From positions 1 through 64,000 of the forward strand of contig JAUMXB010000009.1 of assembly GCA_030529365.1 (NCBI GenBank): DNA of 64,000 bases. The letters run 5' to 3'. The notes beneath the pieces were generated by a model. That model did not search any database, was not told the DNA's origin, and saw only the letters and a program-made list of their open reading frames with translations. Made by a program: the position numbers and the translations under genes. The DNA comes from Cardiobacteriaceae bacterium (lineage in GTDB: Bacteria; Pseudomonadota; Gammaproteobacteria; Cardiobacteriales; Cardiobacteriaceae). Below, piece after piece: positions 1 through 64,000 of this stretch (positions are counted from its first letter, which is position 1; each line of letters opens with the position of its first letter).

Positions 1-127
1 ATCCTCTTGAAGTTGAGCAGGTATATTGTGCCAGTATATGCGGCGTTGGCTATATTCCCGCATCTTGCACTACACGCAAAACCTTGCGAATAACATAATT
101 CTCTAATATCAATAAATAAAATTAAAA
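1..127. other. AT-rich leader before the first pilin gene; no gene seen
   Basis: No credible ORF is visible. The last ~25 bases are AT-rich (caataaataaaatta) and closely resemble the stretch before the second pilin promoter at about 1926-1940. The two pilin genes therefore share their upstream region as well as their coding start. Confidence 0.5.
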
Positions 128-144
128 TGGTACTCTACACGCAT
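128..144 (+). promoter_or_regulatory. Putative sigma-54 (-24/-12) promoter of pilin gene 1
   Basis: The sequence TGGTACTCTACACGCAT has GG and GC separated by exactly 10 bases, as in the RpoN consensus (TGGCAC-N5-TTGCA). Pilin major-subunit genes are classically RpoN/PilR dependent. The site lies about 70 bp before the ATG at 212. It matches the consensus less well than the copy before pilin 2, which suggests weaker or altered expression. Confidence 0.5.
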
Positions 145-211
145 GCCCGCCTTTGCATCAGGCCACCAAATCCCAGGCCTCCAACCGATTCAACCCCTTA
201 TGGAGACCAGA

Positions 212-661
212 ATGAAAAAATACCTGCAAAAAGGCTTCACCCTGATTGAGCTGATGATCGTCGTCGCCATCATCGCCATTCTTGCCGCCATAGCCATCCC
301 CCAATATCAAAACTACGTTGCCCGCACCCAGGTCAGCCGCGTCATGAGCGAAACATCCGACGTGCGCACCACCGTGGAAATCTGTCTGCACCATTCCACA
401 CCTCCCGCCAACTGCGAACTCAACTGGACGCATAACAACCTCCTCGCCGGCGCCTCCACAGTGGCAAAAACCGGCCAGGATAACGGCCTGATAATTACCT
501 ATAGCGAAAATGCCGTCATCCGGGCCATTTTTGGGCAAAATGCCGCTGCCGCCATACAAACCAAAGAACTGCAATGGCAGCGCACCAAAGCAGGCAGCTG
601 GTCATGCCATACCAATGTGGACAACAAATTCCGCCCTGCCGGCTGCGCAACCGATATTTGA
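212..661 (+). CDS. pilA: Type IV pilin, major-subunit type (pilin 1)
   Basis: This is a type IV pilin precursor of 149 aa, assembled into a surface pilus after cleavage by the PilD prepilin peptidase. The short leader MKKYLQKG is followed by [10 protein letters not shown] with the conserved Glu5, then a hydrophobic helix. There are four cysteines: one pair in the alphabeta-loop (residues ~64-75) and one pair near the C terminus (WSC...AGC), so a C-terminal disulfide loop is likely. I chose the ATG at 212 rather than an in-frame upstream ATG at 143 because the leader must be short and GGAGA lies just upstream. Its first ~50 residues nearly match pilin 2 (2017-2478), while the C-terminal half diverges. 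This is a tandem, diversified pilin pair. Confidence 0.9.
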   Translation: MKKYLQKGFTLIELMIVVAIIAILAAIAIPQYQNYVARTQVSRVMSETSDVRTTVEICLHHSTPPANCELNWTHNNLLAGASTVAKTGQDNGLIITYSENAVIRAIFGQNAAAAIQTKELQWQRTKAGSWSCHTNVDNKFRPAGCATDI

Positions 662-684
662 TATTCTTCGCAGCAGATGAAACT

Positions 685-813
685 GTAGGGACGTAGCCCG
701 CTACGTCTAAAAACCAAACCCCATCACATCCACCGCACCCGTAGGGACGTAGCCCGCTACGTCCCCAACCGAACCCGCATTTTCAAAACGGACGTTGCAG
801 GCAACTTCCCTAC
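685..813. repeat. GTAG-hairpin (REP) cluster left of the transposase
   Basis: There are three REP units: 685-707 and 741-764 on the plus strand, and 790-813 inverted. Each has GTAG followed by a hairpin with a 9-bp stem. Plus units have stem GGACGTAGC/GCTACGTCC. The inverted unit has stem GGACGTTGC/GCAACGTCC, with one mismatch here. Head-to-head pairs of this kind are the BIME arrangement known for REP sequences. Confidence 0.85.
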
Positions 814-823
814 AACCGTGCCA

Positions 824-1354
824 TCATCTATCCCCGCAGAACAATTCATCCTCCGCCCACGTCAACGGATTGCCCAAAATATATTCGCTGATTTGCCGGT
901 AACTTTCTTCACTGCGCACCACATGCTCGTAAAAACGCGGCTGCCACGCAAAGGCCAGTCCCGCACACCCCGCTTCGCGGCTTACCGCGCTCTTGTAGGA
1001 ACGCACAATTGCCGACAATGATCCTGCCTTCGGCGAAATCGCCGACATCTTCGATGCAGACGTCTTGGCAAAAGACATCGCCCCCTCCGGCAAATGCAAA
1101 ATCCCGTGCACATGATTGGGCATCACCACGAATTCCCCCAACGTCACCCCGGCATGATGCGTGTCAATATCCTGCCAATGCGCATACGCCATCTCGCCCA
1201 ATGGCGAAAGATGCATCGCCCCGTTTGCCACCCGCCCGAAATACGGCCTGCGATGCTGCGTGCAAATCGTCACGAAATACGCCCCGGCATTGCGATAATC
1301 CCATGCCTGCAAACGCACCGATTTGCGCCGATTGCCCATAAACCCGTCTTCCAT
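824..1354 (-). CDS. REP-associated tyrosine transposase (RAYT), Y1/IS200-like
   Basis: This 176-aa protein is a single-strand DNA transposase of the Y1 (HUH) superfamily. It contains the HUH motif in PNHVHGI, an N-terminal RRKSVRLQAWDY segment with YFVTICTQ as in RAYTs, and a C-terminal helix ending SEYILGNPLTW whose Tyr is the likely nucleophile. RAYTs occur singly in genomes and act on short GTAG-hairpin (REP) DNA instead of inverted repeats of their own. This gene lies between REP units at 790-813 and 1456-1479, which fits that role. I chose ATG at 1354 because GGAGA precedes it at proper spacing. A TTG at 1369 and an ATG at 1339 are alternatives. There is no sign of truncation. Confidence 0.88.
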   Translation of the reverse strand: MEDGFMGNRRKSVRLQAWDYRNAGAYFVTICTQHRRPYFGRVANGAMHLSPLGEMAYAHWQDIDTHHAGVTLGEFVVMPNHVHGILHLPEGAMSFAKTSASKMSAISPKAGSLSAIVRSYKSAVSREAGCAGLAFAWQPRFYEHVVRSEESYRQISEYILGNPLTWAEDELFCGDR

Positions 1355-1455
1355 AAAAATTCTCCGCAAGAATTTTTTTCATTTATACATCAAATTACAG
1401 AGATTTCATCCCAACAATTTGATCAACCTCGCATCCACCACCCCCACCGCACCCC

Positions 1456-1807
1456 GTAGGGACGTAGCCTGCTACGTCCCAAACCCAAACCCCATCACAT
1501 CCACCGCACCCGTAGGGACGTAGCCTGCTACGTCCCCAACCGAACCCGCATTTTCAAAACAGACGTTGCAGGCAACGTCCCTACATCCCTGCCAATCGCC
1601 ATTTCCCGATAAAAATTTCGACAATAATCATCCCAACAATTTACATCAACCCTACATCCACCAATCCTCACCGCACCGCGTAGGGACGTAGCCTGCTACG
1701 TCCAAAACCCAAACCTGCATCATATCCACGGACGTTGCAGGCAACGTCCCTACAATCCGCACCGAATCCCGCATTTTCAAAACGGACGTTGCAGGCAACG
1801 TCCCTAC
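1456..1807. repeat. GTAG-hairpin (REP) cluster right of the transposase
   Basis: There are six units. Plus orientation (stem GGACGTAGC): 1456-1479, 1512-1535, 1680-1703. Inverted (stem GGACGTTGC): 1561-1584, 1730-1753, 1784-1807. Short spacers recur between units (for example cccaccgcacc before plus units and cattttcaaaac before inverted units), so whole composite units have been copied. No gene lies in 1355-2016. The remainder of that stretch is AT-rich and ends in the pilin 2 promoter. Confidence 0.88.
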
Positions 1808-1941
1808 TGACGCATTACGACCACCTTGCCGCAAAATGTCCATTCGCCATGCCAAACAATGCCCATCCAAAATATCCGCCGCATCTTTTTTGGCACACTA
1901 AACAAAAAATAACAAACTGAAAAACATAAATAAAATTATCT

Positions 1942-1958
1942 TGGCACGCGCAAGGCAT
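1942..1958 (+). promoter_or_regulatory. Sigma-54 (-24/-12) promoter of pilin gene 2
   Basis: TGGCACGCGCAAGGCAT has a perfect TGGCACG -24 element and GC at -12 with 10 bases between GG and GC. It is a strong RpoN promoter candidate for the major pilin. It lies about 60 bp before the ATG at 2017. An AT-rich block (cataaataaaatta) precedes it, as in the pilin 1 region. Confidence 0.75.
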
Positions 1959-2016
1959 ATACCTTTCCGACAGCAAACGTTGTCTCAACCCCGACATTAC
2001 TCTCTAGGAGAACAAC

Positions 2017-2478
2017 ATGAAAAAACAAATGCAAAAAGGCTTCACCCTGATCGAACTCATGATCGTTGTTGCCATCATCGCCATCTTGGCTGCCATCGCC
2101 ATCCCGCAATACCAAAACTACGTTGCCCGTTCACAAGTTAGCCGCGTCATGGGCGAAACCAGCGCCATCAAAACTGCTGTAGAAACTTGCTTGCTGGATG
2201 GCAAGGCTGCCGCTGATTGCAACGTTGGCTGGACTACAAGTAACTTGATTGGTCAAGATACCACCCCTACTACTGGCGGAATCAGTGGTTTGCAAAAAGG
2301 CTTGAAAGTAACTTATGGACAAACTGCAAAAATTGAAGCGACATTTGGTGGTAATGCTGCAGAAATCATCAAAACTAAAACACTTGCTTGGGATCGTACG
2401 GCAGAGGGTTCTTGGAGCTGCAGCACTAATGTAGACAAAAAATTTGTTCCGTCTGGCTGTACTCATAAGAGTTCATAA
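2017..2478 (+). CDS. pilA: Type IV pilin, probable main expressed subunit (pilin 2)
   Basis: This 153-aa type IV prepilin has leader MKKQMQKG, then [10 protein letters not shown] with Glu5, an N-terminal hydrophobic helix, and four cysteines (ETCLLDG, ADCNV, WSCSTN, SGCTH). The RBS AGGAGA lies 7 bases before the ATG. It has a better sigma-54 promoter than pilin 1 and a clean terminator, so it is the likely major pilin. The first ~50 residues agree with pilin 1 almost throughout and the distal half differs, as expected of antigenic divergence. Codon use in its C-terminal half looks more AT-rich than in the neighbouring genes. Confidence 0.93.
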
Positions 2479-2505
2479 GAATTAATTTTCTTAGTATTAA
2501 GCAAT

Positions 2506-2535
2506 GTAAAAAGTGGGGTTTTTCCCACTTTTTAC
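2506..2535 (+). terminator. Rho-independent terminator after pilin 2
   Basis: A perfect 12-bp stem (GTAAAAAGTGGG / CCCACTTTTTAC) closes on a T-rich loop, 28 bp after the pilin 2 stop codon. Confidence 0.8.
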
Positions 2536-2581
2536 ATTTATGTCGTTTACTCTTCTCAATGACTCTGGATTCTTAAATCTC

Positions 2582-3811
2582 ATGAGCCATGTAAAATTCT
2601 TTTCAAGTGTATCCAAGCGCGATATTTTTGTGGTGGTTTTTCTTATCAGCGTGATCGCGGCTGGCGCGTATCTCTGGATCAACCATCATCAGCAGATGCG
2701 CCGCGCCGCCTATACGCTGCAAAAGCCTTTTGTTGACATCCGCTGCTCGGCAGATGCGCCGCCTTTTCTGCACGAACTGATGCAATACACTTTGGATACC
2801 CAGGCATCGCTCAACAACCAATTGGCATGGCGCGCGCCTGATGGCGCGATTCATCATTGCGAAAGCGGCTGGGAAGACGGCTTTCGCGGCAAAAAATTGC
2901 TTACCGAACGTTCACGCCTGCGCTACGCCAGCGTCAGCAAGGTGTTTACTTCCATGTTGGTTCTGAAGCTCGCAAACCAGGGCAAGCTGCATCCCGATGA
3001 TAAAGTCGTGGATATTCTCGCCACACCTAAACCCTGGAAAGATGCGCGCATCGGCGAGATCACCGTTGCCATGCTGCTGGAGCATACCGGCGGATTTGAT
3101 CGCCTCAAGTCCGGTACTTTGATGTTCTCCAATGGCAACAAGCCCTGGTGCCCCACCGATTTGCTGCAATTTGCATCCGCGCGGCTCGATTTCGATCCCG
3201 ACACCCAATATCAATATTCCAATCTTGGCTATTGCCTGCTCGGTGCCATTGTGGAGAAAACGACGGGGCTTACTTTCCGCGAAGCCGCAGAACAGGCTTT
3301 TGCGCTGGAAAAACAGGGGATTCGTTTTCTCGATGATGATTTCCTGCCTGATGAAATCCAATATGACTTCCGCCATGAAGAATTTTATAGCGAGTTTTAC
3401 CATGATGAATTCGATTTCAGGGATTCCTTGTCTGCCGTGGGCGGGATGTCCGGATCTGCTTTGGCGCTGATTCACAGCTTGCAGACCACTTTGCACGATG
3501 CACCCTTCAATCTCTTGTCCCGCCGCACGACGCCCTGCGCCATCAATTTGCTCGATGGCTGCTATGGCTATGTTTTCCAGCCCTATCAGCAAGGCGGGCA
3601 TGAGTACGTACTGCATGGCAAATCCGGGCATTTTCCCGGCGTGGAAACCGATATTTTTGCCGATGACAAAGGCGGTATGCTCGCCATTCTGCGCGGCGCC
3701 ACTGCTCCCAGCTATGAACACAAAAACCGCCTGAAAGAGAAAATCTATCAGCTGATGGAAGCATATTATCTGGAGCAAGGCATTCTCCAGAAGAAGGAAA
3801 GCATTCTGTAG
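2582..3811 (+). CDS. Membrane-anchored serine hydrolase, beta-lactamase/PBP-like fold
   Basis: This 409-aa protein has one N-terminal transmembrane segment (about residues 16-34, DIFVVVFLISVIAAG), then a periplasmic serine hydrolase domain of the beta-lactamase family (class C / AmpH / esterase type). Visible motifs are SVSK (SxxK nucleophile and base) and YSN in YQYSNLGY; a KSG-type third motif lies in HGKSGHF. The family cleaves or transesterifies peptides and esters, and the substrate cannot be told from sequence. It lies between the pilin genes and the tfpZ-like gene, so a role in pilus or envelope biology is possible but only inferred. The start is uncertain: ATG at 2540 is the alternative, and neither has a clear RBS. 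Confidence 0.8.
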   Translation: MSHVKFFSSVSKRDIFVVVFLISVIAAGAYLWINHHQQMRRAAYTLQKPFVDIRCSADAPPFLHELMQYTLDTQASLNNQLAWRAPDGAIHHCESGWEDGFRGKKLLTERSRLRYASVSKVFTSMLVLKLANQGKLHPDDKVVDILATPKPWKDARIGEITVAMLLEHTGGFDRLKSGTLMFSNGNKPWCPTDLLQFASARLDFDPDTQYQYSNLGYCLLGAIVEKTTGLTFREAAEQAFALEKQGIRFLDDDFLPDEIQYDFRHEEFYSEFYHDEFDFRDSLSAVGGMSGSALALIHSLQTTLHDAPFNLLSRRTTPCAINLLDGCYGYVFQPYQQGGHEYVLHGKSGHFPGVETDIFADDKGGMLAILRGATAPSYEHKNRLKEKIYQLMEAYYLEQGILQKKESIL

Positions 3812-3850
3812 AGATATGCTTTCCCAAGATTAAATCATCAAATTTTTGCC

Positions 3851-3900
3851 AAAAATAATATATTTTTACCATTAACAAGCGCTTACCACGGCAAAAATAC
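3851..3900. repeat. AAGCGCTT intergenic element (copy 1)
   Basis: Single core AAGCGCTT at 3877-3884 within tttttacc...gcaaaaata arms. The second half is degraded. Confidence 0.6.
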
Positions 3901-3959
3901 AGCATAAAAGATATTTTAATGGAAAATTTTACCATCACCTGTCCTTCACCACCGTACCC

Positions 3960-5019
3960 GTAGGGACGTAGCCTGCTACGTCCTAAACCGGATCGCCGAC
4001 GTTTTCAAAACGGACGTTGCGGGCAACGTCCCTACAGCAATTCCCAAAACCTGCGTATTCCCAAACAAGCATCGTTTCCCCACACCCGAGCCAAATCCGC
4101 CCATCCACCAACCCCCACCGCACCGCGTAGGGACGTAGCCTGCTACGTCCTAAACCGGATCGCCGACGTTTTCAAAACGGACGTTGCGGGCAACGTCCCT
4201 ACAGCAATTCCCAAAACCTGCGTATTCCCAAACAAGCATCGTTTCCCCACACCCGAGCCAAATCCGCCCATCCACCAACCCCCACCGCACCGCGTAGGGA
4301 CGTAGCCTGCTACGTCCTAAACCGGATCGCCGACGTTTTCAAAACGGACGTTGCGGGCAACGTCCCTACAGCAATTCCCAAAACCTGCGTATTCCCAAAC
4401 AAGCATCGTTTCCCCACACCCGAGCCAAATCCGCCCATCCACCAAATCCCACCGTACCCCGTAGGGACGTAGCCTGCTACGTCCAAAAACAAGCCCGCAT
4501 CATATCCACAGACGTTGCAGGCAACGTCCCTACAATCCACACCGAACCCGCATTTTCAAAACGGACGTTGCAGGCAACGTCCCTACAATCCGCACCGAAC
4601 CCGCTTTTTCAAAACGGACGTTGCGGGCAACGTCCCTACATCCGTGCCATCATCAACCCCCGGCAAATTCTCCGCCTGCCGTCAAAACCCGCGTAAATCC
4701 TCCTATCCACCAACCCCCACCGTACCCGTAGGGACGTAGCCTGCTACGTCCCAAATATTTGCCATGACATTTACCGAACGTTGCGGGCAACGTCCCTACA
4801 GCAATTCCCAAAACCTGCGTATTCCCAAACAAGCATCGTTTCCCCACACCCGAGCCAAATCCGCCCATCCACCAACCCCCACCGCACCGCGTAGGGACGT
4901 AGCCTGCTACGTCCTAAACCGGATCGCCGGCGTTTTCAAAACGGACGTTGCGGGCAACGTCCCTACAATCCGCACCGAACCCGCATTTTCAAAACAGAGG
5001 TTGCAGGAAATTTCCCTAC
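3960..5019. repeat. Large GTAG-hairpin (REP) array with a 167-bp tandem repeat
   Basis: No gene lies in 3812-5121. There are fifteen REP units. Plus (stem GGACGTAGC): 3960, 4127, 4294, 4461, 4728, 4891. Inverted (stem GGACGTTGC): 4012, 4179, 4346, 4510, 4563, 4616, 4776, 4943, and a degenerate one at 4996. The first plus/inverted pair plus ~90 bp of spacer is repeated in tandem with a constant period of 167 bp (3960, 4127, 4294, then 4461 begins a diverged unit). A further partial copy of the same spacer lies at ~4777-4970. Confidence 0.9.
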
Positions 5020-5121
5020 ATCCATGCCAAATCCATTGGCAGAACACATTTGCGCAATTCCCGTTCCTATCCGGCATGGATATTGCAATAAACTCCCGTT
5101 GTTTCACGAAAGGATTCATGT

Positions 5122-5895
5122 ATGTCCGCACCTTCCCGATTCCGCTTTGCCGGCAAAATTGCCGGCATTCATCTCGGCGTTTCCCTGCTCGTTGCCATAT
5201 TGGTGGCTTGTCTGGTGTTTTTCGTGTGGTATCCCCATCCTTTTCGCGAATTGATGGGCAGCTTCAATCTTTTCTGGCTGGTGATGGCGGTGGATGTCAT
5301 CTGCGGGCCGGCGCTGACTTTCGTGCTCGCCAATCCGCGCAAAAAGCGCCCGGAAGTGCTGCTGGATTTTTCACTGGTTATCCTGATCCAGATTTCCGCT
5401 TTGCTTTACGGCATGTACACCGTTTATACCGCAAGACCCGTCGCTCTTGCCTATCAAGTGGATCGCTTGCGGGTTCTCACTCAGGATGAAATCCGCCTTG
5501 AAGAATTGCCGCAAGCGCGCCCCGAATTCCGCCATTTGCCGCGATTTGGCATGCTGCATGTTGCCGCCCGCCCGCGAAACGCTGCGGACGACAATATGGA
5601 AATGGTGGATATTGCCATGCAGGGCTACGACATCGGCCAACGCCCCGGTTGGTGGATTCCTTATGCAGAGGCAGAGCAAGCGATAAGAATGCAGGCCCGC
5701 CCGTTATCAGAGCTCGCCCAGCGCGTAAATGAACAGAAACGAAAAATGCTTGAGGAGGCTATTCGTACCAGCCAATTGCCCATGAGCGCTTATCGTTATC
5801 TGCCCCTGACGTCTGCCGACCAATGGGAATGGACGGCGATTCTGGACGGCGATATGCAAATCATAGCTGCTGTGCCAGTGGATGGATTTCAATAG
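5122..5895 (+). CDS. TfpX/TfpZ-like type IV pilin accessory protein
   Basis: This 257-aa inner-membrane protein has three to four N-terminal hydrophobic segments (IAGIHLGVSLLVAILVACL, FNLFWLVMAVDVICGPALTF, VLLDFSLVILIQISALLYG) and then a soluble domain of ~150 aa ending in a short DGDMQIIAAVPV strand. This plan matches the TfpX/TfpZ pilin accessory proteins that are encoded near a cognate pilin and help assemble it, and its position in the pilin locus supports the call. RBS AGGA precedes ATG 5122. It is the last gene before the island remnants begin at 5966. Confidence 0.8.
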   Translation: MSAPSRFRFAGKIAGIHLGVSLLVAILVACLVFFVWYPHPFRELMGSFNLFWLVMAVDVICGPALTFVLANPRKKRPEVLLDFSLVILIQISALLYGMYTVYTARPVALAYQVDRLRVLTQDEIRLEELPQARPEFRHLPRFGMLHVAARPRNAADDNMEMVDIAMQGYDIGQRPGWWIPYAEAEQAIRMQARPLSELAQRVNEQKRKMLEEAIRTSQLPMSAYRYLPLTSADQWEWTAILDGDMQIIAAVPVDGFQ

Positions 5896-5965
5896 CCAAA
5901 AAATCTGTCGCGCGATAGCCTGGCAAATCCACTATGCGCCGGCTTCTCCATCCTCCCTGCGCTTT

Positions 5966-6505
5966 TCAGGTATTTTCCTTGATCCATCCTTCCATGTCCG
6001 GATGATTGATAGCCCATTGATTGGCGCTATTTTTGGTGATGAGGTCATCGCGTTGCAAGCGGCGTAGCGCGGCCTGCATCTGGCTCACGGTGACTTCATC
6101 CACGCCCATGCTGTCGGCAAGCGCTTTGCGGTTTTCCTCGCTGTAAAGCCCCTGCTTGCCGTGGGCGATATTGTGCAAAATGCGCTGATCCATGGCTTTC
6201 AGGGCCAGCCATTTATCGCTGTAAGCCGGGTCATCATAAAGATGCTGCTTTTGATAATTGGCCGCTTCGTCAAGCGACAGTTCCGGGTTCAAAATCATGT
6301 TCTGGATGATGGTGCGCATATGCAGCGGGATATGCTCCAGCCTTCCAAACCATTGATATACGGCATCCCTGTCCAGTATTTTCCCCGTGCGCTTTTCATA
6401 AATATCAGCGAGGAAATCGGTGAAATCCTTGCCCAGGACGGGAAAATCCATGGCATGGGCAAACTGGAAGAACGGCGCTTTGTTGTCATTGAAGATTTGC
6501 CGCAA
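5966..6505 (-). pseudogene. C-terminal remnant of an AAA+ ATPase
   Basis: The ORF opens at a TTG and encodes up to 179 aa. Its pattern resembles the C-terminal part of bacterial ATP-binding (archaeal-ATPase-like) proteins: an FNDNKAPFFQFAH segment, a lid-like helical region, then a winged helix (LADSMGVDEVTVSQMQAALRRL) ending near HPDMEGWI. No Walker A or B motif is present, so the catalytic N-terminal half is missing. It begins exactly where a truncated HigA-like gene ends (overlap 6486-6505), in another frame. I infer that a deletion joined two truncated genes. It could alternatively be a short expressed DNA-binding protein. Confidence 0.45.
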
Positions 6506-6638
6506 GCCGTTGGTGCTGGCCGTGGATGACGCGGGTCAGGGTAACGCGCGGGATGTCGAGCTGCCTTGCGGCTTCGCTGATGGTGAGCGCAAGGCTTGTG
6601 ATGATGGCTTTGATTTGTTCGCCGGGGTGGTCAGGCAT
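6486..6638 (-). pseudogene. Truncated HigA-type antitoxin (HTH)
   Basis: The 50-aa product starts MPDHPGEQIKAIIT and continues with an XRE helix-turn-helix (ISEAARQLDIPRVTLTRVIHG). This is the N-terminal part of HigA-family antitoxins, whose usual length is ~90-100 aa, and the C-terminal half is absent. Its ATG overlaps the stop codon of the preceding antitoxin gene by 8 bp. It ends in the junction with the ATPase remnant. Confidence 0.55.
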
Positions 6639-6960
6639 GTTCGATTTGGCGGCTTTCTTTTGTTTGCTTGGCCTTATCAGATGGTTTCGGATGGATGGCG
6701 ATTTGCAGGCCGAGGGCATCCACGACTTTCATGATGGTTTCAAAGCGGGGTTTTGCGTCAGCAGCCAAGGATTTGTAGAGGCTTTCGCGCGAGACGCCCG
6801 CCGCTTTGGCAATTTGCATCATGCCCCGCGCTTTGGCGATGTCGCCCAATGCGGCAACCAGCAGTTGCGCGTTGTTTTCTTCGAGTATGGCTTGCAGGTA
6901 AGCGGCGATATCGGCTTCGTCTTTCAGGTAGTAGGAAGCGTCAAAAGGTCTGGTTTTCAT
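6631..6960 (-). CDS. Putative addiction-module antidote (HI1420/TIGR02684 type)
   Basis: This 109-aa protein has the family start TRPFDASYYLKDEADIAAYL, then ALGDIAKARGMMQIAKAAGVSRES with an XRE-like helix-turn-helix, and AKPRFETIMKVVDALGL. The family normally pairs with an upstream RelE/HigB-like toxin (TIGR02683). No such toxin precedes it here, and the upstream neighbour is another antitoxin whose stop overlaps its start by 4 bp. The C terminus (about residues 94-109) is a Lys/Gln-rich tail. It is likely a DNA-binding autoregulator. Confidence 0.75.
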   Translation of the reverse strand: MKTRPFDASYYLKDEADIAAYLQAILEENNAQLLVAALGDIAKARGMMQIAKAAGVSRESLYKSLAADAKPRFETIMKVVDALGLQIAIHPKPSDKAKQTKESRQIEHA

Positions 6961-7295
6961 GGTTGGCGCAGGTCTGCAATAAGTTCGGGATGCTTGTTCA
7001 GCAGCTTCAGCAGGGCTTTGGCTGCGCCACTTGGCGTGCGTTGCCCTTGCTCCCAGGATTTCAGGGTATTGGGGGATATGCCAATGGCAGCAGCGAAATG
7101 GTTTTGCGACAGGCCGGTTTTATGGCGGGTTTCCATAATGGGAGATGTCGCAATAACAGTTTTACGGGCAAAGCGTCCTGCTTTTGCTTCGGCCAAGGCA
7201 CGCGCGAGGTCTTCTGCGATAACGGCGGCATCCGGGTCATCGGCGATAACAGCCGCAACAGCCTTTTCAATATCCAAGTTTTTCAAATTGTTCAC
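6957..7295 (-). CDS. HTH antitoxin of a RelE/HigB-type pair (NadS/HigA-2-like)
   Basis: This 112-aa XRE-family antitoxin has a C-terminal helix-turn-helix (LSQNHFAAAIGISPNTLKSWEQGQRTPSGAA is its visible core, about residues 62-92) and an acidic N-terminal extension for toxin binding. The start is GTG at 7295 with a perfect AAAGGAG RBS, overlapping the toxin stop. It is encoded after its toxin, as in higBA. The toxin is frameshifted, so the antitoxin is intact while its partner is not. Confidence 0.8.
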   Translation of the reverse strand: MNNLKNLDIEKAVAAVIADDPDAAVIAEDLARALAEAKAGRFARKTVIATSPIMETRHKTGLSQNHFAAAIGISPNTLKSWEQGQRTPSGAAKALLKLLNKHPELIADLRQP

Positions 7296-7601
7296 GGGAT
7301 TTCTCCTTTCAGGTTTTTCATTTCACGGTCTGGCAGGCTTTCATGCTCGTTTTTGGTATAGATAGAAAGCGCCAAGATGTAACCTTCGTCCAATAGGTTG
7401 TAGTAAATAATGCGTGCGCCACCTCTTTTACCTTTGCCAGAGGCCTGCCAGCGCACTTTCCTGATACCGCCAGAATCAGGGATAACGTCACCCCGCCAAG
7501 GGGTTATTCGCCAGCCAGGCAAAGAATTCAAGACGCTGTTGCGTTGTCCATATACGGTCAACTTCTTTTTGGAATTTGGTCGATTCGTGGATGCTGTACA
7601 T
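7292..7601 (-). pseudogene. RelE/HigB-type toxin broken by a +1 frameshift
   Basis: ATG at 7601 opens a frame reading MYSIHESTKFQKEV ... FFAWLANNPLAG, which hits TGA at 7488-7490. A second frame continues DVIPDSGGIRKVRWQASGKG ... LSIYTKNEHESL to the stop at 7292. Together they give a complete ~102-aa RelE-superfamily mRNA-interferase-like toxin. The break falls in a run of four Gs (minus strand; 7491-7494 on plus), and removing one G restores NPLAGDVIP. It may be a true inactivating mutation, phase variation or a sequencing error. A shorter ORF from 7561 is not a plausible independent start. Confidence 0.78.
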
Positions 7602-7648
7602 AAAAACTATCTTTAACGGCGCTTTGCACTATACCACAAAGTATCTAT

Positions 7649-7960
7649 TCAGATAATAGCGGCAATGCCTTTGGTTTTCGCCAGTGTCAGCAGTTTCAGG
7701 GTAGCGCCGCCAGGGCGCTTGATACCGCGCTCCCAATCGGAAACCTGCTTGCTGCTCACGTTGAGATAGTGGGCGAATACGGCCTGCGAAAGCGATTCCT
7801 GCAAGCGGATGGCGCGGATTTCGTCACCGCTCAATGGGGTAACGGGCGTCAGGCAGGCTTCATCGAATTCGCGCATGGTTTTCTTGTCCAGCAGCCCGGC
7901 ATCATGCAGGCCGCTGGCAGTTTCATGGATGGCCGCGAAGGCGTCGCTTTTGTACTTCAT
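7649..7960 (-). CDS. Orphan HTH antitoxin/regulator (HigA-2/NadS-like)
   Basis: The 103-aa product has an N-terminal acidic segment (DAFAAIHETASGLHDAGLL) followed by LSGDEIRAIRLQESLSQ and an XRE helix-turn-helix ending WERGIKRPGGATLKLL, as in antitoxins of HigB-2/NadT pairs. No toxin ORF is seen upstream; the 270 bp before it hold iterons and a terminator. ATG 7960 was chosen as family-like; ATG 7969 is three codons upstream, and neither has a clear RBS. Confidence 0.7.
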   Translation of the reverse strand: MKYKSDAFAAIHETASGLHDAGLLDKKTMREFDEACLTPVTPLSGDEIRAIRLQESLSQAVFAHYLNVSSKQVSDWERGIKRPGGATLKLLTLAKTKGIAAII

Positions 7961-8055
7961 GGATTGCATCCAGCCGGGAATCTGTCCGCCACAGTAGGAC
8001 ACTTGCCATGCGCTGGCAAGGATGGCACCCCGGCACGCGTATAAAGATGCAAAAA

Positions 8056-8151
8056 CATGTCGCCACATTCGCCACATGGGGCGAGTTGTCGCCACAGATT
8101 TTTTAACCATATGAATTTCATGAAGAATAAAAATGTGGCGACGTGGCGAAT
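8056..8151. repeat. CGCCAC iterons, possible replication or primase-binding site
   Basis: Copies of TGTCGCCAC/TTCGCCAC occur at about 8058-8066, 8068-8075 and 8087-8095. Two more lie in inverse orientation at 8132-8151 (GTGGCGAC, GTGGCGAA). They lie directly downstream of the primase gene, in a gap without genes. P4-type primases bind iterons at their own origin, so an ori/crr-like function is plausible but inferred. Confidence 0.45.
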
Positions 8152-8191
8152 AAAAACCGTGTTTTTCCTTATACGCGCGCGCGAGGAGCAT

Positions 8192-8220
8192 AAAAAACCG
8201 CCCATGTTCGGGCGGTCTTT
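8192..8220 (-). terminator. Terminator after the primase gene
   Basis: GACCGCCC / GGGCGGTT stem with loop gaacat and a T-run on the minus strand, just beyond the primase stop at 8229. Confidence 0.75.
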
Positions 8221-8228
8221 CCTGGTCG

Positions 8229-9547
8229 TTATTCGCTGTCTGGCGGTTCGGGCGGGGCGATGCCAACAAGCACATAGAAGCGCACCTGCCTTTCACCCAA
8301 TCGCCGTTTAACCTGCCAGCCCTTGTCTTTTTCATCGCGCTTCAGCCACTGAATGCCATGCAGCACTTCGCAGACTTTGCGCTTGTCGAAGCCTTTGCAG
8401 ATTTCATCCACGAAGACAGGGGGGATTATCCAGTATTCCACGTCGTTGCCCTGCTCTGTCGGCTTGCGGTAGCCCGCATGGTCTGCCCATGCCTGGGGTC
8501 GGTGTTCCAGTCGATGAAGCGGCAGGTGTTGGCATGGCGCCGCATGAAGTCTTCGGCCTGCTCGATGATACGCGCGTCTTCGTATTTGCCGCTGCCGTGG
8601 TTGGTGTACCAGTCGTCGAAGCATTGGCGGATGCCTGCTTTCATGGCGCGGTGCATGAGTTCGCGCCCTGCCCGCCAGCCCTGGCCGTGGGGGTCGTGGT
8701 CGCAGTAGATGGCGAGTTCGCGCACCTGGGGAAGTTCGAGGTGTTGCAGGCCGTGAGCAGAGCCGCACGCCCACACCGGCCAGCCACTGATTTCGCGCAC
8801 GGCAAGCGCGCTTTCGATGCCTTCGGTCACGGCCAGCCTGTCGGTTGGCTGATAGAGGCGGATGGCACAGCCTTTCAATGCGCCGGGATAACGGCTGCGC
8901 ATCTTCTTGGCAGGCAAGAGGCCGTCCACGCCGTGGAGAATGAGCTTGCGCCCTTCGTGCAGCCAGGTGATGTGCAGGCCCTGCATGTGGCCGCGAATGT
9001 TGCTGAAGGCGGCCAGCATCGCAGGGTAATGCCCGAGGATTTCGCCGTTGTGCCAGTAGGGCAGCGCGGGATGGTGGCGCAGGTCGAGGCCGTCATGAAG
9101 CGCTTTCCAGTCAAGCCCCCTGCCCTGCAAATAGGCGCAAACGGGGTCAGATGCGACGACGGGGCGGCTTTCCAGCCACAGCATACCCAAGATGCGCTTT
9201 TGGTCTTTAAACGGCGCAGAAGCGATTCTGGGCGCTTTTCGGGGTTTGGGAATGCTCTCCCCTTCCCGCAAGCCCAAAACGCCTGCCACGGCGTTTACGG
9301 CGCGCCTGAAGTCGCAATCGAGGTAATGCTGCACGAGATGGAAGCCGTCGCCGCCGCCGTTGCCGTAGTGGCTGCAAATGAAGCTGCCGGTGCCGTTCAC
9401 GTCGTCAAAGCGGAAGCGGTCGCGTCCGCCACAGGCGGGGCAGGGTTTGTGGCGGTTGGTCAGCACTTCGGCAGGAATGCCGAGGGCGGGCAGGATGTCG
9501 CGCCATTGCCCGCGTGCATGGTCCCGCACGGTGTCAGTGAAGGACAT
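8229..9547 (-). pseudogene. P4-alpha-like primase with zinc finger and Toprim, frameshifted
   Basis: The N-terminal frame (start ATG 9547) carries a CHC2-type zinc finger (CPACGGRDRFRF ... SFICSHYGNGGG, about residues 38-70) and a Toprim domain (AVTEGIESALAV, then LAIYCDHD). It stops early after a stretch of unrelated residues. A second frame down to 8229 holds the expected C terminus (KPTEQGNDVEYWIIP ... DEICKGFDKRKV), typical of phage primase-helicase ends. The frames join if one base is added to a run of four Cs (minus strand; 8495-8498 on plus), giving ~439 aa. No helicase Walker motifs are seen, so it is a primase-only form. Confidence 0.75.
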
Positions 9548-9848
9548 GGCGGCCTCCAAAGGGGGTGTCACTTTGTGCCCACCCTTGCAATTGTTCCAGC
9601 ATGGCGGAAATTTCATCACGGTGGCAATTGACGCTTTGCGCCGCCTCCAGCAGGACGGTTTCCGGGTCTTCTCCGGCGGCCAGCGCCTCCAGAAGCGCTT
9701 GCAGCATGGCTTCCGCGCCGGTGAGTTCGGCCACGAAAAGTTCGGCGATATGCTGCATGCTGTCGCGATGGGCAGGCGTGGCGTAGGGGATGGTGTCGCG
9801 CATTTGCGAGAGCAGCGCGTAGGCTTCGAGATATTGGGTGTAATTCAT
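9534..9848 (-). CDS. Hypothetical island protein, mostly helical
   Basis: The 104-aa product starts MNYTQYLEAYALLSQM. It is Ala/Leu/Glu-rich, predicted helical, and has no motif I recognise. GAGG lies upstream of ATG 9848. Its end overlaps the primase start by 14 bp, so it is probably co-transcribed and possibly translationally coupled. Confidence 0.6.
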   Translation of the reverse strand: MNYTQYLEAYALLSQMRDTIPYATPAHRDSMQHIAELFVAELTGAEAMLQALLEALAAGEDPETVLLEAAQSVNCHRDEISAMLEQLQGWAQSDTPFGGRHVLH

Positions 9849-9856
9849 GGCGTGCC

Positions 9857-10180
9857 TCAATGCAAGAGCGGTTTGCTGGTGACGTCGAAGCCCAATTCGC
9901 GACGGCGTTCTGCGATGGCTGCCGCAAGCAGGGTCGCTAGTAGTTGGTGGTTGGCAAGGATGGGGTCGATTTTTTCGTGCAGGCCGTCGAACAGGTCGGG
10001 GCTTTGCAGCGCCAGCCATGCCAGGATTTCATGCGCGACGGCGGCAGCGCCGTTGGCTTCGGCGCGCGCGGCGTTGCAGTCGGCCATGAGTTGGAGAAGG
10101 TCGCCCTGGTCGGCACGGGACGCACGGCGGGCAAGCTCGCCCAGTCGGGGGGCGAGGTAGAGATGCGGGAAGTAATTCAT
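9857..10180 (-). CDS. Hypothetical island protein
   Basis: The 107-aa product starts MNYFPHLYLAPRLGEL with RBS AGGAG in front of ATG 10180. It is helical, Ala/Leu-rich and without a recognised domain. It shares the MNY start and general helical character with the next gene (9534-9848). It is the first gene after an AAGCGCTT element that splits this operon. Confidence 0.6.
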   Translation of the reverse strand: MNYFPHLYLAPRLGELARRASRADQGDLLQLMADCNAARAEANGAAAVAHEILAWLALQSPDLFDGLHEKIDPILANHQLLATLLAAAIAERRRELGFDVTSKPLLH

Positions 10181-10204
10181 GATTTTCTCCTGAAAACCAT
10201 GATG

Positions 10205-10280
10205 ATTTTTTCTCACCCTGAAGCGTTTTCCATGAGAAATTCTCTCATCATAAGCGCTTCCTGATGGTAAAAAACCATCA
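10205..10280. repeat. AAGCGCTT intergenic element (copy 2, inside the island)
   Basis: Core AAGCGCTT at 10251-10258, with a decayed partner core (GAAGCGTTTT) at ~10219. TTTTTTCTCA and TGGTAAAAAACCATCA flank them. This is the only copy within the island. Confidence 0.75.
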
Positions 10281-10297
10281 TGTAGAGTGAAAAAATA

Positions 10298-10570
10298 TCA
10301 GAGCGCAGTCAGGCGGTCGTAAAGCGCGTATTCGCCTTTCTCGCGCCAGTTCAGCACGAGATAGAGCATATGTTCATGCTCGGCGATATAGGCAGCCACG
10401 GCGCGCTTTGCCGCCCCTCTCGAGGGGAAATGCCCCAGCACCTGCCAGCGCAACAAGTGCAGGTCGGCTTGTGGCGGCTGGTCGGGATGGGCAATGGCAA
10501 CGGCAGCCAAACACGGCTTGGGCGGCTTGGGCGCTTGTTTCACCTTGGGCGGATGCTTTATCGCGTTCAT
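10298..10570 (-). CDS. Hypothetical island protein
   Basis: The 90-aa product has a Pro/Lys-rich N terminus (KHPPKVKQAPKPPKP) and a C-terminal part LHLLRWQVLGHFPSRGAAKRAVAAY that may form a small alpha/beta fold. The family is not recognised. Its start overlaps the end of the upstream gene by 4 bp (ATGA), which supports one operon. Confidence 0.55.
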   Translation of the reverse strand: MNAIKHPPKVKQAPKPPKPCLAAVAIAHPDQPPQADLHLLRWQVLGHFPSRGAAKRAVAAYIAEHEHMLYLVLNWREKGEYALYDRLTAL

Positions 10571-10947
10571 GCGTCACCTCCCAAGTGCTGAGATGCGGTG
10601 TGAATGCATGCCTGGATGCCGACGATTTCCGGCAGCAGGCCGCCACAAAGAGCCGTCAGCGTCGTCATAGCGCGGGCAGCCGTTTGGGCTTCCACATTGA
10701 GGGGCTTGTCGCTTTGCTGCCAGTCGTTGTAGATGCGGGCGAAAGTTTCCAGCAGTTCAGCAATATCCGACAGCGCGCATTCGCAACAGGAATCGATGTA
10801 GGAGAGCGCTTCCGCATTGAGGCCAAAGGCTTCGGCGGGCTGGCCGTATTGGCGATAATAGGCTTGCAGGGCAGCGAGAACAGGGGCGTTTTCCAGCAGA
10901 CCGGCAAGGCCGCTGTAACGGGATTTGGAGAGAGAAACAGTTTTCAT
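10567..10947 (-). CDS. Hypothetical island protein, Cys-containing helical
   Basis: The 126-aa product starts MKTVSLSKSRYSGLAGLLEN and contains IDSCCECALSDIAELLETFARIY. The Cys cluster CCEC near residue 53 is notable but matches no metal motif I can name. It overlaps both neighbours by 4 bp, so it is an operon member. Confidence 0.55.
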   Translation of the reverse strand: MKTVSLSKSRYSGLAGLLENAPVLAALQAYYRQYGQPAEAFGLNAEALSYIDSCCECALSDIAELLETFARIYNDWQQSDKPLNVEAQTAARAMTTLTALCGGLLPEIVGIQACIHTASQHLGGDA

Positions 10948-11984
10948 GATGGCACCTCTTGTGTTGTGAAGGCCGCGCTCTGGCTGCTATTCCAGATGGC
11001 GGCGTGGCGACAGGGGTTAGCAGACCGGCACAAGAAACCGGCAAGCCCTAAGGCTTCCCCCGCCACCACTCCATAACGAGATGCATAGGCGGATTTCGGG
11101 CATAAAAATACCGTCATGAGACGGCTTACCCGTCTTGTGTTCAGCCTGCTAAAGCCGGTTGCCGATGTTGCGGCAACGCGGGCATTGTGGGCTGGCCGTG
11201 GGGTGGTGTCAAGGGGGGAATGGTGACAGCGCTTGCGTGCTGCTATCATTGCCCCGTCTCCGGCCATGCCGGTTGAAGTCTGCATCCCTTCGGGTCGATG
11301 CAGCAAGGCGGGCGCAATGCCCGCTTTTTGGTTGCTTCCATTCCCCGCCAAGGATGCACTCTTATTGGCGATGGCAGCGAATTCTGCTTGTTCCGAGGAA
11401 GAAAAAAACCTGCTTGTGGCGGGGTCTTGAGAGAGTGGGGATTGACTCAGGGCGTCCGGGGCGGATTTTTCGCCGCCTGGTGCAGGGCTTCTATCATCAT
11501 TTGCGCGCTCATTTCCGCGCGTACCTTGCGTGAAAGCCGCATACGTTCGGGGATGGACATGGCCCTGTAGGCTTGCACGGTCAAGGGCGCTTCGGAAGGC
11601 GCGCTCGGCTTGCTCTTGGGTGACATCGGGAATTTCCTCTATGGGGATAAGACGGGTACTGTCCAGACTGTCGCCATCGTTCCAGATGGCGCGGATGCGT
11701 ACCCTGTCCTTGTCATTGTACCCTTCTGAAAGCATCTTGATAAATCGCCTTGGTTGTACATGGGCTTCGGCGAATACGTCAACCGGCACTGAACGGCCCG
11801 TTTCGATAGCGCGCTTTCTGTCGTCGGTTGAAGTAAAGCGCTTGTTCAATTTGCGTTGCTGGCTTTTCCAGTCCATGCCCATGCCATCCACGATGGGACG
11901 CATGGCGACAAAGGGCTGCTCGTGATGGTCTATCAGCACCAGCGGTTTATCGTGGAAGGGTATGGTGATGCGCACGGTTTTCAT
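10944..11984 (-). CDS. Fusion of P22_AR_N antirepressor domain with Ash/Icd-like tail
   Basis: The ORF encodes 346 aa. Residues ~1-110 are a P22_AR_N phage antirepressor N-terminal domain (TIPFHDKPLVLID, FVAMRPIVDGMGMDW, then KRFTS). Residues ~200-346 look like Ash/Icd-like phage proteins (TGFSRLNTRRVSRLM, YASRYGVVAGEALGLAGFL). A low-complexity linker joins them. In phages these are usually separate genes, so either a deletion fused them or the second part has its own internal start. It overlaps neighbours by 4 bp on both sides. Confidence 0.65.
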   Translation of the reverse strand: MKTVRITIPFHDKPLVLIDHHEQPFVAMRPIVDGMGMDWKSQQRKLNKRFTSTDDRKRAIETGRSVPVDVFAEAHVQPRRFIKMLSEGYNDKDRVRIRAIWNDGDSLDSTRLIPIEEIPDVTQEQAERAFRSALDRASLQGHVHPRTYAAFTQGTRGNERANDDRSPAPGGEKSAPDALSQSPLSQDPATSRFFSSSEQAEFAAIANKSASLAGNGSNQKAGIAPALLHRPEGMQTSTGMAGDGAMIAARKRCHHSPLDTTPRPAHNARVAATSATGFSRLNTRRVSRLMTVFLCPKSAYASRYGVVAGEALGLAGFLCRSANPCRHAAIWNSSQSAAFTTQEVPS

Positions 11985-12655
11985 GGGCGCACCTCCAGAC
12001 GAAGGGTTTGCAGTCTGGCCTTGCGCTGCTCACGCGGCACATGGTTGGCTATCAGGAAGGTATTTTCCGCTTGTATCGCCTCCAGTTGTGCGAGTTGCTC
12101 CATTGGGAGTGCATCGCGGTCGATGGCTTTATATTCGCCAGTCAGCGCGGCATTCTCCAGCAGCGCTTCGTTGATGAAATGATAGGGCTTCACGTCCTTG
12201 CCTGCGGCTGCCAGATTGTGCGCAATGAAGCGGTTTTTCAGCTTGGTCAGGGTGCGCAAGTCATGGCGGTGCTGCTCCCATACCGGCTGATTGGTCAGCA
12301 GGGCTTCGATTTGCTCGTCGCACCAGACAGCAAAGCCGGCGTCCAGCCATTGGGCAAAGCGGATGGCGAGTTTGGGATGCAGCCATGTGCCGCCATTTTT
12401 ACCGCGCCGGGAAATGACGAAGTGAGATTTTCCCACTTCGTAAAACCGGGATTTTCCCGTATTTACCGCGTCAGCATTTTCCCGTTTGCGGGTTTCGCGC
12501 TCGCACAAGGCAGCGATGTAGCGTTCCGTTTCCGGCAGACGCAACCACTCGTAAACCTGCTTGCCAAACAGGGCGGCAATTTCCGTTGCATTGAACCATG
12601 CGTCGCGGCTGGCATGAATCATCATGCCCTGGTAGTCGAGAGGAAGCGCTTTCAT
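11981..12655 (-). CDS. KilA-N domain protein
   Basis: The 224-aa product has a KilA-N DNA-binding domain over residues ~1-105 (IHASRDAWFNATEIAALFGK ... YEWLRLPETERYI, then GGTWLHPKLAIRFAQWLDAG). The C-terminal half is helical and unrecognised. KilA-N proteins are phage or plasmid regulators or antirepressor-like factors. ATG 12655 overlaps the upstream gene by 4 bp. A longer start at 12703 would run into that gene. Confidence 0.85.
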   Translation of the reverse strand: MKALPLDYQGMMIHASRDAWFNATEIAALFGKQVYEWLRLPETERYIAALCERETRKRENADAVNTGKSRFYEVGKSHFVISRRGKNGGTWLHPKLAIRFAQWLDAGFAVWCDEQIEALLTNQPVWEQHRHDLRTLTKLKNRFIAHNLAAAGKDVKPYHFINEALLENAALTGEYKAIDRDALPMEQLAQLEAIQAENTFLIANHVPREQRKARLQTLRLEVRP

Positions 12656-13038
12656 CGTGCGGCCTCCCTGCGTGCCTTTCTGGCCGCAAACACGCTTTGG
12701 CAATAGTCGGCAACGGCCTGCGCATCCAATTGCTCGCGCTGGCGCTCCGAGAGGCGATAACGGGCATAGGTGGCGGTGCGTCCGTCCTTGGTGGGCGCGG
12801 TTTCGTTGTCGGTGTGGATGTTCAAGCCCAATTTTCGCAGGTCGTATATCGCACCGGATAGGCGCGTTGTGCTCATGTCGCGGGTGGCGTCGTGCTGGGT
12901 GATGCTCTCACCACGCAACAGGCGGGCACAGACTTCGGCCTGCACGCTGCCCAGTTTCGCCGGAAAACGCGGGGTGGTATGATGCGCATCCGATTCATGC
13001 GCAAGGCTGCCCTTCGGGGCGGCTTTTTTTGTGCTCAT
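12652..13038 (-). CDS. Island regulator with predicted winged helix
   Basis: The 128-aa product has a middle section (AEVCARLLRGESITQHDATRD, LSGAIYDLRKLGLNI) resembling the winged-helix domain of phage proteins that follow alpA-like genes. Its N terminus is Lys/Ser-rich. It was not assigned to a named family. It lies 4 bp after the alpA-like gene. Confidence 0.6.
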   Translation of the reverse strand: MSTKKAAPKGSLAHESDAHHTTPRFPAKLGSVQAEVCARLLRGESITQHDATRDMSTTRLSGAIYDLRKLGLNIHTDNETAPTKDGRTATYARYRLSERQREQLDAQAVADYCQSVFAARKARREAAR

Positions 13039-13041
13039 CCG

Positions 13042-13275
13042 TCAGCCCTCCGCATTCTGCTTATCCAGCCAGTCGAGGATTTCGCCATAGACGAAAAACG
13101 ACAGTTGGGAATCGGGATATTTGCGCGGTTTGGGAAACTTGCCCTTGGCTATCAGGCGGCGGATGGTCATTTCCGACAGGCCGGTAATGCCTTTGCGCTG
13201 GTGTTTGCGGCTGCTCACCAAATCAGCCATGCGCACATGGGCTTCACGGGGCAGATTCAGATATGGGGTTTTCAT
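13042..13275 (-). CDS. AlpA-family excisionase/transcriptional regulator
   Basis: The 77-aa product has an HTH_17/AlpA domain: GITGLSEMTIRRLIAKGKFP followed by a short strand and ILDWLDKQ. AlpA proteins activate or assist island excision. GGAG lies upstream of ATG 13275. The promoter region before it carries GGGGTTAACCCC-type palindromes (13333-13434), which may be its operators. Confidence 0.8.
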   Translation of the reverse strand: MKTPYLNLPREAHVRMADLVSSRKHQRKGITGLSEMTIRRLIAKGKFPKPRKYPDSQLSFFVYGEILDWLDKQNAEG

Positions 13276-13332
13276 GATGTTCTCCGTTAAGCGCTGCGGG
13301 GTGCAGCGATACGGAGATTCTTCCACGACATT

Positions 13333-13585
13333 AAGGGGTTAACTCAAGCGCTTTAGTGTTTAACCCTTCCAAGATAAAGGGGGTTAACCCCCTCCCCAAC
13401 ATAGATGAAACAAGGAGAGAAGGGGTTAACCCTTTTCCTTTTTCCCATGGTTTTTAAAGGCTGGCGGCCGAGCAATAGTATCTATCCGGTTAATCACTGC
13501 CGGAAGGGGTTTAACCCCTGCCTTTCTCTCATAGATTTCAGATATTTTTTCTCTTGTACATAAAGACTTAAGGGGTTTAACCCCC
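13333..13585. repeat. Six AAGGGGTTAACCC palindromic iterons
   Basis: Copies lie at 13333-13345, 13355-13368, 13377-13393, 13420-13434, 13504-13519 and 13570-13585. Each is built on GGGGTTAACCC or GGGGTTTAACCCC. Four lie between alpA and the next gene; two lie inside that gene and encode its AGVKPL peptide repeat. They could be operators for an island regulator or replication iterons. Confidence 0.7.
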
Positions 13586-14127
13586 GCTGGGGTTTTATCC
13601 CACAATATCTGCGATATTTCGTTGGCGGTTTCCAACTCCGGGTTTTCATGCTTGGGAATATAAGGGATTTGTTGAATGACAGTCTGTGGGGAATCGTTTG
13701 ATTTTGGTTGCAAGCTGGCTGTTTCAATTTTTTGTTTCAAAGTTTGCTTTATGGTTGGAATCCGCTGTTTTCTCGCCCATTCAACAATAGCCATTTGTTG
13801 AACGGTTGTCATGCCTATATCAATATCGTGATAGCTGAAAATTGCCTTTTGTTGATTTGCCAGCTCAACACCACACCCATCTTGGTAACGCAGATACAGT
13901 TCATGGGCAATCAGCGTACGGAGCGCTATCCCAGTAGTAAATGCCTGCTGTGCAATACGTGCGCGTCTGATTTGTGCGAGATGGAATTTAGGCAAGTTGT
14001 GGTATCCATAGAAAGCTGGATCAATACCTGCCCATATCAGGATTGCCTGCTCCAGTGTCCATATGGGCACATATGCCCAATCAGTTAAATCCGGCAAATC
14101 TTGCGCTGTGATAGATGATTCTTCCAT
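13426..14127 (-). CDS. Hypothetical island protein, relatively AT-rich
   Basis: The 233-aa product starts MEESSITAQDLPDLTDW and contains WTLEQAILIWAGIDPAFYGY, which resembles the N terminus of a group of small island proteins with no assigned function. GGGAGG lies before ATG 14127. Codon use is more AT-rich than in the neighbours, suggesting a different origin. The C-terminal part contains AGVKPLKSL and AGVKPLPAV, encoded by the GGGGTTTAACCCC iterons. Confidence 0.65.
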   Translation of the reverse strand: MEESSITAQDLPDLTDWAYVPIWTLEQAILIWAGIDPAFYGYHNLPKFHLAQIRRARIAQQAFTTGIALRTLIAHELYLRYQDGCGVELANQQKAIFSYHDIDIGMTTVQQMAIVEWARKQRIPTIKQTLKQKIETASLQPKSNDSPQTVIQQIPYIPKHENPELETANEISQILWDKTPAGVKPLKSLCTREKISEIYERKAGVKPLPAVINRIDTIARPPAFKNHGKKEKG

Positions 14128-14313
14128 AACGCCTCCCAAGCGTTCCCCAATGAAGATGCCGTGCCAGCGGGTTGGGTTGCCCGTTTTCGCCCCGTCGGGC
14201 TAGGCACGGCAAAGCTGATATGCGTTTTCGGAGCAGTACGCGCACGCGCGCGAGGCCTTCCCGTTGATTGAAAAGCAAAGTGTGAATTTGCGCGGGCTGG
14301 CCGGTGCATGCAT

Positions 14314-14862
14314 TCAATCCTCAAAATCCACAGGGCGGCGTTGCGCTTTGCTGCGTGGCGGGATGTCCAGCTCAATATCGGCAACGTCTGGATGAACGAG
14401 GTGGGTCAGCGCTTCCCAGGCGCTTCTTCGTCGTGGTGTTTCTGGGGGAATGCCTTGGCACATGTCGAGATAAACGCGCAGGCTAGTTTCCCCTTCGCGG
14501 CGCAGGCTGTCGATGTCTTTCGCGTAGAAGTCCGCGCCGCCATGCAGGCCGATGAATTCGCCGCGTAGCATGTCGGTTTGCGGGGAATAACTGATAATGG
14601 CCTTGTGGTTATTGATGGTCATGGCGCTATCGGCTTCGGCGATAAAGCGCGCCAGTATTTGCCTGATGAGCGGCTGATAACCGACGCCGTGCTGTTTGGC
14701 GATGGCTTTCAGGTCATCAATCATTCCCTTCTGCATGCGGATGGAGATGGGCTTCAATCCCAGCGCTTCATCGACAGCGGCAGCATCTACAGTGGATTTG
14801 CGCACATGCTCTTCACTGGCGCCCAGTTCGCGGCTTTCCCATTGTTCAGTGTTATCGCTCAT
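14314..14862 (-). CDS. Fused BrnA-like and HicB-like antitoxin domains
   Basis: The 182-aa product has residues ~1-85 resembling BrnA/CopG-type ribbon-helix-helix antitoxins (LKPISIRMQKGMIDDL, GYQPLIRQILARFI). From residue ~89 (MTINNHKAIISY, MLRGEFIGLHGGADFYA, LRREGETSLRVYLDM) it resembles a HicB antitoxin. These are normally separate genes, and here no stop separates them. No BrnT or HicA toxin is visible on either side. ATG 14862 fits the BrnA start. The C-terminal tail (RSKAQRRPVDFED) is basic then acidic. Confidence 0.65.
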   Translation of the reverse strand: MSDNTEQWESRELGASEEHVRKSTVDAAAVDEALGLKPISIRMQKGMIDDLKAIAKQHGVGYQPLIRQILARFIAEADSAMTINNHKAIISYSPQTDMLRGEFIGLHGGADFYAKDIDSLRREGETSLRVYLDMCQGIPPETPRRRSAWEALTHLVHPDVADIELDIPPRSKAQRRPVDFED

Positions 14863-14970
14863 GATGGCTGCCCGTATATACGATGGCGGAATCCTATCAC
14901 AGCGCCAATCTACAAGCACCAGCTTTTATCACCGCTATTCAAAAGGTTGTTAGGTTTTGTTTGGGTTGAT

Positions 14971-14990
14971 GACGGTATTTTTGACGGTAT
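14971..14990 (+). repeat. GACGGTATTTTTGACGGTAT, copy downstream of int
   Basis: A 20-bp sequence with GACGGTAT given twice. The exact reverse complement lies just upstream of the integrase gene at 16308-16327. Candidate integrase arm-type or regulatory site. Confidence 0.6.
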
Positions 14991-15006
14991 TTCCGGCTTT
15001 AAATTG

Positions 15007-16233
15007 CTAATGTTTGCTAAGGTTGCGTGCGGCCTGTTCGCGGGCGACGGCCTGCGCTTTCAGCTCGTCCAGATAGTCTGCCCAGCGTTGCAGCATATGG
15101 CGGCGGGCATCGAGGTATTGCGCGTGGTTGTAGGTGCCGCGCACGGTGTTTTTGTCCACATGCGAGAGCTGTAGCTCGATGTGGTCGTGATTGAAGCCCT
15201 GTTCGTTGAGCAGGGTGGATGCGGTATGCCGCCAGCCATGCCAGGTGATTTCTTCGTGCAGGCCGTTGCGAATCTTCAGGCGCTGCGCTGCGCCGTCGCT
15301 GATGGGTTCGCCGGTGGCGGGATTGGTGAAGGCGTGTTCGTAGTGGCCGGTATGCAGGCGCAAATCGTCGAGGATGGCTTGTGCCTGATGCGGCAAGGGG
15401 ACGAGGTGGACACGGCGCTTTTTCATGGTGTGCGCCGGTTTCACCCACAAATCGCCGTCCACTTCCGCCCATTTCATGGTGCGCAGTTCGCTGGGGCGGG
15501 TGAACAGCATGGGGGCAAGACGGATGTAGGCGCGGGTGGCAAGCAGGCTGGTTTGCGCCCGGTCGAGGATGAGCAGGATTTCACCCAGACGTTCGGGGTC
15601 GATGACATGCTTCATGGGCTGGTGGTCGAGCTTGCTGAGGATGTCTTTCAGGTGGGCGGCGGGGCTGGTTTCACGGATGCCGAGTTGCACGGCATGGGCG
15701 CAGATGCGGCGGATGATGTCGAGGCAGTCATGCGCGGTGGTGATTTGCCCGTTCTGGTCGATGGCTTGCACCATTTCTACGATTTGCAGCGGGTGCAGTT
15801 CGCGGATGTCCATGCGGCCAAATGCGGGCAGGATGTGGCGGTTCAGTTGTCTTTCCACCTTGAGGCGGTGCTTGTCGCCCCATGCGCGCGCCTTGGCAGT
15901 GTTCTCGAGCCATTGCCCTGCCAGGGTGGCAAAGCTGGCCGTGGCATCGATGCGCGCTTCTTCCTTCGCCTGCTTTCTGGCGGCCATGGGGTCGATGCCT
16001 TGGGCAACGTCTGCCTTGAGCAGCCCATGCTTGACGCGCGCCTCTTTCAAGCTCATGGCCGGGTAAACGCCCAGGGAACAGGTTTTGCGCTTGTCGCCGA
16101 TGCGGTAATCATAACGCCAGTATTTGCCGTTCGGCTTCACCAGCAGATAAAGGCCGCCACCGTCTGCGTGTTTGCCGATGTCGGCATTCTCGCAATGCTT
16201 GGCGGTGAGTTTGTTGGTGCGGGTATCGCCCAT
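15007..16233 (-). CDS. P4-type tyrosine recombinase (island integrase)
   Basis: The 408-aa product has an N-terminal arm-binding domain (DUF4102-like: LTAKHCENADIGKHADGGG, YLLVKPNGKYWRY, SLGVYPAMSLKEAR), a core-binding domain around residues 110-200, and a C-terminal catalytic domain with R of RPSELRTMKW, HxxR of WHGWRHTAST, H in QLSHVDKN and the Tyr nucleophile in TYNHAQYLDARR (probably the Tyr before NHA). It integrates the island, probably at tRNA-Cys beside it. I chose ATG 16233 because AGGGGG precedes it and the product then matches the family length. ATG 16302 and an ORF start inside the tRNA are less likely. Confidence 0.88.
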   Translation of the reverse strand: MGDTRTNKLTAKHCENADIGKHADGGGLYLLVKPNGKYWRYDYRIGDKRKTCSLGVYPAMSLKEARVKHGLLKADVAQGIDPMAARKQAKEEARIDATASFATLAGQWLENTAKARAWGDKHRLKVERQLNRHILPAFGRMDIRELHPLQIVEMVQAIDQNGQITTAHDCLDIIRRICAHAVQLGIRETSPAAHLKDILSKLDHQPMKHVIDPERLGEILLILDRAQTSLLATRAYIRLAPMLFTRPSELRTMKWAEVDGDLWVKPAHTMKKRRVHLVPLPHQAQAILDDLRLHTGHYEHAFTNPATGEPISDGAAQRLKIRNGLHEEITWHGWRHTASTLLNEQGFNHDHIELQLSHVDKNTVRGTYNHAQYLDARRHMLQRWADYLDELKAQAVAREQAARNLSKH

Positions 16234-16307
16234 GAAAGCCCCCTGTATGGCCGCTTGCAGCCGGATGACGGTATCTGGAGAAGGTGAATTTGCGGGCTTC
16301 ATGATAG

Positions 16308-16341
16308 ATACCGTCAAAAATACCGTCAAATTTGACGGTAT
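16308..16341 (-). repeat. GACGGTAT repeats upstream of int
   Basis: On the minus strand this holds three GACGGTAT-type repeats, including an exact inverted match to 14971-14990. The third (16330-16341) lies head to head with the others, giving the palindrome-like GTCAAATTTGAC. Probably Int binding or int promoter control. Confidence 0.6.
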
Positions 16342-16401
16342 GCAGAGGGGTTTCCTGATAGTCCGTGAGAGGCTATTTATGGGGTAACGCCATAGTATTT
16401 C

Positions 16402-16430
16402 AGGCAAAAAGAAAGCGCCTGAGAGGCGCT
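16402..16430 (-). terminator. Terminator after tRNA-Cys
   Basis: Stem AGCGCCT/AGGCGCT with loop CTC, followed on the minus strand by TTCTTTTT, 13 bp after the tRNA-Cys 3' end. Confidence 0.75.
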
Positions 16431-16442
16431 GATATTTGAGTT

Positions 16443-16516
16443 TGGAGGCTGGAGTCGGAATCGAACCGGCGTCCACGGATTTGCAATCCGCTGCATGACC
16501 ACTCTGCCATCCAGCC
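16443..16516 (-). tRNA. tRNA-Cys (GCA)
   Basis: A 74-nt cloverleaf: acceptor GGCTGGA/TCCAGCC, discriminator T with encoded CCA, anticodon loop ATTGCAAAT giving GCA, and T-loop GGTTCGATTCC. Its 3' end faces the island integrase, so it is the likely attachment site. Confidence 0.96.
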
Positions 16517-16531
16517 TTTTTAACCTGATAA

Positions 16532-16557
16532 AAAAAGCTCCGATGAAGGAGCTTTTT
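16532..16557 (-). terminator. Hairpin between tRNA-Gly and tRNA-Cys
   Basis: Stem AAAAAGCTCC/GGAGCTTTTT with a short loop and a T-run in both directions. It may end tRNA-Gly transcription, or act as a leaky terminator or processing site if the two tRNAs are co-transcribed. Confidence 0.6.
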
Positions 16558-16564
16558 CGGAATT

Positions 16565-16639
16565 TGGAGCGGGAAACGAGATTCGAACTCGCGACCCCAA
16601 CCTTGGCAAGGTTGTGCTCTACCACTGAGCTATTCCCGC
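16565..16639 (-). tRNA. tRNA-Gly (GCC)
   Basis: A 75-nt cloverleaf with acceptor GCGGGAA, D-arm AGCTCAGTGGTAGAGC, anticodon loop CTTGCCAAG giving GCC, T-arm GGTCGCGAGTTCGAATCTCG's TTCGAA core, and encoded CCA. Confidence 0.96.
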
Positions 16640-16651
16640 TTGGTGGTGCGC

Positions 16652-16679
16652 ATTATAGGGATTTGCGGACGGTCGTCAA
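16652..16679 (-). promoter_or_regulatory. Sigma-70 promoter of the tRNA-Gly/tRNA-Cys unit
   Basis: On the minus strand TTGACG (16674-16679) and TATAAT (16652-16657) are 16 bp apart, placing the start a few bases before tRNA-Gly. A near-consensus promoter. Confidence 0.82.
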
Positions 16680-16807
16680 CTTTTTTTTCCACTTTTTTTA
16701 TCCGGTTTTTTTGCCCGTTGTTCACACTGAATTTTTCGTTGGGTCGGCGGGAAATCCATCAAGGCACGAGACGCGGCAGAAAGGGAAGATTCACTCGCAA
16801 GGAATGA

Positions 16808-16893
16808 TAAATTTTCTCATCCATAAGCGCTTATAACGAGAAAATTTCTCACAATAAGCGCTTATTGATGAGAAAAAATGATTATTTTAAAGC
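16808..16893. repeat. AAGCGCTT intergenic element (copy 3)
   Basis: A full two-core copy: AAGCGCTT at 16825 and 16856 (31 bp apart), arms TTTTCTCAT/GAGAAAATTTCTCAC/GATGAGAAAA, outer end atgattatttta. Confidence 0.85.
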
Positions 16894-16896
16894 TTT

Positions 16897-17169
16897 TTAT
16901 ATTTCTCCCCGGGTTTTCGCATGAATGCCGAGGGCGTGGATATCTTTGCCCATGAGAGGAGCGAGCGCCGAAAAGACCATTTGGTGGCGCTGCACCCGGT
17001 TTTTGCCGATGAAGGCGTCGGAGACGATAAACACGCGGAAATGCCCGGCGCCGCCGTGGCTGCTGTGGCCGGCGTGGTGGTGCGAGTCGTCGATGATGTC
17101 GAGGCTTTCGGGTGCGAAGTGTTCTTGCAGGGCGGCGCGCATGGCGGCGATGCGGGTGCTGTTATCCAT
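16897..17169 (-). CDS. BolA/IbaG-family protein
   Basis: The 90-aa product has the family plan: RIAAMRAALQEHFAPESLDIID, a His-rich loop (SHHHAGHSSHGG), HFRVFIVSDAF, RVQRHQMVFSAL, and HALGIHAKT. BolA proteins bind monothiol glutaredoxins and Fe-S clusters and affect morphology and stress responses. The His-rich loop is typical, though longer than usual. ATG 17169 overlaps the end of yciB by 8 bp, and the yciB-bolA pairing is known in gammaproteobacteria. Confidence 0.9.
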   Translation of the reverse strand: MDNSTRIAAMRAALQEHFAPESLDIIDDSHHHAGHSSHGGAGHFRVFIVSDAFIGKNRVQRHQMVFSALAPLMGKDIHALGIHAKTRGEI

Positions 17170-17725
17170 TGTTGCTTTCTCCGCTGTGGCGCACGTAGCG
17201 GCGCAGGACGACAAACTGGGCGATCATGAAGACGAAGGTCATGCCCATGAGTCCCCAGAGTTTGAAGCCGATGTAGAAGTCGTTGCTGGCGGTGAGCGCG
17301 ACGATGGCGTTCAGGATGCCTTCGGCGATGAAGAAGACGACCCAGGCGAAGTTGAGGCGCGTCCAGTGGCCTGCGGGCATGTCGAAGAGGCTGCCGAGCA
17401 TGCGCTGGGTGAGGTTTTCCCGCCCTATCCATTGCGAGCCGAGGAAGACAGCTGCGATGGCAAAGTTGAGGACGGTGGGCTTGAATTTGATGAAGAGGTC
17501 GTTGCGGAAGGCGAGCGTGATCGCGCCGAGCACGAGGATGATGGCGAGCGTGAGCCAGTGCCGCTTTTCCACGGGCTTTTTGCGCGCGAGCATCCAGCCG
17601 ATTTGCAGGACGGTGACGATCATGAGCACGGCCGTTGCCACGTACATGGCGATGTCGCCGTGCCCCATCAGGCGCGCGATGACGTAGGCGCCGATAAAGC
17701 CGATAACGGGTATGAAATCTTGCAT
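17162..17725 (-). CDS. yciB: YciB-family inner-membrane protein (septation/envelope)
   Basis: The 187-aa product has five to six hydrophobic segments. Family signatures include VTVLQIGWM, FIKFKPTVLNFAIAA, AGHWTRLNFAWVVFFI and NDFYIGFKLWGLMG. YciB (IspZ) is linked to cell-envelope synthesis and septation. It overlaps the downstream bolA-like gene by 8 bp. Confidence 0.92.
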   Translation of the reverse strand: MQDFIPVIGFIGAYVIARLMGHGDIAMYVATAVLMIVTVLQIGWMLARKKPVEKRHWLTLAIILVLGAITLAFRNDLFIKFKPTVLNFAIAAVFLGSQWIGRENLTQRMLGSLFDMPAGHWTRLNFAWVVFFIAEGILNAIVALTASNDFYIGFKLWGLMGMTFVFMIAQFVVLRRYVRHSGESNNG

Positions 17726-17798
17726 GTTGGTTCCTTATATATATGAGTGAATGACAGGGTTTTCCGAAAGCGGAATGACCGGCGCCTGGCGACCGGCA

Positions 17799-18494
17799 TT
17801 ACAACGCGGCGGCAACAATGGCATGGACGGCTTGCGCACCCGCCTGTTTCAGGGTTCGCGCGGCTTCGTTGAGGGTTGCGCCGCTGGTGGCCACGTCATC
17901 GACGAGCAAGATGCGCGGCGGCGGCGTGCCCGTGCAGACAAAGGCGTTGCGGATGTTGTGGCGGCGGCTGGCGTGGCTGGACAGGCGCGATTGCGGCGGA
18001 CGGTGCGTTTTGTGAAGAAGGCTTTTCTCCATGCGCAGGCCGAGCGCCTTGCCGAGTTCGCTGGCGAGGATGTGGGTCTGGTTGAAGCCGCGCTGCCACA
18101 TGCGGCGGCGCGACATCGGCATGGGAATGACGGCATCCACCTCGTCCACGCCGGGCAGCAGGCTTTGCATGCCTTCGGCAAGGGTGAGCAGGCAGCCCTT
18201 GTCGGGCTGGTATTTGGCCTTGAGAACGAGTTGGCGCACGCGATCGCGGTAGTGCCAGCGCACGTGCAGGCTGTCGATGGCTGGCGGACGGCGCAGGCAG
18301 GCGCCGCATTGCCGGTCATGCTCCGCCATTTCCCGTGCGCAGGTGCGGCAGTGCGTGCCAATAGCCGGGCATTGCGCCGCGCAGGCCTCGCAGAGATGGT
18401 GCACGGATTCGCGGCGGCACAAAGCGCAGCGCCGCGGGAACAGTCCGGCGAAGAAGCGTTCAGCCCAGCTTGTGCCGATCATCATGCGCCACAC
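17799..18494 (-). CDS. comF: ComF/GntX-family phosphoribosyltransferase-like protein
   Basis: The 231-aa product has an N-terminal double zinc-ribbon-like cysteine region (CALC, CEAC, CRTC, CGAC over residues ~23-68) and a C-terminal PRTase domain with the PRPP motif RILLVDDVATSGATL. ComF helps natural transformation, and GntX is the enterobacterial relative. The start overlaps the end of the cation transporter gene by up to 35 bp; ATGs at 18485 and 18482 are alternatives. Presence of comF fits a naturally competent bacterium but does not prove it. Confidence 0.88.
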   Translation of the reverse strand: MWRMMIGTSWAERFFAGLFPRRCALCRRESVHHLCEACAAQCPAIGTHCRTCAREMAEHDRQCGACLRRPPAIDSLHVRWHYRDRVRQLVLKAKYQPDKGCLLTLAEGMQSLLPGVDEVDAVIPMPMSRRRMWQRGFNQTHILASELGKALGLRMEKSLLHKTHRPPQSRLSSHASRRHNIRNAFVCTGTPPPRILLVDDVATSGATLNEAARTLKQAGAQAVHAIVAAAL

Positions 18495-19359
18495 TTTTCG
18501 GCTCCATATGAATCATGATTTCCACGGGGCCTTCAAAACAGGCGGCGATGGCTTCTTCCACCCGGTCATTGACTTCATGCGCTTCATAGAGCGACACGTG
18601 ATCATCAAACTCCAGGTGCATATCGACCATGCGCCACTCGCCATTGCGCCGCGCGCGCAAGCGGTGCACGCCGTCGCTGCCCGGCACCGAGGCAATGGCA
18701 GCTTCGATGCGCGCCATTTCCTCCGGCGGCAAGGCCACATCCATCAGCGCGGCGACGGCTTCCGAGAGGATGACCCACACCCCGCGCAGCATATAGAGCC
18801 CCACGGCAATGGCGATCAGCGGGTCTGCCGGATGCCAGCCGAGCGCGGCGAGCACCAGTGCGGCCAGCACGCCGGCGGTCGTCAGCAAATCATTGAGATA
18901 ATTGAGACTGTCCGCGCGCACCGACGGCGATTCCACTTGTTTGAGCACCCAGCGCTGGTAAAGCACCAGCGCCGCGGTGGCGAGCAGCGACACCAGCATC
19001 ACGCCGATGCCGAGCAGGTCGTTGTTGAGCGGCACCGGCCGGTAGAGACGCCCGCTCGCGCTCACGATCAGGAAAATCGACGATCCGGCAATGAACATGC
19101 CCTGCGCCAGCGCTGACAGGCTTTCTGCCTTGCCGTGGCCGAAATGGTGATTATCATCGGCTTCCACCATCGCATAGCGCACCGCCAGCAGATTGATGCC
19201 GCTTGCCAGCATGTCGGTGGCGGAATCCATCAGCGACGCCATCACGCTCACCGAATCCGTCAACCACCACGCCAGCAGCTTGAACACCATCAGACTGCCT
19301 GCCACGCCGACCGACGCATACGTCACCCGGCGCAGCAATACGGCCTTGTCAGCCATCAA
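18460..19359 (-). CDS. fieF: Cation diffusion facilitator (FieF/YiiP-like)
   Basis: The 299-aa product has six transmembrane helices, metal-site residues in SLMDSATDM and HHFGHGKAE, and a C-terminal cytoplasmic domain (VHRLRARRNGEWRMVDMH, VEIMIHME). FieF-type antiporters export Fe(II) or Zn(II) using protons. It overlaps suhB upstream and comF downstream, so it belongs to one operon. ATG 19359 or 19356. Confidence 0.92.
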   Translation of the reverse strand: MMADKAVLLRRVTYASVGVAGSLMVFKLLAWWLTDSVSVMASLMDSATDMLASGINLLAVRYAMVEADDNHHFGHGKAESLSALAQGMFIAGSSIFLIVSASGRLYRPVPLNNDLLGIGVMLVSLLATAALVLYQRWVLKQVESPSVRADSLNYLNDLLTTAGVLAALVLAALGWHPADPLIAIAVGLYMLRGVWVILSEAVAALMDVALPPEEMARIEAAIASVPGSDGVHRLRARRNGEWRMVDMHLEFDDHVSLYEAHEVNDRVEEAIAACFEGPVEIMIHMEPKSVAHDDRHKLG

Positions 19360-20140
19360 TGCGCGCCTTCTTGAGCTGGCGCATCAGCACGCGGTGCAAA
19401 TGCACGTTGGCGCATGCCACCTCGCCGGAATCGAGCATGGTATGCGTATCGTTCAAATCGGTGACGATCGCCCCGGCTTCCTGGGCAATCAGCAGCCCGG
19501 CCGCCATATCCCAGGGATTCAATCCCATCTCGAAATAGGCATCCTGACGGCCGCAGGCCACGTAACACAAATCCAGCGCTGCCGAACCCAGGCGGCGTAT
19601 ATCGCTGAATTCTTCCAGCATCGCCTGCACATAGGCCAATTGCTGCGGCAAGCGCTCCGGCGTTTTGAACGGAAAGCCGGTCGCCACAAACGCGCGGCCG
19701 GGATCGCGCAGCGCATTCACGCGCATCTTGCGCCCGTTCATCTGCGCGCCCTGCCCGCGCGCGGCAGTGAACCAGTCGTCGCCGACCGGGTTGTATACCA
19801 CGCCCACTTCCGGCTTGCCGTTTTTCAACAGCGCGATGGACACGGCAAACTGCGGCAAGCCATGCACGAAATTCGCGGTGCCGTCCAGCGGATCGACCAC
19901 CCAGACGAACTCGCCGTGATGGCCCGTCTCGCCGAACTCCTCGCCGAGCACGGCATGATCGGGATATTTTTCCAGCAGCACCTTGCGAATCACATCCTCA
20001 CTGCGCCGGTCAACAACGCTGACCAGATCGCCGCGCCCCTTTTCCTCGACCTGCAACTGGTCGAGCTGGCGCCAGCCCTGCAAAATCACGCGCCCGGCTT
20101 CTTCGGCCGCACGACGCGCAATGGTTAACATCGGATGCAT
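19349..20140 (-). CDS. suhB: Inositol-1-monophosphatase family protein (SuhB)
   Basis: The 263-aa product has metal-binding signatures EEFGE, DPLDGTANFVHG and NPWDMAAGLLIAQEAGA. SuhB has IMPase activity and also serves in rRNA antitermination complexes in Escherichia coli. ATG 20140 (MHPMLTIARRAAEEAG) matches family starts; the upstream ATG at 20158 adds six residues. Confidence 0.93.
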   Translation of the reverse strand: MHPMLTIARRAAEEAGRVILQGWRQLDQLQVEEKGRGDLVSVVDRRSEDVIRKVLLEKYPDHAVLGEEFGETGHHGEFVWVVDPLDGTANFVHGLPQFAVSIALLKNGKPEVGVVYNPVGDDWFTAARGQGAQMNGRKMRVNALRDPGRAFVATGFPFKTPERLPQQLAYVQAMLEEFSDIRRLGSAALDLCYVACGRQDAYFEMGLNPWDMAAGLLIAQEAGAIVTDLNDTHTMLDSGEVACANVHLHRVLMRQLKKARIDG

Positions 20141-20509
20141 AACAAACTCGCTTATCAAACAAAACAGGACGCGTATTCTATCGGATATGGCCGCACCGCT
20201 ACGGCAAACTTGCGAAAAAATGCCGACAGAATGCAGAAAACCTCAACCTGCCATTTTCCCGCAGGGCAAATGCAGAACGGGCACAAAACCCGGGCGGCAA
20301 CAAAATGCTGGCACGCCGCAACCGTCAACGCGGATACCGTTGGCAACGCCGTGCCGCGCAACCGTACCTTTCAATTCCCTTGCCAGGCCGCGATGCGCCA
20401 CAAAAAACCAAAAATAACGCAAAAATAGTTATTATTTCTCACTTCCAAGCGCTTATGGTGAGAAATTTTACCGCAACAAGCGCTTATTGATGAGAAAATT
20501 TCTCATGCT
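20141..20509. other. Intergenic region, no gene seen
   Basis: About 280 bp without recognisable structure, followed by the AAGCGCTT element. Start of the suhB operon on the minus strand, so its promoter should lie here, but I see no clear consensus. Confidence 0.5.
20421..20507. repeat. AAGCGCTT intergenic element (copy 4)
   Basis: Two cores at 20447 and 20478 (31 bp). The outer end is AAAAATAGTT at 20421; the other end is TGAGAAAATTTCTCAT. Confidence 0.85.
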
Positions 20510-20995
20510 CTATTCCGCAATGCCAACCTGCACATCGTGCGGATTCAGGCTGCGCAACGCCGCGGGCACGATCTCCACCAGAAAACCGCGCTTGCCGCCA
20601 TTGATATAGATGCGCGGCAAATGCCAGATCGACGATTCCACATACACCGGCAGCGCCGTCTTGCAGCCGAACGGACTGGTGCCGCCCACCAGATAGCCCG
20701 TCCATTTGTTCGCCTGCGCCGCCGTGGCCGGCTCGATATGCTTCATGCCGAGGCTGCGCGCGAGATTGCGCGTGGAGATTTGCCAATCGCCGTGCATCAG
20801 CACGATCAGCCCTTTTTTCTGTTCGTTCTGCAACACGATGGTCTTGATCACCTGATGCTCGTCCACGCCCAGCGCTTCGGCGGAATGCGCGGTGCCGCCA
20901 TGCTCGACGTAAGGATACAGATGCGGCACGAAATCAATGTGTTGTGCGCGCAAAAAACGCACGGCAGGGGTGACGGGATAATCGGCTTTGCTCAT
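20510..20995 (-). CDS. ybaK: Cys-tRNA(Pro) deacylase YbaK/EbsC
   Basis: The 161-aa product fits the YbaK family, which hydrolyses Cys-tRNA(Pro) to correct prolyl-tRNA synthetase errors. Signatures include TPAVRFL, VIKTIVLQ, GYLVGGTSPFG and PRIYINGGKRGFLVEI. Length is typical. It is flanked on both sides by AAGCGCTT elements. Confidence 0.93.
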   Translation of the reverse strand: MSKADYPVTPAVRFLRAQHIDFVPHLYPYVEHGGTAHSAEALGVDEHQVIKTIVLQNEQKKGLIVLMHGDWQISTRNLARSLGMKHIEPATAAQANKWTGYLVGGTSPFGCKTALPVYVESSIWHLPRIYINGGKRGFLVEIVPAALRSLNPHDVQVGIAE

Positions 20996-21041
20996 GGTTG
21001 CGTCGTCAGAATTATGGAGTTTACTTGTGCAATATTTGCAG

Positions 21042-21124
21042 AAAAATAGTCATTTTTTACCATCAAAAAGCGCTTATTGTGATAAAAAATAACCATGCAA
21101 GCGCTTCAAAATGAGAAAATTTCC
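21042..21124. repeat. AAGCGCTT intergenic element (copy 5)
   Basis: Two cores at 21068 and 21099 (31 bp). Outer end GAAAAATAGTCATTTTTTAC; the other end is TGAGAAAATTT. Confidence 0.85.
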
Positions 21125-21126
21125 CG

Positions 21127-21855
21127 TCACTTCAGCAGCGGCTTGCAGAGATGGCGGCGGAAGATGTCGATCACGCCCACGGTATGCGGCTGCTCGGAAA
21201 CATAGCGGCACACGGCGCGCACCGATTCGCTGGCGTTTGCCGGGGCAAAGGCGCGCCCGACCATGCGGAAAACGCCAAGGTCGCCATCGCTGTCGCCAAT
21301 GGCGCAGCACACGGAAAGATCGGGATTTTCCTGCCGCCTTGCCCAGTGCGCGACGCCGGCGGCCTTGCTGATCGCCTGCGGCAGGATGTCCACGCACTGG
21401 TCGCGAATGATGACGTTGATTTCGCTGTCGTAGAGCCATTCGCGCAGGTCAAGCGCCAGCGTGTGCGCATCGCCATCGTTGGCAATAAGCGTGAGCGCCA
21501 CGGCCTTGTCCACTTCGATTTGCGCGCGGCGCGTCCATTTGCCGTCCGTTTGCAGCTGGCGCTTGATTTGATCGATAAGATTCAAAGTAGCACTGCCAAG
21601 GCGCGGATGGTAAATCACGCGAGCATCGCGCACATGATAGAGATAGCCGCCGTTTTCGCAGATGGCCCAGCCGGTCAGCCCGAGCATTTGCGCGATGGCT
21701 TCGACGTAGCTTGCCGAACGGCCGGTGCAAAGCACAGGGCGATAGACGCTTTTCGCCATTTCCTCGCGCAGCGCGTCCATGGCGGCGAGATTGAAGGGGC
21801 GGTTTTTCCCGGGCGTGATACAGCCGTCAATATCGACGAAAACGTAGCGTGTCAT
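21127..21855 (-). CDS. HAD-superfamily phosphatase (Cof/phosphoglycolate-phosphatase-like)
   Basis: The 242-aa product has motif I DIDGCITPG, motif II TGRS, and a C-terminal CCAIGDSDGDLGVFRMVG holding motif IV. The cap lies between motifs II and III, as in C2-type HADs. The substrate cannot be predicted. Its stop lies next to an AAGCGCTT element. Confidence 0.8.
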   Translation of the reverse strand: MTRYVFVDIDGCITPGKNRPFNLAAMDALREEMAKSVYRPVLCTGRSASYVEAIAQMLGLTGWAICENGGYLYHVRDARVIYHPRLGSATLNLIDQIKRQLQTDGKWTRRAQIEVDKAVALTLIANDGDAHTLALDLREWLYDSEINVIIRDQCVDILPQAISKAAGVAHWARRQENPDLSVCCAIGDSDGDLGVFRMVGRAFAPANASESVRAVCRYVSEQPHTVGVIDIFRRHLCKPLLK

Positions 21856-21940
21856 GGGTCACCTCGCTAGGGTTGGGGCACTGTAAATCTGCACTGCCTC
21901 AGCATGATACACCGTTCGCCCAGCGAAATGCAGCGAATCT

Positions 21941-23026
21941 CTACGCCTTCAATATCACGCTGCCAATGGCCTGCAAAATGGCGTCGCGCGGCACGTCATC
22001 AACGATGACGCTCTGCCCGAAAGCCTCGGGCACGATGAGGCGCATCTTGCCGTCGCGTACTTTCTTGTCCAGCCCCATCGCGGCATAAATTTCTTCACTT
22101 CCGAGCGGATAGTCCACCCAGACGGGCAGGCGGGCGCGCTGCATCAGCGCCACGATGCGCCCGACTTCGTCTCCGCTGAGCCTGCCCCGGATTTCTGCGA
22201 GCCTTGCCGCCATGTGCATGCCGATGGCAATGGCTTCGCCGTGTTTCCAGTACGTGTAGCCGGTGAGCGTTTCCAGCGCGTGGCCGAAGGTGTGGCCAAG
22301 GTTCAAAAGCGCGCGCTGGCCGCTTTCGCGCTCGTCGGCGGCGACAATCGCGGCTTTGTTGGCGCAGCAGCGCGCGATGACTTCAGCGAGGCGTTTGTGG
22401 TCGAAAGCCATGATGCTGTCGAGATGTTCTTCCAGCCAGGCGAAGAACGGCGCGTCGTTGATGAGCGCATATTTGATCACTTCCGCCATGCCCGCGCTCA
22501 TTTCGCGCGGCGGCAGGGTTTCCAGGGTTTTGCTGTCGATGAGCACGGCGCGCGGCTGATGGAAAGCGCCGATCATGTTCTTGCCGCGCGGATGGTTGAC
22601 GCCGGTTTTGCCGCCCACCGAGGAATCGACTTGCGCGAGCAGGGTGGTGGGCAATTGCACGAAATCGACGCCGCGCTGGTAACAGGCGGCAGCAAATCCG
22701 GCAATGTCGCCGACCACGCCGCCGCCAAGCGCCATTACCACGGCATCGCGGTTGAAGCGCGCCGCGACAAGCGCATCGAGAATGCGCTCCACTGCCGCCA
22801 TGTTCTTGTACGCCTCGCCATCCTGAAGAATTACTTCGATGATGTCGCGCCCTGCAAGCGCTTGCTTCACTTCATCGAGATACAGCGGCGCAACCGTTTC
22901 GTTGCTCACAATGCACACCTGCTTGTGCGGCACATGCACGGGCAGTTGTTCGCGGTAAAGACCGTAATCGATCACGATGGGATAGCCGCGGCCGTCCGGC
23001 AGCCTGAGATCGAGCGTTTCCATCAT
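21941..23026 (-). CDS. aroB: 3-dehydroquinate synthase
   Basis: The 361-aa product catalyses the second step of the shikimate pathway (DAHP to 3-dehydroquinate, using NAD and Zn). Motifs: GGGVVGDIAGFAA, LPTTLLAQVDSSVGGK, FHQPRAVLID, and the zinc-site region NLGHTFGHALE. ATG 23026 overlaps the stop of the transglycosylase gene (ATGA). No aroK precedes it here, although aroK-aroB is the usual order in gammaproteobacteria. Confidence 0.96.
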   Translation of the reverse strand: MMETLDLRLPDGRGYPIVIDYGLYREQLPVHVPHKQVCIVSNETVAPLYLDEVKQALAGRDIIEVILQDGEAYKNMAAVERILDALVAARFNRDAVVMALGGGVVGDIAGFAAACYQRGVDFVQLPTTLLAQVDSSVGGKTGVNHPRGKNMIGAFHQPRAVLIDSKTLETLPPREMSAGMAEVIKYALINDAPFFAWLEEHLDSIMAFDHKRLAEVIARCCANKAAIVAADERESGQRALLNLGHTFGHALETLTGYTYWKHGEAIAIGMHMAARLAEIRGRLSGDEVGRIVALMQRARLPVWVDYPLGSEEIYAAMGLDKKVRDGKMRLIVPEAFGQSVIVDDVPRDAILQAIGSVILKA

Positions 23027-24270
23027 TGGCCTCCCAAGAGCGGCTGGGCGTTGTCGAGGCTCACGAAGCCGTCCGGTACTTGTCCGTTCGCCGCCTGCCA
23101 GTGGCGGAAGGCTTCGCGCGTTTTCTCGCCGAGCACGCCATCCGTGCCCTGCGTATCAAAGCCCTGCGCGGTGAGACGGGTTTGCAGACGGATCACCTGT
23201 TCGCGCGACAGCGGTTGCGCCGCGCGCGGCCATGCCGCCTGCAAACCGGCCCTGCCGGCAATGGCATCGCCGAGAAGACCGATGCCCAGCGCATAGCTCG
23301 ATGAATTGTTATAGACGCGGATCACGTCGAAATTTTTCGTCAGCAGGAAGGCCGGCCCCTGATGACCGGCAGGCAACCACAATTTCGCCTGCGCCGCGCT
23401 GCCCGGCAAGCGGCGGCCATCAGCCAGAAGCAGGCCGTATTGCTGCCATTGCGAGAAAGTGAGCGTTTGCCCGAGCGCGGCAAAATCGAAGGCCTGCGGC
23501 AGCACCACTTCATAGCCCCACGGCAAGCCCGCCTGCCAGCCCGAGCGCGAAAGATAGTTGGCGGTGGAGGCGAGCGCATCGGCGCGATCCCAGAGGTTGC
23601 GCACGCCGTCGCCATTGCCGTCCACGGCGTTGTCCCAATACGTTGTCGGGATGAACTGGGTCTGCCCCATGCCGCCCGCCCACGAGCCGACGAGCTGATC
23701 CCAGCGCACATCGCCCTTTTCCAGCAACTGCATGAGAGCGAGCAACTGCTTTTCGGCAAATTCGCGGCGCCGCCCGTCATAAGCAAGCGTGGAGAGCGCG
23801 CTCGGCAAATGGCTGCTGCCGGTGTTCGCACCATAACTTGTCTCCATGCCCCAAATGGCGGCAATGATTTCCGCCGGCACGCCATAATGCGCTTGCAAGC
23901 CTTGCAGCAAGACATGCTCCGCCTGGAAATGCCGCCTGCCGTCGCGCACGCGCTTGTCTGCCACGGCGCTATCGAGATACGACCAGATCATCTTGCTGAA
24001 TTCCGGCTGCTTGCGATCGAGGCGCAGCACCGATTCGCTTTCCTGCGCATCCACCAGCAGGCGATCCACCGTTTCGGGCGCGATGCCGTGGGCAATGGCG
24101 CGCGCGCGGAAATGCGCTTTCCAGTCGGCAAAATTCGCGGGATTCACAGGCGGTTGCGGCATCTGCCCGGTTTCAGGGGACGGCGACGCGGGATAGGGAG
24201 ACGTGGAAGCCGCGCAGGCCCACAACATGCCCGGCAGGATGCCGCCGATGAGAATACGGTGATAAATCAT
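23023..24270 (-). CDS. Lytic murein transglycosylase lipoprotein (MltB family)
   Basis: The 415-aa product starts with a lipoprotein signal whose lipobox LWAC places Cys near residue 19. It then has an SLT_2 catalytic domain with the Glu in GMETSYGANTGS, followed by AGGMGQTQFIP and WDRADALAS. At the C terminus is a PG_binding_1 domain (VIRLQTRLTAQGF, LGEKTREAFRHWQ). It cleaves peptidoglycan glycan strands from the outer membrane. ATG 24270 is favoured since it opens the signal peptide. It shares an operon with aroB. Confidence 0.92.
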   Translation of the reverse strand: MIYHRILIGGILPGMLWACAASTSPYPASPSPETGQMPQPPVNPANFADWKAHFRARAIAHGIAPETVDRLLVDAQESESVLRLDRKQPEFSKMIWSYLDSAVADKRVRDGRRHFQAEHVLLQGLQAHYGVPAEIIAAIWGMETSYGANTGSSHLPSALSTLAYDGRRREFAEKQLLALMQLLEKGDVRWDQLVGSWAGGMGQTQFIPTTYWDNAVDGNGDGVRNLWDRADALASTANYLSRSGWQAGLPWGYEVVLPQAFDFAALGQTLTFSQWQQYGLLLADGRRLPGSAAQAKLWLPAGHQGPAFLLTKNFDVIRVYNNSSSYALGIGLLGDAIAGRAGLQAAWPRAAQPLSREQVIRLQTRLTAQGFDTQGTDGVLGEKTREAFRHWQAANGQVPDGFVSLDNAQPLLGGQ

Positions 24271-24353
24271 GCTTTCCTCTTTTGTTGATGGCGGCAGTGT
24301 ATCGGTAAAGGCGGAAGTTTGCCAAACGCGCGGGGATATTTTATAAAAAGCAA

Positions 24354-24440
24354 TAAAATAGTTATTTTTTACCACATATAAGCGCTTATCATGAGAAAAT
24401 TTATTACAATAAGCGCTTATAATTGATAAAATTTCTCATT
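24354..24440. repeat. AAGCGCTT intergenic element (copy 6)
   Basis: Two cores at 24380 and 24411 (31 bp). Outer end AAAATAGTTATTTTTTACCA; the other end is GATAAAATTTCTCATT. Confidence 0.88.
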
Positions 24441-24492
24441 GGCAATATTGCATTGTCCCCGCACCATCCTTCCCCGGCGCAAACGCCACCAC

Positions 24493-24532
24493 AAAAAAAC
24501 CGGCCGGATACCGCTTTCGCGATACCCGGCCG
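24493..24532 (-). terminator. Terminator of the PepSY gene
   Basis: On the minus strand CGGCCGGGTATCGC pairs with GCGGTATCCGGCCG over loop gaaa, followed by TTTTTTT, ~28 bp after the stop. Confidence 0.85.
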
Positions 24533-24559
24533 ATGCCTGGCAAGAACAGAAGCGAAGAA

Positions 24560-24862
24560 TCAGTAGTCCAGACGCGATGACAGCACCTTGCCGGTCTTGG
24601 CATCGACAATCACGTCATATTCGCGCCCTTCGGCCAGCACTTCCACGTCAAAATGGTCGCCATGCCAGTCATGATCAAATTCCACTTCCATCACGCGGCC
24701 ATTCTTGCCCACCGCCTTCAGCGCAGCCTCGGCAGCCTGGTCATGGCTGATGTACTGGCTGCGGTTCTGCTCGTAGTAGCGGTAATCATCGTCGGCAAGT
24801 GCCGGAGTGGCGATGGTGGCAGCGGCCATCAGGGCCAGCAGGTTTTTCTTCAGTGTCAACAT
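24560..24862 (-). CDS. Periplasmic PepSY-domain protein
   Basis: The 100-aa product has a signal peptide (MLTLKKNLLALMAAATIATPALA) and then one PepSY domain: ISHDQAAEAALKAVGKNG, VMEVEFDHDW, FDVEVLAEGREYDVIVDAKTG is split over three strands. PepSY proteins inhibit peptidases or act as sensors. It is monocistronic with its own terminator. The Asp/Tyr-rich linker DDDYRYYEQNRSQY precedes the domain. Confidence 0.88.
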   Translation of the reverse strand: MLTLKKNLLALMAAATIATPALADDDYRYYEQNRSQYISHDQAAEAALKAVGKNGRVMEVEFDHDWHGDHFDVEVLAEGREYDVIVDAKTGKVLSSRLDY

Positions 24863-25124
24863 GACTTGCTCCTAAATCACAAGGGTCATCAAATATCGCT
24901 CCGTGGCGATGGGGCGTATTGTAAGCACAGCAGATTAGGGATGAATTAGCCTTGGCTTAGCCCGGAATTAGGAAGGTGTGCCACGCCGTTTTCCGGAACA
25001 TGCTGCCACCCGAAGCCTTTCGCTTCATGACATGCCGGTTGCCGGCAATCGCAGGAGCCGTATTCCTCCGGATGCCCTGCCCCGCCATTTCCCTTATCAT
25101 AGGCGCTTTTTTGCAGACGGATTC

Positions 25125-27950
<2,826 letters not shown>

Positions 27951-27962
27951 ACCATTCGAAGA

Positions 27963-28044
27963 ATGAGAAATTTTCTCACCATTAAGCGCTTGTCTTGCAA
28001 AAATTTCTCACAACGAGCGCTTTTTTATGGTAAAAAACAACCAT
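27963..28044. repeat. AAGCGCTT intergenic element (copy 7)
   Basis: Two cores: 27983 and 28014 (second reads GAGCGCTT; 31 bp apart), with TGAGAAATTTTCTCA before and TATGGTAAAAAACAACC after. It lies just after the uvrA stop. Confidence 0.82.
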
Positions 28045-28092
28045 AACAACAGAAAACGCACAAACCGCACCCACCCGAAACAAGGAAAGCCC

Positions 28093-28716
28093 ATGTGGAA
28101 GAAACGGCTCTGGATATTATTCGCCATCCTGCTTGCCGCCTGCGGCAATGACAAAGGCAGGGAAGCCGCCTTGCCCGCAGGCAGCGTCGTGCTCGCCCTC
28201 GGCGATTCGATTACCGCGGGCGTGGGCGCAAATCCGCAAGAAGCCTGGCCCGCTCTGCTCGCCAGAGAAAGCGGCTGGCAAGTGGTGAACGGCGGCGTTT
28301 CCGGGGATGACAGCGCGCAGGCGCTGGCGCGTTTACCCGCCCTGCTCGATGCCCATCGCCCCGCCTTGGTGCTGGTCAGCATCGGCGGCAACGATTTCCT
28401 GCGCCGCCAGCCGGAAAGCGCCACACGCGCCAATATCGAAGCCATCCTCGCCACAATAGCCGCGCGCGACAGCCGCACCGTGCTCATTGCCATCCCCGCG
28501 CCGGGTCTGGGTGCGGCATTGGGCATGCCCAGCGATCATGCACTCTATGCAGACTTGGCGGAAAAGCACCGCGTGCCGCTGCTTGCCGGCGCGTGGGGCG
28601 AAGTGATGCGCGACAGCCGCTGGATGAGCGATCAGGTGCATCCCAATGCGCAAGGTTATGCGGAATTTGCCGCACGCCTGCAAACTTTCCTGCGCGCACA
28701 AGGGTTGTTGCCATGA
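28093..28716 (+). CDS. tesA: SGNH-family esterase/thioesterase lipoprotein (TesA-like)
   Basis: The 207-aa product has an N-terminal lipoprotein signal (WILFAILLAACGND). It then has SGNH block I ALGDSITAG (Ser), block II VNGGVSGDD, block III SIGGNDFLRR, and block V DQVHPNAQGYAEFA (Asp-His). TesA acts on acyl-CoA, lysophospholipids and esters in the periplasm. The lipobox suggests membrane anchoring, which Escherichia coli TesA lacks. ATG 28093 starts the signal; the upstream in-frame start lies in the repeat element. Confidence 0.9.
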   Translation: MWKKRLWILFAILLAACGNDKGREAALPAGSVVLALGDSITAGVGANPQEAWPALLARESGWQVVNGGVSGDDSAQALARLPALLDAHRPALVLVSIGGNDFLRRQPESATRANIEAILATIAARDSRTVLIAIPAPGLGAALGMPSDHALYADLAEKHRVPLLAGAWGEVMRDSRWMSDQVHPNAQGYAEFAARLQTFLRAQGLLP

Positions 28717-28837
28717 CGCGCCGTGTTCGTGTGCGACAGCCCTGGCTTGCACGTCGCCAGGCGTGGCGCTGGAGCAAATGGATGGGTGCATAAAGCGCTT
28801 GCGCGCGATCGCTTCACAACAATAAAATACAAAACTC

Positions 28838-28920
28838 ATAAAAATAATTATTTTTTATCATTTATGAGCGCTTATTACGATAAAATTTATCACGACAAGC
28901 GCTTCATGATGAGAAAATAT
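28838..28920. repeat. AAGCGCTT intergenic element (copy 8)
   Basis: Two cores: GAGCGCTT at 28864 and AAGCGCTT at 28895 (31 bp apart), outer end AAAATAATTATTTTTTATCA, the other end TGATGAGAAAATATA. The 28717-28837 stretch holds nothing I recognise. Confidence 0.8.
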
Positions 28921-29005
28921 ACCACCATATCTCTCTTGTTCTGCCAATAGTAATCCCCGCAGTCGCGCTATATAATCTTGCGCCTTGCAGTCATCTGGGA
29001 AGACC

Positions 29006-29872
29006 ATGCTCATCATTACGGGACTCTCCGGCGCCGGCAAATCCATTGCCCTGAAAACCCTGGAAGATCTGGGTTATTACTGCGTGGACAACCTCCCCAT
29101 CGTCCTCCTCGACAGCTTCATCAACGACTTCGCCCTGAAGCACCACCAGGAAGTAGCCGTTGCCATCGACTCGCGCCACCCGGAAAACATCGCGCAACTG
29201 CCGGCGCGCCTGCGCGAACTGAAAACCCGCATCCACGTCAAAACCCTCTTTCTCACCGCCGACACCGACATCCTCGCCCGCCGCTTCAGCGAAACGCGAC
29301 GCCCACACCCCCTGCATCTCAATGCCCACACCCGCCCGCTGTCGCTTCCTGATGCCATCGAACTCGAGCGCCACCTCATGGGCAGCATGATCAACGCCGC
29401 CGACATCACCCTCGACACCAGCACCTACTCCACCTACGACCTCAAGAACAAACTGCGCGAAGTGCTCGCGAGCAACGCGCCCGATCTCATGATCACCCTG
29501 CAATCCTTCGGCTTCAAGAACGGCACCCCCGTCAATGCCGACTTCCTCTTCGACGTGCGCTTCCTGCCCAATCCCTACTGGAAAGCGGAGCTTCGCGACT
29601 ACAGCGGCGACCAGCAACCCGTCAGCGACTATCTCGACAGCTTCGCCGAGCCGCAGCAATTCGCCGCAGACACCGCCGCCTTCCTCCTGCGCTGGCTGCC
29701 CGACTTCGTGCAAAACGGCAACCGCGCCTATTTGACCGTCTGCATCGGCTGCACCGGCGGCCAGCACCGCAGCGTCTATATCACCGAACGCATCGCCGCC
29801 ATCCTCAAACCCCACTTCCCCGGCCTCATGATCGAACACCGCGACCGCAAACCCCACTCCCCGACCCCATGA
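29006..29872 (+). CDS. rapZ: RNase adapter protein RapZ
   Basis: The 288-aa product has a P-loop GLSGAGKS near the start, a Walker B-like region, and the C-terminal RapZ domain with FLPNPYW, YLTVCIGCTGGQHRSVYI and HRDR. RapZ controls glucosamine-6-phosphate synthase by directing RNase E to the sRNA GlmZ in enterobacteria. It senses GlcN6P through this C-terminal domain. ATG 29006 follows GGGAAGA. Its end overlaps the next gene by 4 bp (ATGA). Confidence 0.93.
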   Translation: MLIITGLSGAGKSIALKTLEDLGYYCVDNLPIVLLDSFINDFALKHHQEVAVAIDSRHPENIAQLPARLRELKTRIHVKTLFLTADTDILARRFSETRRPHPLHLNAHTRPLSLPDAIELERHLMGSMINAADITLDTSTYSTYDLKNKLREVLASNAPDLMITLQSFGFKNGTPVNADFLFDVRFLPNPYWKAELRDYSGDQQPVSDYLDSFAEPQQFAADTAAFLLRWLPDFVQNGNRAYLTVCIGCTGGQHRSVYITERIAAILKPHFPGLMIEHRDRKPHSPTP

Positions 29873-30612
29873 AACCCCTCGTCATCCTCAAACTCGGCAC
29901 CACCACCCCGGAAACCATGGCCCGCCACGGCGACTGCGACCAATGGATGATCCGCGCCATCGGCGACAGCCCCCTCCCCCTGCAAAGCATCGACATCCTC
30001 GGCGGCGCGGCGCTGCCCGCCATCGAAGACTGCGCCGGCGCCATCCTCACCGGCTCCGGCGCCATGGTCACCGAACGCCAGCCGTGGAGCGAAGCCACGC
30101 GCGCCTGGTTGCAACAGGCCGTGCCCGCTGGCCTGCCCGTCTTTGGCGTATGTTATGGCCACCAGCTCCTTGCCGACGCCTTTGGCGGCGAAGTCGCTTA
30201 CCATCCGCAAGGGCTTGAAATCGGCCACGTCACCCTGGAGCGCCAGAGCGCAAGCGACCACGACCCGCTCTTTGCCGACCTGCCCGCGCACTTTTCCGCC
30301 AACGCCACCCATTACCAAAGCGTGCTGCGCCTGCCGGACGACGCCACCCTGCTCCTCTCCAACGCGCACGACCCGCACCACGCCTTCCGCCTCGGCCAGC
30401 ACGCCTGGGGCGTGCAATTCCACCCGGAATTTGATACCTGCATCATGGGCGACAACATCTCGCGCAAACGCGAACGCCTCGCCAGCGAAGGCCACGATGC
30501 CGACGCCCTCCTTGCCGCCCTTTGCCCCACGCCACAGGCCGCTGCCCTGCTGTCGCGCTTTGCGCACTACGTGGCAAGCCTTGGCAGGCATGAGAAAATT
30601 TCTCAGCAATAA
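29869..30612 (+). CDS. Class-I glutamine amidotransferase-like protein (GuaA-like)
   Basis: The 247-aa product has the GATase1 triad region: FGVCYGHQLLADAFGG (Cys nucleophile) and WGVQFHPEFD (His-Glu). It resembles the stand-alone GMP-synthase-like amidotransferases, whose acceptor is often unknown. It is translationally coupled to rapZ by a 4-bp overlap. Its last residues (HEKISQQ) and TAA stop lie inside AAGCGCTT element copy 9, so the element altered or supplied the C terminus. Confidence 0.85.
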   Translation: MKPLVILKLGTTTPETMARHGDCDQWMIRAIGDSPLPLQSIDILGGAALPAIEDCAGAILTGSGAMVTERQPWSEATRAWLQQAVPAGLPVFGVCYGHQLLADAFGGEVAYHPQGLEIGHVTLERQSASDHDPLFADLPAHFSANATHYQSVLRLPDDATLLLSNAHDPHHAFRLGQHAWGVQFHPEFDTCIMGDNISRKRERLASEGHDADALLAALCPTPQAAALLSRFAHYVASLGRHEKISQQ

Positions 30613-30675
30613 GCGCTTATCGTGCAAAAATTTCTCACAATAAGCGCTTAATAATGGTAAAAAATCACTATTTTT
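30591..30675. repeat. AAGCGCTT intergenic element (copy 9)
   Basis: Two cores at 30611 and 30642 (31 bp), TGAGAAAATTTCTCAGC before, GGTAAAAAATCACTATTTTT after. It overlaps the end of the amidotransferase gene. Confidence 0.88.
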
Positions 30676-30701
30676 GAATAAAACTTGAAAGGAGAAATCC
30701 C

Positions 30702-31052
30702 GTGATCTACGACATCCTCAAACCCTACGGATTTGAAAAAGAAGTCGTCAAAGACGGCACCAGAATCCATCGCTGGAACAAATTCGAATCCATCAACCCG
30801 CCCGTCAACGACAAAAACAAAGTCAGCGGCATCGCCGTTTACGTCTCCAAAGACGAAGACGACCTTGCCATCGTCATCGCCTGCGATGCCGACTACTACA
30901 CCCGGCTCGACACCATCCTCTCCGACAAATTTGTCGAAGCCCTGAAGGCGGAATACGATTTCAACCTGTTGCAAGGCATGGTCATGAAAGGCCTCGTCAC
31001 CTTCTTCCTGCGCAGCAACGGCTTCGGCACCATCGCCGGACTGGACATCTGA
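30702..31052 (+). CDS. Small cytosolic protein of unknown function
   Basis: The 116-aa product starts at GTG with a strong RBS (AAAGGAG). It begins MIYDILKPYGFEKEVVKDGT and has alternating strands and helices (GIAVYVSKDEDDLAIVIACD, FNLLQGMVMKGLVTFFLRSN). There are no cysteines beyond one and no motif I recognise. It stands alone between two elements. The 20 bases TGAAAGGAGAAATCCCGTGA at its start are identical to those before the island antitoxin at 7295. Confidence 0.7.
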   Translation: MIYDILKPYGFEKEVVKDGTRIHRWNKFESINPPVNDKNKVSGIAVYVSKDEDDLAIVIACDADYYTRLDTILSDKFVEALKAEYDFNLLQGMVMKGLVTFFLRSNGFGTIAGLDI

Positions 31053-31230
31053 CCTGCTGCACACGCATGCACCGTCACAGCACCAACCCCGCAGGATAGG
31101 CCCACAGCCCGCCCTCGCAAGCGCTTGCAGACATACCCCACCTGCCGCGCTCCGAATCACGCCAGCCCGGCCGCCTCCCGCAGGATATGTGGTGGCAACG
31201 CAAAACCCTCTCCGCACCTGCATGCCAACA

Positions 31231-31268
31231 AAAAATCCGCTATAAACTTGCTGTTTATAGCGGATTTT
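31231..31268. terminator. Bidirectional terminator
   Basis: A long stem, AAATCCGCTATAAAC paired with GTTTATAGCGGATTT around loop TTGCT, with A/T runs on both sides. It can serve the unknown gene (plus) and the aminotransferase (minus). Confidence 0.8.
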
Positions 31269-31340
31269 TATCACTCATAAGCGCTTATTACGATAAATTT
31301 TCTCACCATAAGCGCTTATTCATGAGAAAATTTCTCATTT
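31268..31340. repeat. AAGCGCTT intergenic element (copy 10)
   Basis: Two cores at 31279 and 31310 (31 bp) with TGAGAAAATTTCTCAT at the end. The aminotransferase stop codon TGA (31335-31337, minus) is part of it. Confidence 0.85.
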
Positions 31341-32522
31341 CATAACTTTGCCCACACTGCCCGCGAAGTAATCAATGGCATCCTGGCTGCGCAGTCCGGC
31401 GATGTTGATGCGCCCTTCGCCCACAACATAAATCGCGAACTCCTCGCGCAAACGCCCGACCCGTTCCGCACCCAGCGGCAGCAGGGAGAACATGCCGCGA
31501 TGCCTGACCACGAACGACCAGTCCGTTCCCGTGACCTGCTCAAGCGCTGCCGCCAGTTCCTCGCGACGGCGGTGGATATAGGCGCAATACTCGCGCAATT
31601 CGCTCTCCCACTCGCCGCGCAAACCGGCGTCACCGAGAATCGTGGCCACCACTTCCGCGCCATGATCCGGCGGCATGGAAACCATCGCGCGCGATGCCGC
31701 GCCGAGCTGGCTCTGGATGGCATCGGCCTGTTCGGCATTCTCGCCCAGCGCAATCACCAGCCCCACGCGCTCGCGGTACAGGCCGAAATTCTTCGAGCAC
31801 GATACCGCCACAAACAAATTGGGCACGCTCGCCGCCATCTTGCGCACACCATAGGCATCCGCCTCCAGCCCTTCGCCAAAGCCGAGATAGGCCAGATCGA
31901 CCAGCGGCAGGAAACCGCGCTCCACGGCAATGGCCGCGAGTTCGTCCCAGTCGGCAGGCGACAGGTCCTGACCGCTCGGGTTATGGCAGCAGCCATGCAG
32001 CAGCACAATATCTTCCGGCCCCATCTGGCGCATCGCCGCGAAAAATTCCTCGCGCTTCAGGCTTGCCGTTTCGCGGTTGTAATACGGATAGGTGTGAATC
32101 TCGAAACCGCAGGCGCGGAAAATCGGCAAATGGTTGCCCCAGGTCGGATCGCTCACCCACAGCCGCTTCGGCGCGTTCATGGCGCGCAAGCCCTCGCCGA
32201 TCAGGCGCAGCGCGCCAGTGCCGGCCACTGCCTGGATGGTGCGCACCCGGCTCTTGTCGAAATCGCCGAGCACCAGCGTGGCCAGCAGCTGGTTGAACGG
32301 CAGGTTGCCGTAAACACCGCGATATTTCTTGCTCTCGGCCTTGTCCCAAACACGCTTTTCCGCCGCGTGCACCGCGCGCATCACCGGCGTGTGCCCCTGC
32401 TCGTCCTGGAAAATGCCCACGCCCACGTCCACCTTGGGCGAGCGCGTATCCGCCGCGTACAACTGCGACAATTTCAGAATCGGATCATCCGGCAACTTCT
32501 GCACACCAGCAAACATCGTCAT
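31335..32522 (-). CDS. Aromatic/aspartate aminotransferase (class I, AspC/TyrB-like)
   Basis: The 395-aa product is a PLP enzyme transferring amino groups between aspartate or aromatic amino acids and 2-oxoglutarate. Signatures: FAGVQKLPDDPILKL, YRGVYGNLPFNQ, SDPTWGNH, HGCCHNPSGQDL and the PLP lysine in SCSKNFGLYRER. AspC and TyrB cannot be told apart from motifs alone. Its stop is supplied by element copy 10. The RDD gene follows on the same strand further upstream, with 24 bp between. Confidence 0.92.
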   Translation of the reverse strand: MTMFAGVQKLPDDPILKLSQLYAADTRSPKVDVGVGIFQDEQGHTPVMRAVHAAEKRVWDKAESKKYRGVYGNLPFNQLLATLVLGDFDKSRVRTIQAVAGTGALRLIGEGLRAMNAPKRLWVSDPTWGNHLPIFRACGFEIHTYPYYNRETASLKREEFFAAMRQMGPEDIVLLHGCCHNPSGQDLSPADWDELAAIAVERGFLPLVDLAYLGFGEGLEADAYGVRKMAASVPNLFVAVSCSKNFGLYRERVGLVIALGENAEQADAIQSQLGAASRAMVSMPPDHGAEVVATILGDAGLRGEWESELREYCAYIHRRREELAAALEQVTGTDWSFVVRHRGMFSLLPLGAERVGRLREEFAIYVVGEGRINIAGLRSQDAIDYFAGSVGKVMK

Positions 32523-32546
32523 AACTCCTTGATAGAAAAGAAACAG

Positions 32547-33008
32547 TCAGGGAACCTTTTTATAGGGATTCTCCGCCAGCAAATACAGGCGGGTACGGGA
32601 AAAACGCCCGTACAGCGTACGCTTGTCGCGGTCAAAAAGCGACCACCACAGGCCCACGCCGAGCGGCAGCAACGTAATCAGCGCCATGAACCAGCGCAGG
32701 GAAGCCTGCCAAAGCCCGGGCGAACGCCCCTGTTCATCCACCACGACCAGCCGCCAGGCGCGCATGCCAAGCGTCTGCGACTGACGCGACCAGAAATAGG
32801 CGAAAAACAGAAGCGACGTCGCCACAATCGCGGTGCGCAGGGCATAGAGCAGGGGATTGCCGGCCACAATGGCCTCGCCGCCATTGATAAAGAAAAAGAC
32901 AAAGCCCAGCACCATCACGCAGGCAAGCAACAGGAACGCATCGTAAAACATCGCGGCCAGCCGCCGCCAGAGCGGCGACGGACGAACGGAATCGGGCGAA
33001 ATCAGCAT
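32547..33008 (-). CDS. RDD-domain membrane protein
   Basis: The 153-aa product starts MLISPDSVRPSPLWRRLAAM and has three hydrophobic segments. The RDD pattern is seen in RRLAAMFYDAFLLLA and TLGMRAWRLVVVDEQGR. Function in this family is unknown; some are Na+/H+ antiporters. The longer ORF from 33176 is unlikely because ATG 33008 opens the conserved part. Confidence 0.82.
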   Translation of the reverse strand: MLISPDSVRPSPLWRRLAAMFYDAFLLLACVMVLGFVFFFINGGEAIVAGNPLLYALRTAIVATSLLFFAYFWSRQSQTLGMRAWRLVVVDEQGRSPGLWQASLRWFMALITLLPLGVGLWWSLFDRDKRTLYGRFSRTRLYLLAENPYKKVP

Positions 33009-33245
33009 GACACCATCCGAAAAACAATCACAAAATCCGCGCCTCTTTCTCACCGGCGCAACTGCGCCCGCAACAAGGCCGCGGCAAGGGGCGGCTATCC
33101 TACCACACAGGCCATTGGCAGGACGGGAGAAATCTCCTTGTTGCGAGGGAACAACAAAACAGCGGATATCACACAAAGCACTGGCGAAAAAACAACAAAA
33201 ATGCTACCATGCGGCAAATTTACACTGTATTTCATGCGATTATCC

Positions 33246-35009
33246 ATGCAAAACCGTCCCTTGCGCTGTCTCCTGGCAGCAACAATAGCCTCTGTCGTGC
33301 TGTCTCAAGCCGCTTTTTCCCAGCCTGTGGAAAATGAAAGCGAATTTGACCCGCTTTTTGAAGAGCCCGTTCCTGTCCTGCAAGACAATCTGCCGCCGGA
33401 CGGCAATCTGCAAGCGCTGGAAGACACGCCGCCGCCACCGCCCGTGGCCACCTCCATCCTGCAAGTTGAAATGCAGCCCTTCAACAGCCGCCGCGCCGAT
33501 CTGGTCGATGTGCTGGAATCGCCGCTGCACAGCGTGATCATCAACGGGCAAAGCGTGGCGCTGCGCAATCCCGAGCGCGTCACCAGCTTCTACCTCACGG
33601 AAATCTACCCGACGGTGTGGACGCACGAAGACGCCTTCCTGCCCGCCCTCGAATCCCTGCAAGCCGCCATTGCCGCCGCCGCTGACGATGCCCTGCCGCC
33701 CGCCCGCTACCATCAGGCGCTTCTCGCCGGATTGTCTGCCGGACAAACCCATCCCGACATCGTCTCCTATGAGCTGCTGCTGTCCGATGCCTACCTGACG
33801 CTTGCCGGCGATCTCGCCAACGGCCTCGTCGATCCGCGCAGAACCCACCCGACCTGGAACGCGCAAACCGTGAGCGACGTCGAACTCGGCGAAATGCTCG
33901 CGCGCGGCATCCGCGACAACAACCTGCGCGGTGAGCTGGATGCCATCAATGCCGGCAACAGCCGCTACCAGCACCTGAAAGCGCAGTACAACAGCCAGCG
34001 CGGCCATGGTTCGGCAACATCTCCTACTGAGCAACAGCTACCTGCCATCAATCTCAAGCCCGGCATGGATCATCCCGCCGTGCTGATTCTGCGCGAAAAA
34101 ATCGGCCAACCCGGCGACAGCACACTGTTCGACGCCGAACTGGCCCAGGCCGTCAAGGAATACCAGCGCGGCATCGGCGTGAAAGCGGACGGCATCATCG
34201 GCCCGGGCATGCGCAAGCACCTGAATGGCGACGGCCCTGCCGCCGCCGGCACTGTCAGCCTCGACAACCTGAAAATCAACATGGAACGCCAGCGCTGGAT
34301 GCCGCAGGATGAAGGCGCGAGCTACATCCTCGCCAATATTCCCAGCTATCGCGTGCAAATGTTCCGCGACGGCGTCTCCATTTACGACACCAAGGCCATC
34401 GTCGGCCGCAAGGATCGCCCCACGCCGGCCTTTACCGACCGCATGCGCCATGTGGTGATGAGCCCGACCTGGACAGTGCCGCCCACCATTCTCAAAAAAG
34501 ACAAGCTGCCGCAATTGCGCAACAATCCCGGCGCTTTCAACGGCAGCTTTGAAGTGGTCACCCCGGGCGGGCGTGTCGTCAAGCCGAGCGACGTCAACTG
34601 GAGCGCGGTCAATCCCTCCAACTATGCGCTGCGCCAGAAGCCGGGCGGGCGCAACGCGCTCGGCCGTGTCAAATTCCTTTTCCCCAACAAGCACGCGATC
34701 TATTTGCATGACACGCCGCAGAAATCGCTCTTCGGCCGCACCAACCGCGCCCTGAGCTCCGGCTGCATCCGCCTGCACGACCCCATGGAATTTGCTGAAA
34801 TCCTCCTGCAAGGCACGGAATGGACACCGGAAAAAATCAAATCCGCCTCGCACCAAAGCAAGGAACGCTGGGTCAACCCGCCCGAAGAAACCCCGATTTA
34901 TCTGGTGTACTGGACAACCTGGGCCGACCTGCAAGGCAAAATCCTGACCGCGCCGGATATCTACAATCTGGATAAGACCCTGCTCACCCAATACAATAAC
35001 GCCCTTTGA
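33246..35009 (+). CDS. L,D-transpeptidase (YcbB/LdtD type)
   Basis: The 587-aa product has a signal peptide ([19 protein letters not shown]), a YcbB-type scaffold, a PG_binding_1 domain ([32 protein letters not shown]), and a YkuD catalytic domain with [10 protein letters not shown] (Cys507) and YLHDTPQ. It forms 3-3 cross-links in peptidoglycan in the periplasm. Starts at 33234 and 33201 are possible but add only a few residues. A larger open frame extends upstream to 31500 antisense to other genes and is not credible. Confidence 0.92.
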
Positions 35010-35025
35010 CAACTTACGGATACCC

Positions 35026-35547
35026 ATGAGCCAGACCCGCCCCAACAGTTACACCAAGGAAACCCTGCTTGAATGCGCGCACGGCCGCCTCTTCGGTCCC
35101 GGCAACGCGCAGCTTCCCCTGCCCAACATGCTGATGGTTGACCGCATCATCGAAATCAACGACAACGGCGGCAAATACGGCAAGGGCGAAATCATCGCCG
35201 AACTCGACATCCATCCCGGCCTGTGGTTCTTCGCCTGCCATTTCGAAGGCGATCCGGTCATGCCCGGCTGCCTCGGCCTTGATGCCATGTGGCAGCTCGT
35301 CGGTTTCTATCTCGGCTGGAGCGGCGGACTCGGGCGCGGCCGCGCCCTTGGCTGTGGCGAAGTGAAATTCACCGGCCAGGTTCTGCCCACCCACAAGAAA
35401 ATTACCTACCACATCCACATCAAGCGCACCATCATGCGTCAGCTGGTTCTCGGCATTGCCGACGCGGCAATGAGCGTGGATGGCAAGGAAATCTATTCCG
35501 GCACTGACCTCAAGGTCGGCCTCTTCACCAGCACGGACAACTTCTAA
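35026..35547 (+). CDS. fabA: 3-hydroxydecanoyl-[ACP] dehydratase/isomerase
   Basis: The 173-aa product has the hot-dog fold motif [20 protein letters not shown] with catalytic His, plus [16 protein letters not shown]. FabA dehydrates 3-hydroxydecanoyl-ACP and isomerises trans-2 to cis-3, starting unsaturated fatty acid synthesis with FabB. It lies 16 bp after the transpeptidase gene and 53 bp before fabB, in one transcription unit. Confidence 0.97.
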
Positions 35548-35600
35548 GCCGTGCTGCCCATTTGTTACTGCATACGCCATAGCGGCTATAGGAGAAAAGC

Positions 35601-36812
35601 ATGAAACGCGTCGTTGTGACCGGCATGGGCATCGTGTCCAGCCTGGGCAACAATATCAAGGAAGTGCTGGCATCACTGCAAGCGCTCAAATCCGGCATCA
35701 AATTCTCGCCGGTCTATCAGGAACTCGGCCTGCGTTCGCACGTGGAAGGCCCGATCAATCTTGACCCCAAAGACCATATCGACCGCAAAATCCTGCGCTT
35801 CATGGGCAATGCCGCCGCCTATTGCTACATCGCCATGGAAGAAGCCATTGCCATGGCTGGTCTTGGCAAGGAGCACGTTTCCCATCCGCGCACCGGTCTC
35901 GTCATCGGCACTGGCGGCGCCACCCCTTCTGCGCAAGTCGAAGCGGCGGACATCCTGCGCCAGAGCGGCGTCAAGCGCATCGGCCCCTATGCCGTCACCA
36001 AGACCATGGCATCCACCACTGCCGCCTGCCTTGCCACGCCTTTCCAGATCAAGGGCGTGAACTATTCCATCAGCTCGGCCTGCTCCACCAGCGCGCACTG
36101 CATCGGCCACGCCGCCGAGCTCATCCAGTTCGGCAAGCAGGACATCGTCTTTGCCGGTGGCGGTGAAGACGTGCACTGGTCAATGACCTGCATGTTCGAC
36201 GCCATGGGCGCGCTCTCCACCCAATACAACGCCACGCCGGACATCGCCTCGCGCGCCTATGACGCCAACCGCGACGGCTTCGTCATCTCCGGCGGCGGCA
36301 GCGTGCTCGTCCTCGAAGAATACGAACATGCCAAGGCGCGCGGCGCCAACATCCTCGCCGAAATCACCGGCTACGGCGCCACCTCCGACGGCTACGACAT
36401 GGTGCAGCCTTCCGGCGAAGGCGCGGTGCGCTGCATGCAAATGGCCATGAGCACCCACAGCGGCCCGATCGACTACATCAATGCCCACGGCACCTCCACC
36501 CCGATCGGCGACACCCGCGAACTGGAAGCGATTGCCACAGCCTTTGCCGGCCGCGACATCCCGCTCATCAGCTCGACCAAATCGCTCTCCGGCCATGCCC
36601 TTGGCGCTGCCGGCTCCAACGAAAGCATTTATGCGCTGCTCATGCTCGTGAACGACTTCATTGCCGCCTCGGCCAACATCTTCGACCTCGACGAAGGCGC
36701 CAAGGGGCTGCCCATCGTGCGCGAAAACGTGAGCCGCCGCATCCATGCCGTCATGAACAACAGCTTCGGCTTCGGGGGCACCAATGCCTCGCTCATCTTC
36801 AGCCGCATCTAA
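35601..36812 (+). CDS. fabB: 3-oxoacyl-[ACP] synthase I
   Basis: The 403-aa product is a KAS I enzyme with catalytic triad Cys in [11 protein letters not shown], His in [11 protein letters not shown] and His in [11 protein letters not shown]. The start [16 protein letters not shown] is conserved and AGGAG precedes it. It elongates cis-3-decenoyl-ACP from FabA. Its 3' end overlaps the next gene by 29 bp. Confidence 0.97.
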
Positions 36813-37395
36813 AACCCTCGGCATCGCCCTGCTGGCGCTGGCATTTTCTGTCGGCGCCCAGCCCTCGGCGCAATTCGAGCCGATGCGCCCTGCCGGATTC
36901 GATGCCAACGGCAACCTCGATGATGGCAAACCCGCGCCCAAAGTCACCGAAGAAACCGTCATCCTCAACCAGGGCAGTTTCGACCCCAATGCCTTTTACG
37001 TCAAACCGGCCACGCCGGGCGCCGCCCCCAAGCAAATTGCCAACCATCACTTTGCGCCGCCGCCCGTCACCGCCACCAGCACCCGCGTGCAAAGCATCTA
37101 CCGCTGCAAGGACAACCACGGCATGGACGTCTATGTTGACGAAGACAACCGCCACCGCTTCCGCCATTGCCTGAAAATCCGCGACAACAACGCCGCGCCC
37201 GTGGAAAAACCCGTGCTCCCCGTCGAGCCGCAAATGCTGGAAACCCCGCTGCCCACCTGTAGCGGCGCCCTGCTCTACAAAGGCAGCACCTACGTCTTCT
37301 CCGACCAGGAACCCTGCCCCATCCCCGAAGAAGTCTTTGAAATCCGCAAGCCGCTGGAAGCCAATCCCGACTACTACGCGCCGCCGCAACCCTGA
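36784..37395 (+). CDS. Exported protein with Cys pairs, unknown function
   Basis: The 203-aa product starts inside fabB and has a signal peptide ([20 protein letters not shown]). The mature part is Pro-rich, with [19 protein letters not shown] resembling a DUF4124-like fold. A second Cys pair ([14 protein letters not shown]) lies near the C terminus. The overlap with fabB suggests coupling or mis-assignment of the start. There is no close family that I recognise. Confidence 0.65.
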
Positions 37396-37429
37396 TGCGC
37401 CCGCGCCTTTACCCCCCCCCGACAGAAAC

Positions 37430-38092
37430 ATGAACCTCGCTGACCGCCCCATCCTCACGCCGCCCGACGGCCACAAGAAAGTCCTGTTGCATTCCTGCTG
37501 CGCCCCGTGCTCGGGCGAAGTCATGGAAGCCATGCTCGCCTCCGGCATCGACTACACCATCTTCTTCTACAACCCCAACATCCACCCGCGCAAAGAATAC
37601 CTCCTGCGCAAAGACGAAAACATCGCCTTTGCCGAAAAGCACAACGTCCCCTTCATCGACTGCGACTACGACACCGACAACTGGTTCGCGCGCGCCAAAG
37701 GCATGGAATGGGATCCCGAACGCGGCCGGCGTTGCAGCATGTGCTTCGACATGCGCTTCGAGCGCACCGCGCTTTATGCCCACGAACACGGCTTCCCCGT
37801 CATCACCAGCTCGCTCGGCATCAGCCGCTGGAAAGACATGAACCAGATCAACGAGAGCGGCATCCGCGCCGCCGCGCCCTACCCCGACGTGCAATACTGG
37901 ACCTACAACTGGCGCAAAGGCGGCGGCAGCCAGCGCATGATTGAAATCAGCAAACGCGAGCACTTCTACATGCAGGAATACTGCGGCTGCGTTTACTCCC
38001 TGCGCGACACCAACGAACACCGCATCAAAACCGGACGCGGCAAAATCAAAATCGGCGTCATGTACTACGGCGACGAGCAAAAAGAGAAATGA
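37430..38092 (+). CDS. queH: Epoxyqueuosine reductase QueH
   Basis: The 220-aa product has the QueH cysteine signature: [30 protein letters not shown] and EYCGCVYSL, all likely Fe-S ligands. It reduces epoxyqueuosine to queuosine in tRNA wobble positions, replacing QueG. ATG 37430 lies 9 bp after a run of nine Cs (37412-37420) and has no clear Shine-Dalgarno sequence. The stop codon TGA is part of element copy 11. Confidence 0.93.
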
Positions 38093-38180
38093 GAAAATTT
38101 CTCACTATAAAGCGCTTATCGTGCAAAAATTTCTCATTAAAAGCGCTTCATGATGATAAAAAACCTCTATTTTTTACTAT
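38090..38180. repeat. AAGCGCTT intergenic element (copy 11)
   Basis: Two cores at 38110 and 38141 (31 bp), TGAGAAAATTTCTCAC before, GATAAAAAACCTCTATTTTTTA after. It contains the queH stop. Confidence 0.85.
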
Positions 38181-38274
38181 TTTTTGAAAATTAACGCACA
38201 ATAGGCTTCCGCCGCCATCACTTCGCGACCGACGTCGATTTAATGCGCACATCGCCACATGCCCCACTTCCCGC

Positions 38275-39282
38275 GTAGGGTGGGTGTCAACCCACCATCG
38301 CGAAACGATCGCGCCCAAAAATTGCAATACACCATCACACAACGATGTTGTAGGGACGTAGCCCGCTACGTCCCGAAACTTGCATCTACATGGACGTTGC
38401 CAGCAACGTCCCTACATCACCAATCTACACATGCAACGTGGAAAACAACTTCGCTATAGCCAAATAAAAAACAGAACGAAACTGTAGGTTGGTGGTGCAT
38501 TTCGGCAGGCTCAATATCCGCCGTCAGGCGAACCCCAACATAATGAATTCTAAAATGTTGGGGTTCGTGCTGCGCACTCACCACCAACCTACGGTCTGGA
38601 CGTTTTTATGATGATTTCACTATAACCGCGTGCGCACTGCCCAAAAATCCCTATCCCCCTGTAGATTTAATGTCGGCCACAAAGTGGCCGACCTACAAAG
38701 ATGCGCACATCGCCACGTGCCCCGCTCCCGCGTAGGGTGGGTGTCAACCCACCATCGCGAAGCGATTGCCAAAAATTGCAATACACCATCGCGCAACGAT
38801 GTTGTAGCCCGACGTCGGTTTAATGTCGGCCACAAAGTCCGACCTACAAAGATGCGCACATCACCACCTGCCCCGCTCCTGCGTAGGTGGGTGTCAACCC
38901 ACCGTCGCGAAGCGATTGCCAAAAATTGCAATACACCATCACGCAACGATGTTGTAGGGACGTAGCCCGCTACGTCCCGAAACTTGCATCTGCACGGACG
39001 TTGCCAGCAACGTCCCACATTCCCAATCTAAAACACTGTGGAAAAACGGCATCGCCAACCGCGTGCGCACCGCCCAAAAATTCCTATTCCCCTGTAGAGT
39101 TAATGTCGGCCACAAAGTGGCCGACCTACAAAGATGCGCACATCACCACGTGCCCCGCTCCTGCGTAGGGTGGGTGTTAACCCACCGTCGCGAAGCGATT
39201 GCCAAAAATTGCAATGCACCATCGCGCACCGATGTCGTAGCCCGACGTCGGTTCCATGTCGGCCACAAAGTGGCCGACCTAC
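38275..39282. repeat. Mosaic of several GTAG-hairpin families, gene-free
   Basis: No gene is credible in 38093-39572. Hairpins all begin GTAG. Family 1, stems GGACGTAGC/GGACGTTGC: 38350-38373, 38392-38415, 38954-38977, 38995-39017. Family 2, GTCGGCCAC/GTGGCCGAC ending CTAC: 38672-38696, 38825-38847 (decayed), 39104-39128, 39258-39282. Family 3, GTAG then GGTGGGT/ACCCACC: 38275-38296, 38732-38753, 38882-38903, 39164-39186. Families 2 and 3 sit in a unit with gcgaagcgattgccaaaaat, repeated at a spacing of ~150 bp around 38732-38882. Confidence 0.85.
38455..38624. mobile_element. Long-hairpin MITE-like element (copy A, shortened right arm)
   Basis: Begins TATAG and ends CTATA; inside are GTAGGTTGGTGGTG and its inverse CACCACCAACCTAC. 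The middle folds as CGAACCCCAACAT/ATGTTGGGGTTCG. It shares nearly all of its sequence with 57203-57397 but lacks ~15-20 bp of the right arm. Confidence 0.78.
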
Positions 39283-39393
39283 AATCCTTTTGCGACGGAC
39301 GTTGCAAACAACGTTCCTTACGCGACCACCCACAAACATAAGCCCGACACCCAAAACGCCAGCTATTAATGGCCAACTTGCAAACACACCAAT

Positions 39394-39478
39394 ATGATAA
39401 ATTTTCTCACCAATAAGCGCTTATGGTAAGAAAATTTCCCACCATAAGCGCTTGCTGATGGTAAAAAACCACTGTTTC
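39394..39478. repeat. AAGCGCTT intergenic element (copy 12)
   Basis: Two cores at 39415 and 39446 (31 bp). Ends GATAAATTTTCTCACC and GGTAAAAAACCACTGTTT. Confidence 0.85.
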
Positions 39479-39572
39479 AAGCCTTTTTATAAAAATTACA
39501 TAACCCGTTCATCCATCTGGAAAAAACCTTGCGCTGGCGTACAATGCCATCATCGTCCCTGCCTCCAGCGCC

Positions 39573-39938
39573 ATGAAAAACATCCTCCATCTCATCCGCG
39601 GACGCGAAGGTGAATCGCTCGCCGCCCGCCATTTGCAGCAACACGGCCTGAAAATTCTCGCCCGCAATGTGCGCATCGGCGGCGGCGAGCTGGATCTTGT
39701 CTGCCAGGAAGGCGCGACCATCATCTTTGCGGAAGTGCGGTTGCGGCAAAGCGGCGGTCTGGTTGGCGCCGCCGAATCCATCACGCCCGCCAAGCAGCGG
39801 AAATGGCGCAGTGCCGCCAGCGCCTATCTGCAAAAACATTATCCAGCCTTGCCCGACTGCCGCTTCGACGCCATCTGTATCGAACGCGGCAGCGACGGCA
39901 AGGCGCAGATCGAATGGCTGCGCGGCGTGGAAATATAG
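39573..39938 (+). CDS. yraN: YraN/UPF0102-family nuclease-like protein
   Basis: The 121-aa product has GREGESLAARHLQQHG, GGGELDLVCQEG and IIFAEVRLRQ, which together form the endonuclease-fold core (Glu, Asp, Glu-x-Val) of this family. A role in DNA repair or recombination is suspected. ATG 39573 fits family starts. Confidence 0.88.
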   Translation: MKNILHLIRGREGESLAARHLQQHGLKILARNVRIGGGELDLVCQEGATIIFAEVRLRQSGGLVGAAESITPAKQRKWRSAASAYLQKHYPALPDCRFDAICIERGSDGKAQIEWLRGVEI

Positions 39939-39975
39939 CGGGGTTCAACCCGCACAACGGCCTGCCAAAACCGTG

Positions 39976-40060
39976 ATGATAAATTTTCTTACAAATAAGC
40001 GCTTTGATTGATAAAATTTCTCACCATAAGCGCTTAACAATGGTAAAAAATCACTATTTT
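39976..40060. repeat. AAGCGCTT intergenic element (copy 13)
   Basis: Two cores at 39997 and 40028 (31 bp). The right end GGTAAAAAATCACTATTTTA lies ~20 bp before the arsC start. Confidence 0.85.
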
Positions 40061-40079
40061 AAACCCAAAAAGGAAATCC

Positions 40080-40430
40080 ATGACCCTCACCTACTATCAC
40101 AACCCGCGCTGCTCCACTTCGCGCAATGGCCTGGCGCTTTTGCGCGAACGCGGCATCGAGCCCGTCATCATTGAATATCTGAAAACGCCGCCAAGCCGCG
40201 ACGTTCTCGCTGCCCTTGTCAGAAAAAGCGGCCTGCCCGCGCGCGAATTCCTGCGCGCCAAGGAAGTGCTCTATCAGGAACTTGGCCTCGACAATCCCGC
40301 GCTGGACGACGATGCCCTGATTGACACCCTCGCCGCCCATCCGCAGCTTCTGCAACGCCCCATTGCCGAAAGCGCGAACGCCGTGCGCATCGGCCGCCCG
40401 GCCGAACGCGTGCTGGAGCTTGCGGAGTAA
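40080..40430 (+). CDS. arsC: Arsenate reductase (ArsC family, glutaredoxin-type)
   Basis: The 116-aa product has the catalytic Cys in YHNPRCSTSRNGL, LKTPPSRDVLAALV, and a C-terminal PIAESANAVRIGRPAERVL. It reduces arsenate with glutathione/glutaredoxin. AAGGAAA precedes ATG 40080. No arsenite pump is next to it, and dinB starts 3 bp after its stop. Confidence 0.9.
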   Translation: MTLTYYHNPRCSTSRNGLALLRERGIEPVIIEYLKTPPSRDVLAALVRKSGLPAREFLRAKEVLYQELGLDNPALDDDALIDTLAAHPQLLQRPIAESANAVRIGRPAERVLELAE

Positions 40431-40433
40431 GCC

Positions 40434-41498
40434 ATGCGCAAAATCATCCATATTGATATGGATGCCTTTTTTGCCTCTGTCGAGCAGCGCGACAATCCAG
40501 CGCTGCGCGGCAAACCCGTCATCGTTGGTGGCGCGCCGGACAGCCGTGGCGTTGTCGCCGCCGCCAGCTATGAAGCGCGCCCCTATGGCGTGCGCTCCGC
40601 CATGCCCTGCCATCAGGCCTACCGCCTCTGCCCGCATGCCATCTTTGTGCCGCCGCGCTTTGCCATCTACCAGGAAGTCAGCCAGCACATCCGCGCCCTC
40701 ATGCTCGCCATCACGCCGCTCGTTGAACCCTTGTCGCTCGACGAAGCCTATCTCGACGTCACCGATGCCAGCCGCGGCAGCAGCGCCACCGCCATTGCCG
40801 AAACGCTGCGCGCGCAAATCCGCCGCGAAACCGGCCTCACCGCCTCCGCCGGCGTTTCCTACAACAAAATGCTCGCGAAAATCGCCTCCGACCTCAACAA
40901 ACCCGACGGCATCGCCGTCATCCCTCCCGCACAAGCCTATGATTTCCTCGCCCGCCTGCCGGTGGAACGCATCCACGGCATCGGCAAGGCCACCCTCGCC
41001 CGTCTGCACGAACTCGGCATCAAAAACGGCGCCGACCTGCAAAACACCCCGCTCGACCTCCTCGTCGCCCGCTTCGGCAAGCGCGGCGCATACTTTCACG
41101 CCATCGCCCGCGGCATCGACGAACGCCCGGTCAGCCCCATGCGCGAACGCAAATCCGTCGGCAGCGAAACCACCTTCGCCCGCGACAGCGCCGATCCTGC
41201 CTACCTGCGCGACCAATTGCGCCAGCAAAGCGCCGACGCCTTCGCCACCCTGCGCCGCAAGCAGCTCTGCGCCCGCACGCTCACCATCAAGATCAAATAT
41301 GCCGACTTCAGCCAGATCACCCGCAGCCACACCGCAAGCCGCCCCTTCCGCCGCGAAAAGGAAGCGCACTACTGGCTCGACCGCCTTTTCGCCAGCGCGC
41401 CGCGCGGTGCAGTACGCCTCGTCGGCGTCAGCTACTCCACGCTGGAAAGCACCAACCGCATCACCCAGCCCGATCTCTTTCCCGAGAACGAGCTATAA
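40434..41498 (+). CDS. dinB: DNA polymerase IV (Y family)
   Basis: The 354-aa product has IDMDAFFASVEQ (metal-binding Asp), YEARPYGVRSAMP, SLDEAYLDVT (catalytic acids), then thumb and little-finger domains. It is an error-prone translesion polymerase. It is translationally coupled to arsC, an unusual pair; no LexA box is apparent directly before it. Confidence 0.95.
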   Translation: MRKIIHIDMDAFFASVEQRDNPALRGKPVIVGGAPDSRGVVAAASYEARPYGVRSAMPCHQAYRLCPHAIFVPPRFAIYQEVSQHIRALMLAITPLVEPLSLDEAYLDVTDASRGSSATAIAETLRAQIRRETGLTASAGVSYNKMLAKIASDLNKPDGIAVIPPAQAYDFLARLPVERIHGIGKATLARLHELGIKNGADLQNTPLDLLVARFGKRGAYFHAIARGIDERPVSPMRERKSVGSETTFARDSADPAYLRDQLRQQSADAFATLRRKQLCARTLTIKIKYADFSQITRSHTASRPFRREKEAHYWLDRLFASAPRGAVRLVGVSYSTLESTNRITQPDLFPENEL

Positions 41499-41510
41499 AC
41501 AAGATAGAAA

Positions 41511-41588
41511 AAAATTCTCATAAAGAAGTAATTTTTCGATAAAATATCTCATTATAAGCGCTTAATAATGGTAAAAAATATCTATTTT
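41511..41588. repeat. AAGCGCTT intergenic element (copy 14, left core lost)
   Basis: One core at ~41556; the expected partner reads aagtaattttt. Right end GGTAAAAAATATCTATTTTTA is preserved. Confidence 0.7.
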
Positions 41589-41695
41589 TAACTATTTTAT
41601 AAACCAAACACTTGTTGCATGGCAAACATGCCTGCCCGATACAAGCCTGGCCAACCCGGCTTCCCCCAATTGCACGCCAAATGCAAAACGGCAAT

Positions 41696-41777
41696 TTTTC
41701 TCATCAACAAGCGCTTATTGCGATAAAATTTATCAACAAGAGCGCTAGTTTATGATAAAAAACTACTATTTTTTATC
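41696..41777. repeat. AAGCGCTT intergenic element (copy 15)
   Basis: Cores at 41709 and 41740 (second reads GAGCGCTA; 31 bp). Right end GATAAAAAACTACTATTTTTT. Confidence 0.8.
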
Positions 41778-41790
41778 AATTAATGAGTTA

Positions 41791-42588
41791 TCATCCGGCC
41801 AGCACCCCGAGCGTTACCAGCGCGCGATAGACGCCATCATCGCCCACATTCGTCGTCACATAATCCGCCACCGCCCTGGCCTGCGCACGCCCATTGCCCA
41901 TCGCAACCGACAACCCCGCATACTCCAGCATCTCCACATCATTCAGACCATCACCGAAAGCCATCACTTCCTCGCGGGCAATACCGAGGCGCGCGCAGCA
42001 CGCGGCAATGCCTCGCGCCTTCGATGCCGCGCTCGGCAGGAAATCAACGCTGTGCGGATGCCAGCGTATCGTCTGGTACGTATCGCCCAAGACGCCGCTC
42101 GCGTGCAGCTCGCGCTCGCCCGCCTCGTCCACATACACGTTCATCTGATAGACCGGCGCATGCAGATAGGCCCTGGCGTCCACGCGGTACGGCCCGATAT
42201 CGTGCAGCGCGCCCGCCACCACGTCATCCTCGCGCGATACCACCATGGCATCATCGAGCATCTGCATGTAGGCCCAGTCCTTTTCCGCACACAGCGCGAT
42301 GAGCCGCTCGATATCCGCCAGCGGCAGGGGGTGCGCGTCCAGCACTTCGCCGCGGTGCAGGCAATACTGGCCGTTCATCGTCACCAGCACATCCATGCCA
42401 AAAGAGCGGATCAGTGCATTCACCGGTTCGGGAAACACGCCAGGCGTGCGGCCGGTGGCAATCGCGGTGAGAATGCCTTGCGCATGCAGGGCAGCCAGCG
42501 CCTGCTGCGCCGACTTGGGCACCACGCCCGCATCCTTGTGATACAGCGTGTCATCAATATCGAAAAAAACTATCTTCGGACGCGACAT
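41791..42588 (-). CDS. Cof-type HAD phosphatase
   Basis: The 265-aa product has motif I FFDIDDTLYHKD, motif II TGRTPGVF, and motif IV MAFGDGLNDVEMLEYAGLSVAMGN. A C2-type cap lies between. These act on sugar phosphates and similar metabolites; the substrate is not predictable. Divergent from the oxidoreductase gene. Confidence 0.87.
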   Translation of the reverse strand: MSRPKIVFFDIDDTLYHKDAGVVPKSAQQALAALHAQGILTAIATGRTPGVFPEPVNALIRSFGMDVLVTMNGQYCLHRGEVLDAHPLPLADIERLIALCAEKDWAYMQMLDDAMVVSREDDVVAGALHDIGPYRVDARAYLHAPVYQMNVYVDEAGERELHASGVLGDTYQTIRWHPHSVDFLPSAASKARGIAACCARLGIAREEVMAFGDGLNDVEMLEYAGLSVAMGNGRAQARAVADYVTTNVGDDGVYRALVTLGVLAG

Positions 42589-42700
42589 AACTCCCCCGCC
42601 AATGAATGAGAAACGCGCATCTTACGCCTCCCCGCCGCATTGCGCACGCCCTTGCGGCGCGGGGGTATAATCGGCTTCCCGCTTCAGACAGGAGAATCCC

Positions 42701-43732
42701 GTGATCCGCGTCGCCATCATCGGTTACGGCATGTCCGCCCGCACCTTCCATCTCCCTTTCGTCAGCCGCCATCCCGCCTACCGCCTGACCGGTATCGTCA
42801 GCCGCCAGCCCGCTCTCGACCTCAGCCCCTATCCGCACGCGCGCCGCTATCCCGATACTGATGCCCTGCTCGCCGCCGACGACTGCGATCTCGTCATCAT
42901 CACCACGCCCAACACCCTGCATTATCCGCAAGCGCGGCAATGCCTCGAAGCCGGCAAGCACGTCGTCCTCGAAAAACCGATGACCATCACCCTCGCCGAA
43001 GCCGAAGCGCTCGTTGCCCTCGCCGCGCGGCAGCAGCGCCATCTCTCCGTCTATCACAACTGCCGCCTGAACGGCGATTTCCTCACCGTGAAAAAACTCC
43101 TTGCCGACAAGCGTCTCGGCCAACTGCGTACCTGTCGCGTGCACTGGGACCGCTTCCGCCCCGTCGTGCGCGACCGCTGGCGCGAAAACGCCGGCCCGGG
43201 CAGCGGCATCTGGTACGACCTCGGCCCGCACATGATTGACCAGGCCCTGCTCCTCTTCGGCCTGCCCGCAGCCGTCAGCGCCCATATCCGCGCCCTGCGC
43301 CCCGGCAGCGCCAGCGACGACTATGCCCATGTGCAACTGCACTATCCCGAACACGAAGTCATCCTGCACACCGCGCCCTACGGTTGCGCGCCCACGCCGC
43401 GCTTCATCCTCGAAGGCGATGGCGGCAATTACCGCAAATACGGCCTCGATCCGCAGGAAGCACAACTGAAAAGCGGCATGGTTCCCTACGACCCCGCCTT
43501 CGGCATCGAAGACCCTGCGCAATATGGCATCCTCTATCTCCCTGACGGCTCGCAGGAAACCGTCGCCACCGAGCGCAGCCGCTTTATCGATTATTACGAC
43601 AACCTCGCTGCCGCCATCCGTGGCGAAGCGCCGCTTGCCGTCCGCCCCGAAGAAGCGCTTGCCGTCATGCGCGTGCTCCTTCTCGCCCATGACAGCGCGC
43701 GCCAGGGCAAAACCCTCGCCCTGCCCGCATAG
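42701..43732 (+). CDS. Gfo/Idh/MocA-family oxidoreductase
   Basis: The 343-aa product has a Rossmann start VAIIGYGMSARTFHLPF, EKPMTITLAEAEAL with catalytic Lys, and a C-terminal GFO_IDH_MocA domain with DLGPHMIDQALLLFG. The start is GTG at 42701 (AGGAG upstream). It oxidises a sugar or related alcohol with NAD(P); closest by eye to YdgJ/YvaA-like enzymes. Confidence 0.87.
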   Translation: MIRVAIIGYGMSARTFHLPFVSRHPAYRLTGIVSRQPALDLSPYPHARRYPDTDALLAADDCDLVIITTPNTLHYPQARQCLEAGKHVVLEKPMTITLAEAEALVALAARQQRHLSVYHNCRLNGDFLTVKKLLADKRLGQLRTCRVHWDRFRPVVRDRWRENAGPGSGIWYDLGPHMIDQALLLFGLPAAVSAHIRALRPGSASDDYAHVQLHYPEHEVILHTAPYGCAPTPRFILEGDGGNYRKYGLDPQEAQLKSGMVPYDPAFGIEDPAQYGILYLPDGSQETVATERSRFIDYYDNLAAAIRGEAPLAVRPEEALAVMRVLLLAHDSARQGKTLALPA

Positions 43733-43815
43733 CGGCGCGTCGGCGCTGCGCGTCTGGCCATCATGGCAACGCCGCTATACAATGCCGCGATTTTTCAAAC
43801 CGTTCGGAAAACATC

Positions 43816-43965
43816 ATGAGCCAACCCGACAACATCCCTCCGCAAACTGACGACGCGCAAGCCGCGCAGGCAGAAGGCGAAGCATTGCTTGCGCAATACG
43901 CCGCAGCGGAAAACGATGCGGAAGACGAACACCAGCACGGCTGCCTCTGCTGCCAGGAACGCTGA
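43816..43965 (+). CDS. Small acidic protein with C-terminal CxCC motif
   Basis: The 49-aa product is Ala/Glu/Asp-rich with a C-terminal HQHGCLCCQER, a possible metal- or redox-active tail. It lies in a well-defined single-gene setting: TATACAAT about 38 bp before the ATG, and a strong terminator 21 bp after the stop. It is too short to be found by length-filtered gene callers. Function unknown. Confidence 0.6.
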   Translation: MSQPDNIPPQTDDAQAAQAEGEALLAQYAAAENDAEDEHQHGCLCCQER

Positions 43966-43985
43966 TCCCGCAAATTCCGCAACGT

Positions 43986-44015
43986 AAAAAGGGCTGCCGA
44001 TGGGCAGCCCTTTTT
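43986..44015 (+). terminator. Terminator between the small gene and lnt
   Basis: AAAAAGGGCTGCC / GGGCAGCCCTTTTT stem with loop gat. It can act in both directions. Confidence 0.85.
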
Positions 44016-44028
44016 CATGAAACCCGCA

Positions 44029-45522
44029 TCATTCGCGGTGATATGGCGTAAACGACTCCGGCGGCACATGCCGCGTCGCCCAGCCGAACAGCAGCAGGAA
44101 CAGCGCATACACGCCCAGCGCAATGAAAAAGATGTTCTCGCCATGGCGCGCATAAGGTGTCAGGCCAACATAAGGCTGCACCTGCCCGGAAAGCACGTTG
44201 CGCTCGAAGCGCGACAGACGCTGCTTGATGCGCCCCTTGTCATCGAGAAACACGGTAATGCCGTTATTGGTGGCGCGTGCCATTTCCCGCCCCAGTTCCA
44301 GCGCGCGCATCTGGTTCATCTGCAAATGCTGGTCGGCGGCAATGGAATCCTCAAACCAGCCGTCGTTGCTCACATTGATCAGATATTGCGCATAGGGCAG
44401 CGCTTGCCGCACCACACGGCCAAAGGTGGCCTCAAAGCAAATGGAAACGCCGGCAGGGATGCCGTTGGTACTGATCGGCATCTGCGATGCCGCGCCACGG
44501 CTGAAATCGGAAAGCGGAATATCCACATAATCGCGGAAAATGGCGAATACGCTGCGCATCGGCAGATATTCGCCGAACGGCAACAGATGATGCTTGTCGT
44601 AACGGCCATGTCCCTTGCCCAGCGTAATCACCGAATTGTAGTAAATGCCCTTGGCAAGATTGCCGGTGGGAATGCCCGAGACCAGCGTCTGCCCGCGCGA
44701 AGTCAGCAGGCGGTCGAGCCGTTGCAGCACACTGTCGCGCACGTCTTCCTCCATGAAGGCAATCGCCGTCTCCGGCCAGACGATCACGCTCTCCGTGCGG
44801 CGCACGCTCAAATCGATGTAATGGCCGATATGGGCGTGCATCAAACCGGGATCAAACTTGGTGAGCTGGGGAATATTGCCCTGCACCAGTGCCACGGTAA
44901 ACGGATAGCCGACCGGCGTGGTAAAGGAAAAATGGCGTGTAGGCAAGCTGATGAATACCAGCAGCACGGCCAGCACGCCCGGCAGCAAGCTGCGGCGGTA
45001 TGCGGTGAGCGCGAGCAGCGACGCCACCAGCATCAGCACCAGGCCGATGCCGAACACGCCGGAAAGCGGCGCCAATCCTTCCAGCGGCGCGGCAAACTGC
45101 GAATACCCCACGGAAAGCCAGGGAAAACCGCCCAATACATACGACCGCGCCAATTCCGCCAGCATCCACAGGAAAGGCACCAGCAAGGCGCGCAATGCCG
45201 TGCCCGGACGGCTCAGCCAGCGCAACGCCATCCCCACCATTGCCGGAAAGCAGGCCAGCACCAGAATCAGCAAAATATTGGCGAGCACGGCAAACACCAG
45301 TGGCGCGCCGCCGAAGCTGTGCAGGCTGATATAAACCCAGTGCAGGCCCGCCCCGAAATATCCCAGCCCGTAAAAGAAACCGATGCGCCCCGGCCGCGCG
45401 GAAGGCAGCCACAGGAAACACAGCCCCGCCAGACTTGCCACGCCCACATACCAGGCATGAAAAGGAGCAAAGGCGAGGGGGAGCAAGGCTCCCAGCAACA
45501 GGGCAAAGAGATAATGGCGCAT
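44029..45522 (-). CDS. lnt: Apolipoprotein N-acyltransferase
   Basis: The 497-aa product has six to seven transmembrane segments followed by a nitrilase-like periplasmic domain: Glu in IVWPETAIAF, Lys in KHHLLPFGEYLP, and Cys in SICFEATFG. Lnt adds the third acyl chain to lipoproteins. This fits the lipoproteins in the window (MltB-like, TesA-like, Ala-rich repeat protein). Confidence 0.95.
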   Translation of the reverse strand: MRHYLFALLLGALLPLAFAPFHAWYVGVASLAGLCFLWLPSARPGRIGFFYGLGYFGAGLHWVYISLHSFGGAPLVFAVLANILLILVLACFPAMVGMALRWLSRPGTALRALLVPFLWMLAELARSYVLGGFPWLSVGYSQFAAPLEGLAPLSGVFGIGLVLMLVASLLALTAYRRSLLPGVLAVLLVFISLPTRHFSFTTPVGYPFTVALVQGNIPQLTKFDPGLMHAHIGHYIDLSVRRTESVIVWPETAIAFMEEDVRDSVLQRLDRLLTSRGQTLVSGIPTGNLAKGIYYNSVITLGKGHGRYDKHHLLPFGEYLPMRSVFAIFRDYVDIPLSDFSRGAASQMPISTNGIPAGVSICFEATFGRVVRQALPYAQYLINVSNDGWFEDSIAADQHLQMNQMRALELGREMARATNNGITVFLDDKGRIKQRLSRFERNVLSGQVQPYVGLTPYARHGENIFFIALGVYALFLLLFGWATRHVPPESFTPYHRE

Positions 45523-45701
45523 GAGTATGGGTAATTCGTGTGGAAGTTATAGGGTAATGCAAAAACAGGATCCGGGATTTTACCGTCTGACCAGATTCCC
45601 GACGCGCATCCTCGTGCGTTTCCTGGCTGCCCTGCCGAATCCGTGCCAAACGAAAGACTCCGGCAGGAAGCAGGCTTTGTGCCGATTGGCAGGAAATGGC
45701 A

Positions 45702-45719
45702 TTGCGGCAATTGCCGCAA
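45702..45719. promoter_or_regulatory. 18-bp perfect palindrome, candidate operator
   Basis: TTGCGGCAATTGCCGCAA lies 58 bp before the AEC transporter start, in the divergent lnt/AEC intergenic region. It is typical of a homodimeric repressor site. The regulator is not in this window. Confidence 0.5.
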
Positions 45720-45776
45720 ACCCCATGCAGCCCTTATGCTATGCGGCATACACGCTATCATGAACAGGACGTAAGC

Positions 45777-46721
45777 ATGCAGACCTTCTGGGCAGGCATG
45801 GGATTTTCCCTGAATATTGTCTTGCCGATACTCGCCATCATCATTCTCGGCAAATGGATGAGCGATCGCGGCGCCATGAGCCGCGCCTTTATCGATGGCG
45901 CAAACCATCTCCTCTATTTCTACGCCATTCCCTGCCTGATTTTCTTCGGCATCGTGAAAAGCGACGTTTCCATGGGCGACAGCTGGCGCCTGCTGCTGGC
46001 CGGCTATCTTGCCGTGTTTTCCCTCTTTTCCGTCGCGAGCTGGCTTGCGCGCCGCCATATTCGCGAAAAGGCGGATCGCGGCGTGTTCGTGCAGGGCGTG
46101 TTTCGCGGCAATCTCGCCATTCTTGGCGTCGTGCTCGTGCGTGAAGTCTATGGCGCAGCCGGTCTTTCGGAAGGCGCGATGTTTGCCGGCACCGTTGCCT
46201 TCCTGCTCAACGTGCTCGCCATCATCACCTTCAGCGCCGACGGCCAGACGCCCTGGCGCAGCGTATTGCTCAAAATCCTGCGCAACCCGCTGTTCATCGG
46301 CATCGTCTCCGCCATCACCATCAAGGCGCTCGCCATTCCCCTGCCCAAAGTGGTGCTCAACTTCGGCAGCCATTTTGTCGGCATGACGCTGCCGCTCGCC
46401 CTCCTCTGCACCGGCGCTTCCCTCAACCTGCACGGCATTTTCGGCGCCGGACAGGTCGCCATCTGGGCCAGCATCGGCCGCCTTATCGTGTCACCCGTCT
46501 TTTTTGTCGGCTTCGGCTATCTGTGCGGCGTGGAAGGCCGCGGCCTCGGCATTCTCTTTCTCATGGGCGCCGCCCCTGCCGCTTCCGTCGGCTTCGTCAT
46601 GGCGCTTGCCATGGGCGGCAATGCCGCCGCTGCCGCCAACATCATTGCCATCACCACTGCCTGCTCCGCCTTCATCATCGCGCCGGGCATCGCCCTCCTG
46701 CATGTGCTCGGCTGGGTGTGA
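45777..46721 (+). CDS. AEC-family (auxin efflux carrier-like) transporter
   Basis: The 314-aa product has ten hydrophobic segments; signatures include LNIVLPILAIIILGKWMSD, LLYFYAIPCLIFFGI, LALLCTGASLNLHG. AEC carriers move carboxylates such as malonate or malate. RBS AGGACG before ATG 45777. The longer in-frame ORF start at 45696 lies in the palindrome region and is unlikely. Confidence 0.88.
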   Translation: MQTFWAGMGFSLNIVLPILAIIILGKWMSDRGAMSRAFIDGANHLLYFYAIPCLIFFGIVKSDVSMGDSWRLLLAGYLAVFSLFSVASWLARRHIREKADRGVFVQGVFRGNLAILGVVLVREVYGAAGLSEGAMFAGTVAFLLNVLAIITFSADGQTPWRSVLLKILRNPLFIGIVSAITIKALAIPLPKVVLNFGSHFVGMTLPLALLCTGASLNLHGIFGAGQVAIWASIGRLIVSPVFFVGFGYLCGVEGRGLGILFLMGAAPAASVGFVMALAMGGNAAAAANIIAITTACSAFIIAPGIALLHVLGWV

Positions 46722-46770
46722 GCGCAGTGTCGCCGCTAAGTATGCGCGCAGGTTTTTATAAAAAACCGAT

Positions 46771-46830
46771 ACAAATAGCGTTTTTTTACCATCCTGAAGC
46801 GCTTGTTGCGGTAAAAAATATCTATTTTTA
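46771..46830. repeat. AAGCGCTT intergenic element (copy 16, symmetrical single core)
   Basis: One core at 46797-46804, flanked by near-mirror arms: AAATAGCGTTTTTTTACC and GGTAAAAAATATCTATTTTT. It shows that both outer ends can be of the AAATAG type. Confidence 0.82.
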
Positions 46831-46946
46831 CCACTTTTATGAAATTTTACACGTATAAACACGGCAAGCACCGGTAAACAAACAGCAGCATCCGCCTGAA
46901 AGTGGTATGATTCCCCAGACTTTTCCCACAACAACGGAGTGATTCC

Positions 46947-47957
46947 ATGAGTATCAAAGTTGCAATCAACGGTTTTGGCCGCATTGGCCGTCTTGCCCTG
47001 CGCCAGATGGACAAGGCCAAAGGCGTGGAAGTGGTCGCCATCAACGACCTCACCCCTGCCGACATGCTGCTGCACCTCTTCAAGTACGACACCGCGCAGG
47101 GCCGCTTCAACGGCAGCGCCGAACTGAAAGGCGACAACCTGGTCGTCAACGGCAAGGAAATCAAGGTGCTCTCCAATGCTGATCCCGAGCAATTGCCGTG
47201 GGGCGAGCTGGGCATTGATGTCGTGCTGGAATGCACCGGCTTCTTCGCCACCAAGGAAAAAGCCGAGAAGCACATCAAGGCCGGCGCCAAGAAAGTCGTG
47301 ATTTCCGCACCGGGCGGCAACGACGTGAAAACCGTGGTGTACAACGTCAACCACGAAATCCTCGACGGCACGGAAACCGTGATCTCCGGCGCCTCCTGCA
47401 CCACCAACTGCCTGGCGCCGATGGCGAAAGTCCTGCAAGACAAGTTCGGCATCGTCGAAGGCCTGATGACCACCATCCACGCCTACACCGGCGACCAGAA
47501 CACTCTCGATGCCCCGCACCGCAAAGGCGACAAGCGCCGCGCCCGTGCCGCTGCCGCCAACATCGTGCCGAACAGCACCGGCGCAGCCAAGGCCATCGGC
47601 CTCGTTATCCCCGAGCTGAAAGGCAAACTCGATGGCGGCGCGCAACGCGTTCCCGTCATCACCGGCTCGTTGACCGAACTCGTCTGCGTACTGGAAAAAA
47701 CTGTCACCATCGAAGAAGTCAACGCTGCCATGAAAGCTTCTGCCAACGAATCTTTCGGCTACACCGAAGAAGAACTGGTTTCTTCCGACATCATCGGCAT
47801 CAGCTTCGGCTCGCTCTTTGATGCCACGCAAACCCGCGTGCTCAGCGTTGGCGACAAGCAGCTGGTAAAAACCGTCGCATGGTACGACAACGAAATGAGC
47901 TACACCGAGCAGCTCATCCGCACGCTCACCTATTTCGCGAGCCTGATCAAGAAATAA
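46947..47957 (+). CDS. gap: Glyceraldehyde-3-phosphate dehydrogenase
   Basis: The 336-aa product has NAD-binding INGFGRIGR, catalytic Cys in [12 protein letters not shown], and [20 protein letters not shown]. Class I glycolytic GAPDH. GGAG before ATG 46947. Confidence 0.97.
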
Positions 47958-47978
47958 GACTGCGCGTTGCCATCATGC

Positions 47979-48007
47979 AAAAGCCGCCTTCAGGCGGCTT
48001 TTTTTAT
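47979..48007 (+). terminator. Terminator of gap
   Basis: AAAGCCGCCT / AGGCGGCTTT stem (loop tc) followed by TTTTT, 22 bp after the stop. Confidence 0.9.
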
Positions 48008-48068
48008 TTGCTATCGCCATTCAACCTGAAACCCCGCACATCATCTCCGATAAATAGACGGCGTAACC

Positions 48069-48085
48069 GTAGGGACGTAGCCTGC
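48069..48085 (+). repeat. Half REP unit (left arm only)
   Basis: GTAGGGACGTAGCCTGC is present, but the right arm is replaced by unrelated sequence. A decayed copy of the GTAG-hairpin. Confidence 0.6.
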
Positions 48086-48170
48086 TTTTGCCATCTGCGC
48101 TGGGCACCCATGAACATGCGGCTATTGTTCATGGATGCCCACCAGCCTACCATCGTCCTTCCTGCTTTTT

Positions 48171-48358
48171 AGGGCGTGTTGACAATTCGCTAACCAGATT
48201 TAAGGAATTTCGGAAGGCAGGTGAAATATTGAAGGTTTTGTCGCTACACGGCTTTTTATAAACCCTCTCCCCAACCCCTCCCCCATAGGGGGAGGGGCTT
48301 TAACTCGCTGCTTTATTTTGGGTTTATTGCATCAAGACATCAATTGTCAACAGCCCCT
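48171..48358. mobile_element. MITE-like element with TGTTGACAATT ends
   Basis: The left end AGGGCGTGTTGACAATT and the right end AATTGTCAACAGCCCCT are inverted repeats over 17 bp with two mismatches, 188 bp apart overall. Inside is a GCCCCTCCCCC/GGGGGAGGGGC-like hairpin near 48275-48300. No ORF. A short non-autonomous element; no matching transposase is in the window. Confidence 0.6.
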
Positions 48359-48393
48359 AGGAGAGTCATTGCAGATTTTTGGGTGAATGACCA

Positions 48394-48423
48394 TAAAAAA
48401 ACCGCTCCGAAGAGCGGTTTTCT
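48394..48423 (-). terminator. Terminator of the repeat lipoprotein gene
   Basis: AACCGCTC / GAGCGGTT stem (loop ttcg) with T-run on the minus strand, 15 bp beyond the stop. Confidence 0.85.
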
Positions 48424-48437
48424 CAAAATCATCGCGA

Positions 48438-49145
48438 TTACTGCTTGGGCTTCACGCCAGTCGCTTCTTCTGCCTGCTTGATGATTTCCGCAGCCTGTTC
48501 GTCCACGGTTTTTTCAACAGGGGCAGCGGCGGCATCGCTTTTCACTTCCGCAACAGCGGCTTCGGCCTTGGCGTCGGCAGCCTGTACTTCCGCCTTGGCG
48601 CCTTCCACCACTTCCTTGCCTTTATCCATCGCGGTATCCGCAGCAGCCTTCACTTCGGTGGCAGCCTGGTCAGCGGCTTCCTTGGTCTTGTCCACGGCAG
48701 AGGCGGTATCGGCTTTCACTTCAGCGGCGACTTCCTTGCTCTTGTCCGCAACCGCTTCGGCAGCGGCTTTCACGTCTGCCTTCACTTCGGCGGCCACTTG
48801 CTGAGTTTTCTCGGCGGCCGTATCGGCTGCGGCTTTCATCTCCGCAGCAGCCTTGTCAGCTGCTTCCTGAGTCTTGTCCATCGCAGCAGCAGCATCGGCC
48901 TTCACTTCGGCGGCGACTTCCTTGCTTTTTTCCGCAACCGCTTCGGCGCCAGCTTTCACGTCTGCCTTCACCTCAGCCGCGACTTCCTTGGTTTTCTCGG
49001 CCACCACTTCGGCATTGGCCTTGGCGTCATTGGCAGCGGCCTTGGCGGCTTCCTTGGTTTTTTTCTCGGTATCTTCCGAGCAGGCCACCAGCAAAGAGGC
49101 GGCGATCAGGGGGAGCATCCAGGTTTTTGCGGACAGTTTCATCAT
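48438..49145 (-). CDS. Ala/Lys/Glu-rich repeat lipoprotein
   Basis: The ~235-aa product has a lipoprotein signal (LPLIAASLLVACSED). The mature part is almost all amphipathic repeats of ~11 or 22 residues (KEVAAEVKADVKA, EAVAEKSKEVAAEVKA, KTQEAADKAAAEMKA), resembling LEA or apolipoprotein-like helices. It ends in AAEIIKQAEEATG. Likely an extended helical or coiled periplasmic/outer-membrane protein. The repeats make it a hotspot for length change. Confidence 0.85.
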   Translation of the reverse strand: MMKLSAKTWMLPLIAASLLVACSEDTEKKTKEAAKAAANDAKANAEVVAEKTKEVAAEVKADVKAGAEAVAEKSKEVAAEVKADAAAAMDKTQEAADKAAAEMKAAADTAAEKTQQVAAEVKADVKAAAEAVADKSKEVAAEVKADTASAVDKTKEAADQAATEVKAAADTAMDKGKEVVEGAKAEVQAADAKAEAAVAEVKSDAAAAPVEKTVDEQAAEIIKQAEEATGVKPKQ

Positions 49146-49260
49146 CAATCTCCGTTGGAAGGGATAAGGCTCGCGAGTATAGCACCCGCTTTTTTGCCAA
49201 CAGATTGCCATTTTTCAAGGCCTTCCGTTTCCGCACAACAAATATCTTATATATCATGGA

Positions 49261-49314
49261 TTTTTGATCGTTTTTACCGCAATAAGCGCTTGCTGATGAT
49301 AAAAAATCACCATC
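49261..49314. repeat. AAGCGCTT intergenic element (copy 17, single core)
   Basis: One core at 49283, with GTTTTTACCGC and GATAAAAAATCACC arms. Confidence 0.75.
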
Positions 49315-49395
49315 AAACACGCTTTCATTTTCCCGAACCTTCCCTGCCAGCAAACTGTGGCATCATGCCGCTGCATATCTTCGGGAGCTGGCAAC

Positions 49396-49827
49396 ATGGC
49401 TGAACACGGTTGGTTTTTCTGGGCGATGGCATCCGCCATTTTTGCGGCCTTGACGGCCATTTTCGCCAAGGTGGGCTTGCAGGGCGTGGATTCCGATTTC
49501 GCCACGTTTATCCGCACCCTGGTGATCATCGCGGCGCTGGCGCTTTTTCTGAGTTACACGGGCAAATGGCAGCATCCGGCAACGTTGAGCGCGAAAAACT
49601 GGGGATTTCTGCTGCTGTCGGGTCTTGCCACTGGTGCCTCATGGCTCGCCTATTTCAAGGCATTGCAGCTTGGCGAGGCGTCGAAAGTCGCACCCGTGGA
49701 CAAGTTCAGCCTGGTACTGGTGGCACTGATGGCGGTGATTTTCCTGAAAGAACGACCCAGCGCTCAGGAATGGATAGGCATCGGTCTGGTTGCCGCCGGG
49801 GTGCTGGTGCTCGCCCTCAAGCGCTAG
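49396..49827 (+). CDS. Single-EamA-domain membrane protein (DMT type)
   Basis: The 143-aa product has four to five transmembrane helices and one EamA domain (FFWAMASAIFAALTAIFAKVG, WLAYFKALQLGEASKVAPVD, ERPSAQEWIGIGLVAAGVL). Full-size DMT carriers have two such domains, so this may work as a dimer. ATG 49396. Confidence 0.88.
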   Translation: MAEHGWFFWAMASAIFAALTAIFAKVGLQGVDSDFATFIRTLVIIAALALFLSYTGKWQHPATLSAKNWGFLLLSGLATGASWLAYFKALQLGEASKVAPVDKFSLVLVALMAVIFLKERPSAQEWIGIGLVAAGVLVLALKR

Positions 49828-50134
49828 AGCTTTTTTGATTCATCTAATGGCAGGATTTGCGTCAACAAGTGCCACGGCGATTTTCTGCATGATTCTCGCT
49901 AGTCGAGATTGCGATTTGCGGCCGCGCGGCCGCTTCCCAAAAGAGGACGGGCAGGGACGTTGCCTGCAACGTCCGTGGGGCATTGATTTGCTCAGGCGAC
50001 GTCTCTACGTCTGCGCCCTTTTCGCCTGCGGCTCGCCACCAGCCTACTTGTGCCTGCTCTTTACAAAAAATCGGCAAAACGACTGTGGCGAATCGGTCGG
50101 CCATGAATGGCCGGGCGACTGTCGCTGTGAATGC
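49828..50134. other. Intergenic region with one REP unit
   Basis: No credible ORF. A GGACGTTGC/GCAACGTCC hairpin lies at 49951-49974 in plus orientation; its prefix is GCAG instead of GTAG. The rest holds nothing I recognise. Confidence 0.6.
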
Positions 50135-51295
50135 CTACAGCGCCTGCGCGCAGCACCATGCCGATGACCATGCCCACTGGAAGTTGTAGCCGCCGAGCCA
50201 TCCCGTCACGTCCAGCGCCTCGCCGATGGCATACAGGCCGGGGCAGGGTTTGGCCATAAAGGTTTTGGGATCGATGTCGCGGGTATCGATGCCGCCGGCG
50301 GATACTTCCGCCTTGCTCATGCCTTCATGCCCGCTGGGCACGGTTTGCCAGCGGCGCAGGCGGTTTTCCAGCGTGCGCAGTTGCGCGTCGCGATATTGCC
50401 CGAGCGGCTGGTTGTCATGATCCTGCAAGAGCCAGCTGGCAATGGCGGCAGGGAGATGCGTTTTCAGCGTATTGTGCAAAGTGCGTTTGGGGTGTTGCGC
50501 CTTTTCGCTGACCAGCCAGTCATCCGCCTGATCGGGCAGAAAATCCAGCGTGATGGCTTCGCCTTTTTGCCAGTAGGAGGAGATTTGCAGGATGGCGGGG
50601 CCGGAAAGGCCGCGATGGGTAAAGAGAAGCTGTTCGCGGAACACGGGCGAATCGCCGCATTGCGCGCGCACGGGGCAGCTTGCGCCCGCCAAAGCGCTCG
50701 GCGCGGGATCAAGGGTGAGCGGCACCAGCGCCGGGCGGAAAGGATGGCTGCGCAGGCCAAATTGCCGCGCCAGCCGCAGGGCAATATCGCTGCCGCCCAG
50801 CTTGGCAAACGAGGGCCCGCCGCTGGCAATCACGAATTGGGGCGCGCGAAAATCGCCCTGATTGCTGCGGGCATGAAATTCGTTGCCCGTGTGGTGCAGG
50901 GTTTCCAGCCGCGTCGCCGTGGAAATCGTGACGCCGTGGCGCAGGGCGGCGCTTTCCAGTGCGGCGATGACGCCGCGCGATTTCTGCTCGCAAAAGAGCT
51001 GGCCGAGCGTTTTTTCCGCAAAGGTCAGGCCTTCGCCGGCAAACCAGGCGAGCGCGTCGTGCTGGCTGTGGCGGGCGAGCGCCGAACGGCAAAAACGCGG
51101 GTTGTGCGACAGATAGGCGTCGGGGCGAATGTCGAGATTGGTGAGATTGCAGCGGCCACCGCCGGAGACGCGGATTTTTTGCGCGATGTGATCGTTCTGC
51201 TCCATAACGATGACGCGCCTGCCGCGCGCGGCAGCATGGATGGCGCAATAGAGTCCGGCCGCGCCCGCGCCGAGGATAAGGATGTCGCTGTGCAT
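50135..51295 (-). CDS. FAD-dependent oxidoreductase, HI0933/YhiN family
   Basis: The 386-aa product has an N-terminal dinucleotide motif ILGAGAAGLYCAIHAAARG, SGGGRCNLTN, and the C-terminal AIGEALDVTGWLGGYNFQWAWSSA. The family contains predicted flavoproteins of unknown substrate. Confidence 0.9.
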   Translation of the reverse strand: MHSDILILGAGAAGLYCAIHAAARGRRVIVMEQNDHIAQKIRVSGGGRCNLTNLDIRPDAYLSHNPRFCRSALARHSQHDALAWFAGEGLTFAEKTLGQLFCEQKSRGVIAALESAALRHGVTISTATRLETLHHTGNEFHARSNQGDFRAPQFVIASGGPSFAKLGGSDIALRLARQFGLRSHPFRPALVPLTLDPAPSALAGASCPVRAQCGDSPVFREQLLFTHRGLSGPAILQISSYWQKGEAITLDFLPDQADDWLVSEKAQHPKRTLHNTLKTHLPAAIASWLLQDHDNQPLGQYRDAQLRTLENRLRRWQTVPSGHEGMSKAEVSAGGIDTRDIDPKTFMAKPCPGLYAIGEALDVTGWLGGYNFQWAWSSAWCCAQAL

Positions 51296-51310
51296 ATCAG
51301 GAAACCGGAA

Positions 51311-51396
51311 TGGTAAATTTTCTTATCATTAAGCGCTTATCGTGAGAAATTTTCTCACGATAAGCGCTTTTCAATGGTAAAAAATGACTATTTTTT
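51311..51396. repeat. AAGCGCTT intergenic element (copy 18)
   Basis: Two cores at 51331 and 51362 (31 bp). Right end GGTAAAAAATGACTATTTTT, reaching the DUF945 gene stop. Confidence 0.85.
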
Positions 51397-52893
51397 GCCT
51401 TTATATGGTTCTCCGTTAATAGTGATGCCGTCGGGGCTGATCAGGGCATCGAGCGCCAGGCTGCCATCGCTGGCGAGCCATTGCGGTGCGTGGCCGGAGA
51501 AGAGCAGGCTGAGGCCAAGCCCGCTTTTGCGCACGAACTCGGGCACGGCGTGCAGGTGCAAACGGCTGCCTTGCAGCAGCGTTGGCAGTTGCTGCGGCGC
51601 ATTCACGGCGGCGGCGAGGCGGTGCAGCACGGCCATGCCGTCCGTTTCGCTGACGGCTTCTTCGAGGATGATGTCGCCTTCGAGCAACGGGTTGCCGTTT
51701 TTGCCGAGGGCGAATTGCCAGCGCGCGTGCACGTTGTCTTTGGCCATGAGGCCGGCGAGGTAATGGAGGATGCGGCTCACGCCGGGATGGGGGGTGAGGT
51801 GCGAGAGGTTGTCGGGCAGGGGCAGATAGGCGGCAGGCGGCAAGGGATGGCGCAGGCGGTCGAGCAGCAGCATGGCTTCTTCAGGGGTGAAGGGTTGCAG
51901 GGCGAGACTCAGGCGGAAGGTGTCGGGGGCGATGTCCTGCCAGCCGCCGGGCAGCGCCAGTTGCAGGGCTTTGCCGCTGGCCAGCAGTTGCGCGCCGGGC
52001 GGTTGGCCGTCGCCGGGGCGCAGGGTAACGTTGAGGTTGAGGTCGGCCAGATGCCGGGTTTCGCTTTGCCCTTGCTGTTCGCGCGTCCAGTTGGCGTCGG
52101 CGATGTGGTAGTCGAGGATTTGCGGATAAGCACGACCATCTGCGGCAAGGCCTTGCTGCATGGCGACGCGCAGGGGGCCGAGCTTGAGCTGCTCGCGCGC
52201 GGAGAGGGCGTGCACGCTGTGCTGGAGGAGAAATTCGGGCAGATGCGCTTCGCCTTCGAAGCGGTCGTGGCTCACGAAGTCGATGCGCAGGGGGGCGAGT
52301 TGCCAGCGCTGGTCGCGGTCGGTCACGGTGAGGCCTGCGAGCTGCACCTGGCCGTGCCCGCGATACGGGTAGCCGGTGAGCGTGCTTTGCCAGTGGAATT
52401 GCGCGCCATGAAAGGCGAGATGCTGCGGATGGTTGGGATGGGGCAGGAGATTGGTTTGTGCGCTTTGCAGGGTGGCGTCGATGAGCAGTTTGCCGTCGAT
52501 GCCGAGCGAGGCGTTCGCGTCGAGAAAATCGGCGGGCAGGGCTTGCGCCAGTTCGCCCTGGGCGTCGTTGTCGGATTTGAGGCGGGCAATGAGGAAACTG
52601 AATCCCGAGGCGAGCAGCGGCGCATGGCGCAGTTCCAGCGTGGCGACGCCCTGGTAGAGCGGCACTTGCTGCCCCGGCGGCTGGTACATGACGAGCATTT
52701 CGCCGCGCGAGGTGAGATAGTGGCGCTGGTAGTTGCGCAGCTGGATGACGAGTCCGTAGCGCGCGGCATGATGCGCGTTAGCGGCAATTTGCGCGGGCAG
52801 GTGCTTTTCGAGCTGGCTGCCGATCAGCCACGGCAGGCCGCCAATAAGGGCAACGATCACGAGGCTCAGGATGAGCAGGACTTTCTTCATCAC
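51388..52893 (-). CDS. DUF945 (YdgA-type) membrane-anchored periplasmic protein
   Basis: The 501-aa product has an N-terminal signal anchor (VLLILSLVIVALIGGLPWLIG) and a long soluble region with repeating beta-strand patterns (GSQLEKHLPAQI, YGLVIQLRNYQRHYLTSR, DALISPDGITING), typical of YdgA/YihF-family proteins. Function unknown; related members are linked to swarming or membrane lipid transport. Confidence 0.83.
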   Translation of the reverse strand: MMKKVLLILSLVIVALIGGLPWLIGSQLEKHLPAQIAANAHHAARYGLVIQLRNYQRHYLTSRGEMLVMYQPPGQQVPLYQGVATLELRHAPLLASGFSFLIARLKSDNDAQGELAQALPADFLDANASLGIDGKLLIDATLQSAQTNLLPHPNHPQHLAFHGAQFHWQSTLTGYPYRGHGQVQLAGLTVTDRDQRWQLAPLRIDFVSHDRFEGEAHLPEFLLQHSVHALSAREQLKLGPLRVAMQQGLAADGRAYPQILDYHIADANWTREQQGQSETRHLADLNLNVTLRPGDGQPPGAQLLASGKALQLALPGGWQDIAPDTFRLSLALQPFTPEEAMLLLDRLRHPLPPAAYLPLPDNLSHLTPHPGVSRILHYLAGLMAKDNVHARWQFALGKNGNPLLEGDIILEEAVSETDGMAVLHRLAAAVNAPQQLPTLLQGSRLHLHAVPEFVRKSGLGLSLLFSGHAPQWLASDGSLALDALISPDGITINGEPYKGKK

Positions 52894-53087
52894 GGTTTCC
52901 GAAAGAATCAGCCGGCATTATATCTTGCGTCCGCAGAAATATTTTCTGCCATTTTTTGCCTGTTTTTCTCATTTTATTTTCACTTGTAACGATAAAAATT
53001 CACCCCATACAGAAAACATGAAATTTTTGCTTGGTGTTTTCCGTTTTTGCGGTAATATGCGCTGCTTCACCCTACGGAGGATTCATC

Positions 53088-54092
53088 ATGGCATTCAATC
53101 TGAAGAACCGGCATCTGCTCAGTCTCGTCAACCACAGCGAGCGGGAAATCCGCTATCTCCTCGATTTGTCCCGCGATTTGAAGCGCGCCAAATACGCGGG
53201 CACCGAGCAGCAAAAGCTCAAGGGCAAGAACATCGCCCTCATTTTTGAAAAGACGTCCACGCGCACGCGCTGCGCCTTTGAAGTCGCCGCCTACGACCAG
53301 GGCGCGAACGTCACCTATATCGACCCCGCCTCCTCGCAGATCGGCCACAAGGAAAGCATGAAGGATACCGCGCGCGTGCTCGGCCGCATGTACGACGCCA
53401 TCGAATACCGCGGCTTCAGCCAGAGCGTGGTGGAAGAGCTGGCGCAATATGCGGGCGTGCCGGTGTTCAACGGTCTGACTGACGAATTCCACCCCACGCA
53501 GATGCTCGCCGACGTGCTCACCATGATGGAAAACTGCGACAAGCCGCTCACCGACATCCGCTACGTTTATATCGGCGACGCGCGCAACAACGTCGCCAAC
53601 TCCCTGCTCCTCGTCGGCGCCAAGCTCGGCATGGACGTGCGCATGTGCGCGCCGCAGTCGCTGCTGCCTGATGGCAAGCTGGTGGACATGTGCGAAGGCT
53701 TTGCCAAAGAAAGCGGCGCGCGCCTGATGATCACTTCCGACATCGACCGCGCGCTCAAGGACGTCGATTTCGTGCATACCGACGTTTGGGTTTCCATGGG
53801 CGAGCCGCTGGAAAGCTGGGGCGAACGCATCGCGCTCCTCATGCCCTATCAGGTCACGCCCGCGCTGATGGCGAAAAGCGGCAACCCGAAAGTGAAATTC
53901 ATGCACTGCCTGCCCGCCTTCCACAACAGCGAAACCAAGGTCGGCAAGCAAATCGCCGAGAAATACCCCGAACTCGCCAACGGCATCGAAGTCACGGAAG
54001 ACGTCTTCGAATCGCCGATGAACGTCGCCTTCGAGCAGGCGGAAAACCGCATGCATACCATCAAGGCCGTGCTCTATTCCAGTCTGGCATGA
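53088..54092 (+). CDS. argF: Ornithine carbamoyltransferase
   Basis: The 334-aa product has the carbamoyl-phosphate site [24 protein letters not shown], and ornithine site HCLPAFHN. It makes citrulline from ornithine; the length and motifs fit both ArgF and ArcB. ACGGAGG lies before ATG 53088. No other arginine genes are nearby, so a biosynthetic role is assumed. Confidence 0.94.
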
Positions 54093-54109
54093 TTTTCACA
54101 AAACCATCT

Positions 54110-54191
54110 TAAATAGTGTTTTTTTACCATTAATAAGCGCTTTTTGCGAGAAAAATTATCGCAACAAGCGCTTATTGGTGAGAAATTTTAC
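54110..54191. repeat. AAGCGCTT intergenic element (copy 19)
   Basis: Two cores at 54135 and 54166 (31 bp). Left end AAATAGTGTTTTTTTACCAT; right end TGAGAAATTTTACC. Confidence 0.85.
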
Positions 54192-54260
54192 CAAACCTGT
54201 TTTCAACACCCCTGCGCGCTTAAGATAAGCGCCTTCCCAGCACCAGATTCGGAACCGCGC

Positions 54261-55001
54261 ATGACTTCCTCCCTCGCCGCCGTCATCATCGGCAACGAAA
54301 TCCTCTCCGGCCGCCGCCGCGACGCGCATCTCGCCAACACCATTTCCGCCTGCCACGCGCGCGGCCTGCGTTTGGGCGAAGTCGTCTATCTTGGCGACGA
54401 CAGCGCCGCACTCGTCGCCACCTTCCGCCGCCTGCACGCGCAGGGCGCCAGCATCCTCAGCTTCGGCGGCATCGGCGCCACCCCGGACGACAAAACACGG
54501 CAAGCCGTCGCTGAAGCGCTCGGCGTTCCCCTTGCCTATCACCGCGAAGGACTCGCCATCCTCGACGCCCGCTTTGGCGACGCCCTCACGGAAAACCGCC
54601 GCCGCCTCGTGCACTTCCCCCAAGGCGCAACCCTCATCCCCAACCCTGTCAACCAGATTCCCGGCTTCAGCATCGCCGATATCCACTGCGTGCCCGGTTT
54701 CCCGCAAATGGCCGAGCCGATGATTGCCTGGGCACTCGATAGCCACTGCCGCCATCTCGCCGCCGAGCGCTTCTATTGCGCCCTCCTTGCCCATCTGCCG
54801 GAAAGCGAAGCCGTGCCGCTCATCGACAGGCTCGAAGCGCGCTATCCCGCCCTCGGCATCTCCTCCCTGCCGCAAATACGCCTCTGCACCGAACTCGGCT
54901 TCGAAGGCCCGCAAGCGCAGGCCCTCGCCGCGCGGCGCGACGCCGCGCAATGGCTCGCTGACGCTGGCATCGCGCACGAACTGCTGGATGCCGCGCCATG
55001 A
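54261..55001 (+). CDS. CinA-like molybdopterin-binding-fold protein
   Basis: The 246-aa product has MoCF/CinA N-terminal features: AAVIIGNEILSGRRRDAHLANT, GDDSAALVATF, FGGIGATPDDKT. It lacks the C-terminal nicotinamide-mononucleotide amidase domain of full CinA. Function unknown. It overlaps yccS by 4 bp. Confidence 0.88.
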   Translation: MTSSLAAVIIGNEILSGRRRDAHLANTISACHARGLRLGEVVYLGDDSAALVATFRRLHAQGASILSFGGIGATPDDKTRQAVAEALGVPLAYHREGLAILDARFGDALTENRRRLVHFPQGATLIPNPVNQIPGFSIADIHCVPGFPQMAEPMIAWALDSHCRHLAAERFYCALLAHLPESEAVPLIDRLEARYPALGISSLPQIRLCTELGFEGPQAQALAARRDAAQWLADAGIAHELLDAAP

Positions 55002-57079
55002 TGCGCCGTCCCCTCATCGATGACCGCATCCTCGCCACCCTGCCCGTCCTCATCGCCTGCGTTCTCGTCTCGCTCATCGTCAGCCTTCTCGAACGCCCCG
55101 ACTACAGCATCGCCCTCATGCTCGGCGTCATCGCCGGCGGCCTCACCGACATGGATCACCGCATCAGCGGCCGCCTGCAAAACCTCCTCATCATGCTCAT
55201 CGCCTTCTCCGCCGCCTCCATCGCCGTGCAGCTCGCGCGCGGCCATGCCTGGGCGATGGTCGCCGTAATGACCACCATCGCCTTTGCCGCCACCTTCCTC
55301 GGCGCACTCGACGGCCGCTACCGCACCCTCGCCTTCGGCACCCTTACCGTTGCCCTCTACACCATCCTGAGCGAGCAGCAAAGCGTCTCCCCGCCGCTGC
55401 ACACCCTGCTCCTCGTCTCCGGCGCCCTCCTCTACCAGCTCTGCACCCTCGCCTTCCACCTCCTCTACCCGCAGCGCCCCGTGCAAACCGCGCTCGCCGC
55501 CGCCTATGGCGCACTCGCAGACTACATCGCCGCCAAAGCCGCCTTCTTCGACCCCGACGAACGCGACCACCTCGACGAAGCCGAAGCCCGCCTTGCCGAC
55601 AAAAGCCGCCACATCATCGCCACCTTCAACCAGTGCCGCGACGCCCTCTTCGTCCGCCTCGGCCGGCAAACCCTGCAAGCGCGCAGCCAGCGCCAGTTGC
55701 GCGACTACTTCATCGCCCAGGACATCCACGAACGCATCAGCTCCAGCCACAGCGACTACCGCGAACTCACCGCCACCCTCGCCCACAGCGACACCCTCTT
55801 CCGCATCGCCCGCCTCATCCGCCTGCAAAGCCGCGCCTGCGGACGCATGGCGCGCGACCTCCTGCGCGAAACCCCTTACCGCCACGACCCCATCCTTGAC
55901 CGCGCCCTCACCGGCCTGCAACACGCCTGGCAACAGCGCCCCGCCGCCGCGCCCGACGTGGAACGCATCATCGCCAACCTCGCCCGCATCAACACCCAGC
56001 TCAGCCGCCTCGCCAGCGAAAACCACGCCGACGACCCGCCCGCCGACGCCCGTCTCGCCATGCCGCGCATCACCAGCCCCGGCGAAGCCCTGCGCACCCT
56101 CGCGCAACACCTCACCCTGCAATCCCCCTACTGCCGCCACGCCCTGCGCACCGCCATCCTCGCCTTCGCCAGCACCCTCGCCATCGAAACCCTGCACCTG
56201 CCGCTCGGCTACTGGATACTGCTCACCGCCATCTTCGTCATCCAGCCCAACTACGCCGCCACGCAAAGCAAAGTGCGCCAGCGCATCAGCGGCACCGTGG
56301 CCGGCGTCCTTGCTGGCGCCCTCATCCCCGTCCTCGCGCCCAGCCCCGTCACCCTCCTCACCCTGCAAACCCTCGCCATCACCCTCTTTTTCCACTTCCG
56401 CGCGCAAAGCTACAGCCACTCCACCTTCTTCATCACTATCCAGGTCTTCATCGGCTTTGCCGTCGCCGGCCATACGCCCGACCACCTCCTCCTCGCCCGC
56501 CTCGGCGACACCCTGCTCGGCGTCGGCATCGCCTGGCTCGGCGTCCACCTCCTCTGGCCCGACTGGCGCTACCACTCCCTCGCCGCCCTCGGCAAAGCCG
56601 CGCTGGAAAGCCAGGCCGCCTACCTGCGCGCCATCCTCGCGCAACACCAGGGCGCACAAACCGACGACATCGACTACCGCATCAGCCGCCGCCGCGCCCA
56701 CGAAAACGCCGCCATCCTCGCCCAATATGCCGCCGACAGCGCCCGCGACCCCGCGCGCTACCACCACAACGCCGCGCAAACCATCGTGCAGCACAACTAC
56801 CGCATCCTCGCCAGCCTCTCTGCCCTCGGCGCCAGCCGCCCCGACAGCCAGCAAGGCAACCATCCCGCCCCGGAACACACCTGCGCGGAAAACATCGCCG
56901 CCCTGCTGGAAAACAGCCCGCGCCTCGACAGCGCCACCCTCGACGCCCGCATCGAACCCCTGCGCCAGAACGCAAACAACGCCTCCCCAGCCGAACGCCA
57001 GCTCCAGCGCATCCTCGACCACCTCACCGCCCTGCACGGCGCACTACTGGGTATCAATACAAAAATAACGAAAAAATAG
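54998..57079 (+). CDS. yccS: YccS/YhfK-family FUSC membrane protein
   Basis: The 693-aa product has two membrane halves (residues ~10-160 and ~395-510), each with several hydrophobic segments, and cytoplasmic helical regions after each. WILLTAIFVIQPNYAATQSKV and RISGTVAGVLAGALIP fit the FUSC_2 domain. YccS-type proteins are putative efflux or aromatic-acid exporters. Its stop codon TAG is part of the AAAATAGT end of the repeat element after it. Confidence 0.88.
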   Translation: MMRRPLIDDRILATLPVLIACVLVSLIVSLLERPDYSIALMLGVIAGGLTDMDHRISGRLQNLLIMLIAFSAASIAVQLARGHAWAMVAVMTTIAFAATFLGALDGRYRTLAFGTLTVALYTILSEQQSVSPPLHTLLLVSGALLYQLCTLAFHLLYPQRPVQTALAAAYGALADYIAAKAAFFDPDERDHLDEAEARLADKSRHIIATFNQCRDALFVRLGRQTLQARSQRQLRDYFIAQDIHERISSSHSDYRELTATLAHSDTLFRIARLIRLQSRACGRMARDLLRETPYRHDPILDRALTGLQHAWQQRPAAAPDVERIIANLARINTQLSRLASENHADDPPADARLAMPRITSPGEALRTLAQHLTLQSPYCRHALRTAILAFASTLAIETLHLPLGYWILLTAIFVIQPNYAATQSKVRQRISGTVAGVLAGALIPVLAPSPVTLLTLQTLAITLFFHFRAQSYSHSTFFITIQVFIGFAVAGHTPDHLLLARLGDTLLGVGIAWLGVHLLWPDWRYHSLAALGKAALESQAAYLRAILAQHQGAQTDDIDYRISRRRAHENAAILAQYAADSARDPARYHHNAAQTIVQHNYRILASLSALGASRPDSQQGNHPAPEHTCAENIAALLENSPRLDSATLDARIEPLRQNANNASPAERQLQRILDHLTALHGALLGINTKITKK

Positions 57080-57158
57080 TTTATTTTTACCATTCATAAG
57101 CGCTTGTCTAGGTAAATTTTCTCACAAATAAGCGCTTATCGTGAGAAAATTTCTCACT
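57070..57158. repeat. AAGCGCTT intergenic element (copy 20)
   Basis: Two cores at 57098 and 57130 (32 bp), left end AAAAAATAGTTTATTTTTACC, right end TGAGAAAATTTCTCACTT. It contains the yccS stop. Confidence 0.83.
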
Positions 57159-57202
57159 TAGCAAACAGCATATCCCGTCTTTTTGCAGTTTGTAGGTACG
57201 GT

Positions 57203-57397
57203 TATAGCCAAATAAATAAAAAACAGAACGAGACTGTAGGTTGGTGGTGCATTTCGGCAGGCTCAATATCCGCCGTCAGGCGAACCCCAACATAATGAAT
57301 TCTAAAATGTTGGGGTTCGTGCTGCGCACGGTTATCGAGCTTGCCGAGATGCGCCACCAACCTACAGTCTGGACGTTTTTATGACGATTTCACTATA
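57203..57397. mobile_element. Long-hairpin MITE-like element (copy B, full)
   Basis: Flanked by TATAG at 57203 and CTATA at the right end. From 57236 to 57365 it is a ~130-bp imperfect palindrome: GTAGGTTGGTGG at the left arm and its inverse CCACCAACCTAC at the right, with CGGCAGGCTC-like steps and CGAACCCCAACAT near the loop. Outside the palindrome the flanks share AAAACAGAACGA and GACGTTTTTATGA blocks with copy A. No ORF. Confidence 0.8.
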
Positions 57398-57466
57398 GCC
57401 CGCAGGGCGTAACCGTACATGGCTTGCCCGTCGGCAAGCGCGACCGCCGTCTGCCCATCCCGTCCC

Positions 57467-57495
57467 TTCCGCTTTGCAGATGGCTTCCCTATAAT
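57467..57495 (+). promoter_or_regulatory. Sigma-70 promoter of arfA
   Basis: Consensus TATAAT at 57490-57495 and TTCCGC at 57467-57472, 17 bp apart. About 50 bp before the arfA ATG. The -35 is weak. Confidence 0.6.
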
Positions 57496-57544
57496 GCGCG
57501 CCCGCGGCAACCGCCGCCCTTGCAAAACCCCAGCGGAGACAGGC

Positions 57545-57688
57545 ATGAAAAGACGCGAACTGCATCTTGACCTGCTGCACAGCGGCAAATATCGCCAGCA
57601 GGTGGTCAAGGCCAAAAAAGGCAAAGGCGCTTATACCCGCTCAGCCAAACACAAAAAGCCCCGTTCACAGCATGACGGGGCTTTTTTT
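57545..57688 (+). CDS. arfA: Alternative ribosome-rescue factor A (ArfA), nonstop by design
   Basis: ATG 57545 opens a frame that starts MKRRELHLDLLHSGKYRQQV and contains KKGKGAYTRSAKH, matching the LHDPLFRQRV...KKGKGSYMRKGKH core of ArfA. ArfA recruits RF2 to ribosomes stalled without a stop codon. In Escherichia coli its own mRNA is cut inside the coding region, so it is made only when trans-translation fails. Here a perfect terminator lies inside the frame at 57653-57688 with no stop before it, so a transcript ending there encodes ~48 aa with no stop. If transcription reads on, the frame continues to 57832. Confidence 0.85.
57653..57688. terminator. Intragenic terminator in arfA
   Basis: 12-bp perfect stem AAAAAGCCCCGT / ACGGGGCTTTTT, 10-base loop, T-run. 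It lies in the arfA frame and also ends the fic gene from the other strand. Confidence 0.88.
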
Positions 57689-57701
57689 GCCTCACGATGG
57701 C

Positions 57702-58385
57702 CTATGCAAACGCCGCCACGATCCGCGCATATTGCGTCGCAAGAAATGCCCGCATCGCGGTTTTGTCGCCCGACTGGTAAAAATCCAGCATCAGACGGTG
57801 ATATTCCAGCTGGGCATCGGCGAAGATGGTGACGGGAGCAAAGCCATTGGCCATCAATACGCCGCTCATCATCAATTGTCCGGTGCGTTTGTTGCCGTCG
57901 TAGAAAAATTGCGCGCGGGCGGCATCGAGAAAGAGGCCGACGGCCTTGTCTGCCACGCTGTCGCTGTTGCGGAAAGCGTTCATCATGGCATCAAAGGCCT
58001 GCGCCAACGGCGCGCCAGCTGCTGGCGGACGGTAGTCCGTACCGGCAATGCCCACTTGCCCGCTTCTGAACGCCCCCACTGCCAGCGCTTCGTGCCGCGC
58101 GACGATGGTATTGATATGAATGAAATTGTCTTTGCTGACCGCAAATTCCCCGCTGCCTACCTGACGGATGATTTCCTGCCAGCCTGCGGCGATGTCCAGC
58201 ACTTGTTGCTGGTCGCTGAGCTTGTGGCCACCGACGGTGATGCCGGACAAGGTGGTCTGGATTTCCGGGAAGGTGAAGGGGTTGCCTTCCAGTTGCGCCA
58301 TTTGGAAGACGAAGTCCGGGCGCATTTTTTGCGCGATGAAGATCGCTTTGTCATGCCCCACCGCTTTGATTTGTTCTTTCTCCAT
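57702..58385 (-). CDS. Fic-domain protein with degenerate active-site motif
   Basis: The 227-aa product is a Fic-family protein. The Fic loop reads ARAQFFYDGNKRTG (around residues 157-169). The catalytic His of HPFxxGNxR is replaced by Gln159, and Pro by Phe, while DGNKR is retained. Near the N terminus is a LEGN sequence (residues 32-35) as in the inhibitory helix motif of class II Fic proteins, but the Ser/Thr four residues before the Glu is missing. It may be AMPylation-inactive or use another mechanism. Shares a terminator with arfA. Confidence 0.82.
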   Translation of the reverse strand: MEKEQIKAVGHDKAIFIAQKMRPDFVFQMAQLEGNPFTFPEIQTTLSGITVGGHKLSDQQQVLDIAAGWQEIIRQVGSGEFAVSKDNFIHINTIVARHEALAVGAFRSGQVGIAGTDYRPPAAGAPLAQAFDAMMNAFRNSDSVADKAVGLFLDAARAQFFYDGNKRTGQLMMSGVLMANGFAPVTIFADAQLEYHRLMLDFYQSGDKTAMRAFLATQYARIVAAFA

Positions 58386-58393
58386 AAAAACAC

Positions 58394-58449
58394 CAAAAAT
58401 AGTTGTTTTTTACCATTAATAAGCGCTTGTCATGCAAAATTTTCTCATG
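58394..58449. repeat. AAGCGCTT intergenic element (copy 21, single core)
   Basis: One core at 58421, left end CCAAAAATAGTTGTTTTTTA, right end TGCAAAATTTTCTCATG. Confidence 0.82.
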
Positions 58450-58484
58450 TTTTGCATGATTGAGATGCCACTCTGGCAGCTGCC

Positions 58485-60440
58485 CTATCCCTGCGTCTGC
58501 TCCGCCTCCCCCGGCGGCAGGATGAGGTCGCGCGGGCGTTCGCGGATCTGTTGCCACAGGGTACGCAGCAGTTTGCCGGTGCTGGGGATTTCGGTATCGC
58601 GGGCGCGCAGGGCGACGCGCAGGGCAAGGAAGAAGCTGACCCACAGGTTCACCAGCCCGATGAGCAGGACGTACAACAGCCCGAGCAGGAACGCGCCCAG
58701 GGCAAGATCGCCGCTGGTTGCGCTGTAGCTCAGGTTGGCCGAGGAGAAGGCGATGTGGCGGATGTCGAGCGGCAAGGCCAGCATGTGCCCGATAAAGGGC
58801 GTCATGCCGAGGAGGACGCCGAAGGCGAAATTGCCGTGCAGCGCGCCGAAATGGTCGTGCAGGTAGTCGGCCAGTCTGGCGCGTCTGCGTTCGCCGAGGA
58901 AGGCCAGACCGGGATGGGCGGAGAGGCGTTCGCGCAGGCGCAGGTAATCGGCGCGATTGTCGTAATAGCCGGAGATGAGGCCCGCGCAGAAAAGCCAGAG
59001 CGCGGCGATGGCGGCATACCACAGCGCCGGCACGGGTTCGATGGCATGCAGCTGGTAGGCCACTTCCTTGCCGGTCAACAGCGGCGCGCCGCTGAACTGG
59101 CGATACAGCCAGGCGACCAGGGCGGCGGTGAGCATGGCGAGCGTCAGATTGCCGAGCACGGCGACGGTCTGGCTGCGGTTGACGCTGATCAATAGCTGCG
59201 AGAGATGCTTTTCCAGGCTGCGGCTGTTTTGCCCCTGTTCGACGGCGCTGGCGATGCTCGCGGCCGTCATCGCCGGCTGCTTGGTGGCGATGGTGCAGCC
59301 GAGGATATGCACAATGACGAAGCCGATACCGTAGTTGAGCGAGACCAGCACGGCATTCCAGAAGGGCGGTATGGCCCAGCGCCCAATCTGGATCTTGATG
59401 AGCGCCATGAGCGCGATGATGATGCCGGCGCCGGCGGCCGAGACGAACATCTGCGCGTATTCCCGGCGCGTGGTGGTGATGTAGTGCTCGCCGTGGTGGC
59501 TTTTGCTGGCGCTGATGCTTTTGCTGAGCATGCCGGTGGTGGTGCGGGCGAAGGTGCGGATGCTGTGCTGTTCGAGGCCGCTCGTCACCATTTGCCCGAG
59601 TTGCTCGAGAAAGGCGCGTGCGCTTTTCTCCGCGCTGTCGCTCATCAGAATGGCGAGTATGCCTTCGAGGCGGTCCACGCTCTGCTCGAGGCGCTCCAGC
59701 AAATGACCGGTGGCCAGCGACGCGCCGCTGTGATTGCCGACGCGCTTCAGGCGGGCAATCTGCTCGCGGCTCTGGTCGAGCATCACGGCAATCTGCGCGC
59801 GATCCTGCGCATCGTCGCGCCGCTCCTCGCCGCGTTCGCCGTCGATATAGCACTGCACCTCGCGTTGCAGGCTGACGAAGGGCGAATCGTATTCGAGCAG
59901 CCGCGGATCGAGGCGGATCAGGTCGGGATCGAGATCTTCCGCGGCAATCCACAGGCTCAGCATCTCCGCCGCATAGAGCAGTTCATTGCGCACATGGCGC
60001 GTGCTTTGTTCGCCGTGCGCATGGCCAAGCTGGCGGTACAGCATCAGCCATTGCAAAGGCGGAATGGTATTGAGCCAATCGAGATCGCCGGGGCGCAACA
60101 CGGTTTGCAGCAAGTCGCCAAGATTGTGGGCATCGCGCGGCGGCGGATTGACGCGATCATACAGGCGGCGCTTGAGCTCGCGCACGAAGCCGTGCCGCGA
60201 ATAAATGCCGGTCTGCACGAAGCCGGTATAGAGCGAGGCATGTTGCAGCCAATGATGAAAAAGCGCGGACAGATGCGCATTGGCTTCGCTGTGCTGCTTC
60301 AGCGCATCGAGAAACTCGCGCAGAGCATCGGCGGCGTTGTCCGCACCGCGCAGATAGGCGGCAAAATCTTGCAGGGCCTGCTGGAAACGGTTGCTTTGCA
60401 ATAACTGGTCCAGCAACGTGGAAGTGGTAATTTTTCTCAT
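58485..60440 (-). CDS. SpcR/Gcr-type (COG4389, 'site-specific recombinase') membrane protein
   Basis: The 651-aa product has a long N-terminal helical part (residues ~1-330), then six to seven transmembrane segments. The family is annotated as site-specific recombinase, but the membrane topology makes that role unlikely; function is unknown. ATG 60440 (MRKITTSTLLDQL) was chosen. The start region ATGAGAAAAATT resembles the TGAGAAAA end of the repeat element beside it, which may supply the start codon. Confidence 0.75.
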   Translation of the reverse strand: MRKITTSTLLDQLLQSNRFQQALQDFAAYLRGADNAADALREFLDALKQHSEANAHLSALFHHWLQHASLYTGFVQTGIYSRHGFVRELKRRLYDRVNPPPRDAHNLGDLLQTVLRPGDLDWLNTIPPLQWLMLYRQLGHAHGEQSTRHVRNELLYAAEMLSLWIAAEDLDPDLIRLDPRLLEYDSPFVSLQREVQCYIDGERGEERRDDAQDRAQIAVMLDQSREQIARLKRVGNHSGASLATGHLLERLEQSVDRLEGILAILMSDSAEKSARAFLEQLGQMVTSGLEQHSIRTFARTTTGMLSKSISASKSHHGEHYITTTRREYAQMFVSAAGAGIIIALMALIKIQIGRWAIPPFWNAVLVSLNYGIGFVIVHILGCTIATKQPAMTAASIASAVEQGQNSRSLEKHLSQLLISVNRSQTVAVLGNLTLAMLTAALVAWLYRQFSGAPLLTGKEVAYQLHAIEPVPALWYAAIAALWLFCAGLISGYYDNRADYLRLRERLSAHPGLAFLGERRRARLADYLHDHFGALHGNFAFGVLLGMTPFIGHMLALPLDIRHIAFSSANLSYSATSGDLALGAFLLGLLYVLLIGLVNLWVSFFLALRVALRARDTEIPSTGKLLRTLWQQIRERPRDLILPPGEAEQTQG

Positions 60441-60515
60441 AAAGAAGCGCTTCTCGCGGTAAAAAATCACTATATCAAGCGCTTGTTATAGTAGTTTTTT
60501 ATCATATTCAAACGC
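60427..60515. repeat. AAGCGCTT intergenic element (copy 22)
   Basis: Cores at 60445 and 60477 (32 bp). CACTATATCAAGCGCTTG lies within. It overlaps the start of the SpcR-like gene. Confidence 0.78.
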
Positions 60516-60638
60516 TTGCGGCGTGCCAGTGTAGCATAACCGGCTGCGGGCAAAAGCCTTTTGCCAAACCGCCACGCCATCGGGCCGCGTTCGGGATTTG
60601 GTATTACAATCTCCGTTCCGCCAACCACCTCCCCTTTC

Positions 60639-63600
60639 ATGACCACCCCCGCCACCGACCTTCCCCTCACCGGCCATGCCCTGATCGAAGCCTCCGCCGG
60701 CACCGGCAAAACCTGGACGCTCACCGGCATCCTTCTGCGCCTGCTCATCGAAGCCGGGCACGAACCGCGCCACATCGTCGCCACCACCTTCACCCGCGCC
60801 GCCGCCACGGAAATGCGCCAGCGCATCTACGCGCGGGTGGACAGCTTCCGCGCCCTGCTCCTCGCCATCATCCAGGCCTATGGCGATGACCCGGCCCTGC
60901 TCGCCGATGACGACGCCCTCATTCCCCGTCTCTTCGCCCATCTCGACAGCCTCCCCGCCAGCAAGGATGCCCCGCACAGCGATGCCATCAACCGCCACAT
61001 CCTGCACCATGTTCTCGAAGAACAAGGACTGGACGGCCTCATCCACGCCTACCGGCAAACCCTGCTCGCCGGGCAAACGCTGGACCAGCTCTTCATCGGC
61101 ACGCTGGACAGCCTGTGCCAGCGCTGGCTGCACGAACTCGCGCTGGAAAGCGGCATCGACACCATCCGCATCAATACCGAACCTAACGCCATCGCCCAGC
61201 TCACCCACGACCACCTGCGCCGCTATTATCAGGAACAGGCGCAGACCGATGCCGCGCGCTTCGCCGCCTTTTACGCGCAGGCCCCCTCGCCCGCCGACCA
61301 CCTCAGTGCCGCCAAAACCGCCCTCAACTACGGCAGCGCCCCTTTCGTCGCCATGCCCCCGCCCCCTTTCGATCCTGCCGCCCGCGCTGCCGCCCTGCAT
61401 ACCCTTGCATCCTTCACGTCCGCAGACCTCGCCGACGCACAAGCGACTATCGCTGCCGCCGTCGCCGCCGACTATCTCACAGCCAAGCGCGCCCTCGTTC
61501 TCCACGCCCACGCCCTGCCTGACGCCGTATCTGCCCTCATTCAGCAGCAAGCGCCCGACGAGACAGCAGAAAAATGGCTCGCAGGCCTTGCCAAAACCAT
61601 GCAATCCGCCGCCAGCGGCGCCGATCCATTCAAGAAAAAAGCCGACCTCGCCGCGCGTCAGGCGCTCACCGCCCATCCCATCCTCGCCGCCATCCATGCC
61701 GCTGACAACGCCCGCCTGGCCTTTGCCGACGTGCTTGCCCACATGCAGGCGCAAAGCCTTGCCGGCAGCAGCGACCACGTGCGCCAGCATCTTGCCGCCG
61801 CCCTGCGGCAAAGCGGCGAAACCACCTACAGCGAACTCCTCGCCCGCCTCAACGCCATCCTGGCCGACAAGCCCGCGCTCGCCGCCTACCTCGCGCACCG
61901 CTATCCCGTCATCCTCGTCGATGAATCGCAGGATCTCAACCACGAACAGGCCGAACTCATCCGCCGCATCTATCTTCAGCCGCACCACAGCGGCTTCTGC
62001 CTGCTGGTCGGCGACCCCAAGCAAGCCATCTACCGCTTCCGCGGCAGCGACGTCGCCAACTACACCACCCTCAAGGACCGCATCCCGCATCACGCCAGCC
62101 TCGAGCACAACTTCCGCTCCGCGCCCGCGCTGATCGCCGCCCTGAACGCCGCCTACCAACACCCCGACATCGCCACCCTCGGCGAAAACATTGCCTACCA
62201 GCCCATGCAGGCCGCCAACGCCGAGCGCCCGCTCGTCCTGCGCGACGGCAGCGCCATCGCCCACCCCCTGCAAACCCTTGCCGTGCAAGCAACCGCCGAC
62301 GCCCCCCTCGCCATCCGCGACCTCATCCGCCACCTCACCAGCGCACAGAGCCAATGGCTGCGCCGCGGCAACGGCGGCCTTACCCGCCTTGAGCCGCGCG
62401 ACATCATGGTGCTCGCCCACAGCAACCGCAGCCTGCAAACCATCGAAACCGTTCTGCACCAGGCCGGCATCGCCTGCGAGCGCGAAGCCGACAGCAGCCT
62501 GTTTGCGCAAAGCGTCGCCCACGAAATGCAATGGCTGCTCGCCGCCATCCTCGAACCCGCCGACAGCGCCGTCGTCCGCCGTCTCCTCGCCGGCAAGTTC
62601 TACGGCTTCGACCTCGCCACCCTCGATACCCTCGCGAGCACGCCCGAATTTGCCGCCTTCCACGCCCGCCTCGGCGAAGCCGGGCAACGCTGGGCGCAAA
62701 GCGGCCTGCTCGCCGCCCTGCAAACCCTGTGGCGGCACGACCCGTGGCCGGGCAATATCTGGACGCGGCTCGCCAGCCAACCCCATCCGCACCACCTGCG
62801 CGACCTGCTCGATCTGCGCCGCCTCCAGGAAATCATCGCCGCGCACGAACAGCCGCCGCGCCGCTTTCTCGACTGGTGGCAACGCCAGCTCGCCGAACCG
62901 CCCACCGCCGAATGGGCGCTCGCCCTGCCCCTGCCCGGCAGCAATGCCGTGCGCCTCATGACCATCCACAAATCCAAGGGATTGCAAGCGCCAGTCGTCA
63001 TCCTCGCCAGCATGAGAGAACAGAAAACGCCCCAAGCGCACGACGTCCACGCCTTCCACCGCGACGGCGCCCTGTGGCTCGCCACCGGCAACAGCGACGA
63101 CGACAGCCGCGCCCGCATCGCCACGGAAAACGACGCCGAAGCGCGACGCCTGCTCTACGTCGCCCTCACCCGCGCCGAAGACCTGCTTTTCATCGCCCAG
63201 CGCAAACAACCCCCCGCCGTCCTCAAGCGCTGGCAGGAAAGCGCCGCCCCGCACCTGCACACCCTCGACCTCGCCGCCATGGAAAGCAGCTTGCCCGAAC
63301 CCGTCACATTCGCCGCACCGCCGCCTGCCACGCCACCCCTCCGCCTCGCCCCGCTGCCGCCCCAGCACAAGCGCGGCTGGCGCAAGACCAGCTTTACCGC
63401 CCTCGCCCGCAACATCCCGGCCGCCCTCGAAGACACCGCCATCCATACCAGCCTCGACCTCGAACTCGCCCAGGAATGGCGCGACAGCGCCGACCCGCCC
63501 GCGGACACCCTCCCCATTGCCTTTGCCTTCCCGCGCGGCCCGCAAGCCGGCAGCTTCCTGCACGAAGCGCTGGAAAAAATCCGCCCCGAGCGCCGCCCGC

Positions 63601-64000
63601 ACTGGCCGCACTTCTTCCGCACCCTCCTCGACAAGCATCACCTCGACGCCGAACAGGAACGCATCCCCGACCTCGCCGACTGGTTCGCCCGCATCCTCGC
63701 CGCGCCGCTCGCAAGCGGCATCCCCCTCGCCCGGATTGACGACAGCGAACGCGAACTCGGCTTCTCGCTGGCCCTCGATGCCCGGCAGCCCTTGCCGCAT
63801 ACCGCCCTCGCGCAGCATTTCGCCGCCTGGGGCAAAGCGCTCCCCGCCGCGCGCGATACCGCGCTCTACCGCTATCTGCGCGGCGAAATCGACCTCGTCT
63901 ATGCCCATGCCGGGCGCTATCACATCGTCGATTACAAATCCAACCACCTCGGCAACCATCCCGACGACTACCACGCCAACGCCATGCGCCAAACCATGGA
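60639..64000 (+). CDS. recB: RecBCD exonuclease V beta subunit RecB (cut by window end)
   Basis: At least 1,120 codons; the C terminus lies beyond the window. Motifs: Walker A EASAGTGKTWTL (residues ~17-28), FTRAAATEMRQRI, Walker B VDESQDLN, GDPKQAIYRFRGSD, SKGLQAPVVIL, and the C-terminal nuclease RGEIDLV ... VDYKSNHLG. RecB is the 3'-5' helicase and nuclease of RecBCD. Start ATG 60639. A long open frame on the opposite strand (60486-63992) is a GC-rich shadow. Confidence 0.95.
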   Translation, partial: MTTPATDLPLTGHALIEASAGTGKTWTLTGILLRLLIEAGHEPRHIVATTFTRAAATEMRQRIYARVDSFRALLLAIIQAYGDDPALLADDDALIPRLFAHLDSLPASKDAPHSDAINRHILHHVLEEQGLDGLIHAYRQTLLAGQTLDQLFIGTLDSLCQRWLHELALESGIDTIRINTEPNAIAQLTHDHLRRYYQEQAQTDAARFAAFYAQAPSPADHLSAAKTALNYGSAPFVAMPPPPFDPAARAAALHTLASFTSADLADAQATIAAAVAADYLTAKRALVLHAHALPDAVSALIQQQAPDETAEKWLAGLAKTMQSAASGADPFKKKADLAARQALTAHPILAAIHAADNARLAFADVLAHMQAQSLAGSSDHVRQHLAAALRQSGETTYSELLARLNAILADKPALAAYLAHRYPVILVDESQDLNHEQAELIRRIYLQPHHSGFCLLVGDPKQAIYRFRGSDVANYTTLKDRIPHHASLEHNFRSAPALIAALNAAYQHPDIATLGENIAYQPMQAANAERPLVLRDGSAIAHPLQTLAVQATADAPLAIRDLIRHLTSAQSQWLRRGNGGLTRLEPRDIMVLAHSNRSLQTIETVLHQAGIACEREADSSLFAQSVAHEMQWLLAAILEPADSAVVRRLLAGKFYGFDLATLDTLASTPEFAAFHARLGEAGQRWAQSGLLAALQTLWRHDPWPGNIWTRLASQPHPHHLRDLLDLRRLQEIIAAHEQPPRRFLDWWQRQLAEPPTAEWALALPLPGSNAVRLMTIHKSKGLQAPVVILASMREQKTPQAHDVHAFHRDGALWLATGNSDDDSRARIATENDAEARRLLYVALTRAEDLLFIAQRKQPPAVLKRWQESAAPHLHTLDLAAMESSLPEPVTFAAPPPATPPLRLAPLPPQHKRGWRKTSFTALARNIPAALEDTAIHTSLDLELAQEWRDSADPPADTLPIAFAFPRGPQAGSFLHEALEKIRPERRPHWPHFFRTLLDKHHLDAEQERIPDLADWFARILAAPLASGIPLARIDDSERELGFSLALDARQPLPHTALAQHFAAWGKALPAARDTALYRYLRGEIDLVYAHAGRYHIVDYKSNHLGNHPDDYHANAMRQTM

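Follow-up and report, generated by a model that had tools for sequence, protein, structure and literature searches.

A mosaic array of GTAG-tagged REP hairpins from at least three families in a Cardiobacteriaceae genome

We analysed the first 64,000 nucleotides of contig JAUMXB010000009.1 (assembly GCA_030529365.1) from a Cardiobacteriaceae bacterium; this whole stretch is referred to as the window. Positions 38275-39282 form a gene-free segment that holds an array of hairpins. The segment is preceded by queH (epoxyqueuosine reductase, 37409-38092, plus strand; PF02677, 215 bits) and followed by a UPF0102 gene (39573-39938, plus strand; PF02021, 86 bits). The array comprises four hairpins of the GGTGGGT type, five of the GGACGT type (two with a worn tag), four of the GTCGGCCAC type (one worn) and one element of 109 bp with GTAG at both feet. 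The three stem types and the long element that an earlier note on this DNA had placed here are present and tagged with GTAG, with the tag of the GTCGGCCAC hairpins on the minus strand only (CTAC at 38693-38696, 39126-39129, and 39279-39282). For the GGTGGGT type, the tag is on the plus strand, and for the GGACGT type it is found on either strand. Of all GTAG/CTAC occurrences in the window, 23 of 259 lie within 38201-39360.

The array opens with a GGTGGGT-type REP (GTAGGGTGGGTGTCAACCCACC; 38275-38296, plus). A REP of the GGACGTAGC type (38350-38374, plus) and an inverted one of the GGACGTTGC subtype (38392-38415, minus) then form an opposed pair. The long element, which reads GTAGGTTGGTGGTG ... 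CACCACCAACCTAC and contains an inner 13-bp hairpin, spans 38484-38592 and belongs to a dispersed paired repeat. It is followed by a GTCGGCCAC REP (38672-38696, minus), a GGTGGGT REP (38732-38753, plus), a worn GTCGGCCAC REP with one side of the stem shortened (38825-38847, minus), and a shortened GGTGGGT REP that lacks part of its stem (38883-38903, plus). Another GGACGTAGC REP (38954-38978, plus) faces a GGACGTTGC hairpin whose exact tag is lost (38996-39015, minus). The last members are a GTCGGCCAC REP (39105-39129, minus), a GGTGGGT REP (39165-39186, plus), a GTCGGCCAC REP (39258-39282, minus), and a worn GGACGTTGC hairpin, again with a degenerated tag (39295-39317, minus).

The GGACGTAGC and GGACGTTGC copies are arranged as opposed pairs, like REP dimers, and both opposed pairs and mixed clustering are features of BIMEs. 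Within the array, long direct repeats extend over 215 nt at 94% identity and 98 nt at 97%, which suggests that mixed units were duplicated locally as the mosaic expanded. A tandem cluster of inverted GGACGTAGC/GGACGTTGC REP pairs lies elsewhere in the window, at 3960-4966.

The window also contains another repeated palindrome, AAGCGCTT, with 46 copies there and 352 in a sample of 463.5 kb, where it is the commonest 8-base palindrome. Pairs lie at 38110/38141, 39415/39446, 39997/40028, 51331/51362, and other places in the window, and 81 of the 99 neighbouring pairs less than 60 bp apart are spaced exactly 31 bp. Copies outside ORFs of at least 150 aa number 212 of the 352, with such ORFs covering 87% of the sample. 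For the arrangement AAGCGCTT-N23/24-AAGCGCTT, the counts are 433 in this genome, 407 in a sister genome, 8 in one relative, and 0 in nine others. Palindromes resembling TGAGAAATTTCTCA alternate between the copies. No published account of the AAGCGCTT repeat was found in the portions of the literature that our search returned.

REP elements are small bacterial repeats that are thought to be spread by a domesticated transposase family. The earlier note had asked whether GTAG precedes hairpins more often than by chance. We counted perfect hairpins (stem of at least 7, loop of 2-8) in 463,500 of the 2,296,621 bases of the genome, a non-random sample made up of the window and 20 stretches on contigs named by earlier hits, and used 20 approximate dinucleotide shuffles as the control. 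GTAG stood at the foot of 80 of the 496 hairpins, whereas the shuffles averaged 2.8 and never exceeded 5, so that the excess is about 29-fold. Among the 256 tetranucleotides it ranked first beside hairpins, and the second, TAGG, overlaps with it. The tagged stems were distributed over the GGACGT class (36), the GGTGGG class (21), GTCGGCCAC with its variants GTCGGGCAC/GTCGGCCAT (7 and 11), and others (5). Most of the tagged stretches (59 of 80) lay outside ORFs of at least 150 aa. Across the whole genome, exact-pattern searches returned 18 GGACGT, 19 GTCGGCCAC, and 41 GGTGGGT hairpins and none for the reversed patterns; looser lists of family members, which were mostly noise, were kept out of the counts. 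The families thus have the dispersed and mainly extragenic copies of REPs, with GT(A/G)G at one foot of the palindrome.

The stems, of about 6-13 bp with a short loop, are preserved by paired changes. For families whose members were chosen by GTAG and the left arm only, we scored the pairing of the two arms and repeated the scoring with the arms slid by one base. In the GGACGT family, 80 of 104 cells paired, versus 22 when slid either way. The values were 63 of 91 for GGTGGG (slid controls 38 and 32) and 84 of 126 for GTCGGCC (58 and 26), the score of the latter being lowered by a mixture of 2- and 3-base loops in the set. Some changes affect both sides of a pair, for example from A-T to T-A or from C-G to G-C. 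At one stem pair of the GGACGT family, 6 distinct sequences have T-A and 5 have A-T, and at one of the GTCGGCC family, 4 have C-G and 5 have G-C.

A candidate for the enzyme behind these repeats lies about 37 kb from the array. At 824-1369 on the minus strand, an open frame of 181 aa encodes a RAYT, a TnpA-REP-like HuH tyrosine transposase with HVH at residues 86-88, WQ at 142-143, and the catalytic Tyr at 163. REPs of the GGACGTAGC/GGACGTTGC kind lie on its 3' side (685-814) and, in both orientations, on its 5' side (1456-1807); GGACGT REPs alone are found at its flanks. The GGACGTAGC family has its putative cognate RAYT next to its own REP. On both sides of the gene are frames (143-661 and about 2017-2478) that we take, from their leader sequence, to be type IV pilin-like. 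A search of this genome with the Y1_Tnp model PF01797 returned only an IS200 TnpA, which pointed to REPs that have no RAYT; this reading was abandoned when NF047646 returned the gene in the window and a broken one on contig C7.

NF047646 (REP_Tyr_transpos) matches the window protein with 68.7 bits (E 4.9e-19), under the curated cut-off of 80. As this model seems to be centred on the other RAYT lineage, the low score weakens the family label and not the mechanism. The only match among PDB sequences is E. coli TnpA-REP (4er8, E 5e-8), which also ranks first among PDB folds for an AlphaFold2 model (E 1.6e-7, TM 0.56/0.61; mean pLDDT of the model only 69). In the 4er8 alignment, the E. coli residues that contact GTAG, W94, Q95, E100, H101, and R104, are all identical in the window protein; the list is taken from PMC6006769, whose available text leaves the role of W94 unclear. 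Both histidines of H86-V-H88 and Y163 are invariant in four aligned proteins, and relatives from Pleurocapsales, Xenococcaceae, and Calditrichia have the same two histidines, WQ, and tyrosine. The fold and the HuH and Tyr residues are thus shared with the E. coli enzyme. In contrast, the window RAYT stops shortly past the tyrosine helix and apparently lacks the E. coli C-terminal extension, and E. coli REPs carry a bulge whereas the array REPs are mostly perfect stems.

The broken gene on contig C7 belongs to a second RAYT lineage; one intact and one broken RAYT were thus found in this genome. A GTAGGATGGGC hairpin adjoins the broken copy, and the stems around this copy (GGATGGGC) are somewhat different from GGTGGGT. 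In two other Cardiobacteriaceae genomes (G004 and G009), four intact RAYTs of the other lineage, 22-28% identical to the window RAYT, are all flanked by GTAGGG(T/C)GGG hairpins (4 of 4). The GGTGGGT family is tied to its candidate RAYT partner by related stems only, with the gene broken here and intact in relatives. The sister genome (G001) has an intact second-lineage RAYT (NF047646, 205 bits, above the cut-off of 80). At this locus (L002:1900-2660), imperfect GTAGG(T/C)(G/A)CGGTTA hairpins precede the RAYT and add one more stem type to those that carry the GTAG tag.

When species genomes were scanned with the REP pattern GTAGGGACGTAGCNNGCTACGTCC, 103 stretches matched, from Cyanobacteria, Melainabacteria, Bacteroidetes, Calditrichia, Melioribacteraceae, Chloroflexi, Spirochaetes, Cardiobacteriaceae, and others. 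Three of the 103 carry a relative of the window RAYT (E up to 1e-4), with 44, 42, and 32% identity. In the first two, from cyanobacterial genomes found through the REP pattern alone, the same GTAGGGACGTAGC REP lies 44-102 bp from the RAYT; in the third, the REP is more than 2 kb from the gene. The cyanobacterial RAYT genes at L078:4930-5577 and L120:1780-2370 each contain an apparent in-frame REP copy (peptides like RDVACYVPT), and a REP inside a RAYT gene has been published for subclass 2.4 (PMC6006769).

In a further search, drawn from four Cardiobacteriaceae genomes and 18 of the GTAGGGACGTAGCNNGCTACGTCC loci, two of which share a genome, 17 of 20 genomes had a RAYT relative. We assembled 27 RAYT loci, 21 of 30 from this genome search and 6 from the NF047646 search; the nine dropped loci repeated the same gene, adjoined one in use (L151), or held a lone fragment (L132). 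A GT(A/G)G hairpin lies within 400 bp in 23 of the 27, against 34 of 300 random stretches from the sample of this genome. Since most of the distant genomes were found via the REP pattern, which makes their adjacency conditional, a control in REP-selected loci was added (65 of 300). The four loci without a hairpin by the strict rule are L011, L014, L125, and L139, of which two have weaker ones.

Stem similarity tracks RAYT similarity over 22 loci (Mantel r 0.57, with none of 5000 permutations as high), a test that ignores shared ancestry and is supporting only. For this test, 23 loci were entered and L011 fell out as it has no qualifying hairpin, with L014, L125, L139, and L147 left out. As the stems follow two RAYT lineages, each with its own stem, the idea of a single enzyme for all families in the earlier note is unsupported. 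Its companion idea, that stems are free to drift, finds support within families, where the paired changes occur, and none between them, where stems track the RAYT lineages.

No RAYT was found beside the GTCGGCCAC hairpins or the element at 38484. Among 274 genomes of the class, the GTCGGCCAC type is present in this one only, and it occurs in 2 of 12 relatives; with so narrow a distribution, no cognate RAYT can be named. The 38484 unit of about 109 bp is dispersed, with 32 single-arm copies here and 120 in the sister genome, and its arms are frequently paired in opposition at a spacing of 73 or 95 bp. Both are probably REPs that either no longer have a RAYT or have one in sequence missing from the assembly, which comprises 32 contigs and is 96.6% complete. 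According to the portions of PMC3686654 available, abundant REPs are quite often without a RAYT, through loss, pseudogenes, or switched REPs. Hence, a missing partner is to be expected here.

We consider it very likely that the segment is a mosaic, BIME-like cluster of at least three GTAG REP families, each spread now or formerly by its own RAYT. The proposal in the earlier note that an enzyme reads GTAG plus a fold agrees with the RAYT/TnpA-REP system, and such a gene is in the window, flanked by one hairpin type. By analogy with published work on relatives, from which binding, cleavage, and mobilisation are inferred, such a HuH/tyrosine enzyme would bind the single-stranded REP hairpin, read the GTAG foot, and then cleave and rejoin the adjacent DNA. 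The GGACGTAGC family would be served by the intact RAYT at 824-1369, and the GGTGGGT family by the second lineage, of which the broken gene on contig C7 is the sole copy found in this genome. Local duplication may afterwards have given rise to the repeated mixed units. The tag, the hairpins, their copy number, the RAYT gene with its flanking arrangement, and its catalytic and GTAG-contact residues are direct observations on this DNA.

Alternatively, a single RAYT might read GTAG plus any hairpin and spread all stem types. Only one intact RAYT was found in the genome, although it contains three or more stem families, and no separate partner was found for GTCGGCCAC. Certain foreign REPs are also substrates of the E. 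coli enzyme if their bulge is right, but the same report finds that stem and loop positions matter in the assays it describes (PMC8266576, consulted text). Moreover, stem similarity follows RAYT similarity, the intact RAYT is flanked by GGACGT REPs only, and GGTGGG stems adjoin a different RAYT lineage in relatives, which makes this explanation improbable. A related idea is that the lone intact RAYT of the genus is relaxed and sustains non-cognate GTAG families in trans, including the orphan GTCGGCCAC, with GTAG plus any fold as the signal in vivo; we regard this as a long shot.

That an IS200/IS605-type TnpA rather than a RAYT moves the repeats is the least likely of the explanations weighed here. 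Such enzymes use tetranucleotides at the hairpin foot as guides (PMC8266576, consulted text), and one intact TnpA is present on contig C17 of this genome (G000; L001:1426-1950, NF033573 with 156 bits). However, the 3.4-kb locus L001 around its gene showed no array of these REP types (with flanks scanned less closely than the RAYT loci), whereas the RAYT gene has REPs on both sides. With the REP transposase model, the C17 TnpA reaches 34 bits, against a cut-off of 80. The window protein, in turn, gives no NF033573 match at E up to 1 and reaches 15.5 bits with PF01797 (cut-off 23). The hairpins could also be transcription terminators or other selected RNA elements beside which GTAG is coincidental, as they lie between co-directional genes and REPs have been proposed to act on mRNA ends (PMC3733652, available text). 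Against this, no T-run was seen by eye after the hairpins, tandem mosaic arrays and RAYT flanking are atypical of terminators, and the GTAG excess is large. We judge this very unlikely as the main explanation, and a secondary role of this kind is possible.

With the mosaic of REP families as our reading, the array falls into a known class. The tag and the idea of a RAYT as its reader rediscover a published system (Nunvar 2010; Di Nocera 2013; Corneloup 2021). Di Nocera 2013 (PMC3733652) describes GTAG-tagged palindromes as a super-family of 24 families, with several per genome in some species, clusters, dimers, and RAYT flanking. As far as the texts of PMC3733652 and PMC2817692 were available, the array shares with this super-family the GTAG foot, the short palindrome, high copy number, mainly intergenic location, opposed dimers, mixed clusters, several families per genome, and a REP-flanked RAYT. 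In Table 1 of Nunvar 2010 (PMC2817692), the Haemophilus parasuis sequence GTAGGGTGGGTCTTGACCCACC is identical to a REP of G004, the H. influenzae sequence GTAGGGTGGGCTT(c/t)AGCCCACC is identical to one of G009, and Thioalkalivibrio GTAGGTCGGCCTTCAGGCCGAC is close to the GTCGGCCAC type. The exact stems GGACGTAGC and GTCGGCCACTTTGTGGCCGAC have no match in the available text of these two papers, consensus figures aside. According to Corneloup 2021 (PMC8266576, consulted text), E. coli TnpA-REP depends crucially on GTAG in vitro, whereas the reading of stem or loop features varies by group.

Judged by motif and neighbours rather than by the profiles of the authors, the window RAYT resembles TnpA-REP subclass 2.4/RAYT group 4 as described in the available text of PMC6006769. 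Common to both are NHVH, WQ, a patchy distribution that includes Cyanobacteria and Bacteroidetes, and long REPs whose stems have G-C pairs at their base; the cyanobacterial relatives also share double-foot REPs and REP insertions within the gene. The tyrosine motif is YILGNP in place of the YIxNNP of the subclass, and the HuH-Tyr distance is 77 residues versus a median of 88. From the same bacterial family, the Cardiobacterium hominis REP Chom-18 (PMC7709200, PMC10306069) is G-rich (GGTGGG...CCCACC) and has the same form as the G004 REP GTAGGGTGGGGCTTGCCCCACC; these papers, in the parts available, concern oligonucleotide structure and not the array. In the available text of the RepRanger paper (PMC12306157), GTAG appears in the reference list only.

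As the hairpins are REP elements of a well-described sort, the array is real but ordinary, and it leaves the picture of REP biology unchanged. It adds a Cardiobacteriaceae genome in which at least three REP families coexist with two RAYT lineages, one of them broken. With one tag on three unrelated stems, it provides a compact case in which RAYT specificity could be tested.
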